Shown here piece after piece: positions 1 through 42,221 of a stretch of 42,221 nt of DNA. The stretch covers positions 1 through 42,221 of the IMG/VR virus record IMGVR_UViG_3300012001_000002, one strand, 5' to 3'. The first letter of the stretch is position 1, and each line of letters opens with the position of its first letter. Below the pieces are notes generated by a model. The model did no database searches. It saw only the letters and a list, made by a program, of their open reading frames with translations, and was not told the origin of the DNA. A program made the translations under genes and the position numbers. Origin of the DNA: a virus.

Positions 1-77
1 ATGGCGGCCTGTCCGCACGACGGGCACTTCCGCTCACCCTGGCGGTAGCGGTATTTGGTCTCTCGACTCGAGCACGA
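1..77. repeat. Terminal direct repeat, left copy
   Basis: These 77 bases are identical to the last 77 bases of the window (42145-42221). An exact terminal overlap of this length is what a de Bruijn assembler leaves on a closed circle, so the simplest reading is a circular or circularly permuted genome of 42,144 bp. A true short terminal repeat of a packaged linear genome is the alternative. The repeat lies inside a leftward gene, so it is unlikely to be a dedicated end sequence. Confidence 0.95.
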
Positions 78-458
78 TCCCGACGCGCTGGCCACCAACA
101 TCTTCTCGGTCGGTGTCAACTGCTTGTACACCACCGCCCGACGCTGGTAGAAGATGAACGGCTCGTTCCCGTGCTCCTCAGTGCCGATGAAATCGAGAAC
201 AGGACCGCCTTCGGCCTCTAGGACCACAGACAGGCCCATGGCGGCCAGGACGCGCTCGGCGCCCGGCTTGAGCAGGGTGGGTTTGGTGCCGGTCCCGGGA
301 ATGACGCCGTAGTCGATGTCTTTGCGCAGGACTTTTGTTAAGAATTCCTCGCGTTGTTTAACAACGGCGACCGCCTCGTCGACGCTCTGAACGAAGGTGG
401 GGGTCCACTGGACGATGTTGCTAGCCTCGCGGTCGGCCGGGATCATGATTTCGCTCAT
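1..458 (-). CDS. Recombination-associated zinc-ribbon protein, N-terminal part (continues across contig join)
   Basis: Reads leftward from an ATG at 458 that overlaps the stop of the preceding gene (ATGA) and stays open to base 1, then continues at 42144 on the circle. The 152 residues seen here contain DYGVIPGTGTKPTLLKPGAE, a motif of a widespread phage family usually found beside recombination genes, then SCSSRETKYRYR and the first half of a zinc ribbon (CPSCG). With the part at 41432-42144 the protein would be about 390 residues. It probably acts on single-stranded DNA or recombination intermediates with the neighbouring nuclease; this is inferred from family company, not from a known activity. 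Across the join one extra base shifts the frame (see findings). Confidence 0.75.
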   Translation of the reverse strand, partial: MSEIMIPADREASNIVQWTPTFVQSVDEAVAVVKQREEFLTKVLRKDIDYGVIPGTGTKPTLLKPGAERVLAAMGLSVVLEAEGGPVLDFIGTEEHGNEPFIFYQRRAVVYKQLTPTEKMLVASASGSCSSRETKYRYRQGERKCPSCGQAA

Positions 459-703
459 TCGGCTGCCTCGCTGTCGTCCTTCTCGAAGGGCATCACGGCC
501 TGCTCCCACGGCACACGGCTGCAGGTGAAGGCGATGGTCCGGCCGTTCTTGTTCTCCTTGATCGACCAGTCCCCGATCAGATACCCGGCGGCCCGGGCGG
601 TTCCCTTGAGGTCTGCGACCAGCTGGGCGTCGACCGACAGGTCATCCGCCGGCGCGGCATCCTCGAAGTTGGTTGCGATCTGGACTTTACGTTCTGCTGC
701 CAT
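455..703 (-). CDS. Hypothetical protein upstream of recombination gene
   Basis: An 82-residue protein starting at ATG 703, preceded by AAGGGAAA as ribosome site; a longer in-frame form from 763 is less likely because it would have no such site. Acidic at both ends, with a central stretch (GTARAAGYLIGDWSIKENKN, then RTIAFTCSRVPWEQAVMPFE) that looks like a small mixed alpha/beta fold. It overlaps the previous gene by 17 bases and the next by ATGA. I do not recognise the family; position suggests a role with the recombination protein. Confidence 0.7.
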   Translation of the reverse strand: MAAERKVQIATNFEDAAPADDLSVDAQLVADLKGTARAAGYLIGDWSIKENKNGRTIAFTCSRVPWEQAVMPFEKDDSEAAE

Positions 704-1013
704 TGGTGTTTCCCTTCGGCCCGGGCTGGGCCAGTGTTTTCTTGCGGTTGTAGATCGCCGCACGGGTACGTCCGAGGGCCTTGGCTGTTTGCGCGATGCT
801 CAGGCCCTCGATTGCCAGCATCGCGTCCTCCTCGCTTGTCCAGGGGGAGAACCGCCGGGTCGCCCCCACGAGCAGCAGGGCGTCGGTCTTGCCCTGCGAT
901 CGGCGTACGGAGTCCACCCGCCGCAGGCGCCGGCACTCGCGGCACCGCGGCGACCGCCCGGCGACCGCCTTGACCCCGCAGTCCGAGCACCAGCTCAGCA
1001 GAGGCTCGATCAT
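687..1013 (-). CDS. Zinc-ribbon plus Myb/HTH-like DNA-binding protein
   Basis: A 108-residue protein. Residues 9-30 hold a zinc-binding pattern (CSDCG then CRECRRLRR). About residues 54-92 form a SANT/Myb-like helix-turn-helix (PWTSEEDAMLAIEGLSIAQT then AKALGRTRAAIYNRKK). This arrangement suits a sequence-specific DNA binder, perhaps an early transcription regulator. The start overlaps the upstream stop as ATGA. The TAA stop lies inside the next gene. Confidence 0.75.
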   Translation of the reverse strand: MIEPLLSWCSDCGVKAVAGRSPRCRECRRLRRVDSVRRSQGKTDALLLVGATRRFSPWTSEEDAMLAIEGLSIAQTAKALGRTRAAIYNRKKTLAQPGPKGNTNGSRT

Positions 1014-1222
1014 CGGCGGCTGTCCGGGTCATAGCCGGGCGGCAAGCTCAGGAGCAGGTCGGTGAGCTCAGCTTGGACAAACATGTACGAGCTACACCGC
1101 TCGTGGCTTTGGCATTCCGGGCACTCATGCTTCTCAGACCATGCCTCAAGCTCGTCCATGCGGATCAGGATGGGGACGACGTTGACTTCAGGGATATCAC
1201 CAAGGCTCATCACAGGTTTCAC
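1010..1222 (-). CDS. Small hypothetical zinc-binding protein
   Basis: A 70-residue protein with HECPECQSHERC in the middle, a likely zinc knuckle, and an acidic C-terminal region (LTDLLLSLPPGYDPDS). The start could be GTG 1222, which overlaps the upstream stop as GTGA, or the internal ATG at 1210. Function unknown. Confidence 0.65.
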   Translation of the reverse strand: MKPVMSLGDIPEVNVVPILIRMDELEAWSEKHECPECQSHERCSSYMFVQAELTDLLLSLPPGYDPDSRR

Positions 1223-1410
1223 CCAGGCGTCCGGCTGTCGTGGTGGTCGCTGAGGATGGCGGCCTCCACCTCGTGCTCATCCCACTCCCCATCGACGATG
1301 AACGGGTGCGGAGGCATGTCGCGGCCAGCGGCCACCATGAGCGCAGCAGCGGCGAAACCGGCCATGTCCCCCACGACGAACGCAAGTACTGCCAGCCACC
1401 AGGGCAGCAT
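1219..1410 (-). CDS. Small membrane protein
   Basis: A 63-residue protein with one N-terminal transmembrane segment (MLPWWLAVLAFVVGDMAGFA, then AAALMVAAG) and an acidic soluble tail (DGEWDEHEVEAAIL). I chose ATG 1410, which overlaps the upstream TAA (TAATG) and has GAGGAG at good distance; an in-frame ATG at 1458 would overlap the upstream gene with no ribosome site. Function unknown. Confidence 0.7.
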   Translation of the reverse strand: MLPWWLAVLAFVVGDMAGFAAAALMVAAGRDMPPHPFIVDGEWDEHEVEAAILSDHHDSRTPG

Positions 1411-1574
1411 TAGATCGTCTCCTCGACGCCAGAGGTGGGGATCGTGCGGTCCAGCCATGCCACCATCAGCCCGTGTTGGCCGAACTTCAACAGGAAGCCG
1501 TACCCGTAGAGGCGTTGGCCCATGTCGGTGAAGAACGGCTGGAGCAGGTGCAGTGGGTATTTCCAGAGGATCAC
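1410..1574 (-). CDS. Small hypothetical protein
   Basis: A 54-residue protein beginning with GTG at 1574 (VILWKYPLHLLQPFFTDMGQ). AAGGAGGGGAGG stands just upstream, and the start overlaps the stop of a 16-codon ORF (GTGA). Rich in aromatic and hydrophobic residues, possibly membrane-associated. Function unknown. Confidence 0.6.
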   Translation of the reverse strand: MILWKYPLHLLQPFFTDMGQRLYGYGFLLKFGQHGLMVAWLDRTIPTSGVEETI

Positions 1575-1621
1575 GGCCTCCCCTCCTTGGTGGTACGGAG
1601 AACCGGGAACTCGTATCTCAT
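1571..1621 (-). CDS. Micro-ORF, 16 residues (MRYEFPVLRTTKEGRP)
   Basis: A 16-codon frame fitting exactly between its neighbours: its ATG overlaps the upstream stop (ATGA) and its TGA overlaps the downstream GTG start. The LRTTKE it encodes repeats the C-terminus of the 151-residue protein at 1818-2273. It could be a leader peptide that couples translation, or a leftover of a duplication. Confidence 0.4.
   Translation of the reverse strand: MRYEFPVLRTTKEGRP
1583..1601. repeat. 19-bp direct repeat, copy 1
   Basis: Identical to 1830-1848. On the leftward strand each copy carries the AAGGAG ribosome site just ahead of the next start codon and encodes LRTTKE in the upstream frame. Confidence 0.8.
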
Positions 1622-1821
1622 CGGGAGATCGCCTCAAGTTCGTCGGCGGTTGCATAGCAGGTTTCGACTCCGTGGCGGGGTCGGTCGAAACGAACGGTCA
1701 CACCCCGAGCGTCAACAGCCACAACGGTGCCTGTTGAATACCCGCCGCGCGGACGCCTGGAAGCCAGCATCCCCGATGGTGCCACGCGCACCCGCGCACC
1801 CTCTTGCCACTTCTTCGTCAT
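1618..1821 (-). CDS. Small beta-barrel-like hypothetical protein
   Basis: A 67-residue protein starting at ATG 1821, which overlaps the upstream stop (ATGA) with AAGGAG eight bases ahead; a GTG at 1830 is too close to that site. The alternating pattern GARVRVAPSG, STGTVVAVDARGVTVRFDRP suggests a small SH3- or KOW-like barrel. Function unknown. Confidence 0.65.
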   Translation of the reverse strand: MTKKWQEGARVRVAPSGMLASRRPRGGYSTGTVVAVDARGVTVRFDRPRHGVETCYATADELEAISR

Positions 1822-2273
1822 CCCTCCCACTCCTTGGTGGTACGGAGAGCCGCCGGAGCCTTACTCCAATACGCCCCCTCGACCCTTCCGTCTGCGCCAA
1901 CTTCCACCTCGAAGTCGTGTCCCGCCGCGTGGAGTTCGATCTGGATACCCCCCGTACCCATGGGAATAAGGTAGATGGCGTCCATGATCTCGCGGACCGA
2001 GGCCACGGCATCGGCGGTTGGAGGGTGCCCGCCGTAGCTGTCCCAGTTCTCCTCCAGTAGCGCAAGGTGCGCCAGCCGCGTTTGGTTGCGCTCCTCGCTG
2101 GGGCTGGCTGCTAGACCGGCTCGGAAACCAGCGATGTAGTTGCCCTTTGCCACCTCGGCACGGGTACGAAGGTCGTCATCAGGTGATCCCCGTCGAGCCT
2201 CGACCGCCTCAAGGTAGGCCCTGACTCCAAGGGCTACCTCCTCCCACGCCTTCTCGGCAGCGTCAGGGTTCAT
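1818..2273 (-). CDS. Conserved hypothetical protein of the WDSYG type
   Basis: A 151-residue protein with NWDSYGGHPPTADAVASVRE followed by GGIQIELHAAGHDFEVEVGADGR. This pattern (WDSYG, then a GGIQ-E strand pair) is common to a widespread bacterial and phage family without known function. The N-terminal 60 residues are helical. It follows the deoxyribosyltransferase-like gene by seven bases and overlaps the next gene (ATGA). The tail LRTTKEWEG recurs in the downstream 16-codon ORF. Confidence 0.75.
   Translation of the reverse strand: MNPDAAEKAWEEVALGVRAYLEAVEARRGSPDDDLRTRAEVAKGNYIAGFRAGLAASPSEERNQTRLAHLALLEENWDSYGGHPPTADAVASVREIMDAIYLIPMGTGGIQIELHAAGHDFEVEVGADGRVEGAYWSKAPAALRTTKEWEG
1830..1848. 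repeat. 19-bp direct repeat, copy 2
   Basis: Second copy of the repeat at 1583-1601, in the last codons of the 151-residue gene and supplying the ribosome site for the gene starting at 1821. Confidence 0.8.
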
Positions 2274-2279
2274 CAGGCA

Positions 2280-2744
2280 TCACAGAACAGCAACCCCAAG
2301 TGATTCGAGGCTGTCGGGTTCAGCACACTCCATGCCCAGCAGCGCCGCTTGGCATTCCCGCCACGACGAGAAGAAGTCCACCTGCGGGAGCCAGCAGAAG
2401 ACGTTCTCACGGTAGCCGACGACGAGGACGCGCTTCTCCCACGCAAGCGCCAGCCCCATTTCAACATGGCGACCCCCGCGCCCGCGGCCCGTGATGTCTC
2501 CCGGCTTCTCGGTGAAACAGATCACCGTGTCGGCCTGCCGTAGGTCATGCCAGTCGTCGGCTGCAAACTTCGACCCGCGCGGGTCGTCAGGAGCGGCATC
2601 AACTGGCAGATCGTGTGCCTCACCCAGCCACGCCGGGTCGCAGAGGAAGCCGTTGTCTCGAAGCTGTCCAGCGATGTTCCGCATCTCATCCTGTCGGCTG
2701 AACTTCGCCGCGAGGTAAACCCGCTCAGGTGCCGGGTAGCTCAC
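2280..2744 (-). CDS. Nucleoside 2-deoxyribosyltransferase-like protein
   Basis: A 154-residue protein with a Rossmann-like layout: YLAAKFSRQDEMR at the N-terminus, ADTVICFTE in the middle, then GRHVEMGLALAWEKRVLVVG and ENVFCWLP. These match nucleoside 2-deoxyribosyltransferase-like enzymes, in which the Glu of the HVE(M) segment is the usual nucleophile. A role in nucleotide salvage or in altering the nucleotide pool for phage DNA is likely; substrate unknown. Overlaps the upstream gene by four bases. Confidence 0.8.
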   Translation of the reverse strand: MSYPAPERVYLAAKFSRQDEMRNIAGQLRDNGFLCDPAWLGEAHDLPVDAAPDDPRGSKFAADDWHDLRQADTVICFTEKPGDITGRGRGGRHVEMGLALAWEKRVLVVGYRENVFCWLPQVDFFSSWRECQAALLGMECAEPDSLESLGVAVL

Positions 2745-2959
2745 CCCTTCTCCTCTTGTGGCCCGGTGGGGGCCGCGAGCGAGGACATTTCAGCCATCCA
2801 CCGCTGGCGCACCTCAGCAGCTGGGATGTACCCATGCGGGAAGACGGTCGAGTGGTCCACGTCGTCAAAGACATTGCCGCAGTCGCACGGCTGATACCCG
2901 CTCAGCCCGGTACTTGGTCTAGTGAGGTTGCGATCAGTTCCGTCGCAATGTCGGATCAC
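2741..2959 (-). CDS. Small hypothetical zinc-binding protein
   Basis: A 72-residue protein starting at GTG 2959, which overlaps the upstream stop (GTGA). Contains IRHCDGTD and QPCDCGNVFDDVDHSTVFPH, a plausible metal site (C, CxC, H). Function unknown. Confidence 0.6.
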   Translation of the reverse strand: MIRHCDGTDRNLTRPSTGLSGYQPCDCGNVFDDVDHSTVFPHGYIPAAEVRQRWMAEMSSLAAPTGPQEEKG

Positions 2960-3258
2960 GGTAAGTTCTCCACAATGCCGCGTCGCGCATCTTCCTCGGC
3001 GCGGTCCAGCGCCGCGTTCAGGACGAGCCGAAGCTGGCGCAGCTCTTCTGGGCTGATGATGAGTTCTAGGGTTTGCTCGTCGCCCTCTCCGGCTAGCGGG
3101 ATGTGCGTCAAGTCCAGCTTGACCATGGGCAGCCAGCCCTGAGAGCGCGAATGGACGGCCGTCGATTCAACGAAGTGGCTGATCAGTTGGCGGCAATTGG
3201 TCATATCCAGCGCGGGCAGTCGCAGGCCGGGGGAGTCATTGCGGCTCTTCTTGCTCAT
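2956..3258 (-). CDS. Hypothetical protein
   Basis: A 100-residue protein with a predicted strand (MVKLDLTHIPLAGEGDEQTL) and a charged C-terminal helix (SPEELRQLRLVLNAALDRAE). The start overlaps the upstream stop (ATGA). Family not recognised. Confidence 0.7.
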   Translation of the reverse strand: MSKKSRNDSPGLRLPALDMTNCRQLISHFVESTAVHSRSQGWLPMVKLDLTHIPLAGEGDEQTLELIISPEELRQLRLVLNAALDRAEEDARRGIVENLP

Positions 3259-3422
3259 GTCAACCGTCCGGCCCGCCGTCTTTCGGCGAGTTTCAGCAGC
3301 GCGTCGCGGTCCATGTCCGACAGCCGGTGCCTCCGGGTCTCACGGGCCAGCCAACCAGCCGCACAGGACGCGACAGCCACCGCCAGCAGGGTCACGATCG
3401 CCAGCACGGGGTCGATGATCAT
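3255..3422 (-). CDS. Small single-pass membrane protein
   Basis: A 55-residue protein starting at ATG 3422, overlapping the methyltransferase stop (ATGA) with GGAGG ahead; a longer form from 3464 has no ribosome site. One transmembrane helix (IIDPVLAIVTLLAVAVASCA) followed by a basic cytoplasmic tail (RETRRHRL, ERRRAGRLT). Function unknown. Confidence 0.7.
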   Translation of the reverse strand: MIIDPVLAIVTLLAVAVASCAAGWLARETRRHRLSDMDRDALLKLAERRRAGRLT

Positions 3423-4192
3423 GCGGCTACCTCCAGCGCATGTAGAAGTTGTTGCCCAATCCAAAACGTGTACGCCGGGGGAATAGCCTGTGAGAGTTCG
3501 TCGTTGGTCATCCAGTCGATGCCCATGGCGATGCGGCGAGCGGCCACTGGGAACTGCTGGGGCGACCCCGCGACCTTGGCCGCCTGGCGCTTCGAGTACC
3601 CCCCTGTGTGCCCGTAGACGGCTACGGTGCGGGGTCGAGGTCCGCGGTGATCGGGGCGTGGATCAGCCCCGCCGCCACCGTAGACGCCGATGGTGCGGCG
3701 GTGACCGTGGGCGCAGTGGGGCATGAGGCCGAAAGCAAGTTCGGGGTGAACCTCGAACAGTCGATGGCGCCGCAACTCCGCGTCCTCGTAGCCGAGGTTG
3801 AACATCGTCCCGCAGAGAAGCAGCGGGTTGATCAGAGGGGCTCCAGGGACGTTCTCGATCACAAACGGTCGGTGTTGCAAGCTGAGCATCTCCCGTACTT
3901 GGGCAACGAGATCGACGCGCTTGCGATCCGGCCACATGTTGGCCAGCGACGTGTACTTCTGGCAGGGTGGGCTGGCGTGGATCGCGTCGAAGGAGCCAAG
4001 GGTTGTGTGGCCGTACCACATGGCGTCCCTCTGATGGAACTCGAACGGAAAGTGCGGCTGTGGTGCGGTGTCCACCCCAACCACCTCGAACCCCGCCTGG
4101 TGATAGCCGACAGCAGCCCCTCCCGCTCCACAAAAGAGATCCAGGAGGCGCGGCCTTCGGTTGAGTACGGGGTTCAGCACCAGGTCGGTCAT
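3419..4192 (-). CDS. C5 cytosine DNA methyltransferase
   Basis: A 257-residue enzyme with the signature motifs of the Dcm/C5 family in order: motif I DLFCGAGG (18-25), the catalytic SPPCQ (Cys 77), the ENV of motif VI (113-115) and an RRHRLFE segment (141-147). It is shorter than typical restriction-linked enzymes (300 or more residues), so the target-recognition region is small, as in many phage forms. It probably methylates phage DNA against host restriction; no partner endonuclease is visible. It lies between the Gam-like gene and a small membrane protein, all coupled by ATGA overlaps. Confidence 0.93.
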   Translation of the reverse strand: MTDLVLNPVLNRRPRLLDLFCGAGGAAVGYHQAGFEVVGVDTAPQPHFPFEFHQRDAMWYGHTTLGSFDAIHASPPCQKYTSLANMWPDRKRVDLVAQVREMLSLQHRPFVIENVPGAPLINPLLLCGTMFNLGYEDAELRRHRLFEVHPELAFGLMPHCAHGHRRTIGVYGGGGADPRPDHRGPRPRTVAVYGHTGGYSKRQAAKVAGSPQQFPVAARRIAMGIDWMTNDELSQAIPPAYTFWIGQQLLHALEVAA

Positions 4193-4752
4193 GCGCCCGA
4201 CGCCTTGGCTGAGAACTTGTCAGGAACGTCGACCACGCTCACGCTTGGGACGCGCTCGCCGGTCGGCCTGTAGTACGCAACCCCTTCTCGAACCTCCGTC
4301 TGCTTCTTGAACTCGGCCCAGGCCAGGTCCTTTTTGGTGAAGGTGTGAATCTCCTGCTCCTCGAGCCAGTCGAGGATGATCGGCTCCTTTCGGTCCCATT
4401 TGGCCGGCTGGGATCGAACCTGGAGCTCACCGGCGGGCAGGGTGATGGTCTTGAGCTCGGGATCCTCGATAAGACGCGCCGCATGCCACTCCCGGAGCAG
4501 CCCCTCGAAGTAGGCCCGGTCGGCGGCGTAACCCTTCTCGCGGGCAATCCGCCAGGTGTCGATGTCGTTTATCAACTTCGCCACAGTGGCCCCGTCGTCG
4601 TACTCGGCGGCGTTGATCGCGGCCAGTTTCACCAGCGTCCAGTTGGCGGAGGCAGCATCGGTGACCACGAACGGGCCGGGAGCCCCGGCCGGGGCGCGCA
4701 TGCCCTCGAAGACAGTGTTGAGAAGGTCGGCCAGTGGATCAACTTCGCTCAC
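4189..4752 (-). CDS. gam-like: Gam-like host-nuclease inhibitor / DNA-end protector
   Basis: A 187-residue protein beginning with GTG 4752, with AAGGGGAA upstream. The central part (KLAAINAAEYDDGATVAKLI, then EKGYAADRAYFEGLLREWHA) and the following KTITLPAGELQVRSQPAKWD match the long helical hairpin and beta region of Mu Gam-like proteins found in many phages. These bind DNA ends and block host exonucleases such as RecBCD or AddAB. The first gene after the promoter at 4779-4808, and coupled to the methyltransferase, it points to a genome-protection module. Confidence 0.8.
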   Translation of the reverse strand: MSEVDPLADLLNTVFEGMRAPAGAPGPFVVTDAASANWTLVKLAAINAAEYDDGATVAKLINDIDTWRIAREKGYAADRAYFEGLLREWHAARLIEDPELKTITLPAGELQVRSQPAKWDRKEPIILDWLEEQEIHTFTKKDLAWAEFKKQTEVREGVAYYRPTGERVPSVSVVDVPDKFSAKASGA

Positions 4753-4778
4753 AAATTCCCCTTATGTGCTAGGGATGC

Positions 4779-4808
4779 ATCCTAACTGCTTACGGGGGGG
4801 AAGCGCAA
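4779..4808 (-). promoter_or_regulatory. Leftward promoter for the gam-methyltransferase block
   Basis: On the minus strand, a -35-like TTGCGC (4803-4808) is followed after 18 bases by a -10-like TAGGAT (4779-4784), about 25 bases ahead of the GTG at 4752. It sits in one of the few gaps of the leftward unit. Weak -35 match; predicted only. Confidence 0.5.
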
Positions 4809-4822
4809 GGTGTTATCGGGGA

Positions 4823-4972
4823 TTACCCTTTCTGGCCTCGTTCTCCAAGTGAGTTGCAAACGGAACAGCGGCGCAAACTCTCCAGCCAGACGATCCACCC
4901 AGACCCGCCACAGCTCTCACATGTGGCCGGGCTGACGAGGTCGAGCTCGGGATCCCGCCGCTTCGTCTTCAC
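4823..4972 (-). CDS. Small zinc-ribbon protein (DnaJ-type CxxCxGxG-like)
   Basis: A 49-residue protein beginning with GTG at 4972, which overlaps the helicase stop (GTGA), and ending at TAA 4823. It has CESCGGSGW and CSVCNSLGERG, two CxxC knuckles of the DnaJ zinc-finger style, after a basic N-terminus (KTKRRDPE). Probably a metal-bound adaptor; function unknown. Confidence 0.7.
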   Translation of the reverse strand: MKTKRRDPELDLVSPATCESCGGSGWIVWLESLRRCSVCNSLGERGQKG

Positions 4973-7917
4973 TGGCGTCCCAGTAGCTTGCCGACCAGGT
5001 CGCCCAGGACCTTGGTGTCGTCCATCGCGCGGCCCTCGGTGGCGGCGTCCACGACTGCGGCCTTGGACAGGATCAGGTCAGAGATCATCTCGTCGATCGT
5101 ATTCTGCGCCAACAGCCAGTACGAGGTCACGCTGTCCTTCTGGCCGATGCGATGGCAGCGATCCTCGGCCTGCGCCATCTCGGGAAGGTTCCAGCCCTGC
5201 TCCACGAACGCCACGTTGGAGGCGGCGGTGAGTGTGACGCCGAGTCCGCCGGCCTTGAGACTGCAGACGATCAGGCGGCAGTTGGGATCCTGCTGGAAGC
5301 GGTCGACGTTGGCCTGGCGGGTGTACATGCTGTCATCGCCGAGGATCTGCGCACAGCCGGGGTGTTGGCGGATGAGCTCGGCCTGGATCTCGCGATGATG
5401 GGCGAACAGGACGATTTTGGATCCCGACTCGAGGAAGTTGCTGACCCACTCGCCCACGCCCTTGAGCTTGCCCTGTGCGGCCATCAGGCGCAGCTTGGAG
5501 ATCCTCACCAGGACCTCGGCGCGCTCGGCCACCTCAGCGGCTGCCGCCCCCTCCCGCTCCCGCAGCCAGCGGATCAGGTCCTGGCTGGCGTACTCGTACT
5601 CGCGGCGGTTGGTGAGGTCGAAGGGGACTGCGGTGCGCTGCTTCGGTGGGAGCTCGGTGAGCACCTCGAGCTTGAGCCGGCGCACGTAACACACTGCCCT
5701 CAGCCGGCGATTGAGCTCCTGCAGGGGGGTGGTGCCCGCGGCGCCGAGGTATCGCTTGTTGAAGTCATGCCAGCCGCCCATATCATCGAGGCGGCCGAGG
5801 ACCTCCAGCTGGGTGATGAGCTCGGCCGGGCGATTCAGCAACGGGGTCCCGCTCAGCATGATCCGATAGGGGCGGTCCTGGGCGATGGCCTTGGCGGCCC
5901 GGGTGCGCTGGGCCTTGCGGGTCTTGAGCGCGTGGGCCTCATCGAACACCACGGCTTTGAAGTTGCGGTGTGCGAGCTCCTCCTCGCGGGCGGCCAGGAG
6001 ATCGTAGTTCACGATGCAGATCTCAGCCTCGAAGCCGTAGAACAGGGGATTCTCGGCCGCGCGGCCGGCGAGGATCTCCACTGAACGGTGCGGCAGCCAG
6101 GTCTTTGCCTCCCGGGCCCAGTTGAGTTTGAGCGATGCGGGGCAGACCACCAGCGCGGGGAACGCGGCGGCGCCCTCCAGGGTCGCCAGGGCCTGCACGG
6201 TGTTGTGCGTGACGACGTAGTTGCGAGTCAGATACGTGTGCGACGGATGCTCAACTCGGATGCACTGCGCATCCTCGACACCGTCCTCGATGATCGCCTT
6301 GATGATGCGACGCGGCCCGTACTTTACCGCCGGCGCCCAGTTCAGCGCCTTTCGCGCCAACCGGAACGGACACACGTCGAGCTTGACGTGCACGCGGTAG
6401 AACAGTGAACCGTCCTCGAGTGTCCGCGTGGCGCGCCGGACGACCCCGCCCAGGCTTTGCGCCAACTCGGTTACGGCATCGGCCAGATCTAGGCTCTTGC
6501 TACCGTACTCGGCCACGCCGTAGTTGGTGCGGTATCCGTCTGTGTCGAGCAGCCCGCGGAGAAGGTCTAGGCGTGCGGCCTGCGCGGCGACCAGGTATGC
6601 GCCTGGGACGAACTTGGTCGCTGAGCCGCGCCCCATTAGGCCGAGTTCCTTGAGGCTCCGAATCAGCCAATTGGCACGGCCAGCGCCGGGACCAACCAGC
6701 CGGGACGCGTACTGGGCGGGTAGCTTCCTGGCTTCGATACCGGGTAGCCGGGCCGAAATTTCGGCGGCGAGCTCGGGGTCGGAGGTGGTGAAGTTCACGC
6801 TCTGCTGGCTGATCCCGCCATCCCCCAGGATCAGCCCCAGCACATAAGGGTCGATCGGCAGCGGGTTCGACGTGGTGAAGGTCACCGGCGCGGTCAGGGG
6901 GATCTTCCAAGACAGCGACCCGACGCCATCCTTGAGGGTACTGGCAATTGCGCGGGTGGTCATGACCCGATGCTTCCCGCCAGTACGCGGGTTACGCGCG
7001 GCGCTGTCATTGCGGACGTGCTGGACCCGCCAAAGGTGATCCCACGTCGCCCGGGTCCAGCTGCCGTCAGTGAATTCGACGCGGACGATCTGTTGCGGCC
7101 CCTGCGGGAACACGCCGGTCACCAATGTCGGCTGCCCGTCCTGAGCGACGACCTGGTCGCCAACACGGATTCCCGCCATAGGGCGCCAACCGGACGGGGT
7201 AAGCACAGGCTCCGAGAGGGGCTGTGCCTTGCCCAGGCCCATCTCATCAGCGATGAACAGCCTCTTGGCCCGCAGCGCGTATTCCACACCGGCCCGCTGG
7301 AAGGGGCGGAGCTCACCTCCGAGGTTGGGGACGTGTACGTCCGAATCGGTGGCCACGGACGCGGCGGTACGCAATTTGAGTTCAGAAATCGCGGCGGCGG
7401 CCTTGGGCGAATACGAAAATCCGTACTGTACGGCAAAGGAATCCAAAGCCTCCCAGCCGGCCAGGGGGACGGTCCAGAATTTGCGGTTGCCGTCAAAGCG
7501 GCGGCCGGGGATGTTGCGGACCTCCAGGACCATGGCGGGGGAGTAGGGGAACGCGAGGGCGAACAGGGCGCCGTTGAACTGGACCGTGAGCGAAGGGGCG
7601 ACGCCGGGGAGCTCGGCCGTAGCCACCGACGCCGCAGGGGCATCATAGGCCACGTCGACGTGATCGGGCTCGGGGATGGCGTCGTACTCGATGCCGATGC
7701 GGGTCAGCTGGCGGCGGTAGTGGCGAACCATGCGGTGGGCGGCGCTGGCCTGCCTGGGGGACCAGGCGGCCTGGCGGGCGAGGGAGCGGCCGAAGGTGGC
7801 ATCGTACTTGCTCCAGCCGGCATCGTCGCGGTAGCGCGCGCCATCGCAGCGGGCGGTGAGGACGCGCACAGCGGCCATGAGCTCGGGATACGTGCCCGGG
7901 GCCGTGGTGGCAGTCAC
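4969..7917 (-). CDS. SNF2-family, SMARCAL1-like helicase interrupted by an intein
   Basis: A 982-residue precursor starting with GTG 7917 (GTGA overlap). Removing the intein (231-572) leaves about 640 residues. Residues 108-170 resemble the HARP/annealing-helicase segment, including RFDGNRKFWTVPLAGWEAL. Walker A is ADEMGLGK/T (split by the intein), the DEAH box is at 659-662, LSGTPLLN (motif III) at 688-695, and the C-terminal helicase lobe has SLKAGGLGVTLTAAS and QAEDRCHRIGQ (motif VI). This ATPase family remodels or anneals forked DNA. It is the only replication-type motor visible in the genome. Confidence 0.95.
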   Translation of the reverse strand: MTATTAPGTYPELMAAVRVLTARCDGARYRDDAGWSKYDATFGRSLARQAAWSPRQASAAHRMVRHYRRQLTRIGIEYDAIPEPDHVDVAYDAPAASVATAELPGVAPSLTVQFNGALFALAFPYSPAMVLEVRNIPGRRFDGNRKFWTVPLAGWEALDSFAVQYGFSYSPKAAAAISELKLRTAASVATDSDVHVPNLGGELRPFQRAGVEYALRAKRLFIADEMGLGKAQPLSEPVLTPSGWRPMAGIRVGDQVVAQDGQPTLVTGVFPQGPQQIVRVEFTDGSWTRATWDHLWRVQHVRNDSAARNPRTGGKHRVMTTRAIASTLKDGVGSLSWKIPLTAPVTFTTSNPLPIDPYVLGLILGDGGISQQSVNFTTSDPELAAEISARLPGIEARKLPAQYASRLVGPGAGRANWLIRSLKELGLMGRGSATKFVPGAYLVAAQAARLDLLRGLLDTDGYRTNYGVAEYGSKSLDLADAVTELAQSLGGVVRRATRTLEDGSLFYRVHVKLDVCPFRLARKALNWAPAVKYGPRRIIKAIIEDGVEDAQCIRVEHPSHTYLTRNYVVTHNTVQALATLEGAAAFPALVVCPASLKLNWAREAKTWLPHRSVEILAGRAAENPLFYGFEAEICIVNYDLLAAREEELAHRNFKAVVFDEAHALKTRKAQRTRAAKAIAQDRPYRIMLSGTPLLNRPAELITQLEVLGRLDDMGGWHDFNKRYLGAAGTTPLQELNRRLRAVCYVRRLKLEVLTELPPKQRTAVPFDLTNRREYEYASQDLIRWLREREGAAAAEVAERAEVLVRISKLRLMAAQGKLKGVGEWVSNFLESGSKIVLFAHHREIQAELIRQHPGCAQILGDDSMYTRQANVDRFQQDPNCRLIVCSLKAGGLGVTLTAASNVAFVEQGWNLPEMAQAEDRCHRIGQKDSVTSYWLLAQNTIDEMISDLILSKAAVVDAATEGRAMDDTKVLGDLVGKLLGRQ
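6202..7227 (-). mobile_element. Class 3-type intein with LAGLIDADG homing endonuclease
   Basis: An in-frame 342-residue insertion (helicase residues 231-572) between the Lys and Thr of Walker A. It starts with Ala (AQPLSEPVLTPSGW), not Cys or Ser, and ends VVTHN followed by Thr 573. Block B is TRATWDHLW (Trp 296) and block F is AQCIRVEHPSHTYLT (Cys 552). Ala1 with Trp/Cys/Thr is the known mark of class 3 inteins, which use the block F Cys as first nucleophile. Two LAGLIDADG-like motifs, LGLILGDGG (360-368) and LRGLLDTDG (453-461), indicate an endonuclease that may still be active. Confidence 0.9.
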
Positions 7918-8150
7918 AGGGCCAGCGTACCTTGGCGATACTCAGAGGCCCGGGCGGCAAGGTCGTAGCCGAGAGCAGCCGCAACCTCGCCCGCGGCGCT
8001 GAGGCGGTCGTTGCGGACCACGGCGAGCGTACCGGACACCAGGCGCACGCGGGAGTGCTGGCGGGTCTCAGGGGCCACGTAGGCGGCCGGGCGGCCCCCG
8101 TCGATCAGGACGGGGGCGCCGGCGGCGTAGGGGGCAACGTACGGGGTCAT
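7914..8150 (-). CDS. Hypothetical protein
   Basis: A 78-residue protein, start ATG 8150 (ATGA overlap with the membrane peptide). Beta-rich N-terminus (PVLIDGGRPAAYVAPETRQH) and a helical C-terminus (AAGEVAAALGYDLAARASEY). It ends inside the helicase start. Family not recognised. Confidence 0.65.
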   Translation of the reverse strand: MTPYVAPYAAGAPVLIDGGRPAAYVAPETRQHSRVRLVSGTLAVVRNDRLSAAGEVAAALGYDLAARASEYRQGTLAL

Positions 8151-8254
8151 CGTGTCACCACGAGGATGAACAGCAGGGTGGCGACGCAGGCGAGCATGAC
8201 GCCGAGGACCATCGCCAGCATGGCGCGCTCGACCTTGCGCTGCTGGTCGTTCAT
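8147..8254 (-). CDS. 35-residue single-pass membrane peptide
   Basis: Starts at ATG 8254, overlapping the upstream stop (ATGA), and ends in TGA overlapping the next ATG. Short charged N-terminus (MNDQQRKVERAM) and one long hydrophobic helix (MVLGVMLACVATLLFILVV). Perfect fit between its neighbours supports it being translated. Function unknown. Confidence 0.65.
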   Translation of the reverse strand: MNDQQRKVERAMLAMVLGVMLACVATLLFILVVTR

Positions 8255-8448
8255 GCCGTGATCCCGCGGAACTGGCGTTTGATGATGGTTAGGGAGATCT
8301 CAACGGCGGTGAGACCGGCGCGGAACTCCTGCGGGGTCTGTGAGTGCGGCGTGAGGATGTTCACGTGAGCGGCCAGCCGATCCAGCGAATAATCGAGCGC
8401 GTCCGCGGCATAGGGGTCTTGTTGGCCGATGATCACATTGGCTTTCAT
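8251..8448 (-). CDS. Hypothetical protein
   Basis: A 65-residue mostly helical protein (DALDYSLDRLAAHVNIL, then TAVEISLTIIKRQFRG), coupled on both sides by ATGA overlaps. Family not recognised. Confidence 0.65.
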   Translation of the reverse strand: MKANVIIGQQDPYAADALDYSLDRLAAHVNILTPHSQTPQEFRAGLTAVEISLTIIKRQFRGITA

Positions 8449-8639
8449 GCCGCCACAGCCGCGCGGTAGCGGTCTTCGAGGCGGGCGGCTGTATCGCAGG
8501 CGCGGGAGCAGGCCCGGGCGTAGCGGTCGATGATGTGCTGTGAGCGGCTCAGGCGGATCACGCAGCGGTACTCAGCAGAGGCGGCCTGCGCCTCTACCAG
8601 CGCTTTGGCCTTCTCGGTGGCCAGGGTGTACAGGTCCAT
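8445..8639 (-). CDS. Small helical hypothetical protein
   Basis: A 64-residue protein starting at ATG 8639 (MDLYTLATEKAKALVEAQA), with GAGG nine bases ahead in the motif CATGAGGTCAAG, which also precedes the gene starting at 10053. Entirely helical and Ala/Arg rich. It is the first gene downstream of the hammerhead-like element at 8669-8720. Function unknown. Confidence 0.65.
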   Translation of the reverse strand: MDLYTLATEKAKALVEAQAASAEYRCVIRLSRSQHIIDRYARACSRACDTAARLEDRYRAAVAA

Positions 8640-8668
8640 GTTTCTTGACCTCATGTGGGCTCGGGCTG

Positions 8669-8720
8669 GAGCTCATCAGCGGCAGCGTAACTGCCGGACC
8701 CGCCGAAGCGGGTTTCGCTC
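8669..8720 (-). ncRNA. Type II hammerhead ribozyme candidate, copy 1
   Basis: Read on the leftward strand: stem II 5' arm GAGC (8720-8717); core GAAA (8716-8713); stem III ACCCGC-UUCG-GCGGGU (8713-8698, sharing the last A of the core); the cleavage-site C (8697), giving GUC; stem I CGGCAG-UUACG-CUGCCG (8696-8680); core CUGAUGA (8679-8673); stem II 3' arm GCUC (8672-8669). All conserved hammerhead core bases and the G10.1-C11.1 pair are present. Stems I and III are closed and stem II is open, which is the type II topology. Predicted cut between 8697 and 8696. Pattern-based call, not tested by covariance search. Confidence 0.82.
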
Positions 8721-8731
8721 TTGAGTCGCGG

Positions 8732-9160
8732 TTATATCCACTCCTGGCGAAGGGCATAGCCGCCGTCGCTGTGCTGCTTGTTGTCGCGGCTGCCGCGGTT
8801 GCTGTGGTCATTGCTCGGGCACCGCTCGCCGATGCAGGCGAAGCCGTCAGGGAACAGGCAGCGGCCGAGGTTGTAGGCCAGCGCGAAGCCCATGTCCATC
8901 CCGGCGCCACCCATGCGGATGCAGTCCTTGCGGGTGTTGAAATCACCGGCGCCGGCCTTCGCTGCCTGGTAGCTCAGCCAGAATTTGACGGGGGGCCGGT
9001 CGGGCAGATCGTCCGGCTTGAAGGTGTACAGGTCGATGTCGCGGGACATGCCCGACGCGCTCACGTGGCGCAGGACGGTATAGACGGTGTCGCCCGGGCT
9101 CAGGGTCTCGCGCAGGTTGACGCGCGCTTCGTCGCGGTCCCTGATCTGTTGCTTAGTCAT
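8732..9160 (-). CDS. Conserved phage/actinobacterial-type hypothetical protein between two ribozyme candidates
   Basis: A 142-residue protein of a recognisable family without known function. It has GDTVYTVLRHVSASGMSRDI near the N-terminus, GGAGMDMGFALAYNLGR in the middle, and CIGERCPSNDHSNRG followed by GGYALRQEWI at the end. Conserved Cys/His/Asp residues suggest a metal site. ATG 9160 is preceded by GAGGTAAAG. It has its own leader and its own downstream gap, each holding a hammerhead-like element, so it may be cut out as a single-gene mRNA. Confidence 0.8.
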   Translation of the reverse strand: MTKQQIRDRDEARVNLRETLSPGDTVYTVLRHVSASGMSRDIDLYTFKPDDLPDRPPVKFWLSYQAAKAGAGDFNTRKDCIRMGGAGMDMGFALAYNLGRCLFPDGFACIGERCPSNDHSNRGSRDNKQHSDGGYALRQEWI

Positions 9161-9190
9161 GACTGTGCTTTACCTCGTGGGACGAATCTG

Positions 9191-9258
9191 GCCCATCATC
9201 AGCGCCGGCAATACCGGCGGACCTCGCCCCAACTCGAACGGCTGGCGAGGTTTCAGGC
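9191..9258 (-). ncRNA. Type II hammerhead ribozyme candidate, copy 2
   Basis: Same order as copy 1 on the leftward strand: GCCU (9258-9255); GAAA (9254-9251); stem III ACCUCGCC ... GGCGAGGU (9251-9244 with 9228-9221, 15-base loop); cleavage-site C (9220); stem I CGCCGG-UAUUG-CCGGCG (9219-9203); CUGAUGA (9202-9196); an extra U (9195); GGGC (9194-9191). Stem I is a different sequence from copy 1 but still pairs perfectly. The inserted U and a G-U closing pair in stem II deviate from the consensus and could lower activity. Predicted cut between 9220 and 9219. Confidence 0.7.
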
Positions 9259-9269
9259 TGGCAGGTGGT

Positions 9270-9473
9270 TCAGAACATAGGCAGCTGGTCCACCTCGGAT
9301 CCTTCGACCGACATGAGCTCGAGGCGGAAGGATGAAGCCGCCAGCGCCTCACGCAGGAGCTCGCCCACGCCGCGCGCGGTGGCGTCCCAGGTCTCAACCT
9401 CGATCGGCAGTGGCTCGGCGCACAGTGGGCAGGTGAACCCCAGCGCGCAGTTGTCGCAGGTCCGCCGCATCAT
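9270..9473 (-). CDS. Small zinc-ribbon protein
   Basis: A 67-residue protein starting at the first of two ATGs (9473), overlapping the upstream stop (ATGA). CDNCALGFTCPLC is a clear two-knuckle zinc site at the N-terminus, followed by a helix (GVGELLREALAASSFRLELM). A longer form from 9605 would run through the upstream gene and is rejected. Function unknown. Confidence 0.7.
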   Translation of the reverse strand: MMRRTCDNCALGFTCPLCAEPLPIEVETWDATARGVGELLREALAASSFRLELMSVEGSEVDQLPMF

Positions 9474-9883
9474 GCCACCACCTGCTCGCCGGCGGTCGCC
9501 AGCATCGCCGAAAACTCGCCGTACAGCGCGTCCACGGTGGCGGCCATGGTGCGCACCCTCGCGCCCGCCACCACGATCTCGGCATCGGTGCCCGCCGCAT
9601 ACCATGCGGTCAGGGCCCAGTCCGCGCGGCTCATGGCCTTGCGCATTGCCGAGCGCGTGGTAAGCATCATCGCCGTCGGGGCGGTCTGCTCGACCTCGCG
9701 CTTGCCCATGTTCTCGGCCGCCGCGTCACACTTCGGGCAACGCTCGTCGGGTGACTCCAGTTCACCGCGCAGCCAATCGCCTACGCGCTGGCCACAAAGG
9801 GTGCGGGATTCACCAGCCGTCAGCTGATGCTTATGGAACTGCGAGCCGTCACGCTTGCTCGGCCACGTAAACATCGCGCTCAT
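9470..9883 (-). CDS. Zinc-binding hypothetical protein
   Basis: A 137-residue protein starting at ATG 9883 (ATGA overlap with the upstream stop). FHKHQLTAGESRTLCGQRV followed by CPKCDAAAE looks like an H-C-C-C zinc site. The rest is helical (MRKAMSRADWALTAWYAAG). Function unknown. Confidence 0.7.
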   Translation of the reverse strand: MSAMFTWPSKRDGSQFHKHQLTAGESRTLCGQRVGDWLRGELESPDERCPKCDAAAENMGKREVEQTAPTAMMLTTRSAMRKAMSRADWALTAWYAAGTDAEIVVAGARVRTMAATVDALYGEFSAMLATAGEQVVA

Positions 9884-10053
9884 TCGCCGCGACCATCGCC
9901 ATGGCAGATCGGGCACTCGATCGCGTTGGGAGTGCAGAAATGGTCATCCATTCCGTCATCCGTCAAAGCGGCGGCATAACACGGCTGGCAGACCAGCGGG
10001 ACGAACGTCCCTGAAGCGGCGAACATCTCACCGCAGTTCTCGCATTCGATCAT
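9880..10053 (-). CDS. Small zinc-ribbon protein, first gene after promoter at 10100
   Basis: A 57-residue protein, MIECENCGEMFAASGTF then VCQPCYAAAL and a terminal ECPICHGDGRGE: three CxxC knuckles, the last in the DnaJ zinc-finger style. ATG 10053 has GAGG seven bases ahead within CATGAGGTCAAG, and a strong promoter lies about 50 bases upstream. Function unknown. Confidence 0.75.
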   Translation of the reverse strand: MIECENCGEMFAASGTFVPLVCQPCYAAALTDDGMDDHFCTPNAIECPICHGDGRGE

Positions 10054-10099
10054 GACTTGACCTCATGAACTCAGATCCCGGAATTAGGACCTAGGCAGG

Positions 10100-10128
10100 A
10101 TACTAACACCCTTGTCAACCCCTGTCAA
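10100..10128 (-). promoter_or_regulatory. Leftward sigma70-type promoter with doubled TTGACA
   Basis: On the minus strand TTGACA (10128-10123), 17 bases, TAGTAT (10105-10100). A second TTGACA (10118-10113) lies inside the spacer, ten bases after the first. The promoter at 12142-12170 is laid out the same way. It would start a leader of about 40 bases ahead of the gene at 9880-10053. Confidence 0.75.
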
Positions 10129-10324
10129 CCCCCCAATATTCCCAGCGTACTAGCGACCTCCCGGACTCCCGCGCGCAAGCCTCATGCGCCCCAGCGGACC
10201 CCTGACGGTCGCGTCCCACGGTGCCTATGCAGACCTCTATGGGTGTACGTAGGTATGTACGCGCACGCGAGGGGGGCTCTGTTACATGGGGTGCAATGAG
10301 AGCGACGATGGCTTGAGATCAAAC

Positions 10325-10354
10325 AACGTCGCAAAAGGTATAGGATGCGACGTT
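10325..10354. repeat. Perfect 9-bp inverted repeat
   Basis: AACGTCGCA and TGCGACGTT separated by 12 A/G-rich bases. Not followed by a T tract on either strand, so it is more likely a binding site than a terminator. Confidence 0.7.
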
Positions 10355-10357
10355 TCG

Positions 10358-10389
10358 TGTAACAGTGTGAGATCAACGCGGCTGTTACA
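10358..10389. repeat. 8-bp inverted repeat TGTAACAG/CTGTTACA
   Basis: The arms lie 16 bases apart and a third copy of CTGTTACA lies upstream at 10279-10286, giving three related half-sites within 111 bases. Confidence 0.65.
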
Positions 10390-10487
10390 TGCCCTCCAGC
10401 CCCCCAGGGCCACCGGAGAGGGTTTAAACCGCACGCATCTCTATATATGTGCATGCCCGCAGAAAAGTTTGCGCTGTGGCTGGCTGG

Positions 10488-10868
10488 TCAGGGTGGGGGT
10501 TGTTGGGGTGGTGGAACCTGGGCTGGTGGTCTCTGGTGATTGGGTTGCTTTCTGCTCAGTAGATCAGCGAGTGATAGCGAGCGGTACTACGGCGGGCGGG
10601 ACGCTCCCGGTGGTGGCGGTCCACTGCCTGGTCCTGGCCGTCCTCCTCCCCGTCCCGATTGAAGCCCGGACCCGGCTGCGTTGGTGGGAGGTATGGCTAT
10701 CGCCGGGCCGTTTCCGGGTTGTACCGATGCGGGCCTGACTTGGATCTACTGCCTGGCTTTGGTGGCTTTGAGCTTTCGCTCCTCCAATTCCACCTTGTTG
10801 TGAACTCCAGCGCCTCCACCGATCAAATCCCGGCTGCGCCATTGCAGGAGCTTCGAGGAGTGGTTCGG
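10488..10868 (-). other. Amber-punctuated in-frame continuation of the upstream gene
   Basis: Directly after the TAG of the gene at 10869-11228, the same frame stays free of TGA and TAA for about 125 codons, broken only by TAG at 10746-10748 and 10587-10589, and ends at TGA 10488-10490. The text is protein-like: HNKVELEERKLKATKARQ, then VRPASVQPGNGPAIAIPP, then a Gly/Pro-rich part, then SLADLLSRKQPNHQRPP. It may be a read-through extension, a decayed 3' part of the gene, or chance in GC-rich DNA. I see no start codon with a ribosome site within it. Confidence 0.4.
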
Positions 10869-11228
10869 CTAGGCAGTCGTTCCCGGGTTCAGTGGGCCGT
10901 ACGGGTTATTTGATTCGATGATGACGTTGCCGCTTCCATCCACGCGCAGATCCCGGGGGATCTTTCGCGAGGTGTAGACGGGGAGATCTGTGTGGTCGGG
11001 CGCTTCCATCTGTGGCTGGCCGGCTGGTTCTGGTTGGGTCCGGGGCAGCGGGCGGATGCGCGACTTCTTGAGCGGGGTCTGGGGGATGGCTACTCTGCTG
11101 GCGTTGGCGAACAGGCGGTCATCATTGGCCTTGCGCTCGAGATAGTGGTTGTACGAGCAGTAGGCGCGGCCCGGGGGGTTTCGCTTCTCGCACCAAGGAA
11201 GACAGCAGACCCGGGGGTAGGTGCTCAT
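10869..11228 (-). CDS. Zinc-binding hypothetical protein with basic linker
   Basis: A 119-residue protein starting at ATG 11228 (ATGA overlap); an earlier in-frame start at 11240 is less likely. The N-terminus has CCLPWCEKRNPPGRAYCSYN, a C-C-C zinc site, followed by NHYLERK. The rest is basic and Pro-rich, with DLRVDGSGNVIIESNNPYGP near the end. It stops at TAG, one of only three amber stops in the leftward unit, and the frame continues beyond it. Function unknown. Confidence 0.7.
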   Translation of the reverse strand: MSTYPRVCCLPWCEKRNPPGRAYCSYNHYLERKANDDRLFANASRVAIPQTPLKKSRIRPLPRTQPEPAGQPQMEAPDHTDLPVYTSRKIPRDLRVDGSGNVIIESNNPYGPLNPGTTA

Positions 11229-11479
11229 TGGCGCAGGCACTTGACGAGCTCCTGGTGGACGCGCTCGGCCAGGCGCCGGTCGACAACCGGGGCGTCATCA
11301 CCCAGCAGGAGCATCTGCACCCAGCCGGGCGCCTTCTCCATGTCATAGAGCTCGTGCAGTTGGCGCAGGGCGGCCATGCGCTCAGCCTGGATCTCGCGAT
11401 GCCGCGTATCGAGGTCCACGAAGGTCTCGCGGAGCAGGTCGACGGTGAGGGGTCGGCTCTCGCCGGGGCCGCGGCTCAC
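11225..11479 (-). CDS. Hypothetical helical protein
   Basis: An 84-residue protein starting at GTG 11479 (GTGA overlap). Long charged helix (RETFVDLDTRHREIQAERMA, then ALRQLHELYDMEKAP), then DDAPVVDRRLAERVHQELVK. Family not recognised. Confidence 0.65.
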   Translation of the reverse strand: MSRGPGESRPLTVDLLRETFVDLDTRHREIQAERMAALRQLHELYDMEKAPGWVQMLLLGDDAPVVDRRLAERVHQELVKCLRQ

Positions 11480-11694
11480 AGCCGGGCCCGCTGGCGCAGT
11501 TCGTCGAACAAGTCCTCGTAGTGTTTGCGAGCGACCTTGTCCCCGCGCTGGTCCGCCGCCATTGCCGAACGTCGAGCAGCCTCAATCCTGGAGTTCAACA
11601 CCGGCGAGCGGTGGCGCCAGCAGAAGAGTTGTTCAGCATCCTCGGCGATGTACAGCTTCCCGCACTTCTCGCAGGTCCGCATATCGTGCTGCAT
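11476..11694 (-). CDS. Small zinc-finger protein
   Basis: A 72-residue protein starting at ATG 11694, which overlaps the stop of the membrane peptide (TGATG). CEKCGKLYIAEDAEQLFCWRH forms a C-C-C-H zinc finger, followed by a basic helical tail (RRSAMAADQRGDKVARKHY). A longer form from 11850 would read through the peptide gene and is rejected. Function unknown. Confidence 0.7.
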   Translation of the reverse strand: MQHDMRTCEKCGKLYIAEDAEQLFCWRHRSPVLNSRIEAARRSAMAADQRGDKVARKHYEDLFDELRQRARL

Positions 11695-11831
11695 CACTGG
11701 AACGGCATCCCGCCGAACAGGCCAACCAGGAGCAGGAAGCCCACGACGACCACGACCGTCGCCACCACTGCCACGATCAAGGACAGGGGCAGCACCACCG
11801 CGGTGACCAGCACGCCCGCCACTTTTGCCAC
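11694..11831 (-). CDS. Small hydrophobic membrane peptide
   Basis: About 45 residues, almost entirely hydrophobic (VLVTAVVLPLSLIVAVVATV, then VVVVGFLLLVGLF), giving one long or two short membrane helices. Its TGA overlaps the next ATG. The start is GTG 11831, or GTG 11822, which is better spaced from GAGG. Function unknown. Confidence 0.55.
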   Translation of the reverse strand: MAKVAGVLVTAVVLPLSLIVAVVATVVVVVGFLLLVGLFGGMPFQ

Positions 11832-11833
11832 CC

Positions 11834-12034
11834 TCACTCGAACGGCTCATCGTACTTGATGCGTGGATAGCGGCGATGCTGGGGTTGGGCGGGGAGTACG
11901 ACCACGGCCGCCTGCCGAGCCTGAAGCCGCGCCAGAAGCTGGAGCAGGGTGGCCCTCATGCTCACAATGCCGTCCACGTCAGGGAGAGGCGGAGGGGAGG
12001 GTGGGGAAGTTGTGTCGGTCACAATTGCGGACAC
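11834..12034 (-). CDS. First gene of the leftward unit, hypothetical
   Basis: A 66-residue protein with GTG 12034 preceded by GGAGGAGGAGTA. Pro-rich N-terminus (TSPPSPPPLPDVDG), a helix (MRATLLQLLARLQARQAAVV) and a basic/acidic tail. If the promoter-like element at 12031-12059 is used, its -10 overlaps this GTG and the real start would be the internal ATG at 11959. Function unknown. Confidence 0.55.
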   Translation of the reverse strand: MSAIVTDTTSPPSPPPLPDVDGIVSMRATLLQLLARLQARQAAVVVLPAQPQHRRYPRIKYDEPFE

Positions 12035-12059
12035 TACTCCTCCTCCGCGCCGGCGTCAA
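12031..12059 (-). promoter_or_regulatory. Leftward promoter-like element P2
   Basis: TTGACG (12059-12054), 17 bases, TAGTGT (12036-12031): the same boxes and spacing as the element at 12142-12170. It overlaps the strong ribosome site and GTG of the first leftward gene, so one of the two signals may be fortuitous. Confidence 0.4.
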
Positions 12060-12068
12060 CCCCCGGGC

Positions 12069-12106
12069 AAAAGAAGAACCCCCGGTGGGTCAAGCACCAG
12101 GGGTTC
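12069..12106 (-). terminator. Leftward hairpin plus T tract: attenuator or insulator
   Basis: The minus strand reads GAACCCC ... GGGGTTC (12106-12076), with inner GGTG/CACC pairing, followed at once by TTCTTTT (12075-12069). This is a standard intrinsic terminator acting leftward. It lies downstream of promoter 12142-12170 and before the first leftward gene, so it could attenuate early transcription or block antisense transcription from the right. Confidence 0.65.
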
Positions 12107-12141
12107 ACGCCAGTCTCGTGTGACCAACACCAGCAGGGCGA

Positions 12142-12170
12142 ACACTAACACCATGTCAACTCCACGTCAA
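12142..12170 (-). promoter_or_regulatory. Leftward promoter P1 with doubled TTGAC
   Basis: TTGACG (12170-12165), 17 bases, TAGTGT (12147-12142), with an inner TTGACA (12159-12154) exactly as in the promoter at 10100-10128. Likely the main early promoter. The rest of the divergent gap (12035-12193) shows no clear rightward promoter. Confidence 0.65.
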
Positions 12171-12193
12171 GAGGTCGTACACTCACGCTTGGA

Positions 12194-13954
12194 ATGCGCG
12201 CCTCCACCGCCAGGCAGATCGCGAGCGCCGGACTGCTGTTCGATACCGTTGTCGAGCACCCCGAGCTCAAGGCCCCACCCTCGCTCACCACCGCCAAACC
12301 CTGGGTCTCGGGCCACTCCCTCGCCTCCGCCGCGCACCAGCTGCCCGCCATCATCAGGTACCGGGACAAGACCGCCGAGGACCTCATGCGCACCGTCCCT
12401 CGCCGCATCCCGCAGATGCTCCGGCAGTATTGGGGCTGGGATCCAATGCCCTACCAGATCCGCGACATCGAGACAATGTTCGGCATCAAGCACGAGCTCG
12501 TGGAGGATCGCTACACCGCCACCGGGACCTCCCCCACCGCCGGCCGGATGTGCCGGCTGCGGGCCACCGAGCACGGCAAGAGCAGCCTTGGCAACTACGC
12601 CTTCCCCATCCTCTCGCTGGCCGAGAACCCCAACGGGGCCCATGGCATCGTCTGCGTCAACGATGATGAGGCGGGGTCCTGGCTCTACAACATCCAGGTC
12701 TTCCTGGAGGGCAACGACGAGTTCATCAGGGACTACCCGTGGTGCGCCAAACCCCCCCGTGCCTCGGGCAAGAAGTGGGGCGCGCACGAGATCTGGGTGG
12801 TGGGGCGCGATGATCGCGGCAACCGCAACGCCAGTGTGATCGCCGCCGGCTACCGCAACGGGATGCTCAAGTCCCGCCGTTTCAAAGGGGTGTTCGACGA
12901 CCTCGAGGGGCTGGGGTCGGTGTCCGAGGCGGAGCGCGACAAGCTCTGGCGCAAGGCCACCCAGGAGCTCTGGCGCACCATGGAGTCGCCCGCCCTCCAC
13001 CCCCGCCCGCTGCAGCTCTGGCAGGGCACCCCCTTCGATGTCGACTCGTTCTATTTCAAGCTCGAGGAGAACACCGACATCATCGTCGACCGCCTGCCCT
13101 ACAAATACCCCGAGGACTGGCCCGAGGTGCACAACCGCGGCAAGTATGTGTGGCCGCTGCAGAAGGACAAGATCTCGGAGTTCCGCCGCACCAGGGACCC
13201 CATGATCTTCTCCATCGCCATGCAGCTGGACCCCACCGGCGGCAACCCCGACGCCTGGGGCACCCGCGACATCATCCGCCTCGCCCACCGGCTTACGTCC
13301 GAGGCCATGCCCACCGGCACCAAGATCACCGCCAACCTCGACCCCGCCTCCGGTTCGCGGGTCCGGGGCGCCGACTACGCCGGCATCAGTGTCACCCGCG
13401 TCAGCTGGCCGGAGGGCGCCGAGCTTCCTGATGGCGAGGTGCTCTATGCAGAGAGATTCCGCCAGGGGCTGTATGAGCAGTGCGACCGCCTTGCATACTT
13501 ATGCGCCTGGTACAAGTGCCCCGCCATCATCGAGGGCAACGGCGCGCAGCGATACACCTACGAGCAGGTGATGCGCGACCGCCACCCCGAGGTCAAACTG
13601 GTCTACTTCTACTCCACCCAGGAGAAGATCATGGACAGCAAGCTGGGGATGTCGGTGATCAAGACGCTGATCCGCATGGGCCACCTGCGCACCATCGAAC
13701 CGCTGGGACAGGACACTGATCCGGGTATGATGGCCTTCCGGGCGGAGGTCCGCGACCTTGGTACTTCACGCAACGATCACATCTGCAAGTCGGTGTGGTT
13801 CGCCATCCGGCACATGTACGAGGGTGGCAAGACCCGCTCGCCGGCCGGCAGGGTGAGAAGCTCTGGCCCCAGGGCTTCGTTCTACGGCCACCCCGGGGCG
13901 CTGCGCACCACCGTGGACCTGCGCGATGTCCGTCGCCGGATGGGCGTGGAGTGA
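12194..13954 (+). CDS. terL: Terminase large subunit
   Basis: A 586-residue packaging motor. The N-terminal ATPase domain has a Walker A-like RATEHGKSS (123-131) and FDDLEG (234-239) at the Walker B/coupling position. The C-terminal nuclease domain has NLDPASGS (Asp 383), a strand with IIEGNGAQ (Glu 447) and LGTSRNDHICKSVWFAI (a third acid), the three metal-binding acids of the RNase H-like fold. It cuts and pumps phage DNA into proheads. The start ATG 12194 has no good ribosome site. No small-subunit gene was recognised beside it. Confidence 0.88.
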   Translation: MRASTARQIASAGLLFDTVVEHPELKAPPSLTTAKPWVSGHSLASAAHQLPAIIRYRDKTAEDLMRTVPRRIPQMLRQYWGWDPMPYQIRDIETMFGIKHELVEDRYTATGTSPTAGRMCRLRATEHGKSSLGNYAFPILSLAENPNGAHGIVCVNDDEAGSWLYNIQVFLEGNDEFIRDYPWCAKPPRASGKKWGAHEIWVVGRDDRGNRNASVIAAGYRNGMLKSRRFKGVFDDLEGLGSVSEAERDKLWRKATQELWRTMESPALHPRPLQLWQGTPFDVDSFYFKLEENTDIIVDRLPYKYPEDWPEVHNRGKYVWPLQKDKISEFRRTRDPMIFSIAMQLDPTGGNPDAWGTRDIIRLAHRLTSEAMPTGTKITANLDPASGSRVRGADYAGISVTRVSWPEGAELPDGEVLYAERFRQGLYEQCDRLAYLCAWYKCPAIIEGNGAQRYTYEQVMRDRHPEVKLVYFYSTQEKIMDSKLGMSVIKTLIRMGHLRTIEPLGQDTDPGMMAFRAEVRDLGTSRNDHICKSVWFAIRHMYEGGKTRSPAGRVRSSGPRASFYGHPGALRTTVDLRDVRRRMGVE

Positions 13955-13958
13955 ACAC

Positions 13959-14204
13959 ATGAGCGTGCGTGAGGCGGTGCTGGCGTACCAAGAGCAGGCC
14001 CGCATCACCACCCTGGTCGGGCAACTGGCGGAGGTCAACCCCCTGGTGTTGCCGGTCTATGACGACTCCCGGCAGCGCCTCGCCGACGCCAATGCCAACA
14101 TCCACCGTGAGCGACAGGCTGAGCGCGATCGCCTCACCCGGGCCGCCGCCGACCGCGATCGCATGGACTCAGCCGCCGCCGACCTGCTGGGCCTGCTCTC
14201 CTGA
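13959..14204 (+). CDS. Small coiled-coil protein between terminase and portal
   Basis: An 81-residue helical protein (MSVREAVLAYQEQARITTLV) with a heptad-like, highly charged second half (NIHRERQAERDRLTRAAADR). GGAG lies seven bases before ATG 13959. Its stop overlaps the portal start (TGATG). Possibly a portal or terminase partner; function unknown. Confidence 0.7.
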   Translation: MSVREAVLAYQEQARITTLVGQLAEVNPLVLPVYDDSRQRLADANANIHRERQAERDRLTRAAADRDRMDSAAADLLGLLS

Positions 14205-16174
14205 TGGCGCTGTCTGTACGTGAACCCCCGGTCTACAACTTCCGCCGTCGGCCCGTGCTCAGCGCCGAGGAGATTCAGGAGCTCGCCACCAGGCGGCTCC
14301 AGGAGAACGAGGCGCGCAACAAGGCTTACGAGAAGTACCTCGGCTACTACCTCGGCCCCGACCGCGCTAATGGGGGGTCAGCCAACATCACCAAGAACGC
14401 GGACTCCAAGGGCCGGCCCCTGCTCAGGGACATCGGCTCCTCGACGATGGCCAGCCACCGCCACTTCGCCAACCTGATCTCCCCGATCATCGATGACTAC
14501 CAGGCCATCCTCGGACGCCGTCCTCGCGTCCGCGTCCCGCCCGCCGACCCCGCCGCCGACGCCGCCCTGGTGCAGGCCGAGAAGCTCACGCACTGGTCCG
14601 AGTCGACCATGGACCTCTCGCGGATGGACTTCCAGCAGGCCGAGGCCGGCTTCTACCTGCCCTGCCTGGGGGACACTGTCTACCTCCTCGAGGTCGCTGT
14701 GGGCCATGACGACAAGCAGGGCAACCGGGTGGCCATCAGCGCGATGTCACCGTACTTCTGCCACCCCGGTTTCATGCGCGGCTTCCGTCGCTTCGAGCTC
14801 TACGACCTGGTGATCGCCTACTACGCCGATCCCGAAACCTTAAAGCGCGACTACGGCTACGACCCGACCTCCGACGACCAGGAGAATTTCCTGATGGTCA
14901 CGTACATCTCACCGTGGCAGCGTACCGTGCTGGTGGGCAAGGAGACGCTCCACAGCATGACCGTCAACGACTCAAAAGATCCCTATGATCTCGGCTTCTG
15001 TGCCGCCGAGTGGGTGTTCAACAAGGTGGTCGGCACCGGCACCCCGGCGCAGTTCGCCAACAGCGAGATCGCCACCGTCACCGAGGCGCAGGACTTCCAC
15101 AACTGGGCCCGCGGGGTCGGCGCCGACGGCCTGGTCTACGCCACCTACCCGATCATCCACCTCAAGAAAATCCTCACCTTCCAGGAGGATCAGCTGACGG
15201 TCGGACCGGGAGAGACGGTGACCTCCGAGGATGGTGAGGTCCAGATCGCCGGCATGGCCGCCAACCCCAAGCCCGCCATGGAGATGGCCGACGATGCCAA
15301 AAAGGACGTGCTCTCCGGGAGTGGCACCACCTCGGTGCGCATCGAGGGTGAGCAGCACTCCAGCATCCAGACCGGGCGCAGCCTGCACGCCGCACAGGGC
15401 CCGCAGGCCACCCGTATCGACCTCCGCCAGGCCCAGCTCGGGGCAGCCCTGGAGCGGACGTTCGCCAAGGCGCTGGAGATGCAGGAGCGCGGACCCCACC
15501 TGGGTAAGCCTTTCGAGATGCAGGGGCGGGTACACGGCAAGACCTTCCGCGAGGAGTTCGATCCCAAGGTGGACATCGACGGGTACTACCGGGTGGCCGT
15601 GACGTGGGACCAGATGATCGGCCAGAACCAGCAGCAGAGGGTGCAGGCCGCCTCGCAGGGCAAGCAATTCGGGCTCTGGGACGACCTCCACGCGATGGAC
15701 CTCGCAGGGGTTGAGGACCCCATCGGAATGCGCAAACGGCTTGAACAGATGCACGCCTGGGAGCAGGCCAACGCACCGCAGGATCCGGGCCAGGGAGGCG
15801 GTAAGCCCCCTGGCGCCGGTGCCCCGCCAGGGCCGCAGGGAGGTCCCCCCGGAGGGGGACCCCCCCAGCGCCAGGCGATGCCCTTCCGTCCCTCCGCGCA
15901 GGCCGGCGGGGGGATCCCCTCGGGGGTGCCGCAGGGCGTCAGCATCGATGCGGTCCAGACCGCGCTCCATGTGGTGGGGTCCAAGCTCAAGGGAACCGTG
16001 TTCGCCTCTGGGGAGCTGGCGCAGATCGGGCAGTCGGTGAAGCCGCTCCTGTTCGTCAGCAGCCTGGGTGACCAGAAATGGGTGCAGCAGGCGCTCCAGC
16101 CGCTGGCCCCCGGGGTCAAGGTGATGTACGCGACCGAGGAGGCCATGCCCTCGGACAAGGTCAGGGTGGCGTAA
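14204..16174 (+). CDS. Portal protein
   Basis: A 656-residue protein directly after terminase, in the usual portal position. The N-terminal part (ATRRLQENEARNKAYEKYLG) resembles the start of portal wing domains, with HRHFANLISPIIDDYQAILG following. A long mixed domain comes next, then a Gly/Pro-rich linker (about 525-565) and a compact C-terminal domain (KLKGTVFASGELAQIGQSVK). Portals form the dodecameric DNA channel at one capsid vertex. Assigned from length, order and general fold features. Confidence 0.72.
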   Translation: MALSVREPPVYNFRRRPVLSAEEIQELATRRLQENEARNKAYEKYLGYYLGPDRANGGSANITKNADSKGRPLLRDIGSSTMASHRHFANLISPIIDDYQAILGRRPRVRVPPADPAADAALVQAEKLTHWSESTMDLSRMDFQQAEAGFYLPCLGDTVYLLEVAVGHDDKQGNRVAISAMSPYFCHPGFMRGFRRFELYDLVIAYYADPETLKRDYGYDPTSDDQENFLMVTYISPWQRTVLVGKETLHSMTVNDSKDPYDLGFCAAEWVFNKVVGTGTPAQFANSEIATVTEAQDFHNWARGVGADGLVYATYPIIHLKKILTFQEDQLTVGPGETVTSEDGEVQIAGMAANPKPAMEMADDAKKDVLSGSGTTSVRIEGEQHSSIQTGRSLHAAQGPQATRIDLRQAQLGAALERTFAKALEMQERGPHLGKPFEMQGRVHGKTFREEFDPKVDIDGYYRVAVTWDQMIGQNQQQRVQAASQGKQFGLWDDLHAMDLAGVEDPIGMRKRLEQMHAWEQANAPQDPGQGGGKPPGAGAPPGPQGGPPGGGPPQRQAMPFRPSAQAGGGIPSGVPQGVSIDAVQTALHVVGSKLKGTVFASGELAQIGQSVKPLLFVSSLGDQKWVQQALQPLAPGVKVMYATEEAMPSDKVRVA

Positions 16175-19100
16175 TTGCCAAGGATTGCCGACGCGGTGGG
16201 CGGGATCCAGGACGGCGGCGCGGGCGCTGAGGCGGCCGACGTGATGCATAGCTCAGACCCCGGCTCGCCAGCTCAGATGAGGGGCGATATGAAGCGCTCC
16301 ACCGGCGGGCCCAGGCGGGGGATTGAGGCCGCCCGCGGCAAGGTCGGGGTCGCCCCGGAGCGGCGACAGCAGGACCAGGGCGCCCCCCAGGACCCAAAAC
16401 AGGAGGCCCAGGACGAGTTCGCCGGTGGTCGGCCGGACTCCATCGCCCAGACCCTCCACCCGCAGTTGTCCGGCCAGGGGATCGGTATGGACGGAGCGGT
16501 GCGCAGGCGCACCAATCCACTGATGCCGCTCGACACCCTGATGGCCGAGCCGAAGAATATGTGGCTGCTCGCCCACCACGTCGGCTCGGCATGGAACGCG
16601 CTGGTCGGCGGGGGTGCGGGATCGTCCGAGGCGCTGGGGCAGGACTGGGCTCACCTGCCGGAGTGGAAGCGCCTGGCGCTGCGGGGAATGACCGGTGGTG
16701 GGAACAACCAGAGCACACCATGGATGTTGGAGCACGTGATGCCCGCCCTGCTCAACATCGGCGCCAACGCCTCAATGCCGACCTTCGCGCTCTCCATGGC
16801 TGGTGATGCGCCCACCGACATGAGCAAGATCCCAGGCTACCTGTCGGGCGTTAGCGGTATCGCGGGCCTGTTCTCTGACTTCAAGGAGGGGCCAAAGATC
16901 GGTGAGCTCGGCTGGGACGGCAAACTGCTATGGCACACCACACAGGCGGCGATGACGGCGTCCATGCTCCGGCTCCACGTCGCGCCCGCGAAGATCTTCG
17001 GCGCCGCCGGCTTCGGCGAAGGCATGAGCAAGGCGTTCTCCGAGCTGGAGGGCAAGGTCAAGCCACCGATGGGCGTGGCCCCTCCTGAAGATGTTAAAAA
17101 TCTTGCCGGCAGCTCACCCTACCTCGCGTACGCGCTCGACCAGTTCAAGCAGGCCCCGTCGGAGCGGGTCCTGGCGCGCGCCGCCGCCGCCGCCGAGGTT
17201 GGCAAGGCCGATGCCCTGGCGCAGTCCCACGGCTTCAATGACATTCTCCACTTCACCGAGCAGCGCACCGCGGCAGCCGGGGCCGACGCAATCGCGCGGC
17301 CCAGGATCAACCCCGAGCAACTGGCCGCCGACCACCAGGCCAGCCTCGCCGGTGATGTCCCCGAGGACCCCCAGCTGCTGCGCCGGCAGAAGGCCGAGCT
17401 CTCCAAGGCCACCGCCGAGATGGATACCTTCAACCGGGTGCAGGGGGCGCACGGCTCGATTGCCGCCATCGCCCCCGCCGACCTGGCCGAGCTGGACAAG
17501 GCCAACACGATCCCCAAAGACAGCGACACCGCGCGCCCGCGCTTCGATACGTCGCTGCTGTACGGGCAGAAGCCGGCCGACCCCGCCGCTGCCCGGCTGT
17601 GGGAGAACCGTCAGGCCGATTACTTCCAGCAGTGGAAGAAGTACCTCGGCGTCAAGGGGCTCAAGCCCGACCAGCTTCGCGCGTCGATCACCCAGCAGCT
17701 GCAGGGCGAGGTCAAGGGAGCCCGGGCCCGGCTCTGGCAGGACGAGCAGGCCCGTGTCAAGCGGCTCCAGTCCCATCTCGATACCCTGTCCGAGAAGGGC
17801 CCGGCCATCTCCTCGACCGCGGATCTTGCCCAGCAAGCCAACCATGGCGTGCTCACCGACGAGCAGGCATCCTACGTTCAGAAACACTGGAAGGAGCTCG
17901 ACCTGCCCTACGACCTCAAGGCGCGGTTCCCCGATGGGCGCGACATCCCCGACCCCCGCCAGACCATCGGGGCGCTGCCCCAGAACCTGCAGGCCGACGG
18001 GACGCGGGTGCTGGGCACCGCCAACGCGCTGTTCAAACACCTGTACACCGGGCCGTACGGCCACTCCGAGGACCTCATGGGATCGGTCTATCGCTCCCTG
18101 GTGGGCGGGACCCGGGCCACCAAGTTCGTCGGTGACCGCTACGTCAAGCAGATGGCGGGCCTGTTGATCCACTCCGGGGTCAAGGACTACGCCAGGCTCA
18201 CTGACGCAATCGAGGGTGTCCCGGGGGCCTATGACAGCCTCGGTCCGGCGGAGAAGCTGGCGGCGGATATGCACGCGCTGCTGTACGGCCATATCGGCGA
18301 TCAGCACGTCGCCAGCGGACGCTACCAGCCGACCGACCTGATCCCCAACTACCTGCCGCGCGTCGACCGCCGGATCCAGTCGACCGGCTCCCGCCGCGGT
18401 GCCGCGCCCGCCACCGGCGCCTCTGCCGTATCCCCGGGCCGCCTGCCGGGGCATCGCGCGTACACCCTGGAAACCGATGATGGCGGGCAGCTGGTGCGCG
18501 AGCAGCGGTTTGGCACCGTCAGGGAGGCCAATCAGGAGATCAGCCGCCAGCGCTCCACGCTCGCCGAGGACATCCGCAACAAGAACCCCGAGCGGTCTGT
18601 GGCGCAGGTTCAGAACGAAGTCGACCGTTCCCTCCCGCTGAAGGAGACGGACTACCTCAACATCCTCAGCCAAAGCCTCAGCGCGTCGATCAACAAGATC
18701 CATGCCCACCAGGCGGTCGACATTCTCGAGCACACCATCGGGGAGTTCACCCGCAAGGACGGCAGCAAGATCAGCGCCCCGCTGGTGTGGCGCTCACAGG
18801 GGGGTAATGCGGGTGAACTGGGCGGTCAGGTAACCCGCGACGTGCTCTCTCAGTCCCGTGCCAATACCTCAATCAAAGTCCCCGCCGGCTACCGCGCGAT
18901 CGACAATTTCATGCCCGGGGTGTACTTCCACCCCGAGTTCGCGGGGCATGTCGACAAGGCGATCAGGTTCGTCGGTGACAACAAGAAATGGCACGGTGCG
19001 TCCTGGAAGTCGTTTCTCGACACCGAGAACGTGGCGATCCGCAACATCATGTACTCGCCGATGATCCACGCCATCAACGTGGCCCACCGTGCCACCACGC

Positions 19101-21157
19101 TCTCGATCGCTCATCCGGTGTCGATGTTCAGCGCCATCAAGGGCTATCACGGGCTCGACAAGGCGGCGCGCGAGGAGATGTGGATGCAGGCTGAGGTGGA
19201 GGCGATCGAGGGTGGGCTGATGCCGCACGCACCCCACGGCAACGCCTTCACCGAGTTCAACGGCAAGGCGATGGCCGCCACCGGCGACACCGAGTACATG
19301 TCCCCGCCGGGCTCGCTGGACCAGCGCCAGATGTCCCCCTGGCTCAAGGCCAAGGGCGCGGGCTCGCCGATCCGTTTAGGGCAGGAGCTCAGCCACGGCT
19401 ACAGTAGTCTGCAGAGTCACTTCTGGGGACAGGTGCACAACTTCGGCGTCCTCGCCTACCACGTCGAGAAGGACGCCTCCCGGGCGCACGGCCTCGACGA
19501 GGTCAGTTCCCGGCTCTACGCCGCCGATCGGGCCAACATGTGGATGGGTGCGATGAGGCCCGAGCAGTGGTCCTCGCAGATTTCCCGCGATACCGCGCGC
19601 GCCCTGATGTTCGCGCCCAACTGGTGGCGGACATGGATGCGGCTGATGACCGGGCAGTACGACACCATCGGGGTTGGCACCGGCCCGGAGATGAAGCAGC
19701 TGTGGGCCAAGAACGAGATGAAGACCCTGACCGCGTTTTTGGGAGTGCAGAAGGTGTCGGGCAACCTGCTCAACTACATGGGCTCGGGGCACTTCCAGAA
19801 CCAGAACGAGAACGGGGCGCAGGACAAGATCAACATCAGCCGCCTCGCCACCACCCTCAATGGGGCGGGCAAGCACATGTCCGCGAGCGGGCTGCCGGTC
19901 ATCAAGCAGGCCGGCGAGGGGCTGCAGGGGCTGCAGGGGTCCGACCCGCAGACGGGTGGCCAGCTTTACATCGAGAACCCGCTGGGCCGGCAGATGCAAT
20001 CCACTGAGCGGGCAGCCGGGCTGCAGTCCGGGCATCCCGGCTGGCAACCGGCCAATGCCGCGCAGGGCCTCGCCGAGACAGTGGTCGACCGCCTCTCTCC
20101 GCTGGTCGCCGCCATCACGTCGTTTGGCAACATCGATCTCCACCGCACGATCTACGATGGCCAGCTGCGCCATGTCGACCCCCACCTCGGCCTGGGTCCG
20201 AACGCCGGGAGCATCCTGCAGGGCGCCGCGGACCTCACTCCCTTCGGCTATCCGCTGTCCTACAACATTGAGCGTGACCTGTCCCAGGGCAAGGACCCCG
20301 TCGGACCGTGGGGTTCGCACATCCCGAACCTGCTCAGTGAAACGATCAAGAACGTCCCGCTGGGCGCCGAGATGGCCGCGCTGACGGCATTTACCGGGAT
20401 CATCCCCCCGTACATTCAGGCCGAGAAGACGGCTGGGACCAAGCCGGCCGACAACCAGTTGGTGCAATACGGTGAGGCCAAGGCCAAGCATGAGCAACAG
20501 ACTCAGAACCTGTGGGGGCAGTTGATGGCAGGCGCGATCGACCCCGCGACCTGGCTGTCCGAGCACCGCCAGTCGCAGACCAAGTACGACGACATGGTGC
20601 AGAACACATGGGGCCACGGTGGCAATTACGTGACCGGGAACCTCAGCCTGGTGTCGAACTGGGAGAAGACCTACACCGACGCCACCGACAAGGAAACCGG
20701 ACAGCTAGACTACAACCGGCTGGCCACCCTGCAGCAGCAGTACCGCTCCAGCCTCACCCAGGATCAGCGCACGTCGCTTCAGACCGAGCTCCACAAAAAC
20801 GACTTCCAGAACCCCGGCACCAAGATGTACCACGACGCCGTGCAGTCCTACCGCGACTTCCAGGGTGAGGCTTCGAAGACGCTGGGGGTGGATGAGGCGA
20901 CCCTCCATCAGGCCAGCCTCGATTCCTACAAGGCGTCCAAAGATCCCGCCGCCAACGCCGCGTTCACCCAGCAGCACCCGTACATGCGGCAGTACGCGCG
21001 GCTGAAGTCCCAGTGGGAGACGACCAGTTGGGCGGGCCTGCTCTATGGCATGTACTACGACACCAATGCGGTTTCCCGCTGGATCAAGGCGCACGGTGGC
21101 AACAGCGTGATTGACAGGGTGGTGCAGACCAACGCGCAGTCCGAGGGCTTCAAGTAA
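16175..21157 (+). CDS. Giant virion protein (1660 residues), probable ejection/internal protein
   Basis: Starts at TTG immediately after the portal stop; ATG 16244 is an alternative. Mostly helical, with Pro-rich and Gln-rich stretches. DLIPNYLPRVDRR (about 720) and SGNLLNYMGSGHFQNQNENG (about 1200) resemble segments of very large phage virion proteins injected with DNA. I see no phospholipase, transglycosylase or polymerase motif and no tape-measure-like hydrophobic pattern. With the next three genes it forms a 7.6-kb block like the internal-protein block of T7-type phages. Confidence 0.6.
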   Translation: MPRIADAVGGIQDGGAGAEAADVMHSSDPGSPAQMRGDMKRSTGGPRRGIEAARGKVGVAPERRQQDQGAPQDPKQEAQDEFAGGRPDSIAQTLHPQLSGQGIGMDGAVRRRTNPLMPLDTLMAEPKNMWLLAHHVGSAWNALVGGGAGSSEALGQDWAHLPEWKRLALRGMTGGGNNQSTPWMLEHVMPALLNIGANASMPTFALSMAGDAPTDMSKIPGYLSGVSGIAGLFSDFKEGPKIGELGWDGKLLWHTTQAAMTASMLRLHVAPAKIFGAAGFGEGMSKAFSELEGKVKPPMGVAPPEDVKNLAGSSPYLAYALDQFKQAPSERVLARAAAAAEVGKADALAQSHGFNDILHFTEQRTAAAGADAIARPRINPEQLAADHQASLAGDVPEDPQLLRRQKAELSKATAEMDTFNRVQGAHGSIAAIAPADLAELDKANTIPKDSDTARPRFDTSLLYGQKPADPAAARLWENRQADYFQQWKKYLGVKGLKPDQLRASITQQLQGEVKGARARLWQDEQARVKRLQSHLDTLSEKGPAISSTADLAQQANHGVLTDEQASYVQKHWKELDLPYDLKARFPDGRDIPDPRQTIGALPQNLQADGTRVLGTANALFKHLYTGPYGHSEDLMGSVYRSLVGGTRATKFVGDRYVKQMAGLLIHSGVKDYARLTDAIEGVPGAYDSLGPAEKLAADMHALLYGHIGDQHVASGRYQPTDLIPNYLPRVDRRIQSTGSRRGAAPATGASAVSPGRLPGHRAYTLETDDGGQLVREQRFGTVREANQEISRQRSTLAEDIRNKNPERSVAQVQNEVDRSLPLKETDYLNILSQSLSASINKIHAHQAVDILEHTIGEFTRKDGSKISAPLVWRSQGGNAGELGGQVTRDVLSQSRANTSIKVPAGYRAIDNFMPGVYFHPEFAGHVDKAIRFVGDNKKWHGASWKSFLDTENVAIRNIMYSPMIHAINVAHRATTLSIAHPVSMFSAIKGYHGLDKAAREEMWMQAEVEAIEGGLMPHAPHGNAFTEFNGKAMAATGDTEYMSPPGSLDQRQMSPWLKAKGAGSPIRLGQELSHGYSSLQSHFWGQVHNFGVLAYHVEKDASRAHGLDEVSSRLYAADRANMWMGAMRPEQWSSQISRDTARALMFAPNWWRTWMRLMTGQYDTIGVGTGPEMKQLWAKNEMKTLTAFLGVQKVSGNLLNYMGSGHFQNQNENGAQDKINISRLATTLNGAGKHMSASGLPVIKQAGEGLQGLQGSDPQTGGQLYIENPLGRQMQSTERAAGLQSGHPGWQPANAAQGLAETVVDRLSPLVAAITSFGNIDLHRTIYDGQLRHVDPHLGLGPNAGSILQGAADLTPFGYPLSYNIERDLSQGKDPVGPWGSHIPNLLSETIKNVPLGAEMAALTAFTGIIPPYIQAEKTAGTKPADNQLVQYGEAKAKHEQQTQNLWGQLMAGAIDPATWLSEHRQSQTKYDDMVQNTWGHGGNYVTGNLSLVSNWEKTYTDATDKETGQLDYNRLATLQQQYRSSLTQDQRTSLQTELHKNDFQNPGTKMYHDAVQSYRDFQGEASKTLGVDEATLHQASLDSYKASKDPAANAAFTQQHPYMRQYARLKSQWETTSWAGLLYGMYYDTNAVSRWIKAHGGNSVIDRVVQTNAQSEGFK

Positions 21158-22287
21158 TGGCCCTGACCACCGGCAGCTACACCGACAGCAGTTCCCCGAT
21201 GGACACCACGGTGACGCAGGACCCGTGGGGGTACTCCGCCGCCGGCCAGCAATTCGCCTCCGATATCGTTGGCTACTTCGGCGGTCAGGATCCGTTCGCC
21301 CAGGGCCAGCTGCACGCTCTCAACCGTCGCGGCACCGCCGACTACTGGACTTCTGGCGGGGCGCTCGCGGGGGTCGACCCCCACTTCATCTATGACTTGA
21401 TGCAGGTCCTCGGTGGCTCCAAGGACGGGCAGGGGAACCCGCTCCCCTTCGATGCCACCGACGTGACCCGGCTGGGGCAGCAGCTATGGGCCGACACCGA
21501 CCTGCGCAACCAGTACCACGTGTTCGGCAACTCTGTCATCACCAGCCGGCTCAAGGCCGAGTTGAGCCAGAACGGCACGATCGGCAAGCGTGGCGCCAAG
21601 TCCAAGTACGGCAGCGTGGCAGAGGAGTTCGCCGCGATGAACCCGATGGCGCAGCAGTCCTATCTGCGCCAGCAGGCCGACGACGCGCGTGCCGATGCGA
21701 TCCAGGCCGAGGCCGACTTCAAGAGGGCGCACGCCTCCGCGTACCAGCTGTACCAGCAGTATTACGGGCGCGACCCCAGCCACCCGGAGGCCGATGCGGT
21801 GATGGCCGCGGGCCCGGACATCCAGCAGCAGAACGACTTCATCCGCACCCTGCCCTCCCACGTTGCCGGCATCAACGTCGGCGCGTACTTCGACCTGCGT
21901 CAGCTGGCGGACAAGCAGAGCCAGGTCATCTACGGCCATGACTCCAACGACCAGATCGTCAAGGAGATGTTCGATCGCAAGCTGACCGCGAAGGATGGCG
22001 TGCAGTTCTACTATGACCAGATGCCCCTGCAGCCAGGCAAGAACATCGAGCCGATCGCGTACAACCTGCTCTACAAGAGCGCGGCCGAGCACACGCAGGC
22101 AATCTGGAACCAGAACCCGTCACCGCTGGACCTGGCCACGGTCTGGGCCAAAAACGGCTCACCCGGCGCGATCCCCGCCACCGCCGCGGCGCAGTCCTCC
22201 ACCCCGCCGACTCCCCCGCAGCCCGGCGCCGGGGAGCCCAACCCGCAGCCGGCCAAGCAGCAGGCCGCCGGGCAGCAGGCCGCGTGA
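21157..22287 (+). CDS. Virion-associated protein (ejection module)
   Basis: A 376-residue protein, start overlapping the upstream stop (TAATG). Helical middle (QQADDARADAIQAEADFKRA, then HASAYQLYQQYYGRDPSHPE) and a disordered Pro/Gln/Ala-rich tail. The composition matches its neighbours, suggesting they work together. No enzyme motif seen. Confidence 0.6.
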   Translation: MALTTGSYTDSSSPMDTTVTQDPWGYSAAGQQFASDIVGYFGGQDPFAQGQLHALNRRGTADYWTSGGALAGVDPHFIYDLMQVLGGSKDGQGNPLPFDATDVTRLGQQLWADTDLRNQYHVFGNSVITSRLKAELSQNGTIGKRGAKSKYGSVAEEFAAMNPMAQQSYLRQQADDARADAIQAEADFKRAHASAYQLYQQYYGRDPSHPEADAVMAAGPDIQQQNDFIRTLPSHVAGINVGAYFDLRQLADKQSQVIYGHDSNDQIVKEMFDRKLTAKDGVQFYYDQMPLQPGKNIEPIAYNLLYKSAAEHTQAIWNQNPSPLDLATVWAKNGSPGAIPATAAAQSSTPPTPPQPGAGEPNPQPAKQQAAGQQAA

Positions 22288-22293
22288 TCGGCG

Positions 22294-22962
22294 ATGGCTA
22301 ACGAAACTCCTGACATCGACTGGGGGGCAGCCTTCAAGGAGCACTTCGACCAGTTCGACCACCCCCTCAATCCCGACCTCAAGGTCAAGGACTACGGGCT
22401 GGCGGTGGAACTCGCCACGGCTTCAAAGTTCGGCGGTGATAGCCCCCAGAACGCGCACGCCTCCCCGCACGAGGCCGGCCTGTTCTGGAAGGAGTTCTCC
22501 GCGGTAAACCCGCCGATCGCCCCCCAGCACTACCTCGAGACGCTGGGCAGGCTCGCTCCGCTGTCCTGGCGCTATCACAAGCGCGCCCCGACCATGAGCG
22601 AGGTCAGCCAGCACCGCGACTCCGACCCGCAGAAGATCCGCCAGCACTATGAGAACCTGCCCGCAATGAACTGGGGATACCCCGACATCACCGCGGGTGA
22701 CTTCGTCAAGGCGCATACCCGGGCGCAATACTGGAGCCAGCAGCACCTCAGCCGCCAACCGTACGCCCACGAGGTCAGCCTCGCGCATCATGCGTCCATG
22801 ACCCACGACGACATCGGCGCCTACTACAGTGACCTCCGCCAGAACCGCGACGCGCAGCCGGCGCAGCCACAGACAACCCCCCAATCAGGTCGGGAGCCGG
22901 CGGCGCCCGGCACCCCGTCGACGGAGGGCCAGCAGCCAAGTCCGCAGCCCCCGAACATATGA
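22294..22962 (+). CDS. Virion-associated protein with repeated helical module
   Basis: A 222-residue protein. APTMSEVSQHRDSDPQKIRQ followed by HYENLP is echoed about 70 residues later by QPYAHEVSLAHHASMTHDDI followed by GAYYSDLR, so a helical module is duplicated. The C-terminus is a Pro/Gln-rich tail like that of the preceding gene. Function unknown. Confidence 0.6.
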   Translation: MANETPDIDWGAAFKEHFDQFDHPLNPDLKVKDYGLAVELATASKFGGDSPQNAHASPHEAGLFWKEFSAVNPPIAPQHYLETLGRLAPLSWRYHKRAPTMSEVSQHRDSDPQKIRQHYENLPAMNWGYPDITAGDFVKAHTRAQYWSQQHLSRQPYAHEVSLAHHASMTHDDIGAYYSDLRQNRDAQPAQPQTTPQSGREPAAPGTPSTEGQQPSPQPPNI

Positions 22963-22969
22963 GAAACAT

Positions 22970-23785
22970 ATGTATGTAGTCCGTCGGGGCGACAACCTCT
23001 GGGATTTGGCGCAGCGGTTCCTGGGCGACGGAAGGCGATGGCACGAGCTCAAGGGGTACACCGGCGACCCCCGGCGGATGCCCATTGGAACCGTGATCCG
23101 CCTGCCCAGCGAGTCGTCTCCGCCTGCCAACCCGCCGACCTCCGCCGGCGCCGGCGGACCACCACCGCTGAGCTGGGACAACTTCCCGGCGGAGTACAAG
23201 AACCAGTTGATGGCGATGGAGCACGAGTACGAGGCGGCCAACGGCTTCCGGGTGCCGGTGTCCGATCAGCAGCTGCTGCAGATGGCGCAGAACGGCATCA
23301 CCAGCATGTTCGACTTCGCGCAGGGCATGTGGGCGGGCGCCGCCGCCAACCTCAAGGAGGCGATGCCGGGGATGCAGTTCGGGCTGGACCACGACACCTT
23401 CACGGCGGCGATCCAGCAACTCGGTGATTACTACCAGCAAACCACCGGCCAGGTCGCCCCGGCGGACCTGCTGGCCTCCGCGCTGCAGAGCGGCAAGGGG
23501 AAGGCTGACATGCAGGCATTCCAGACTCAACTCAAGACCGACGAGAAGATGAAGGCGGCGTTCCCGTGGATCAAGTACGGCATGAACTTCGAGCAGTTCG
23601 GCCAGTTCAAAGATGAGCAGAAGTCAGCGTTCGGCCGGGTGCTCACCGACAAGGAGGCGGGCGCTGCGCTCACCGACCAGCACGAGCACGCCACCCGTGG
23701 GACCCCCAGCGAGGCTGTGATCCAGGGCAGCCAGTACAGCCCAAGAGGCAAGACCGCCGGAGATGCTCAGGCGGCGGTACGATGA
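22970..23785 (+). CDS. LysM-domain virion protein
   Basis: A 271-residue protein starting at ATG 22970 with a LysM domain at once (MYVVRRGDNLWDLAQRFLGD, then RRWHELKGYTGDPRRMPIGT and VIRLP), which binds peptidoglycan. A Pro-rich linker leads to a helical domain with YPWIK-like FPWIKYGMNFEQFGQFKDEQ. It is probably a particle component that grips the cell wall during DNA entry. An upstream in-frame start at 22829 overlaps the previous gene and lacks a ribosome site. Confidence 0.82.
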   Translation: MYVVRRGDNLWDLAQRFLGDGRRWHELKGYTGDPRRMPIGTVIRLPSESSPPANPPTSAGAGGPPPLSWDNFPAEYKNQLMAMEHEYEAANGFRVPVSDQQLLQMAQNGITSMFDFAQGMWAGAAANLKEAMPGMQFGLDHDTFTAAIQQLGDYYQQTTGQVAPADLLASALQSGKGKADMQAFQTQLKTDEKMKAAFPWIKYGMNFEQFGQFKDEQKSAFGRVLTDKEAGAALTDQHEHATRGTPSEAVIQGSQYSPRGKTAGDAQAAVR

Positions 23786-23819
23786 TCCCGCCGCAAGTTG
23801 TGCAACACTAAGGAGCCGC

Positions 23820-24236
23820 ATGCCAAACTCGAACTACCTGGACACCCAGCTGAACAAGCTAGCTTTCGGTGCCACCGCGTTCACTCCGCCGGCCACCATC
23901 TACATCGGCCTGTCAACGACCACCCCGACGCAGGCCGGCACGGGCATCACTGAGCCGGTCGGGTCAGCCTATGCTCGAGTGGCGGTGGTTAACAATGTGA
24001 CCAACTGGGTGGCGCAGACCGCACAGCCGGGAACAGGCCAGGGGCAGGCGAATGGGACCATCATCACCTTCCCGGCCGCCACCGGCGCCTGGGGGACAGT
24101 GACCTACCTGGTGGCGTATGACGCCGCCGCCGCCGGCAACTTCCTGGGCTTTGGGATCCTGGCCACGCCACAGGCGGTCGGGACCGGCAACACTCCTGCG
24201 ATCGCGGTGCAGGCGTTTACAATTCAGCAGAACTAG
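23820..24236 (+). CDS. Phage tail-fibre-type structural protein
   Basis: A 138-residue protein preceded by AAGGAG. YLDTQLNKLAFGATAFTPPA, then TIYIGLSTTTPTQAGTGITE, YARVAVVNN and ITFPAATGAWGTVTYL match a common phage structural family often labelled tail fibre protein. All-beta. TAG stop followed directly by the next ATG in the same frame. Confidence 0.75.
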   Translation: MPNSNYLDTQLNKLAFGATAFTPPATIYIGLSTTTPTQAGTGITEPVGSAYARVAVVNNVTNWVAQTAQPGTGQGQANGTIITFPAATGAWGTVTYLVAYDAAAAGNFLGFGILATPQAVGTGNTPAIAVQAFTIQQN

Positions 24237-24530
24237 ATGGCACTCGGAGATACCGCATCCGTCGTTCCCACCTCCGTCGCGGCGGCTGGCGTCCTGGCCG
24301 TTCAACCTGCGGGAACCGTGGAGTGGGTGATTCATAACATCTACTACGGCGGTAGCGTGCAGGTCCTGATCACCGACGGCACCAACCCGATCACAGTGTT
24401 CTCCGACACCACGGCTGGTGCGCTGCTCAACTGTCAATTCCACGTCACCAATACCAAGTTCGTCCAGATCAAGAACAACTCAGGCGGCGCCCTGTTCTTC
24501 TCCTTCGACGGGGTTGTGACTCACGTCTAG
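24237..24530 (+). CDS. Small beta-rich structural protein
   Basis: A 97-residue protein starting right after TAG. All-beta pattern (AGTVEWVIHNIYYGGSVQVL, then FVQIKNNSGGALFFSFDG), typical of small head- or fibre-decorating proteins. No separate ribosome site, so translation probably depends on the upstream gene. Confidence 0.65.
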   Translation: MALGDTASVVPTSVAAAGVLAVQPAGTVEWVIHNIYYGGSVQVLITDGTNPITVFSDTTAGALLNCQFHVTNTKFVQIKNNSGGALFFSFDGVVTHV

Positions 24531-25289
24531 GTGGCCACCCAGTCTGTTCGAGCGATGGTGCCGGGTGGTCGGGTCTACGGATCCGTAGCCGCCACCGCCA
24601 ACCGGGCCATGTCAGAGGTCGGGACTGGCGTCTTTGGCGGCGGTACGGGCACGTTCGCGGGCTCAGCTAGCGGGACCGGCCTTGGCGTCAATATGGCGCC
24701 CGGGTTCGGGGGCAACTCGCTTGACCTCCAGCAAGACGGCGTCAGCAAGTTGTCGGTGGATGGTGGCGGCTCCATGATGGTTGCCGGTACAGCCACCTTC
24801 AGCGCCGCGACCGTGGACCTGGGTAACTCGAACGGAAACTTCCGCTGTACGACTGGAGCCGGATCAACCTACGGATTTACGTTCTTTGGACAAGCCAACC
24901 GCAACCTCATCTTCTCGTACCCACAGAGCCCCGCCACCTACGAATGGATTTGGAACGACTTTCCCAGCAACACAATCACGATCAGCGGGAGTTATGCGGT
25001 CCAACGGGGGACGCGGTTCCAGGCGCCGACGATCACCGCGGCGTCTGCACTGACAGTAACCGACGCTGCGACAGTTTCCGTAGAGGGCGCGCCGATAGCG
25101 GCTGGTTCAGCGATCATCACCCGCAGTTACCAGCAGTGGTGGAAGGGAACCGACAAGCTCCGCATCGATACCACGACAGCCACCACAATCGGTGCTGCCG
25201 GCGCAGCCGCTGCGATGCCCGTCCCGCTTGGCTACCTGCCGATCTATGTCGGCAGCACGCTCGTCAAACTGGCCTACTTCAACCCGTGA
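24531..25289 (+). CDS. Fibre- or decoration-like structural protein
   Basis: A 252-residue protein starting with GTG directly after TAG, in frame with both upstream genes. Gly/Ser/Thr-rich strands (GTGVFGGGTGTFAGSASGTG), then beta-helix-like SVDGGGSMMVAGTATFSAAT, and a C-terminal domain ending GYLPIYVGSTLVKLAYF. Likely a trimeric fibre or surface protein. Confidence 0.6.
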   Translation: MATQSVRAMVPGGRVYGSVAATANRAMSEVGTGVFGGGTGTFAGSASGTGLGVNMAPGFGGNSLDLQQDGVSKLSVDGGGSMMVAGTATFSAATVDLGNSNGNFRCTTGAGSTYGFTFFGQANRNLIFSYPQSPATYEWIWNDFPSNTITISGSYAVQRGTRFQAPTITAASALTVTDAATVSVEGAPIAAGSAIITRSYQQWWKGTDKLRIDTTTATTIGAAGAAAAMPVPLGYLPIYVGSTLVKLAYFNP

Positions 25290-25297
25290 GGATTTAG

Positions 25298-25477
25298 ATG
25301 AGCGACTCCGCCGGGACCCTCCCGCTCGACGACGAGGCCAACGAGATCGCGGCGGAACTACTGGGTCAGAACCCGATGATGCAGGGCCTGTTCGTCCATG
25401 CGATCAAAAAGGCGAAGGGTGGCGAGAAGCTCTACAAGCCGCGCGTTACGGTGGTCCTGGTACCAGACGAGGAATAG
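25298..25477 (+). CDS. Small hypothetical protein
   Basis: A 59-residue protein (MSDSAGTLPLDDEANEIAAE, then LLGQNPMMQGLFVHAIKKAK and a C-terminal strand VTVVLVPDEE). GAGG lies seven bases before ATG. Ends in TAG, followed after one codon by the next ATG in frame. Function unknown. Confidence 0.65.
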   Translation: MSDSAGTLPLDDEANEIAAELLGQNPMMQGLFVHAIKKAKGGEKLYKPRVTVVLVPDEE

Positions 25478-25480
25478 CCG

Positions 25481-26182
25481 ATGGGAATGGTCGAAGATGG
25501 CCGGATCACCATTGGCGCAACGCTCACCGAGGACGGCGAGCCGGTCTTCGCCCCACTGACGGGGCGGGGCCAATGGGTCTTCGGACTCGCGGGGGGCGGG
25601 CCTGTCGCACTGGCAGGAACTTGGGTCAGCGCCTCAACGTGGGCAGGTGCCGTCACCCTGTCTGGCGGGCCCATAGCGTTGGCGGGCAATTGGGTATCGG
25701 CTTCAATATGGAGCGGAGCCGTCGGGGGCCAGATTGTGCTGGTAGCGACCTCAGCGTCAGCCTCGGCCTGGAATGCCGCTGCGGCGAACAACCCAGCATT
25801 GGTCGCCAATTCTCCCAGCGTCTCGGCGTGGAATGCCGCACTCGCCGCAATTTACAGCGCAGCGTGGTCCTCCCGGTCCCAATGGACGGTTGTACTGGTG
25901 CCTCCTCCTGCCCCCTACCAGGGGCCGCTGAGCCGCGCTGGCGGGCGGGGGTATGTCTGGTACGACCCCCTCGTCCCGGCCAACCAATACATGAGCATCG
26001 ACCGCGGCGATCCTGGGGTGCCAGCGGGCTATGTGCTCTCCGGCGGGACCGACGGGGCCATCGACCAGGACGTGCAGTTCTTCAAGCCCGGGCAAGCAAG
26101 CGGAGGGTATCCGCGCTATCCTGCTGACACGGGCAATTCGATGGCGGAGGATCAGCGACTCTTGAACGGAACGATTTCGTAG
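25481..26182 (+). CDS. Repeat-containing fibre-like protein
   Basis: A 233-residue protein with about four imperfect repeats of roughly 20 residues between residues 38 and 125 (for example GGPVALAGTWVSASTWAGAV and GGPIALAGNWVSASIWSGAV), then a Trp/Pro-rich globular C-terminal part (GGRGYVWYDPLVPANQYMSI). Probably a surface or fibre protein. Its stop overlaps the next GTG (TAGTG). Confidence 0.6.
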   Translation: MGMVEDGRITIGATLTEDGEPVFAPLTGRGQWVFGLAGGGPVALAGTWVSASTWAGAVTLSGGPIALAGNWVSASIWSGAVGGQIVLVATSASASAWNAAAANNPALVANSPSVSAWNAALAAIYSAAWSSRSQWTVVLVPPPAPYQGPLSRAGGRGYVWYDPLVPANQYMSIDRGDPGVPAGYVLSGGTDGAIDQDVQFFKPGQASGGYPRYPADTGNSMAEDQRLLNGTIS

Positions 26183-26328
26183 TGGCCGAGCGGCAGGCTC
26201 CTCAGCCGACCCCACCTCCACCTCCCAACGACAGCGTCAAGTGCATCCGTTGCGGCAAGGTCAAATACCGCTCGTCCGCTTCGGGTACATACCGACACTG
26301 GGACACGGAGCTTGAAGACTGTGGCTAA
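26182..26328 (+). CDS. Small zinc-finger protein
   Basis: A 48-residue protein: Pro-rich start (APQPTPPPPPND) then CIRCGKVKYRSSASGTYRHW and ELEDCG, a C-C-H-C zinc site. Starts with GTG overlapping the upstream TAG. Its end overlaps the next gene by eight bases. Unusual within a structural block. Confidence 0.6.
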   Translation: MAERQAPQPTPPPPPNDSVKCIRCGKVKYRSSASGTYRHWDTELEDCG

Positions 26329-26722
26329 GTTTTTTTCCATCCCTGGAACCCGCGTGCACCAGAACAGTGGGGATTCCGGTCCGGCTCACCAGGGTTCCAC
26401 CAGCCCCTTTGTCCACGGTGACCAGCCCGGCATGACCCAGAAGCCGGTGATCGACCCCAACACCGGGCGCACCCTCTACAATCGCACCGTGTACGAGGAG
26501 GGGTATGCCCCTGGCCTCGACACTGGCGACAACGTCACCTACCATGGGGATGCTCTTGAAAAGGTCACCGACATCTTCGACAAGTCGAATGCTCGCACCA
26601 CCACGGTGTACAAGAGATTCGGCGATGACGGCAAGTACCGAGGTGAGATTGCGGTTGACCACGATCAGCAGACCGCCCGCGGGGACGATGTGGTCGCCCG
26701 CTCCAAGCCATACAAGGAGTAA
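26321..26722 (+). CDS. Hypothetical protein upstream of scaffold candidates
   Basis: A 133-residue hydrophilic protein with GTG 26321 and GGAG ten bases upstream; a TTG at 26312 is possible. Contains GDNVTYHGDALEKVTDIFDK and a C-terminal AVDHDQQTARGDDVVARSK. Family not recognised; position suggests a capsid-assembly role. Confidence 0.6.
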   Translation: MAKFFSIPGTRVHQNSGDSGPAHQGSTSPFVHGDQPGMTQKPVIDPNTGRTLYNRTVYEEGYAPGLDTGDNVTYHGDALEKVTDIFDKSNARTTTVYKRFGDDGKYRGEIAVDHDQQTARGDDVVARSKPYKE

Positions 26723-26725
26723 CAG

Positions 26726-27376
26726 ATGCCGACTCTAGAGGAGACGCTCAAGCCCTTCGATGACCGCCTTCTGGCTGCCGAGGATGACGACAAGACCGGC
26801 ATCCAGCTGGAACGTAGCCAGGCCGAGGGTGAGTTCTACCGCGGCCAGTTGACGCAACGCGACATCGAGGGTTGGCGCGCGGTCGCCGCCGGCAAGTACC
26901 CCTCGGCGTTCGGCACCATGATCGTCGGCGCCACCCAGGAGGAGATCGAGGCATCGGCCAAGGCCAGCCATGACGCGGTGAGGGCCGCGATCGAGGCCGA
27001 CCGCGCCGCTGGTGTGGCTGCTGTTGCCGCCGCGGCCGCCGCCGCCCCCCCGCCGGCTGCCCCGGTTGACGCCCAGGCGGCCGCCGCGCAGGGCTGGGGT
27101 GAACCCACAGGCAGCGCCGGACAGCCGCCGATCGCCGGCGAGCTGGCCGAGCTTGATGGCATCCACAAGGGGCTCCGCGAGGCATACCCCGGCAACAAGC
27201 TCGGGGGCACCCCCCCCAAGCCCGGGTCGCGGGTCGCGGCCGGGAAGTCCAGCAAGGTCCTCAACGATCTCGGCAGCGAGGACCGTCTGGTGGAGCTCCG
27301 CATGGGCTCAGTGTTCGACCAGATGATCCATAATGCTGAGAACAAGGCCCCCGGGCGTGCCCCGGCCGGCCAGTAA
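26726..27376 (+). CDS. Scaffold-like or capsid-assembly protein 1
   Basis: A 216-residue helical, Ala-rich protein (EASAKASHDAVRAAIEADRA), a Pro/Ala linker and a C-terminal helix (SEDRLVELRMGSVFDQMIHN). Placed before the capsid gene, as scaffolds usually are. Assigned by context and composition only. Confidence 0.5.
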   Translation: MPTLEETLKPFDDRLLAAEDDDKTGIQLERSQAEGEFYRGQLTQRDIEGWRAVAAGKYPSAFGTMIVGATQEEIEASAKASHDAVRAAIEADRAAGVAAVAAAAAAAPPPAAPVDAQAAAAQGWGEPTGSAGQPPIAGELAELDGIHKGLREAYPGNKLGGTPPKPGSRVAAGKSSKVLNDLGSEDRLVELRMGSVFDQMIHNAENKAPGRAPAGQ

Positions 27377-27390
27377 AGGAGGACTAACCC

Positions 27391-28062
27391 ATGAGCCAGG
27401 ACCCCACCGTCACTGATCCCATCACCCCGGACCCCGAGGACGCGCCCGTCGCCCGTGAGACGCCCTCTGTCCCCGAGGACGAGCGCGTCGAGCCCACCCC
27501 GGCCCCGGCGCCGCCCGACCTCCCCGCGCACACCGACACTGGCGTCACGCCCGACCCCGCTGCCGAGCTGACGCAGAGCATCTTTGACAACCAGACCCCC
27601 GAGGAGAGGGCCGCCGCCCTCGAGGCCAGGGTGGCCGCGCTCGAGGGCAAGGTTGACCTCATCGGCAGGCAGGGCGACATCCTCGCGCAGGCCCAGCAGA
27701 ACGTGAGCCTCAAGCAGCAGGCCACCGACGTGCCTGAAACCGGGCACTATCAGTGCTCCCGGTGCGTCGAGGAGGGAGTCATCGATCCCAAGACTGATGC
27801 CGCGCCGATCATTGAGGCCGTACACCCCGGGAGGTGGTACGCCGCGATGGGACCGATCACCTGCCCGGTCCACCCCGGACAGCCCGAGCTGATGGCCAGC
27901 CTGGAGAGGCGCGACCAGACGAACAAGGAGGCAGCCGACCGGGCCGACGCGCTCGCCGCCGCTCAGTTGTCCGGGGTGGCCGTCACCCCCGCCCCCCTGC
28001 CTGCGCCCGGTGGCGATTTCCCGCCGCCCCCGCCCCCGATCCAGCAGCCCGTCACCATCTAG
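27391..28062 (+). CDS. Scaffold-like acidic protein 2
   Basis: A 223-residue protein with AAAGGAGG before ATG. Acidic Pro-rich N-terminus (PITPDPEDAPVARETPSVPE), a coiled coil (RAAALEARVAALEGKVDLIG), a CSRC ... CPVHPGQ metal-site region and a Pro-rich tail. Immediately before the capsid terminator/promoter. Scaffold by context; the zinc-like site is unusual for one. Confidence 0.5.
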   Translation: MSQDPTVTDPITPDPEDAPVARETPSVPEDERVEPTPAPAPPDLPAHTDTGVTPDPAAELTQSIFDNQTPEERAAALEARVAALEGKVDLIGRQGDILAQAQQNVSLKQQATDVPETGHYQCSRCVEEGVIDPKTDAAPIIEAVHPGRWYAAMGPITCPVHPGQPELMASLERRDQTNKEAADRADALAAAQLSGVAVTPAPLPAPGGDFPPPPPPIQQPVTI

Positions 28063-28085
28063 CGCAGACCCCCCTCTGCTGGAGG

Positions 28086-28121
28086 AACGCCCTCGATTCT
28101 TCGGTCGGGGGCGTTTCTTTT
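28086..28121 (+). terminator. Rho-independent terminator ahead of capsid gene
   Basis: Stem AACGCCCTCGA (28086-28096) with TCGGGGGCGTT (28105-28115), 8-base loop, followed by TCTTTT. One G-T pair in an 11-bp stem. It separates the terminase-to-scaffold transcript from the capsid transcript. Confidence 0.88.
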
Positions 28122-28130
28122 GCCTCGGAC

Positions 28131-28160
28131 TTGACATGCGGTAGCGGACAGGTCTAGGCT
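28131..28160 (+). promoter_or_regulatory. Capsid promoter
   Basis: TTGACA (28131-28136), 18 bases, TAGGCT (28155-28160), right after the terminator. A transcript from here would start near 28167, about 125 bases before the capsid ATG. Confidence 0.72.
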
Positions 28161-28166
28161 GTCGCA

Positions 28167-28293
28167 CAACAGGACTGAGCCCAACGCAAGTCGTTAGGGC
28201 CGCGGAGCAGCCGAGCAATCGTTAGGTTCCGCGATCAACCGTCCGAGACGGGCCGGTCCAGAGATTCACCATCTTTGGATTCGGAGGACCCCC
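28167..28293 (+). promoter_or_regulatory. Structured 5' leader of the capsid mRNA
   Basis: About 125 bases with two copies of TCGTTAGG (28191-28198, 28219-28226) and a 6-bp stem CGCGGA/TCCGCG (28201-28206, 28228-28233) that encloses the second copy. It ends in GGAGGACCCCC before ATG, the same ribosome-site string used at 31086. It may stabilise the capsid mRNA or bind a regulator; no known riboswitch pattern seen. Confidence 0.45.
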
Positions 28294-29526
28294 ATGTCTT
28301 TGCTTGTTCACTCTGGCGTAAGCGCCACTGATCTTGCCCAGGCCGGAACTAAGCGCGAGGACATCTCGGATGTGTTGCTTGCGAGCCTCTACTTCGAAAA
28401 TAACGCCATGGGGCTGACCCCGGTTGGCGAGGAGTTCGCGGACCCGACCGGCGCCAAGTGGGTCGAGGACGCGCTCAACGGTTTCAAGGTCACGGACACC
28501 ACGGCCGGTGGTCAGTTGATCGGGGGCGTGTCGCTGGCGCTGAGCCTGGCGGATGCAGCGATCCTGGACCTTGGCTACGTCCTCCAGCGTGACACCCAGT
28601 TCGGTACTGGTGAGCAGGTGCAGGTCACCGCCATCAACCCGCAAACTGGTGCGGTCACCATCACCCGGGCGTTCGGCAACGGTCCGGCGGCCGTCGCTGA
28701 TCCTGGTGGCGTGCCCCAGGTGTGGCGGATCATCAACGGTCCGACCACGCAGAACTCCGACCTCGGCCGTGACATGTCGCGGGCCCGGCTGTCGAAGTTC
28801 AACCAGATCAACCGCTGGGAGATCAACGTCAACGTCGACTCCGAGGCGATCGAGCGGTCGAAGGCGGGCTACACCGTCGGCATCAAGGACGAGCTCCAGT
28901 ACCAGTTCCAGCAGAGGCTGCTGGAGAAGAAGCGGATCATGCAGATGGCCTACTGGGCCACCGCATCGAACTCCGGGTCGACCACCGGCGGTGACTACGC
29001 CACCATCAACGGGCTGCTGCTGTGGCTGAACGGCACCGCCAACGCCTCGTCCCTGACGGGCTCGCCGGTGGTCTTCAACTCCACCGCGGAGGCCCTGACC
29101 GACACCGTGGCCAACACCATGGCCAAGAACGTGTTCCGCGCCGGCGGTTACACCAACGTGCTCGTGGGTGGCATCAACACGATCGAGAAGTTCTCGCTGA
29201 TGTACAGCGACCGCATCCGCATCGAGCAGTCGGACCGCACCCGCGGCTTCTACGCCCGGTACTTCACCCCCACCACGGGAGTGGAGCACCGCCTGGTCAT
29301 GGACCCCTACCTGAACGACACCTCGGGGACGGCGCAGCTGCTGGCCCTGGACTTCTCGCGCATCAGGATCCGGCCGTTCGTGAACCAGATGTTCTATCTC
29401 ATCACCGCGCCAACCTTCCGCGACGGTGATGCGGTGAGGGCGATCAGCAAGTGGACGCTCGAGGTCCGTAACTCCGGCTCTGATGTCGGTGGGGCGCACG
29501 CCTACCACTCGAACCTCAGCCTGTAA
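28294..29526 (+). CDS. Major capsid protein (SU10/DUF5309-like)
   Basis: A 410-residue protein with its own promoter and strong ribosome site. The N-terminal arm (SGVSATDLAQAGTKREDISD), spine helix region (RWEINVNVDSEAIERSKAGY, then IKDELQYQFQQRLLEKKRIM) and C-terminal IRIEQSDRTRGFYARYF and LLALDFSRIRIRPF follow the pattern of the SU10-type (DUF5309) HK97-fold capsid proteins. Assembles the icosahedral head. Confidence 0.88.
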   Translation: MSLLVHSGVSATDLAQAGTKREDISDVLLASLYFENNAMGLTPVGEEFADPTGAKWVEDALNGFKVTDTTAGGQLIGGVSLALSLADAAILDLGYVLQRDTQFGTGEQVQVTAINPQTGAVTITRAFGNGPAAVADPGGVPQVWRIINGPTTQNSDLGRDMSRARLSKFNQINRWEINVNVDSEAIERSKAGYTVGIKDELQYQFQQRLLEKKRIMQMAYWATASNSGSTTGGDYATINGLLLWLNGTANASSLTGSPVVFNSTAEALTDTVANTMAKNVFRAGGYTNVLVGGINTIEKFSLMYSDRIRIEQSDRTRGFYARYFTPTTGVEHRLVMDPYLNDTSGTAQLLALDFSRIRIRPFVNQMFYLITAPTFRDGDAVRAISKWTLEVRNSGSDVGGAHAYHSNLSL

Positions 29527-29930
29527 TGGCTATCCGCAAGAGCGCGCAGGCGCGCACTGAAACCCTGAACGGCACCACGGCCGGTGTCGCTCAGGGGTTC
29601 GTCTACATCGGGTTCCCCAAGGGCGGCGTGGACCCCACCCAGGATGTCCTGGCGGAGGTCTGCTACGTCGCCAACGGGGCCATCGCGGGGACCAGCATTC
29701 GGCTGGTGCAGTTCTCGGCCGCCGGTGTGGTCAAAAACGACATCACGACCCCGGTGGTGACCACGGTGGTTGGCGCGGCGATTGACGCCACCCTGGCCAC
29801 CAACACGGTGAACACCGGCGTCAACTTCCCCTGGCCGCTGACGGCGGGCGATTCGATCGTCCTGACCGCGGTGACGGGGGTGGCGCAGAGCGTGAGTGTC
29901 ACCGGGACCATCTACCCGAAGGGAACCTGA
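29526..29930 (+). CDS. Probable capsid decoration protein
   Basis: A 134-residue all-beta protein (TTAGVAQGFVYIGFPKGGVD, then TAGDSIVLTAVTGVAQSVSV), start overlapping the capsid stop (TAATG). Small beta proteins right after the capsid gene are usually head decoration or cement proteins; no direct family match. Confidence 0.6.
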   Translation: MAIRKSAQARTETLNGTTAGVAQGFVYIGFPKGGVDPTQDVLAEVCYVANGAIAGTSIRLVQFSAAGVVKNDITTPVVTTVVGAAIDATLATNTVNTGVNFPWPLTAGDSIVLTAVTGVAQSVSVTGTIYPKGT

Positions 29931-29932
29931 CC

Positions 29933-30508
29933 GTGGCGTTCACCCCCGCGAACCCCGTGGTCCCCGCGGCGTCGATCAGCGACCACTACCGGGAGCAGCT
30001 TTTCCTGAACGCGGCATCGTACGAGACGCCGATACCAACCCCGACCGTCCCTCCCGCAGTGGTGGCGGCTGCCGGGGCCCTGGTGCCCGGGCTGTACTAC
30101 TGCGGGTACACCTGGATGAACGGCAACGGGGAGACGGCCATCTCGCCCACGCAGGCCATTCTGCTGACAGTCCCGTCGCAGTTGACCATCACCGTTCCGG
30201 GCCTGCCCGGCGGCGTCAGCGGAGCGAACTACTACATCACCGCCCTGCCCGGCGCTGGTAACCCCACGAACATGGGGCTGGTAGGCCAGAACGCGGGTCC
30301 GACCCTGGTGGTCAACTCGCTGCCCTCACAGGCCGCGCCAGCCCCACTTGCCACCGCCAGCGGGGACACCGACGATTACAAGAGCAACGCGATCCTGTCC
30401 AACGTGCCGACCAAGGTGGGGCGTGACACCGACGCCACCGCGTACCCTGCGCAGCCGACCGACGACTCGTGGGTGGTCCACGTGAGGGAACGCGGGAAGT
30501 ACGTCTGA
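29933..30508 (+). CDS. Ig/Fn3-like structural protein
   Basis: A 191-residue protein starting with GTG. LVPGLYYCGYTWMNGNGETA and LTITVPGLPGGVSGANYYIT resemble the strand pattern of fibronectin type III or Ig-like domains common on phage surfaces. C-terminal DDSWVVHVRERGKYV. Probably head-surface. Confidence 0.6.
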   Translation: MAFTPANPVVPAASISDHYREQLFLNAASYETPIPTPTVPPAVVAAAGALVPGLYYCGYTWMNGNGETAISPTQAILLTVPSQLTITVPGLPGGVSGANYYITALPGAGNPTNMGLVGQNAGPTLVVNSLPSQAAPAPLATASGDTDDYKSNAILSNVPTKVGRDTDATAYPAQPTDDSWVVHVRERGKYV

Positions 30509-31056
30509 TGGCCGGCGCTGTCAAGCTCCGCACCAACCCACCGGCGACCGGGGGCACTCTCGATTGGGTCGGGGTAGCCATGACCAACGACGGGGGTGGC
30601 GGAGCCGGTGCGGTTGTGATCGCGTCGGGTGGTGCCGTGGTGGGCGCTGGCAACCCGCTGCCGACATCGTCGACTATGGCGGTCCCTGCGGCCGCCAATG
30701 TGGTCGGGGGGGCGACCCAGGCTGACGCGGTCACCCTGGTCACCATCCCCGCGAACCGAACCTTCCAGGGTTGGATTGCGATTCAGGGCACCCTGCTGGT
30801 GGCCGCCGGCGGGGGGGTGGCGGCAGGCAACGCCCGCGTCGACACCGTGGGGGCTGGGGCGCTGCCTTTCGTGGGGTCACTGGCCCGTATCGACCTCTCC
30901 CTCCCGGCAGTCGCTGTGGCCGTGACGCCGGTGTCGGAGGAGGCCAGCCAGGCCATCTTTGTGACAGTACAGGCACCCGCCGGCGGCTGCACGATCGTCA
31001 GCCACACTGCTGGGCTGACAGTGGCCAACATGAGCGCAGTGGGCATACTGCTGTGA
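30508..31056 (+). CDS. Structural beta protein
   Basis: A 182-residue Gly/Ala/Val-rich protein (start TGATG overlap), with FQGWIAIQGTLLVAAGGGVA and ASQAIFVTVQAPAGGCTIVS. Likely another head or surface protein; family not recognised. Confidence 0.55.
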   Translation: MAGAVKLRTNPPATGGTLDWVGVAMTNDGGGGAGAVVIASGGAVVGAGNPLPTSSTMAVPAAANVVGGATQADAVTLVTIPANRTFQGWIAIQGTLLVAAGGGVAAGNARVDTVGAGALPFVGSLARIDLSLPAVAVAVTPVSEEASQAIFVTVQAPAGGCTIVSHTAGLTVANMSAVGILL

Positions 31057-31085
31057 GAGAATGAAGTCCAACAAGGAGGACCCCC

Positions 31086-31337
31086 ATGGCAAGTAACTCC
31101 AACCGCCGCGGCATGCTCGGCAAGAGCGCCTCGGTCCCGCTTGATCCGAAATACCTCTCCAACTCCGATGAGGAGAGGGCCAACCGGATTGACACCGGCT
31201 ACCCGGGTGGGGTCGATCCGGCGAACAATTCCCCCGAGTTCAAGCAGATCCCCGGGGAGCACACCTCCAAGAACATCAACGAGCCCAACCTGGGCCATCG
31301 CAATGGAGACATCAAGTTCTCCGGTTTCAAGGGGTAG
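31086..31337 (+). CDS. Small hydrophilic protein, first of the basic cluster
   Basis: An 83-residue protein with AAGGAGGACCCCC before ATG. Basic N-terminus (NSNRRGMLGKS), then a hydrophilic, probably disordered body (SPEFKQIPGEHTSKNINEPN). TAG stop, then gcg and the next ATG in the same frame. Confidence 0.65.
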   Translation: MASNSNRRGMLGKSASVPLDPKYLSNSDEERANRIDTGYPGGVDPANNSPEFKQIPGEHTSKNINEPNLGHRNGDIKFSGFKG

Positions 31338-31340
31338 GCG

Positions 31341-31541
31341 ATGGGCATGGATCCGAGCGCGATGATGGGTGGAGGTGGTCCTCCTGGTGCTGGCGGCCCT
31401 CCGGGCGCCGGTGGACCCCCGGGAGCTCCCCCCCAGGGCGGGCCTGACCCGCTGATGATGGCGATGCTTGCATCCAAGATGAAGGGCAAGCACAAGGGCC
31501 GGGGCAAAAGCAAAAAGCGCGGCAAGCGCCGCGGCAAGTAG
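31341..31541 (+). CDS. Gly/Pro-rich protein with polybasic tail
   Basis: A 66-residue protein: MMGGGGPPGAGGPPGAGGPP, a helix (LMMAMLASKM) and an extreme basic tail (KGKHKGRGKSKKRGKRRGK). The tail could bind DNA or the inner capsid surface. TAG stop is followed by GGAGG serving the next gene. Confidence 0.65.
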   Translation: MGMDPSAMMGGGGPPGAGGPPGAGGPPGAPPQGGPDPLMMAMLASKMKGKHKGRGKSKKRGKRRGK

Positions 31542-31553
31542 GAGGTCACCGAC

Positions 31554-31724
31554 ATGGCGAAAAGCACAGCAATGGCCGCCGGGGTGGCCAACCAGGGTAA
31601 GCCCAACACCCTGACCCACCACCACGGCAACAAGAAGAAGGTCAAGACCCACCAGGTGGGCGTCAACAAGACCGGCGGATTCCCGCTCGGCGGTGGGGGC
31701 AAGAAGCGCCGGGGTCGCGCGTAG
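31554..31724 (+). CDS. Small polybasic protein
   Basis: A 56-residue Lys/His/Arg-rich protein (LTHHHGNKKKVKTHQVGVNK) ending GGGKKRRGRA. GGAGG eight bases before ATG. Protamine-like composition; possibly packaged with DNA. Confidence 0.65.
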   Translation: MAKSTAMAAGVANQGKPNTLTHHHGNKKKVKTHQVGVNKTGGFPLGGGGKKRRGRA

Positions 31725-31789
31725 CCGCTCCATGCAATGGACAGCCGGCCGCAGCCCTGACGCTGTCGAGAACCCCAGGGCCCGAGCGC

Positions 31790-31927
31790 AAGCACCACAA
31801 CGCGGAGAGCGCGATTGAACGCGGGCCGAAGATCGACGTGCAGCAGAATGCCAGACGCCGTCCCCCCATGAGCAATGTCATCGGCGCCAATGTGGGCGGG
31901 GCCCGCAAGCGGCGCGGACGAGCCTGA
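31790..31927 (+). other. Possible extra basic reading frame without clear start
   Basis: A frame ending at TGA 31925-31927 encodes RKHHNAESAIERGPKIDVQQ, then NARRRPPMSNVIGANVGGA and RKRRGRA. Its ending matches the KKRRGRA of the gene just upstream, suggesting a tandem duplicate. No start codon with a ribosome site is visible; it lies in the -1 frame relative to 31554-31724. Nothing else convincing in 31725-31927. Confidence 0.3.
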
Positions 31928-31929
31928 GA

Positions 31930-32013
31930 ATGCCAACCGCCACGCCGGGTGCATCCTGGGATCCCCCTCGGGTTGATCTCCTCGGCAGGGTCGGAGACAA
32001 CAAGGAGGTATAA
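31930..32013 (+). CDS. 27-residue ORF ahead of the polybasic micro-ORF
   Basis: ATG 31930 to TAA 32013 (MPTATPGASWDPPRVDLLGR ...). No good ribosome site. Its last codons form the AAGGAGGTATAA that serves the next ORF, so it may act as a leader. Weak candidate. Confidence 0.25.
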   Translation: MPTATPGASWDPPRVDLLGRVGDNKEV

Positions 32014-32016
32014 GAG

Positions 32017-32052
32017 ATGCGGAATCGCAAGCGTCGTCGGAAGGGCCGCTAG
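32017..32052 (+). CDS. 11-residue polybasic micro-protein (MRNRKRRRKGR)
   Basis: ATG preceded by AAGGAGGTATAAGAG, one of the best ribosome sites in the genome, and followed after ten more codons by TAG. Nine of eleven residues are Arg, Lys or Gly/Asn, with eight basic or amide side chains. A terminator follows at once. The strong signals suggest real, abundant translation; function unknown, possibly DNA condensation. Confidence 0.55.
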   Translation: MRNRKRRRKGR

Positions 32053-32076
32053 GGCTCTGCCTGATTGAAAGAGGAG

Positions 32077-32112
32077 CGGCCGGTGACCCGATGAGTGTCC
32101 CGGCCGTTCTTT
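32077..32112 (+). terminator. Rho-independent terminator after basic cluster
   Basis: CGGCCGG (32077-32083) pairs with CCGGCCG (32100-32106), 16-base loop, followed by TTCTTT. Ends the capsid/decoration transcript. Confidence 0.7.
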
Positions 32113-32135
32113 GATGTTTGCGCCGCTGAACCGAC

Positions 32136-32285
32136 ATGGCAACCGCCAAACCCGCACCGCAGCCCGTGGCCACCGAGGTCGACGTGGTCCAGTCGAAGCC
32201 CGCCCCTCAGCCGGTGGCGACCGAGACTGACGGCGTACAGTCCAGACCTTCCCCCCAGCCGATCTCAACTGAGGTAGATAACTGA
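32136..32285 (+). CDS. 49-residue protein made of three 16-residue repeats
   Basis: Starts at ATG 32136 and is essentially three copies of a 16-residue unit: KPAPQPVATEVDVVQS, KPAPQPVATETDGVQS and RPSPQPISTEVDN. Likely disordered. No strong ribosome site. Ends one base before the next ATG. Function unknown. Confidence 0.6.
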   Translation: MATAKPAPQPVATEVDVVQSKPAPQPVATETDGVQSRPSPQPISTEVDN

Positions 32286-32286
32286 C

Positions 32287-33255
32287 ATGCCACCCACCAT
32301 CAAGGGGCTCCGACTAGGGGCTGGGACCGGGCTGCCCGACCAGGTATGGATCGACAGCGTGCGCGACATGCTGGGGGACTACCCGCAGTCGTTCAATGAC
32401 CAGTTCTCCGGGGATGGGGTCAACGGGGCGTTCGGCGCCGGCGGGACCCCGATCAAGGTGTCGAAGCCGCGGATCTACGACGGTAAGTCGTCCAGCGGCG
32501 GGCCCTCGGTCTACGTCAAGGTCGGAGGGGTGGACCAGCCCGTGGTGGCGGCCAACCCGCCCGCCGCCAACCAGGTGTTCGTGAACTACAACACCGGCGA
32601 GATCACCTTCGGCACCGTCCCGCCGGTCGCCGTGAACAATGTGCTGATCGGCTTTCTGTGGTCGCGCTGGTCGGACCAGTCGATCCTCGAGGCGCTGTAC
32701 TCCGGTCTGCGCGAGATGTTTCCCATCGTCGGCAAGATCTACGTCGATGCCTCCATCAACATCGCGGTCAACAAGTGGGAGTACCAGCTGCCGGCGTGGG
32801 CGCAGGACCCCCGCAGCAAGATCCTCAAGGTCGAGGTCCAGTCGACCGGGGTGATGACCGAGCCGTTCCGCCCGCTCCGCGTCTACACCCGCCTGGGCCT
32901 GGACCTGCTCACGGTCCCGCAGTCGCAGATCTACTCGCCCACCGCCAAGCTCCGCGTGTCCGGCTGGGGCCCGTACATCAGCCTTGGTGACCTCGAGCCG
33001 CAGCTGCAGGTCCTGCCGCAGTACTACGCGATCGCCACGCTGGCCGCCGGGCGGGAGATGGCGGACAAGCGCCGCGACAACGCGACCCCGGTGTCACAGG
33101 AGGGGGCGCACCCCCAGCTTGAATACCTGCAGGTAGCCCGGCACTACCGCAACCTGTTCGACACCGCGCTGGAGCGACTCAAGAGCCAGCAGTCGAGAAT
33201 GCACAAGAAAATTTTGACCAGCTACGAATTAGCCGACTATGGACCCCGCGGCTGA
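32287..33255 (+). CDS. Head-tail adaptor/connector-like protein
   Basis: A 322-residue protein with a helical N-terminal part (WIDSVRDMLGDYPQSFNDQF), beta segments (NQVFVNYNTGEITFGTVPPV) and a C-terminal helix region (QYYAIATLAAGREMADKRRD, then YRNLFDTALERLKSQQS). Position between capsid and tail genes suggests a connector or tail-tube-like protein; no motif proves it. Confidence 0.5.
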   Translation: MPPTIKGLRLGAGTGLPDQVWIDSVRDMLGDYPQSFNDQFSGDGVNGAFGAGGTPIKVSKPRIYDGKSSSGGPSVYVKVGGVDQPVVAANPPAANQVFVNYNTGEITFGTVPPVAVNNVLIGFLWSRWSDQSILEALYSGLREMFPIVGKIYVDASINIAVNKWEYQLPAWAQDPRSKILKVEVQSTGVMTEPFRPLRVYTRLGLDLLTVPQSQIYSPTAKLRVSGWGPYISLGDLEPQLQVLPQYYAIATLAAGREMADKRRDNATPVSQEGAHPQLEYLQVARHYRNLFDTALERLKSQQSRMHKKILTSYELADYGPRG

Positions 33256-34360
33256 GGTCACCACGGCGGGGCTGTACGCCGCCACCGAGCATATCCTCGG
33301 CCAGGAACACGCCCGTCAGATGCTCGCCAACCTGCTCCGCCGGCAGTGGCTGGTGGCGCAGGGACGGTACGAGCGGTCGCACGGCGCGCTGGCCGCCGGT
33401 GCCACTGGGGTGGGCAAGACCTTTCTGATCCGAACCATGTGTCAACAGGCGGGGCTGCCCTTCGCTGAGGTCAACGCCACTCAATTCACGGATGTCGGAT
33501 ATGTCGGGATGAATCTCTCGCAAATGTTCCTGCCGCTGATCCTGAGCGCGATCGGGATGCGTCGGGCCGCGCTTGAGGAGCAGTACGGGGCCTCAGTACT
33601 CGACTCAATCGACGACAGCAACCCTGAGTCGGTGCTCAAGGTCGACCATCGCATCCTCGGCCCGGCGGTGGAGGCTGCGGAGAGCGGGGTGGTCCTGCTC
33701 GACGAGTTCGATAAGTGGATGATCGGTGAGACTCATGACCCCGGCTCCAAGGTCAAGTCGAAGAAGGAGGGTGTGCCCGAGGGGCGCAACGTGGGCCGCA
33801 AGCTGCAGGCTGAACTGCTCAAGATCGTTGAGGGCTCGGACGTGTACGTCACCGACAAGGAGGAGGAGCTCGGCCAGGTATTCAACACCGAGCGCGTGCT
33901 GGTGATCGCCGCCGGCGCCTTCATCGGCATCGACAAGATCATCAACGACCGCACCGGCCGGGAGATGACCGATGACCCGCGGCAGTGGGAGAGGACCGAG
34001 CCCAAGGACTTCGAGCATTTCGGTCTGCTCCCCGAGCTCGCCGGCCGCCTCGCGGTGCACATCGCCTTCAAGCCCCTGCGCGAGCATCACATCATTCAGA
34101 TGATCGACGACTCCGGCCTGCTCACCGAGTTCGAGGAGCGGTTCCACAACGAGGGCTGCGGGATGGTGGTCGAGAATGGCGCCATGCAGATCGTGGCCAA
34201 GAATGCGCTCAACCTGGGGATCGGGGCTCGAGGACTGCGCCATGTCATGGAGCGCACCTTTGGCCCGGCCCTGTTCGAGGCCAGCATGAACGGAGGCGGG
34301 ACCGTGGTGCTTGATGCCACCGCAGCGCAGGGCAAGCGTGCCCGCTGGGTCGCGGACTAG
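33239..34360 (+). CDS. ClpX-like AAA+ ATPase in the tail module
   Basis: A 373-residue protein overlapping the upstream gene by 17 bases. ClpX landmarks in order: Walker A GATGVGKT (54-61), pore loop GYVG (87-90), Walker B VVLLDEFDK (151-159), AAGAFIGIDKII (224-235), FGLLPELAGRL (261-271) and sensor 2 GARGLR (329-334). The N-terminal zinc domain is absent. The stretch at 236-260, where bacterial ClpX carries its IGF loop for ClpP, has no IGF. It may therefore unfold or remodel proteins without ClpP, perhaps during virion assembly. TAG stop, then ATG of the tail gene in frame. Confidence 0.9.
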   Translation: MDPAAEVTTAGLYAATEHILGQEHARQMLANLLRRQWLVAQGRYERSHGALAAGATGVGKTFLIRTMCQQAGLPFAEVNATQFTDVGYVGMNLSQMFLPLILSAIGMRRAALEEQYGASVLDSIDDSNPESVLKVDHRILGPAVEAAESGVVLLDEFDKWMIGETHDPGSKVKSKKEGVPEGRNVGRKLQAELLKIVEGSDVYVTDKEEELGQVFNTERVLVIAAGAFIGIDKIINDRTGREMTDDPRQWERTEPKDFEHFGLLPELAGRLAVHIAFKPLREHHIIQMIDDSGLLTEFEERFHNEGCGMVVENGAMQIVAKNALNLGIGARGLRHVMERTFGPALFEASMNGGGTVVLDATAAQGKRARWVAD

Positions 34361-36340
34361 ATGGCCAACATCGCCATCAAGGACCTCCCGGGGCGCCTGC
34401 AGACCACGGACATCGGCAAGCGATACCACGTGGGGCTCGGGGTCCCCTCGGCAAGCGATCCCACCAAGCTCAACATGTACGGGTACAACCTGGTGCGCAA
34501 GGACTCTGGTGGGGGTGATTACCACGAGAAGTCGGATGCCAAGACCCGGGACACGCTGTCCGCGGTCGGCTCACCCAACGTCACCGACCGCGACCTGTCC
34601 CCGGTTCCGCACGTGACCGATGGGGACTTCTCCGGCGGGGGGCTGCAGCACATCTTCATCGACGCCAAGCAGTATTACGACTCCGACATGGAGATCCGCG
34701 TGGCTGGCAAGTTGCAGCTGCGGCCGGCGTGGGCGCGCAGGGTGCACCACGCCCAGACGGCCGGGCCAAGCCAGGCTGTCTACTACGCCGGGGATGTGTA
34801 CGTGACCTACGGTGACGGCTCGGGGATCTACAACTCGGCGGGGCTGGTCGCCGGGGGACCGCCGGTGACACAGACGATCGTCATGGACACCGACGGCATC
34901 GCCCTGTTCGGCGCCGACGGCGGCACTCCCGGCAAGCTCTGGAGCTATCTGGGCGGGGCATGGACGACGGTGAGCTCGACGCTGCCGGCCGGCGTTACGC
35001 AGATCTGGGGCGTGAACCTCGCCACCAACGGCCATTGGCTCTACTATTTGGCGGCCGGCGTCCTGCACCGGCTCGATCTCAACACCCAGCCCAACCCGCC
35101 GGACTCGCTGGTGCCCATGGGCGCCGCGGTCAACACCATCATCGACGTGGTCCCCTACGGTGGTGGGGTGGCCATCCTGGTCAATGAAACCTCGAGCGCG
35201 GCCATGGTGGTCTACTACCACGACGGGTTCAACCTGCAGCTGATGCTGCGCCTGCGAGGGTACTCGGGGCAGGGGCTCACCGACTGCATGGGCCAGATGT
35301 ATGTGACCGCACAGAGCCTTGGGACCTTCGAGCCCCCGATCCTGCTGCAGGTCGGGTCAGGACAGTACAACATCGTGGGGCGCTTCGGGTCCTCCCTCAA
35401 CCAGGCCCGCAACGCGCTGATGATCGGGGCGCCGATCTCGTCCGGGCAGTACGTGGCCTTCACGCTGGTGAACGCGCAACTGCAGGGGATCACGCCAACT
35501 CCCTACGTGATGGTGTTCGACGTGCTCGCGGGCAGCCTGAGCCACCTGCCCAACCTCGATGCCACCGATATGCCGGGCCGCGGGGTGCGCGGGCTCGCGT
35601 GGCTGGGGCGGGCGCTGATGATCCCCATGAACATCGCGGCCGGCAACGTGCTCCAGTTCCAGACCAACCAGCAGGCATACCTCCCGCCCGCTCCCGTGCC
35701 CATCTTCACCCCCACGGGGCAACTGGAGACGGCCCTGTTCGACTTCAACACACCGGGTCTGACCAAGCAGTTCCGGCGTGTCACAGCCCGTCACACAGGG
35801 CTGAATGCCGGCGAGTCCGTCACGGTGCAGATTTACGTCGACCGGGATCCCGAGTTGTACGTGACGGGGGTCACCCCCCCGGCGGCGACCGTGACCCACT
35901 CCTACGCAAATGGCGACCCCAGCCCGCAGGTGACAGTGCTGAACATCCCATCGCACAAGCTGGGCCTCAGCGCGTACGCGGTGGTCAAGGTGGCGGCGGG
36001 AACGGGCGGGCTGACGGCGCCGGTCGTGTTCTGGCTGTCAATTGAGATTTCAGCCCCCTGGACCTATGACCTTGAGGTCGATTGCACCCGCGACATCCGC
36101 ACCCTGGACGGCCGCGAGGATGCCCTTCAACTGGAGGCCAGGGACCGGCTGGGGATGCTTCGTAACGCCTACGAGAACGGGCAACCGCTGACCATGTGGG
36201 ATTTTCTGGGGCAGTCCCGGCTGGTCAATATCGCCGACTACGACTTCCGGGCCACCTCCCCGATGAACCAGGCCGACGGGCTGCACCGGGCTGACCTCGA
36301 GGGGTACGTGAAGCTCGTGCTCACCGAGACGGTGGTCTGA
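34361..36340 (+). CDS. Tail protein, beta-propeller-like
   Basis: A 659-residue protein. Repeating four-strand blocks from about 125 to 450 (for example AVYYAGDVYVTYGDGSGIYN and YYLAAGVLHRLDLNTQP) look like a beta-propeller. A beta domain follows (GESVTVQIYVDRDPELYVTG), then YDLEVDCTRDIRTLDGREDA and a C-terminal TMWDFLG segment. Propeller-type proteins form the hub or nozzle of short tails. Starts directly after the ClpX-like TAG. Confidence 0.65.
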   Translation: MANIAIKDLPGRLQTTDIGKRYHVGLGVPSASDPTKLNMYGYNLVRKDSGGGDYHEKSDAKTRDTLSAVGSPNVTDRDLSPVPHVTDGDFSGGGLQHIFIDAKQYYDSDMEIRVAGKLQLRPAWARRVHHAQTAGPSQAVYYAGDVYVTYGDGSGIYNSAGLVAGGPPVTQTIVMDTDGIALFGADGGTPGKLWSYLGGAWTTVSSTLPAGVTQIWGVNLATNGHWLYYLAAGVLHRLDLNTQPNPPDSLVPMGAAVNTIIDVVPYGGGVAILVNETSSAAMVVYYHDGFNLQLMLRLRGYSGQGLTDCMGQMYVTAQSLGTFEPPILLQVGSGQYNIVGRFGSSLNQARNALMIGAPISSGQYVAFTLVNAQLQGITPTPYVMVFDVLAGSLSHLPNLDATDMPGRGVRGLAWLGRALMIPMNIAAGNVLQFQTNQQAYLPPAPVPIFTPTGQLETALFDFNTPGLTKQFRRVTARHTGLNAGESVTVQIYVDRDPELYVTGVTPPAATVTHSYANGDPSPQVTVLNIPSHKLGLSAYAVVKVAAGTGGLTAPVVFWLSIEISAPWTYDLEVDCTRDIRTLDGREDALQLEARDRLGMLRNAYENGQPLTMWDFLGQSRLVNIADYDFRATSPMNQADGLHRADLEGYVKLVLTETVV

Positions 36341-37221
36341 TGTCGGGTCAGCCAAACCCGAGGTCGGGATTCCTCGAGGGCTTCGTCCCCGGCATCGCTG
36401 GCAATAACACCGGGGCCCAGCTGGACACCTCCCATGTCACCGCTCCGATCCTGTTCGATGCCTACGGGGGCTACCAACTGGTGGACCCCGCCAATCCCTA
36501 CCGGCTCCGCTTCGCCATCCCGCCACAGGTCACGATCATCCGCAAGGTGCGAGTCTCCTTCTCGCTGACCTCGGGGGTCTATGTGTCGCAAGGGGGAACG
36601 ATCGCAGGATCCAACACCAGTCCGGCGAGCGTCAATCACACTCACGGCGTGCCGGGGTTGAGCGTGCCGGGACTGGGCGTGCCGGGGTTGGGTACCCCAA
36701 ACCACCAACACACCGCATTGAAGCTGGGGGCTTTCGTGGCCTCTGTCGGTCCGTCTGGCGCTGACATCCAGGACGCCGGCGGCACCTCGTTTGGCGCAGT
36801 TGGGCAGACCACCACCCGCACCGGGGTATCTCTGCTGACTGACAGCTCAGGGGGCGGCACCACCGGGGGCGGCACCACCGGGGGTGGCACCACCGGGGGT
36901 GGAACTTCAGGCGGTTTCAGCGTGACCCACGTCCATGCCTTCGCCGGTGGCACAGTCGCCTTCGGAGCCCCTACCGCGCTGGGCGCCGCTGGCGGGGCCT
37001 CAGCGGCCCATATCATGCTGGTGGGAACCGGCGAGATGTTTCCCCTCCCCCCGTCCCAGCAGCCCCCGTACGGTGGTGGGGCAGCATCCGACTTCGGGCC
37101 CTTTGACCTCACCAAGTATTTCGCCCAAACCGGAATCACTTACGAGATCCAGTTCACCACGGCGACCATCGGGGGCATAATCGCCCAGGTACAGATGGTC
37201 GCGCAGTTAACGGCATCATGA
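36340..37221 (+). CDS. Tail-tip or fibre protein with HxH motifs and short repeats
   Basis: A 293-residue protein. Three HxH pairs (NHTHG at about 104, NHQHT at about 122, THVHA at about 202) recall metal-binding HxH motifs of the T4 gp37 fibre tip. Between them are VPGL repeats (GVPGLSVPGLGVPGLG) and four GGGTT-type units. The C-terminal part is compact (YFAQTGITYEIQFTTATIGG). Likely host recognition; assigned by features, not family. Confidence 0.55.
   Translation: MSGQPNPRSGFLEGFVPGIAGNNTGAQLDTSHVTAPILFDAYGGYQLVDPANPYRLRFAIPPQVTIIRKVRVSFSLTSGVYVSQGGTIAGSNTSPASVNHTHGVPGLSVPGLGVPGLGTPNHQHTALKLGAFVASVGPSGADIQDAGGTSFGAVGQTTTRTGVSLLTDSSGGGTTGGGTTGGGTTGGGTSGGFSVTHVHAFAGGTVAFGAPTALGAAGGASAAHIMLVGTGEMFPLPPSQQPPYGGGAASDFGPFDLTKYFAQTGITYEIQFTTATIGGIIAQVQMVAQLTAS
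36648..36692 (+). repeat. Three 15-bp tandem repeats (VPGL units)
   Basis: Units of the type GTGCCGGGGTTGAGC / GTGCCGGGACTGGGC / GTGCCGGGGTTGGGT in frame within the fibre gene. Short in-frame repeats can gain or lose units by slippage. Confidence 0.75.
36852..36911 (+). repeat. About four 15-bp tandem repeats (GGGTT units)
   Basis: Near-identical units of GGCACCACCGGGGGY in frame, encoding repeated GGGTT. A likely site of length variation between phage variants. Confidence 0.8.
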
Positions 37222-37475
37222 CGACCGACTTCCACGGCGACTCCAAGCTCGAGCCCCTGGTGCTGCACCTGCAGATGCGCGAGGGTCGGCTGCTGGAGAT
37301 GGCGTACATCGCCGATGTCCACCTGCCGAGCGGGATGGTTTCGCGCATCAACAAGGCGTTTAACCCAACTGAGGGGCAGCGGGAGAGAATAGACAGCGTG
37401 GTGCAGGAGTTGATCGAGTCCATGCTCGAACAGGAGGGGTTGTCGCTGCACCTCGGGGATGTACATGCCGAGTAG
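37218..37475 (+). CDS. Small hypothetical protein in fibre block
   Basis: An 85-residue protein (ATGA overlap) with KLEPLVLHLQMREGRLLEMA and a C-terminal helix (RERIDSVVQELIESMLEQEG). Possibly a fibre assembly factor; function unknown. Confidence 0.65.
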   Translation: MTTDFHGDSKLEPLVLHLQMREGRLLEMAYIADVHLPSGMVSRINKAFNPTEGQRERIDSVVQELIESMLEQEGLSLHLGDVHAE

Positions 37476-38592
37476 CAGCCAGGTGATCCCAACAGTTCTG
37501 ATCTTCGATTACGAGGAGGGGCTGGACGGGAGGCCGATCGTCGGCGAGACGGTGCGGGTGCAGTTGGAGCCGATCAACTCCTCGCTGGTGACGCCCGCGG
37601 TGATGCTGGTGCCGAAGATTCAAGAGGTTGTGACCGACGGCAACGGCTACTGGCAGATGGCGGTCATCAGCAATGCCATCATCAGCCCGGCCAACAGCTT
37701 CTACACCGTGAACACCGATTACAGGTCCTACGAGATCCAGCTTGACGGGATCGTGGGACCGTACCAGAGCTCCACCAAGATCATCAACGCGCCGGTGAAC
37801 CTCCCGATCGCCACCACAGCTCTGGCGGGTCCCCTGACCGTGGCCGGGCTGCTGACGGCGCAGGCGGGCCTCACGGTGTCGGGTGCGGTGAGCCTACCGG
37901 CGGGCTCGCTCGCGCTGGCGGACATCACCCCGCTCCCGGCACAGGATGCGCTGGCGGCCCACCTCGCAGGTGTGGAGGCGTTCACCGGGATCAAGACGTT
38001 CACCGCCAACCCGGTGTTCAATGCGGCCAGCATCCCGATCGCAGACATCACCCCTGCGCCAGCCACTGACACGCTGGCGGCTCACTTGGCTGGAGTTGAA
38101 GCCTTCACCGGGATCAAGACGTTCACCGCCAACCCGGTGTTCAATGCGGCTGCCATACCCAACTCTGCGCTGGCGGCTTCCCCGACCTCCGATCGCCACA
38201 ACATCAACGTCGCCCTCCATTCGATCGGCTCCCCGGTAGGTCCAGTCGAGATTGACTCCGGGATGCGCTGCACGGTCGTGGTCCCCGCCTCTGGTCGCGT
38301 CCGCGTAACCGCCTCCATTAACTGGAAGGTGGACGCTGCCAGCGATGTCTCGATGCACGTTCAGCCTGCGGCAATTGGCTGGACGAAAATGGGCGGGCAG
38401 ACGTTATCGTCTGCCAGCGCCATCAACTTCTCTTACGGTGCTTGCTCGGGTGGAGTGATTCTGTCCGGCCTGACACCCGGCTCAACGGTGTTCCAGATGG
38501 GCTGGCAGAACGGCGGCGGGAACCTGACGAGCGACGGGAACTCGCTGGGGGTAAGGGACGGGACGTGGTTTATGGTGGAGACCCAGCCGTAG
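37465..38592 (+). CDS. Tail fibre with duplicated 41-residue unit
   Basis: About 375 residues. The N-terminal domain (FDYEEGLDGRPIVGETVRVQ) looks like a particle-attachment beta domain. The middle has two 41-residue copies of AAHLAGVEAFTGIKTFTANP. The C-terminal beta domain (GMRCTVVVPASGRVRVTASI, then GDGTWFM-like VRDGTWFMVETQP) is lectin- or C1q-like in pattern. ATG 37465 is better spaced from GGGGA than ATG 37459. Likely receptor-binding fibre. Confidence 0.65.
   Translation: MPSSSQVIPTVLIFDYEEGLDGRPIVGETVRVQLEPINSSLVTPAVMLVPKIQEVVTDGNGYWQMAVISNAIISPANSFYTVNTDYRSYEIQLDGIVGPYQSSTKIINAPVNLPIATTALAGPLTVAGLLTAQAGLTVSGAVSLPAGSLALADITPLPAQDALAAHLAGVEAFTGIKTFTANPVFNAASIPIADITPAPATDTLAAHLAGVEAFTGIKTFTANPVFNAAAIPNSALAASPTSDRHNINVALHSIGSPVGPVEIDSGMRCTVVVPASGRVRVTASINWKVDAASDVSMHVQPAAIGWTKMGGQTLSSASAINFSYGACSGGVILSGLTPGSTVFQMGWQNGGGNLTSDGNSLGVRDGTWFMVETQP
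37981..38027 (+). repeat. 47-bp direct repeat, copy 1, in fibre gene
   Basis: Identical to 38104-38150, 123 bp apart (41 codons), so the frame is kept. Identical third positions point to a recent duplication or gene conversion. Confidence 0.85.
38104..38150 (+). repeat. 47-bp direct repeat, copy 2, in fibre gene
   Basis: Second copy of 37981-38027. Recombination between the two would add or remove 41 residues of fibre shaft. Confidence 0.85.
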
Positions 38593-38661
38593 ATGCCTGG
38601 ACTTCTTCTTGCGACCGAGCCGGGCCTCCCCGGAGGCAAAGGAGTAATCCATGACCGTTGA
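38593..38661 (+). CDS. 22-residue ORF after fibre gene
   Basis: ATG directly after the fibre TAG and in frame with it (MPGLLLATEPGLPGGKGVIH ...). It overlaps the start of the next gene. No ribosome site of its own; weak candidate for a coupled micro-protein. Confidence 0.2.
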   Translation: MPGLLLATEPGLPGGKGVIHDR

Positions 38662-39322
38662 AGCCGCTCCGTCCCCCCCAGCCGGGCCCGCCACGGACGT
38701 TCGCGGGGTCCCGGTACACGACCCGACCGCCAACGTGCTCGCGGTTGTGGCCGCGGCGGCTCAGCGAAGCGACGACCTGCTCGCCTTGAACATGAAGCGC
38801 CAGGACGACCTCCGCGAGAAAGAGCATGCGCGAGTAACCGATCTGGCCGCACTGCGGGCCTACTACGAGGAGAAAATCCGAGACAAGGAGACCCTGCGCA
38901 TCGACGCCATTCGGGCCGTTGACCAGGGGCAGATCACCCGAGCCGCTGAGGTTTCAGCGACGCAGGCGACAACCCTGGCAACCCAGGTGGCCACCTCCGC
39001 AGAGACTCTGCGTGGTCAGGTCGGAGCAGCAGCGACCGCGACTGCGACAGCACTCGCCACGGCGCTGGCACCGATCACGAAGTCCATCGAGGACCTCCGG
39101 CAAGCCCAGTACCAAGCGCAGGGCGAGCGGTTTCAGCAGGTGGACACGCGGAGCGACCCCATGCTGAAGGCTATCGAGGAGCTGAAGCTCGCCCAGCGGG
39201 AGCAGCTGACCCAGCGCACCGATCGCCGGGAAGGTCGGACCGATAATCTAGGTCTGATCATGGCTGCCGTCGCGGCGGTTGGCTTGCTCTTGCTGATCAG
39301 CCAGCACATCAAGCTCGGATGA
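38651..39322 (+). CDS. Coiled-coil protein with C-terminal membrane anchor (lysis-associated?)
   Basis: A 223-residue protein with AAAGGAG before ATG. Long charged helix (MKRQDDLREKEHARVTDLAA), an Ala/Thr-rich helical middle, more coiled coil (AQREQLTQRTDRREGR) and one C-terminal transmembrane segment (LGLIMAAVAAVGLLLLISQH). Next to the endolysin, so possibly a holin or spanin-like lysis factor. Confidence 0.6.
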   Translation: MTVEAAPSPPAGPATDVRGVPVHDPTANVLAVVAAAAQRSDDLLALNMKRQDDLREKEHARVTDLAALRAYYEEKIRDKETLRIDAIRAVDQGQITRAAEVSATQATTLATQVATSAETLRGQVGAAATATATALATALAPITKSIEDLRQAQYQAQGERFQQVDTRSDPMLKAIEELKLAQREQLTQRTDRREGRTDNLGLIMAAVAAVGLLLLISQHIKLG

Positions 39323-39453
39323 ACCGCGAGATCCGCAAGGCCGCGTTCGAGGCGGTGTGCGCGTACTGGCGCACAGGGCTGCCGTGGAAGGTCCCCAAGG
39401 GCTCGGTGCTCCTCAGTGAGCGCGTGATCCTGACGTGGGCAATAGTCAGATGA
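39319..39453 (+). CDS. Small basic protein upstream of endolysin
   Basis: A 44-residue protein (MNREIRKAAFEAVCAYWRTG, then LPWKVPKGSVLLSERVIL), coupled on both sides by ATGA overlaps. Amphipathic and basic. Perhaps a lysis regulator; function unknown. Confidence 0.55.
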   Translation: MNREIRKAAFEAVCAYWRTGLPWKVPKGSVLLSERVILTWAIVR

Positions 39454-40286
39454 TCGGTGGGCTCGACAGCTCGACAGTACCCACCGCAGCGCAGGTCGCC
39501 CAGGCTAGGGCCGCAGGTGTGCGTCTGTGGGCGGGCTACCTAGCTACGAAGGCCGAAGTCAGGCTCTACAACGTTTGGACTCGGGACCAGTTCGACATCG
39601 CCCGAGGTTGCGGCGCCACCCCGATTGCCTACGCCAGTGGGCTAGACGACCCTATCGCCTGCAAGGCCCTGGCCGCCGCGTGGAACGTAAGACTCTGCCT
39701 TGATGTTGAGGGTGGCATACGCGGAGACGGCCCGTGGGTCCAGGCGTGGCTCGATGCCTCTGGCGCGGGAGTCTACGGCAACGCCGGGGTACACGGGCAC
39801 ACCACGGCGCCATTCCACATCTACTGCGGCTACTTCGGCACCGCTCCCGGCCATGACTACGGAGTCACCTGGCCGAGTTGGGTCCCACATCCCGGTGGCC
39901 CTGTCGCCTGGCAATTTGCCAACACCCATAATGAATTCGGAGTCGGCGTTGACCGCAACTGGTTTGACGACTGGTTCAACTCACAAGGAGAAGACATGCT
40001 CACTGACAGCCTCAAGCGGACGCTGGTCCGTCTCGCCGCCATCGCGGGCCTCGGTCACGAGCCCTCTCCCGCACAGCTCGACATGTTCGCCGGGGCCATC
40101 AAGGACGACGGGACAAACGTGGAGGCCATCATCACGTCGCTGATCGACAGTCCAGAGGGTATCGGGTGGGGGGCACACCTGAACGCCAAGGGCGCACAGG
40201 GCCTGAAGGGTGACCCTGGTCCTGCAGGCAAGGATGGTGCCGCAGTCGTCGCACCCGGGACCACCATCACCTCAACCGTTCGATAA
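39450..40286 (+). CDS. Endolysin, Rv2525c/DUF1906-like glycoside-hydrolase-like
   Basis: A 278-residue protein. GGLDSSTVPTAAQVAQARAA, RLWAGYLATKAEVRLY and the later LCLDVEGGIRG, IYCGYFGTAPGHDYGVTWPS and PVAWQFANTH follow the TIM-barrel pattern of the Rv2525c-like glycoside-hydrolase-like domain, with acidic residues at strand ends. The C-terminal third is helical with a short collagen-like GLKGDPGPAGKDG. Probably cuts peptidoglycan at lysis. ATG 39450 overlaps the upstream stop; GTG 39435 is an alternative. Confidence 0.75.
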   Translation: MIGGLDSSTVPTAAQVAQARAAGVRLWAGYLATKAEVRLYNVWTRDQFDIARGCGATPIAYASGLDDPIACKALAAAWNVRLCLDVEGGIRGDGPWVQAWLDASGAGVYGNAGVHGHTTAPFHIYCGYFGTAPGHDYGVTWPSWVPHPGGPVAWQFANTHNEFGVGVDRNWFDDWFNSQGEDMLTDSLKRTLVRLAAIAGLGHEPSPAQLDMFAGAIKDDGTNVEAIITSLIDSPEGIGWGAHLNAKGAQGLKGDPGPAGKDGAAVVAPGTTITSTVR

Positions 40287-40297
40287 GGAGGAATGAA

Positions 40298-40702
40298 ATG
40301 ACCCCTGTCCAGACCCCGTGGTGGCAGAACCCAGTCGTGTGGACGACCTACGCACTTCACGCAATTGCGATCTTCTTCCTCGTCAGCCCGCTCGTCCTCA
40401 ACTACCCTGGCGTCCCGGCTGCTGTGGTGACGGCGATCGGCGCGATCACGCTGATCCTCAACCAGCTCGGCTACCAGGCCCACAGCGCCACCGTGCGCTC
40501 GGCTGAGCTCGCCGCCGTCGCGGCGACGATGCCATGGCAGGGGCTCCCCGTCTCGCTTGCACCCCCTGCCCCAGTTCCCCCGGCGCCAGCGCCCTACCAA
40601 TGGACCGGACCAGAGCCGATCGCGCCCCCGGCGCCAGCACCCGCTCCATCACCTGCGCCCGTCTTGGGTGCTTCCACCACATTCCCGCCCACCAACACCT
40701 GA
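40298..40702 (+). CDS. Holin-like membrane protein 1
   Basis: A 134-residue protein with AAGGAGG before ATG. Two membrane segments (WTTYALHAIAIFFLVSPLVL and VPAAVVTAIGAITLILNQLG) then a Pro/Ala-rich tail (PAPVPPAPAPYQWTGPEPIA). Follows the endolysin, the usual place for a holin. Confidence 0.7.
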   Translation: MTPVQTPWWQNPVVWTTYALHAIAIFFLVSPLVLNYPGVPAAVVTAIGAITLILNQLGYQAHSATVRSAELAAVAATMPWQGLPVSLAPPAPVPPAPAPYQWTGPEPIAPPAPAPAPSPAPVLGASTTFPPTNT

Positions 40703-40716
40703 AAGGAGGTCCAGAA

Positions 40717-40905
40717 ATGACCGTACAGTCCACACCGGCCCGCTCGTTCCCCACGGGGAGCATCGTCGGCTTCATCCTGCTCGCGCTGGCCCTTTACTGG
40801 CTGGCGATCCTGTTCAACCTGCTGCCGGAGAAGCCGCAGCTGGTGGCCGTCTCGTTCCTGATCCTGTTCCTGGCGGGCGGGGCCGGCCGGCTGGGCCTGC
40901 TCTAG
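40717..40905 (+). CDS. Holin-like membrane protein 2, last rightward gene
   Basis: A 62-residue protein with AAAGGAGG before ATG and two hydrophobic helices (IVGFILLALALYWLAILFNL and LVAVSFLILFLAGGAG). Possibly the second partner of a two-gene holin/antiholin pair. Its TAG shares CTAG with the opposing gene's stop; no terminator separates them. Confidence 0.7.
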   Translation: MTVQSTPARSFPTGSIVGFILLALALYWLAILFNLLPEKPQLVAVSFLILFLAGGAGRLGLL

Positions 40906-41099
40906 GTCGCCGCGTCGAACAGGTCGGCAGCGGATTCCTCGCGGTCGGCCGCCTCGACAGCCTGGCTGATCGCCGTGCGCTGATCGGGGGTCGGCAGCGA
41001 GGTCAGGGCCTTGAGCTCGATGGTGGAGACGCGCCCGGCCTGCCAGTGGGCGATCAGACGCATGATGAACTTGCGCGGATCGTTCTGGGGGATGCCCAC
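40902..41099 (-). CDS. Small protein, last gene of the leftward unit
   Basis: A 65-residue helical protein of unknown function, beginning with GTG directly after, and in frame with, the TAG of the nuclease gene. It contains DPRKFIMRLIAHWQAGRV and SLPTPDQRTAISQAVEAAD. It may be a separate coupled gene or a read-through extension of the nuclease. Its TAG stop shares the four bases CTAG with the stop of the convergent rightward gene, so the two transcription units meet with no spacer. Confidence 0.6.
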   Translation of the reverse strand: MGIPQNDPRKFIMRLIAHWQAGRVSTIELKALTSLPTPDQRTAISQAVEAADREESAADLFDAAT

Positions 41100-41435
41100 C
41101 TACCCCGCCCGCAGTGAGAGGACCCGCTGGATCTCAGACCAGTCTTTTGGCGTCCAGACATAGACCGCCACGGCATCGCCCATGACTTGGTCGAGCAAGT
41201 CCAGCCAGGCACGTTGCTCTGGCGAGGGTTTGTTCTTCCCCACTTTAAGTTCGACTAGAAGCAATCGCCCGGATCTCACCATCGTCAGATCGGGGTAGCC
41301 GCTATCTCCCAAGATGGCGGTGCTCCACCGGCCGCGCCGATCCAGCGCCGGCCGAGAGTGCATGACGCGCCAGCCGCACAGCCGCGCCAGCGCGACGACC
41401 TGGTCCTGGAATTGGCGCTCCGTCAACTGGATCAT
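41100..41435 (-). CDS. VRR-NUC-type nuclease
   Basis: A 111-residue protein with the layout of small phage VRR-NUC nucleases: an N-terminal helix (ERQFQDQVVALARLCGW), then GYPDLTMV and LLLVELKVG, which supply the Asp and the Glu-x-Lys of the PD-(D/E)XK fold, then SPEQRAWLDLL. Such enzymes cut branched or flapped DNA and often sit beside recombination proteins, as here directly after the zinc-ribbon gene (ATGA overlap). The stop is TAG and is followed immediately and in frame by a GTG-initiated ORF. Confidence 0.85.
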   Translation of the reverse strand: MIQLTERQFQDQVVALARLCGWRVMHSRPALDRRGRWSTAILGDSGYPDLTMVRSGRLLLVELKVGKNKPSPEQRAWLDLLDQVMGDAVAVYVWTPKDWSEIQRVLSLRAG

Positions 41436-42181
41436 CCCATTGGCAGGCTGCCCATGGCCTCCACCTCCTCCGGGTTGCCCACGATCGACTTCAGCAGGTG
41501 CAGCAGGATCTCGGCCTTGTCCTGGTCAGCGTAGTGATACCACGCCCGGTCGTACTGCTTGAGCGACTCGGCGTCGATCTTGGCATCCCGCACCATCTTG
41601 CCGAAGTCATCCCGGGTGAGCGTCCCGTCGGTGACCCCCTGCTTGATGAGGTCGTTGATCTGCTGCCCGACGTTATTCCGGTACTCAGGTGGGGTCGCCG
41701 GCGCTTCTGGCGTGGCGGTAGCCTGCGCAGTAGGCCCTGGCTGGGCCTGCGCGGGGGCAGGAGCGGGCGCAGCCACTGCGGTGGCCGTTCCCTCATGTAC
41801 GACCGTTTTGGCCGCCTGGGGCGCCCTGGAGGCTCTGCGGGGTGGTGGTTGGGGCGCGAGGGCACCGCTGTAGCCGTCGTCATCGCCTTCGGCGGGATGC
41901 AGGTCCTCGATGTCCTGCGTCAGGTAGTCGCTGTACCCGGTGGCCATGATCGCGGCGGCCACGAGCGCGCGCTTGTCGGCCATCTTGAGGATTGTGTTCG
42001 CCACGTCGGCGATGTCTGGGTTGGGGACCCTGCCTATGGCCTGCCCCTCAATCGCCTGGTCGCCGACATCAAATTTGGCTCCGCACCCGCCCTTCTTGGC
42101 GAAGCAGAGCCACCCGCCACCATACTCGGCCTTGCCCTTGATGCATGGCGGCCTGTCCGCACGACGGGCACTTCCGCTCAC
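41432..42181 (-). CDS. Recombination-associated zinc-ribbon protein, C-terminal part (frame broken at contig join)
   Basis: Continuation of the gene that starts at 458 and crosses the contig ends. The true coding continuation is 41432-42144; the open frame runs on to a GTG at 42181 only because of the repeat. It begins KGKAEYGGGWLCF and completes the zinc ribbon (GGCGAKF). It then has a segment (ANTILKMADKRALVAAAIMA ... TQDIED) like that seen in phage single-strand-annealing proteins of the Erf/RecT/Rad52-like kind, a Pro/Ala-rich linker, and a C-terminal helical domain ending in SLPMG. Removing the single c at 42144 would restore CGQAAIIKGKAEYGG, so the break is a frameshift rather than two genes. 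The stop overlaps the next start (ATGA). Confidence 0.75.
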   Translation of the reverse strand: MSGSARRADRPPCIKGKAEYGGGWLCFAKKGGCGAKFDVGDQAIEGQAIGRVPNPDIADVANTILKMADKRALVAAAIMATGYSDYLTQDIEDLHPAEGDDDGYSGALAPQPPPRRASRAPQAAKTVVHEGTATAVAAPAPAPAQAQPGPTAQATATPEAPATPPEYRNNVGQQINDLIKQGVTDGTLTRDDFGKMVRDAKIDAESLKQYDRAWYHYADQDKAEILLHLLKSIVGNPEEVEAMGSLPMG

Positions 42182-42221
42182 CCTGGCGGTAGCGGTATTT
42201 GGTCTCTCGACTCGAGCACGA
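42145..42221. repeat. Terminal direct repeat, right copy
   Basis: Exact copy of positions 1-77. The base just before it (42144, c) is the extra base that throws the gene crossing the join out of frame. Confidence 0.95.

Follow-up and report, generated by a model that had tools for sequence, protein, structure and literature searches.

Hammerheads at phage gene junctions

Type II hammerhead ribozymes were described in 2011, often grouped on either side of single prophage genes (Perreault et al. 2011, PMC3088659). Tandem phage hammerheads were found to cut in vitro, and the set from Agrobacterium tumefaciens did so in E. coli as well (PMC3088659); in 2017 their function in prokaryotes was still regarded as an open question (PMC6155905). 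Here we describe two such elements, HHR1 and HHR2, in the IMG/VR virus record IMGVR_UViG_3300012001_000002, the whole 42,221-nucleotide stretch of which is referred to below as the window. Because clusters flanking single prophage genes have been described since 2011 (PMC3088659), HHR1 and HHR2 add to a known kind. The author of an earlier note on this DNA was not aware of hammerheads at this position in such a phage module, but the position alone is no surprise: hammerheads between small phage genes have been published (PMC3088659) and are common in viral contigs.

Compared with the described type II hammerheads (RF02276; PMC3088659), HHR1 has the same core, the same permutation (stems I and III closed, stem II open) and an intergenic position among phage genes, but its stem I is short and carries a GUNANGC loop, the pseudoknot between loop I and the tail is missing, and the score falls below the Rfam cut-off. 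The tandem hammerheads of the A. tumefaciens prophage (ardA and other genes; PMC3088659) are likewise co-oriented, flank single genes and would process polycistronic RNA, whereas the genes that they bracket differ, and cutting that was shown there in vitro and in E. coli is predicted in the window. HHphage of haloviruses HF1 and HF2, a hammerhead just upstream of an early gene with a mapped transcript 5′ end near the cut, is similar in its placement but comes from an archaeal virus and has a variant core (PMC3088659).

The ribozyme pair and its neighbourhood

The features of the locus were placed by reading the sequence, by folding, with Rfam, and with R1, a covariance model built from 39 gapless phage copies, the window excluded:

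8669..8720, minus strand: HHR1, complete type II hammerhead, predicted cut 8697/8696 (sequence, Rfam, R1, fold)
8698..8713, minus strand: HHR1 stem III hairpin, UUCG loop (sequence, fold)
8680..8696, minus strand: HHR1 stem I hairpin, loop GUUACGC of the GUNANGC class (sequence, fold)
8673..8679, minus strand: HHR1 core CUGAUGA (sequence)
9191..9258, minus strand: HHR2, variant type II hammerhead, predicted cut 9220/9219 (Rfam, R1, fold)
8732..9160, minus strand: bracketed gene, 142 aa, phrog_12365 (ORF, family match)
8697..9219, minus strand: predicted single-gene RNA of 523 nt, expected if both ribozymes cut (core alignment)
8445..8639, minus strand: gene downstream of HHR1, 64 aa (69 aa from 8654), Shine-Dalgarno GAGGT at 8652-8648
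9270..9605, minus strand: gene upstream of HHR2, its stop ending 11 nt before HHR2
10100..10128, minus strand: promoter-like site TTGACA-17-TAGTAT upstream of the gene cluster (consensus match only)

The minus-strand sequence from 8720 to 8669 is confirmed as a complete type II hammerhead. In order, it consists of GAGC (8720-8717), GAA (8716-8714), stem III (A-CCCGC/UUCG/GCGGG-U, 6 bp), C17 (8697), stem I (CGGCAG/UUACG/CUGCCG, 6 bp), the core CUGAUGA, and GCUC (8672-8669), which pairs with the initial GAGC to form the open stem II of 4 bp. Every core base is in place, as are the A15.1-U16.1 and G10.1-C11.1 pairs, and the 52-nt segment alone folds exactly as a hammerhead (-24.4 kcal/mol, z -2.7). 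Direct reading of the sequence thus bears out the type II architecture with stems I, II and III that the earlier note had proposed on the leftward strand, and core alignment returns the same cut between 8697 and 8696. On this evidence HHR1 is a genuine and probably active ribozyme, with cleavage as a prediction. Its location in an early operon also holds, “early” being a label inferred from the content of the leftward gene cluster (an SNF2-type helicase gene with a LAGLIDADG insert, a Mu Gam-like gene and a methyltransferase). The 77-base intergenic gap given previously is correct if the next gene starts at 8654 but becomes 92 nt if it starts at 8639, which has the better Shine-Dalgarno sequence. 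Finally, the note had described HHR1 only; it is one of two ribozymes that bracket a gene, HHR2 having been missed. Further along the cluster, the 982-aa helicase gene (4969-7917, minus strand) is split by an intein-like insert that carries a LAGLIDADG domain.

HHR2 lies one gene upstream of HHR1 in the same orientation and reads GCCU GAA ACCUCGCC...GGCGAGGU C CGCCG-GUAUUGC-CGGCG CUGAUGA U GGGC, with the hammerhead as its lowest-energy fold. Both elements carry the CUGANGA core, GAA, A15.1-U16.1 and H17, and in both, according to sequence, fold and models, stems I and III are loop-closed and stem II is open. Where HHR1 has the G10.1-C11.1 pair, HHR2 has instead a G.U at 10.1-11.1 of its stem II (GCCU/GGGC) and one U inserted after the core (9195). 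A U between the core CUGANGA and stem II recurs in four other copies (L051, L064, L091 and L134), which together form a recurring type II variant. Each of the two window ribozymes starts 11 nt after a stop codon and is followed, 29-30 nt further on, by an ATG with GAGGT in front of it.

When a 201-nt segment was searched against all Rfam families, HHR1 matched Hammerhead_II (RF02276) with 32.2 bits (E 3.9e-5), and a segment search gave HHR2 26.7 bits (E 1.1e-3). Both are under the Rfam gathering score of 37 bits, which is a curation threshold, not a ribozyme property, and Rfam scans of the whole window list nothing. The check with the Rfam type II model suggested in the earlier note therefore gave a significant hit for HHR1 that stayed below the cut-off; significance is moderate with Rfam and clear with R1, which gave HHR1 65.1 bits (E 1.2e-22) and ranked HHR2 second within the window with 32.6 bits (E 5.5e-10), these E-values being rough. 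The best non-hammerhead match of R1 in the window reached 10.1 bits. Readings of HHR1 as an intrinsic terminator, as rsmX or as sR19 were rejected (Rfam segment search, scan for terminator-like sites).

Related junctions in a cultured phage and in viral contigs

Two contigs (L003 and L004) are 100% identical to the window over 5.6 and 5.8 kb; they therefore represent the same virus and hold no covariation information. A protein scan of genome contigs found no relative, and a search with the helicase matched only the same virus. We examined 38 further viral records that encode a phrog_12365 homologue. In five of them (G009, G012 with two copies, G033, G036 and G038) a credible type II hammerhead lies no more than ∼3 kb from that gene, and the ribozyme is thus not essential to it. 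With only these five records, and Shocker among five isolates, we do not claim an association between the ribozyme and phrog_12365; a 15.6-bit match in Gordonia phage Fury was not counted as a credible copy.

In the cultured Microbacterium phage Shocker (MW507126), gene 64 is homologous to the bracketed phrog_12365 gene (41% identity). The junction between genes 64 and 63 holds a hammerhead that scores 40.0 bits with Rfam, above the cut-off that HHR1 falls short of. It begins 2 nt past the gene 64 stop and leaves 22 nt to the next annotated start, directly after the homologous gene, which is the same junction as that of HHR1. Its stems I and III are longer than those of HHR1, and its pairing between loop I and the tail extends to 5 bp, against at most 3 bp each in HHR1 and HHR2. 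This copy was found by a default genome search and by Rfam, and was missed when L178 was searched with filters off; no copy was found upstream of gene 64.

More widely, a core-only pattern (CGAAAC...GTC...CTGATGAG) occurs in at least 120 stretches of viral contigs, and all three stems are formed by ∼103 of 120 among the matches listed. In the 39-sequence alignment 16 of 16 pairs hold and 13 change on both sides, a count that leans towards structure because the sequences had been filtered for pairing. The placement of these elements follows a numerical rule: for 151 distinct copies, a sample ascertained by one pattern, 72% have the upstream stop between -3 and +5 nt from the ribozyme, compared with 4% for random positions, and the share is 67% when one copy is taken per contig. 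The next start with a Shine-Dalgarno sequence lies a median of 22.5 nt past the ribozyme in related copies, ORFs and starts having been called by simple rules, not by a trained gene finder. Stem III is capped by a GNRA or UNCG tetraloop in 77/111 copies (random-loop expectation 12/256). Contigs with several copies have them co-oriented in 24/24 cases at a median spacing of 438 nt, and one ORF fills at least 70% of the interval in 32 of the 48 inter-copy intervals.

A 17-nt stem I hairpin is present in 102 of the 151 copies, 56 of these having a GUNANGC loop, a pattern that the GUUACGC of HHR1 fits. Pairing between loop I and the tail is not above that of shuffled tails in the short-stem-I copies, whereas in copies with a longer stem I it is seen in 85%, as against 62% for shuffled tails. 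The window copies belong to the short-stem-I subclass without the usual pseudoknot. In 14 test loci (L059-L157) the Rfam cut-off accepts 5 of 55 R1 matches, a rough recall figure given that R1 was trained on some of these loci, which suggests that the subclass is mostly missed at this cut-off and that Rfam-based annotation overlooks most such phage hammerheads. The low Rfam score of HHR1 agrees with this. In the open-access literature we found no paper stating the rule for stop and start placement; this rule, like the pseudoknot-free subclass, may not have been formulated before.

Several individual contigs showed further features. L075 (174-5156, minus strand) carries up to 11 type II hammerheads (R1 matches) in one array, all pointing the same way, over ∼5 kb. 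The type II hammerheads at L078 1187-1253, L156 6731-6801 and L160 near 4982 all have CACUAAAAG as the apical loop of stem III, perhaps a conserved site for binding. Possible type III hammerheads occur beside type II copies on the same contigs at L101 4074 and at 6446 on the minus strand of L147. A tmRNA match above the Rfam cut-off at L130 6081-6146 (minus strand) covers only 66 bases on a 374-position model.

Probable processing of the early mRNA and rival readings

We consider it probable that HHR1 and HHR2 serve as punctuation in the leftward early polycistronic mRNA, cutting it co-transcriptionally into hairpin-capped one-gene mRNAs. Once the polymerase clears a gene junction, the ribozyme would fold between the stop codon and the next ribosome-binding site and would cut between C17 and stem I, at 8697/8696 in HHR1 and 9220/9219 in HHR2. 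In a type II hammerhead the closed stems III and I flank the cut on either side, and for this reason the upstream mRNA would acquire a stable UUCG hairpin at its 3′ end and the downstream mRNA a hairpin at its 5′ end. At HHR1 the upstream product would terminate in the stem III hairpin plus C8697 with a 2′,3′-cyclic phosphate, and the downstream product would open with a 5′-OH followed by the stem I hairpin, which would sit immediately beyond the ribosome footprint. The 142-aa gene would be freed as a 523-nt monocistronic mRNA, and its stability and dosage could be set apart from those of its neighbours. Cleavage, protection of the ends and the effect on expression are what we infer from the observed sequence, fold, relatives and position. 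The locus is a clean ribozyme pair around one gene; together with the numerical placement rule and a cultured phage that has the same junction, it therefore makes the mRNA-processing hypothesis directly testable.

Counted against this explanation are the departures of HHR2 from the consensus, with which it may cut slowly; the absence of the pseudoknot between loop I and the 3′ tail from both HHR1 and HHR2; and, for HHR1 with ∼10-nt flanks, a competing fold ∼4 kcal/mol lower in energy models that ignore the tertiary core of the hammerhead. The pseudoknot is reported to speed type II hammerheads and is common, not universal. We also count against it that, of 18 consensus hammerheads assayed in vitro, 4 failed to cut (PMC3088659), and that only 5 of the 38 other viral records with the gene have a hammerhead.

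Extending the mRNA-processing reading beyond the window, we tentatively propose, with some doubt, that short-stem-I, pseudoknot-free GUNANGC hammerheads are a widespread phage subclass, largely below the Rfam cut-off, that serves as a standard module between genes. With the upstream stop at one end and the next start ∼22 nt beyond the other, each copy would help to divide the early polycistronic RNA into single-gene mRNAs with hairpin caps, and the terminating ribosome may be the cue for cutting.

The hammerheads might instead be real but neutral or selfish sequences that spread among gene junctions, or simply persist there, with little effect on the phage. Their uneven distribution among phages that share the gene, the variable flanking genes and the off-consensus HHR2 would all fit, but strict stop-codon placement, stable caps and a uniform orientation in many contigs hint at selection for function and make this reading unlikely to us, although the placement alone could alternatively come from the purging of copies that hit genes. 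We also regard as improbable a regulated switch in which stem II and GAAA are covered by a ribosome that terminates at the upstream stop, making cleavage dependent on upstream translation or another signal. Stem II does start at the stop in most relatives, inside the footprint of a terminating ribosome, but the window ribozymes start 11 nt past it, at the footprint edge; compact junctions would explain the placement too, and no ligand or protein partner was seen.

Excision of the bracketed segment as a retrozyme-like circular RNA would suit two co-oriented hammerheads flanking a 523-nt unit with compatible ends, but it is very unlikely, since the unit codes for a protein and has a ribosome-binding site of its own, and since spliced or circular products were looked for in such arrays and none detected (Perreault et al., PMC3088659). 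A chance arrangement of hairpins, or a terminator or attenuator hairpin, is scarcely credible: GC-rich genomes often have UUCG-capped GC hairpins, and the stem III hairpin, though nothing else in HHR1, resembles part of rsmX (E 1.9), but stem III is followed by TCCGG without a T-run, no terminator-like site was found on the minus strand at 8000-11600, a looser descriptor had 0 matches in 300 dinucleotide shuffles of the window on both strands (25 Mb), and the independent model R1 matched HHR1 itself at E 1e-22.
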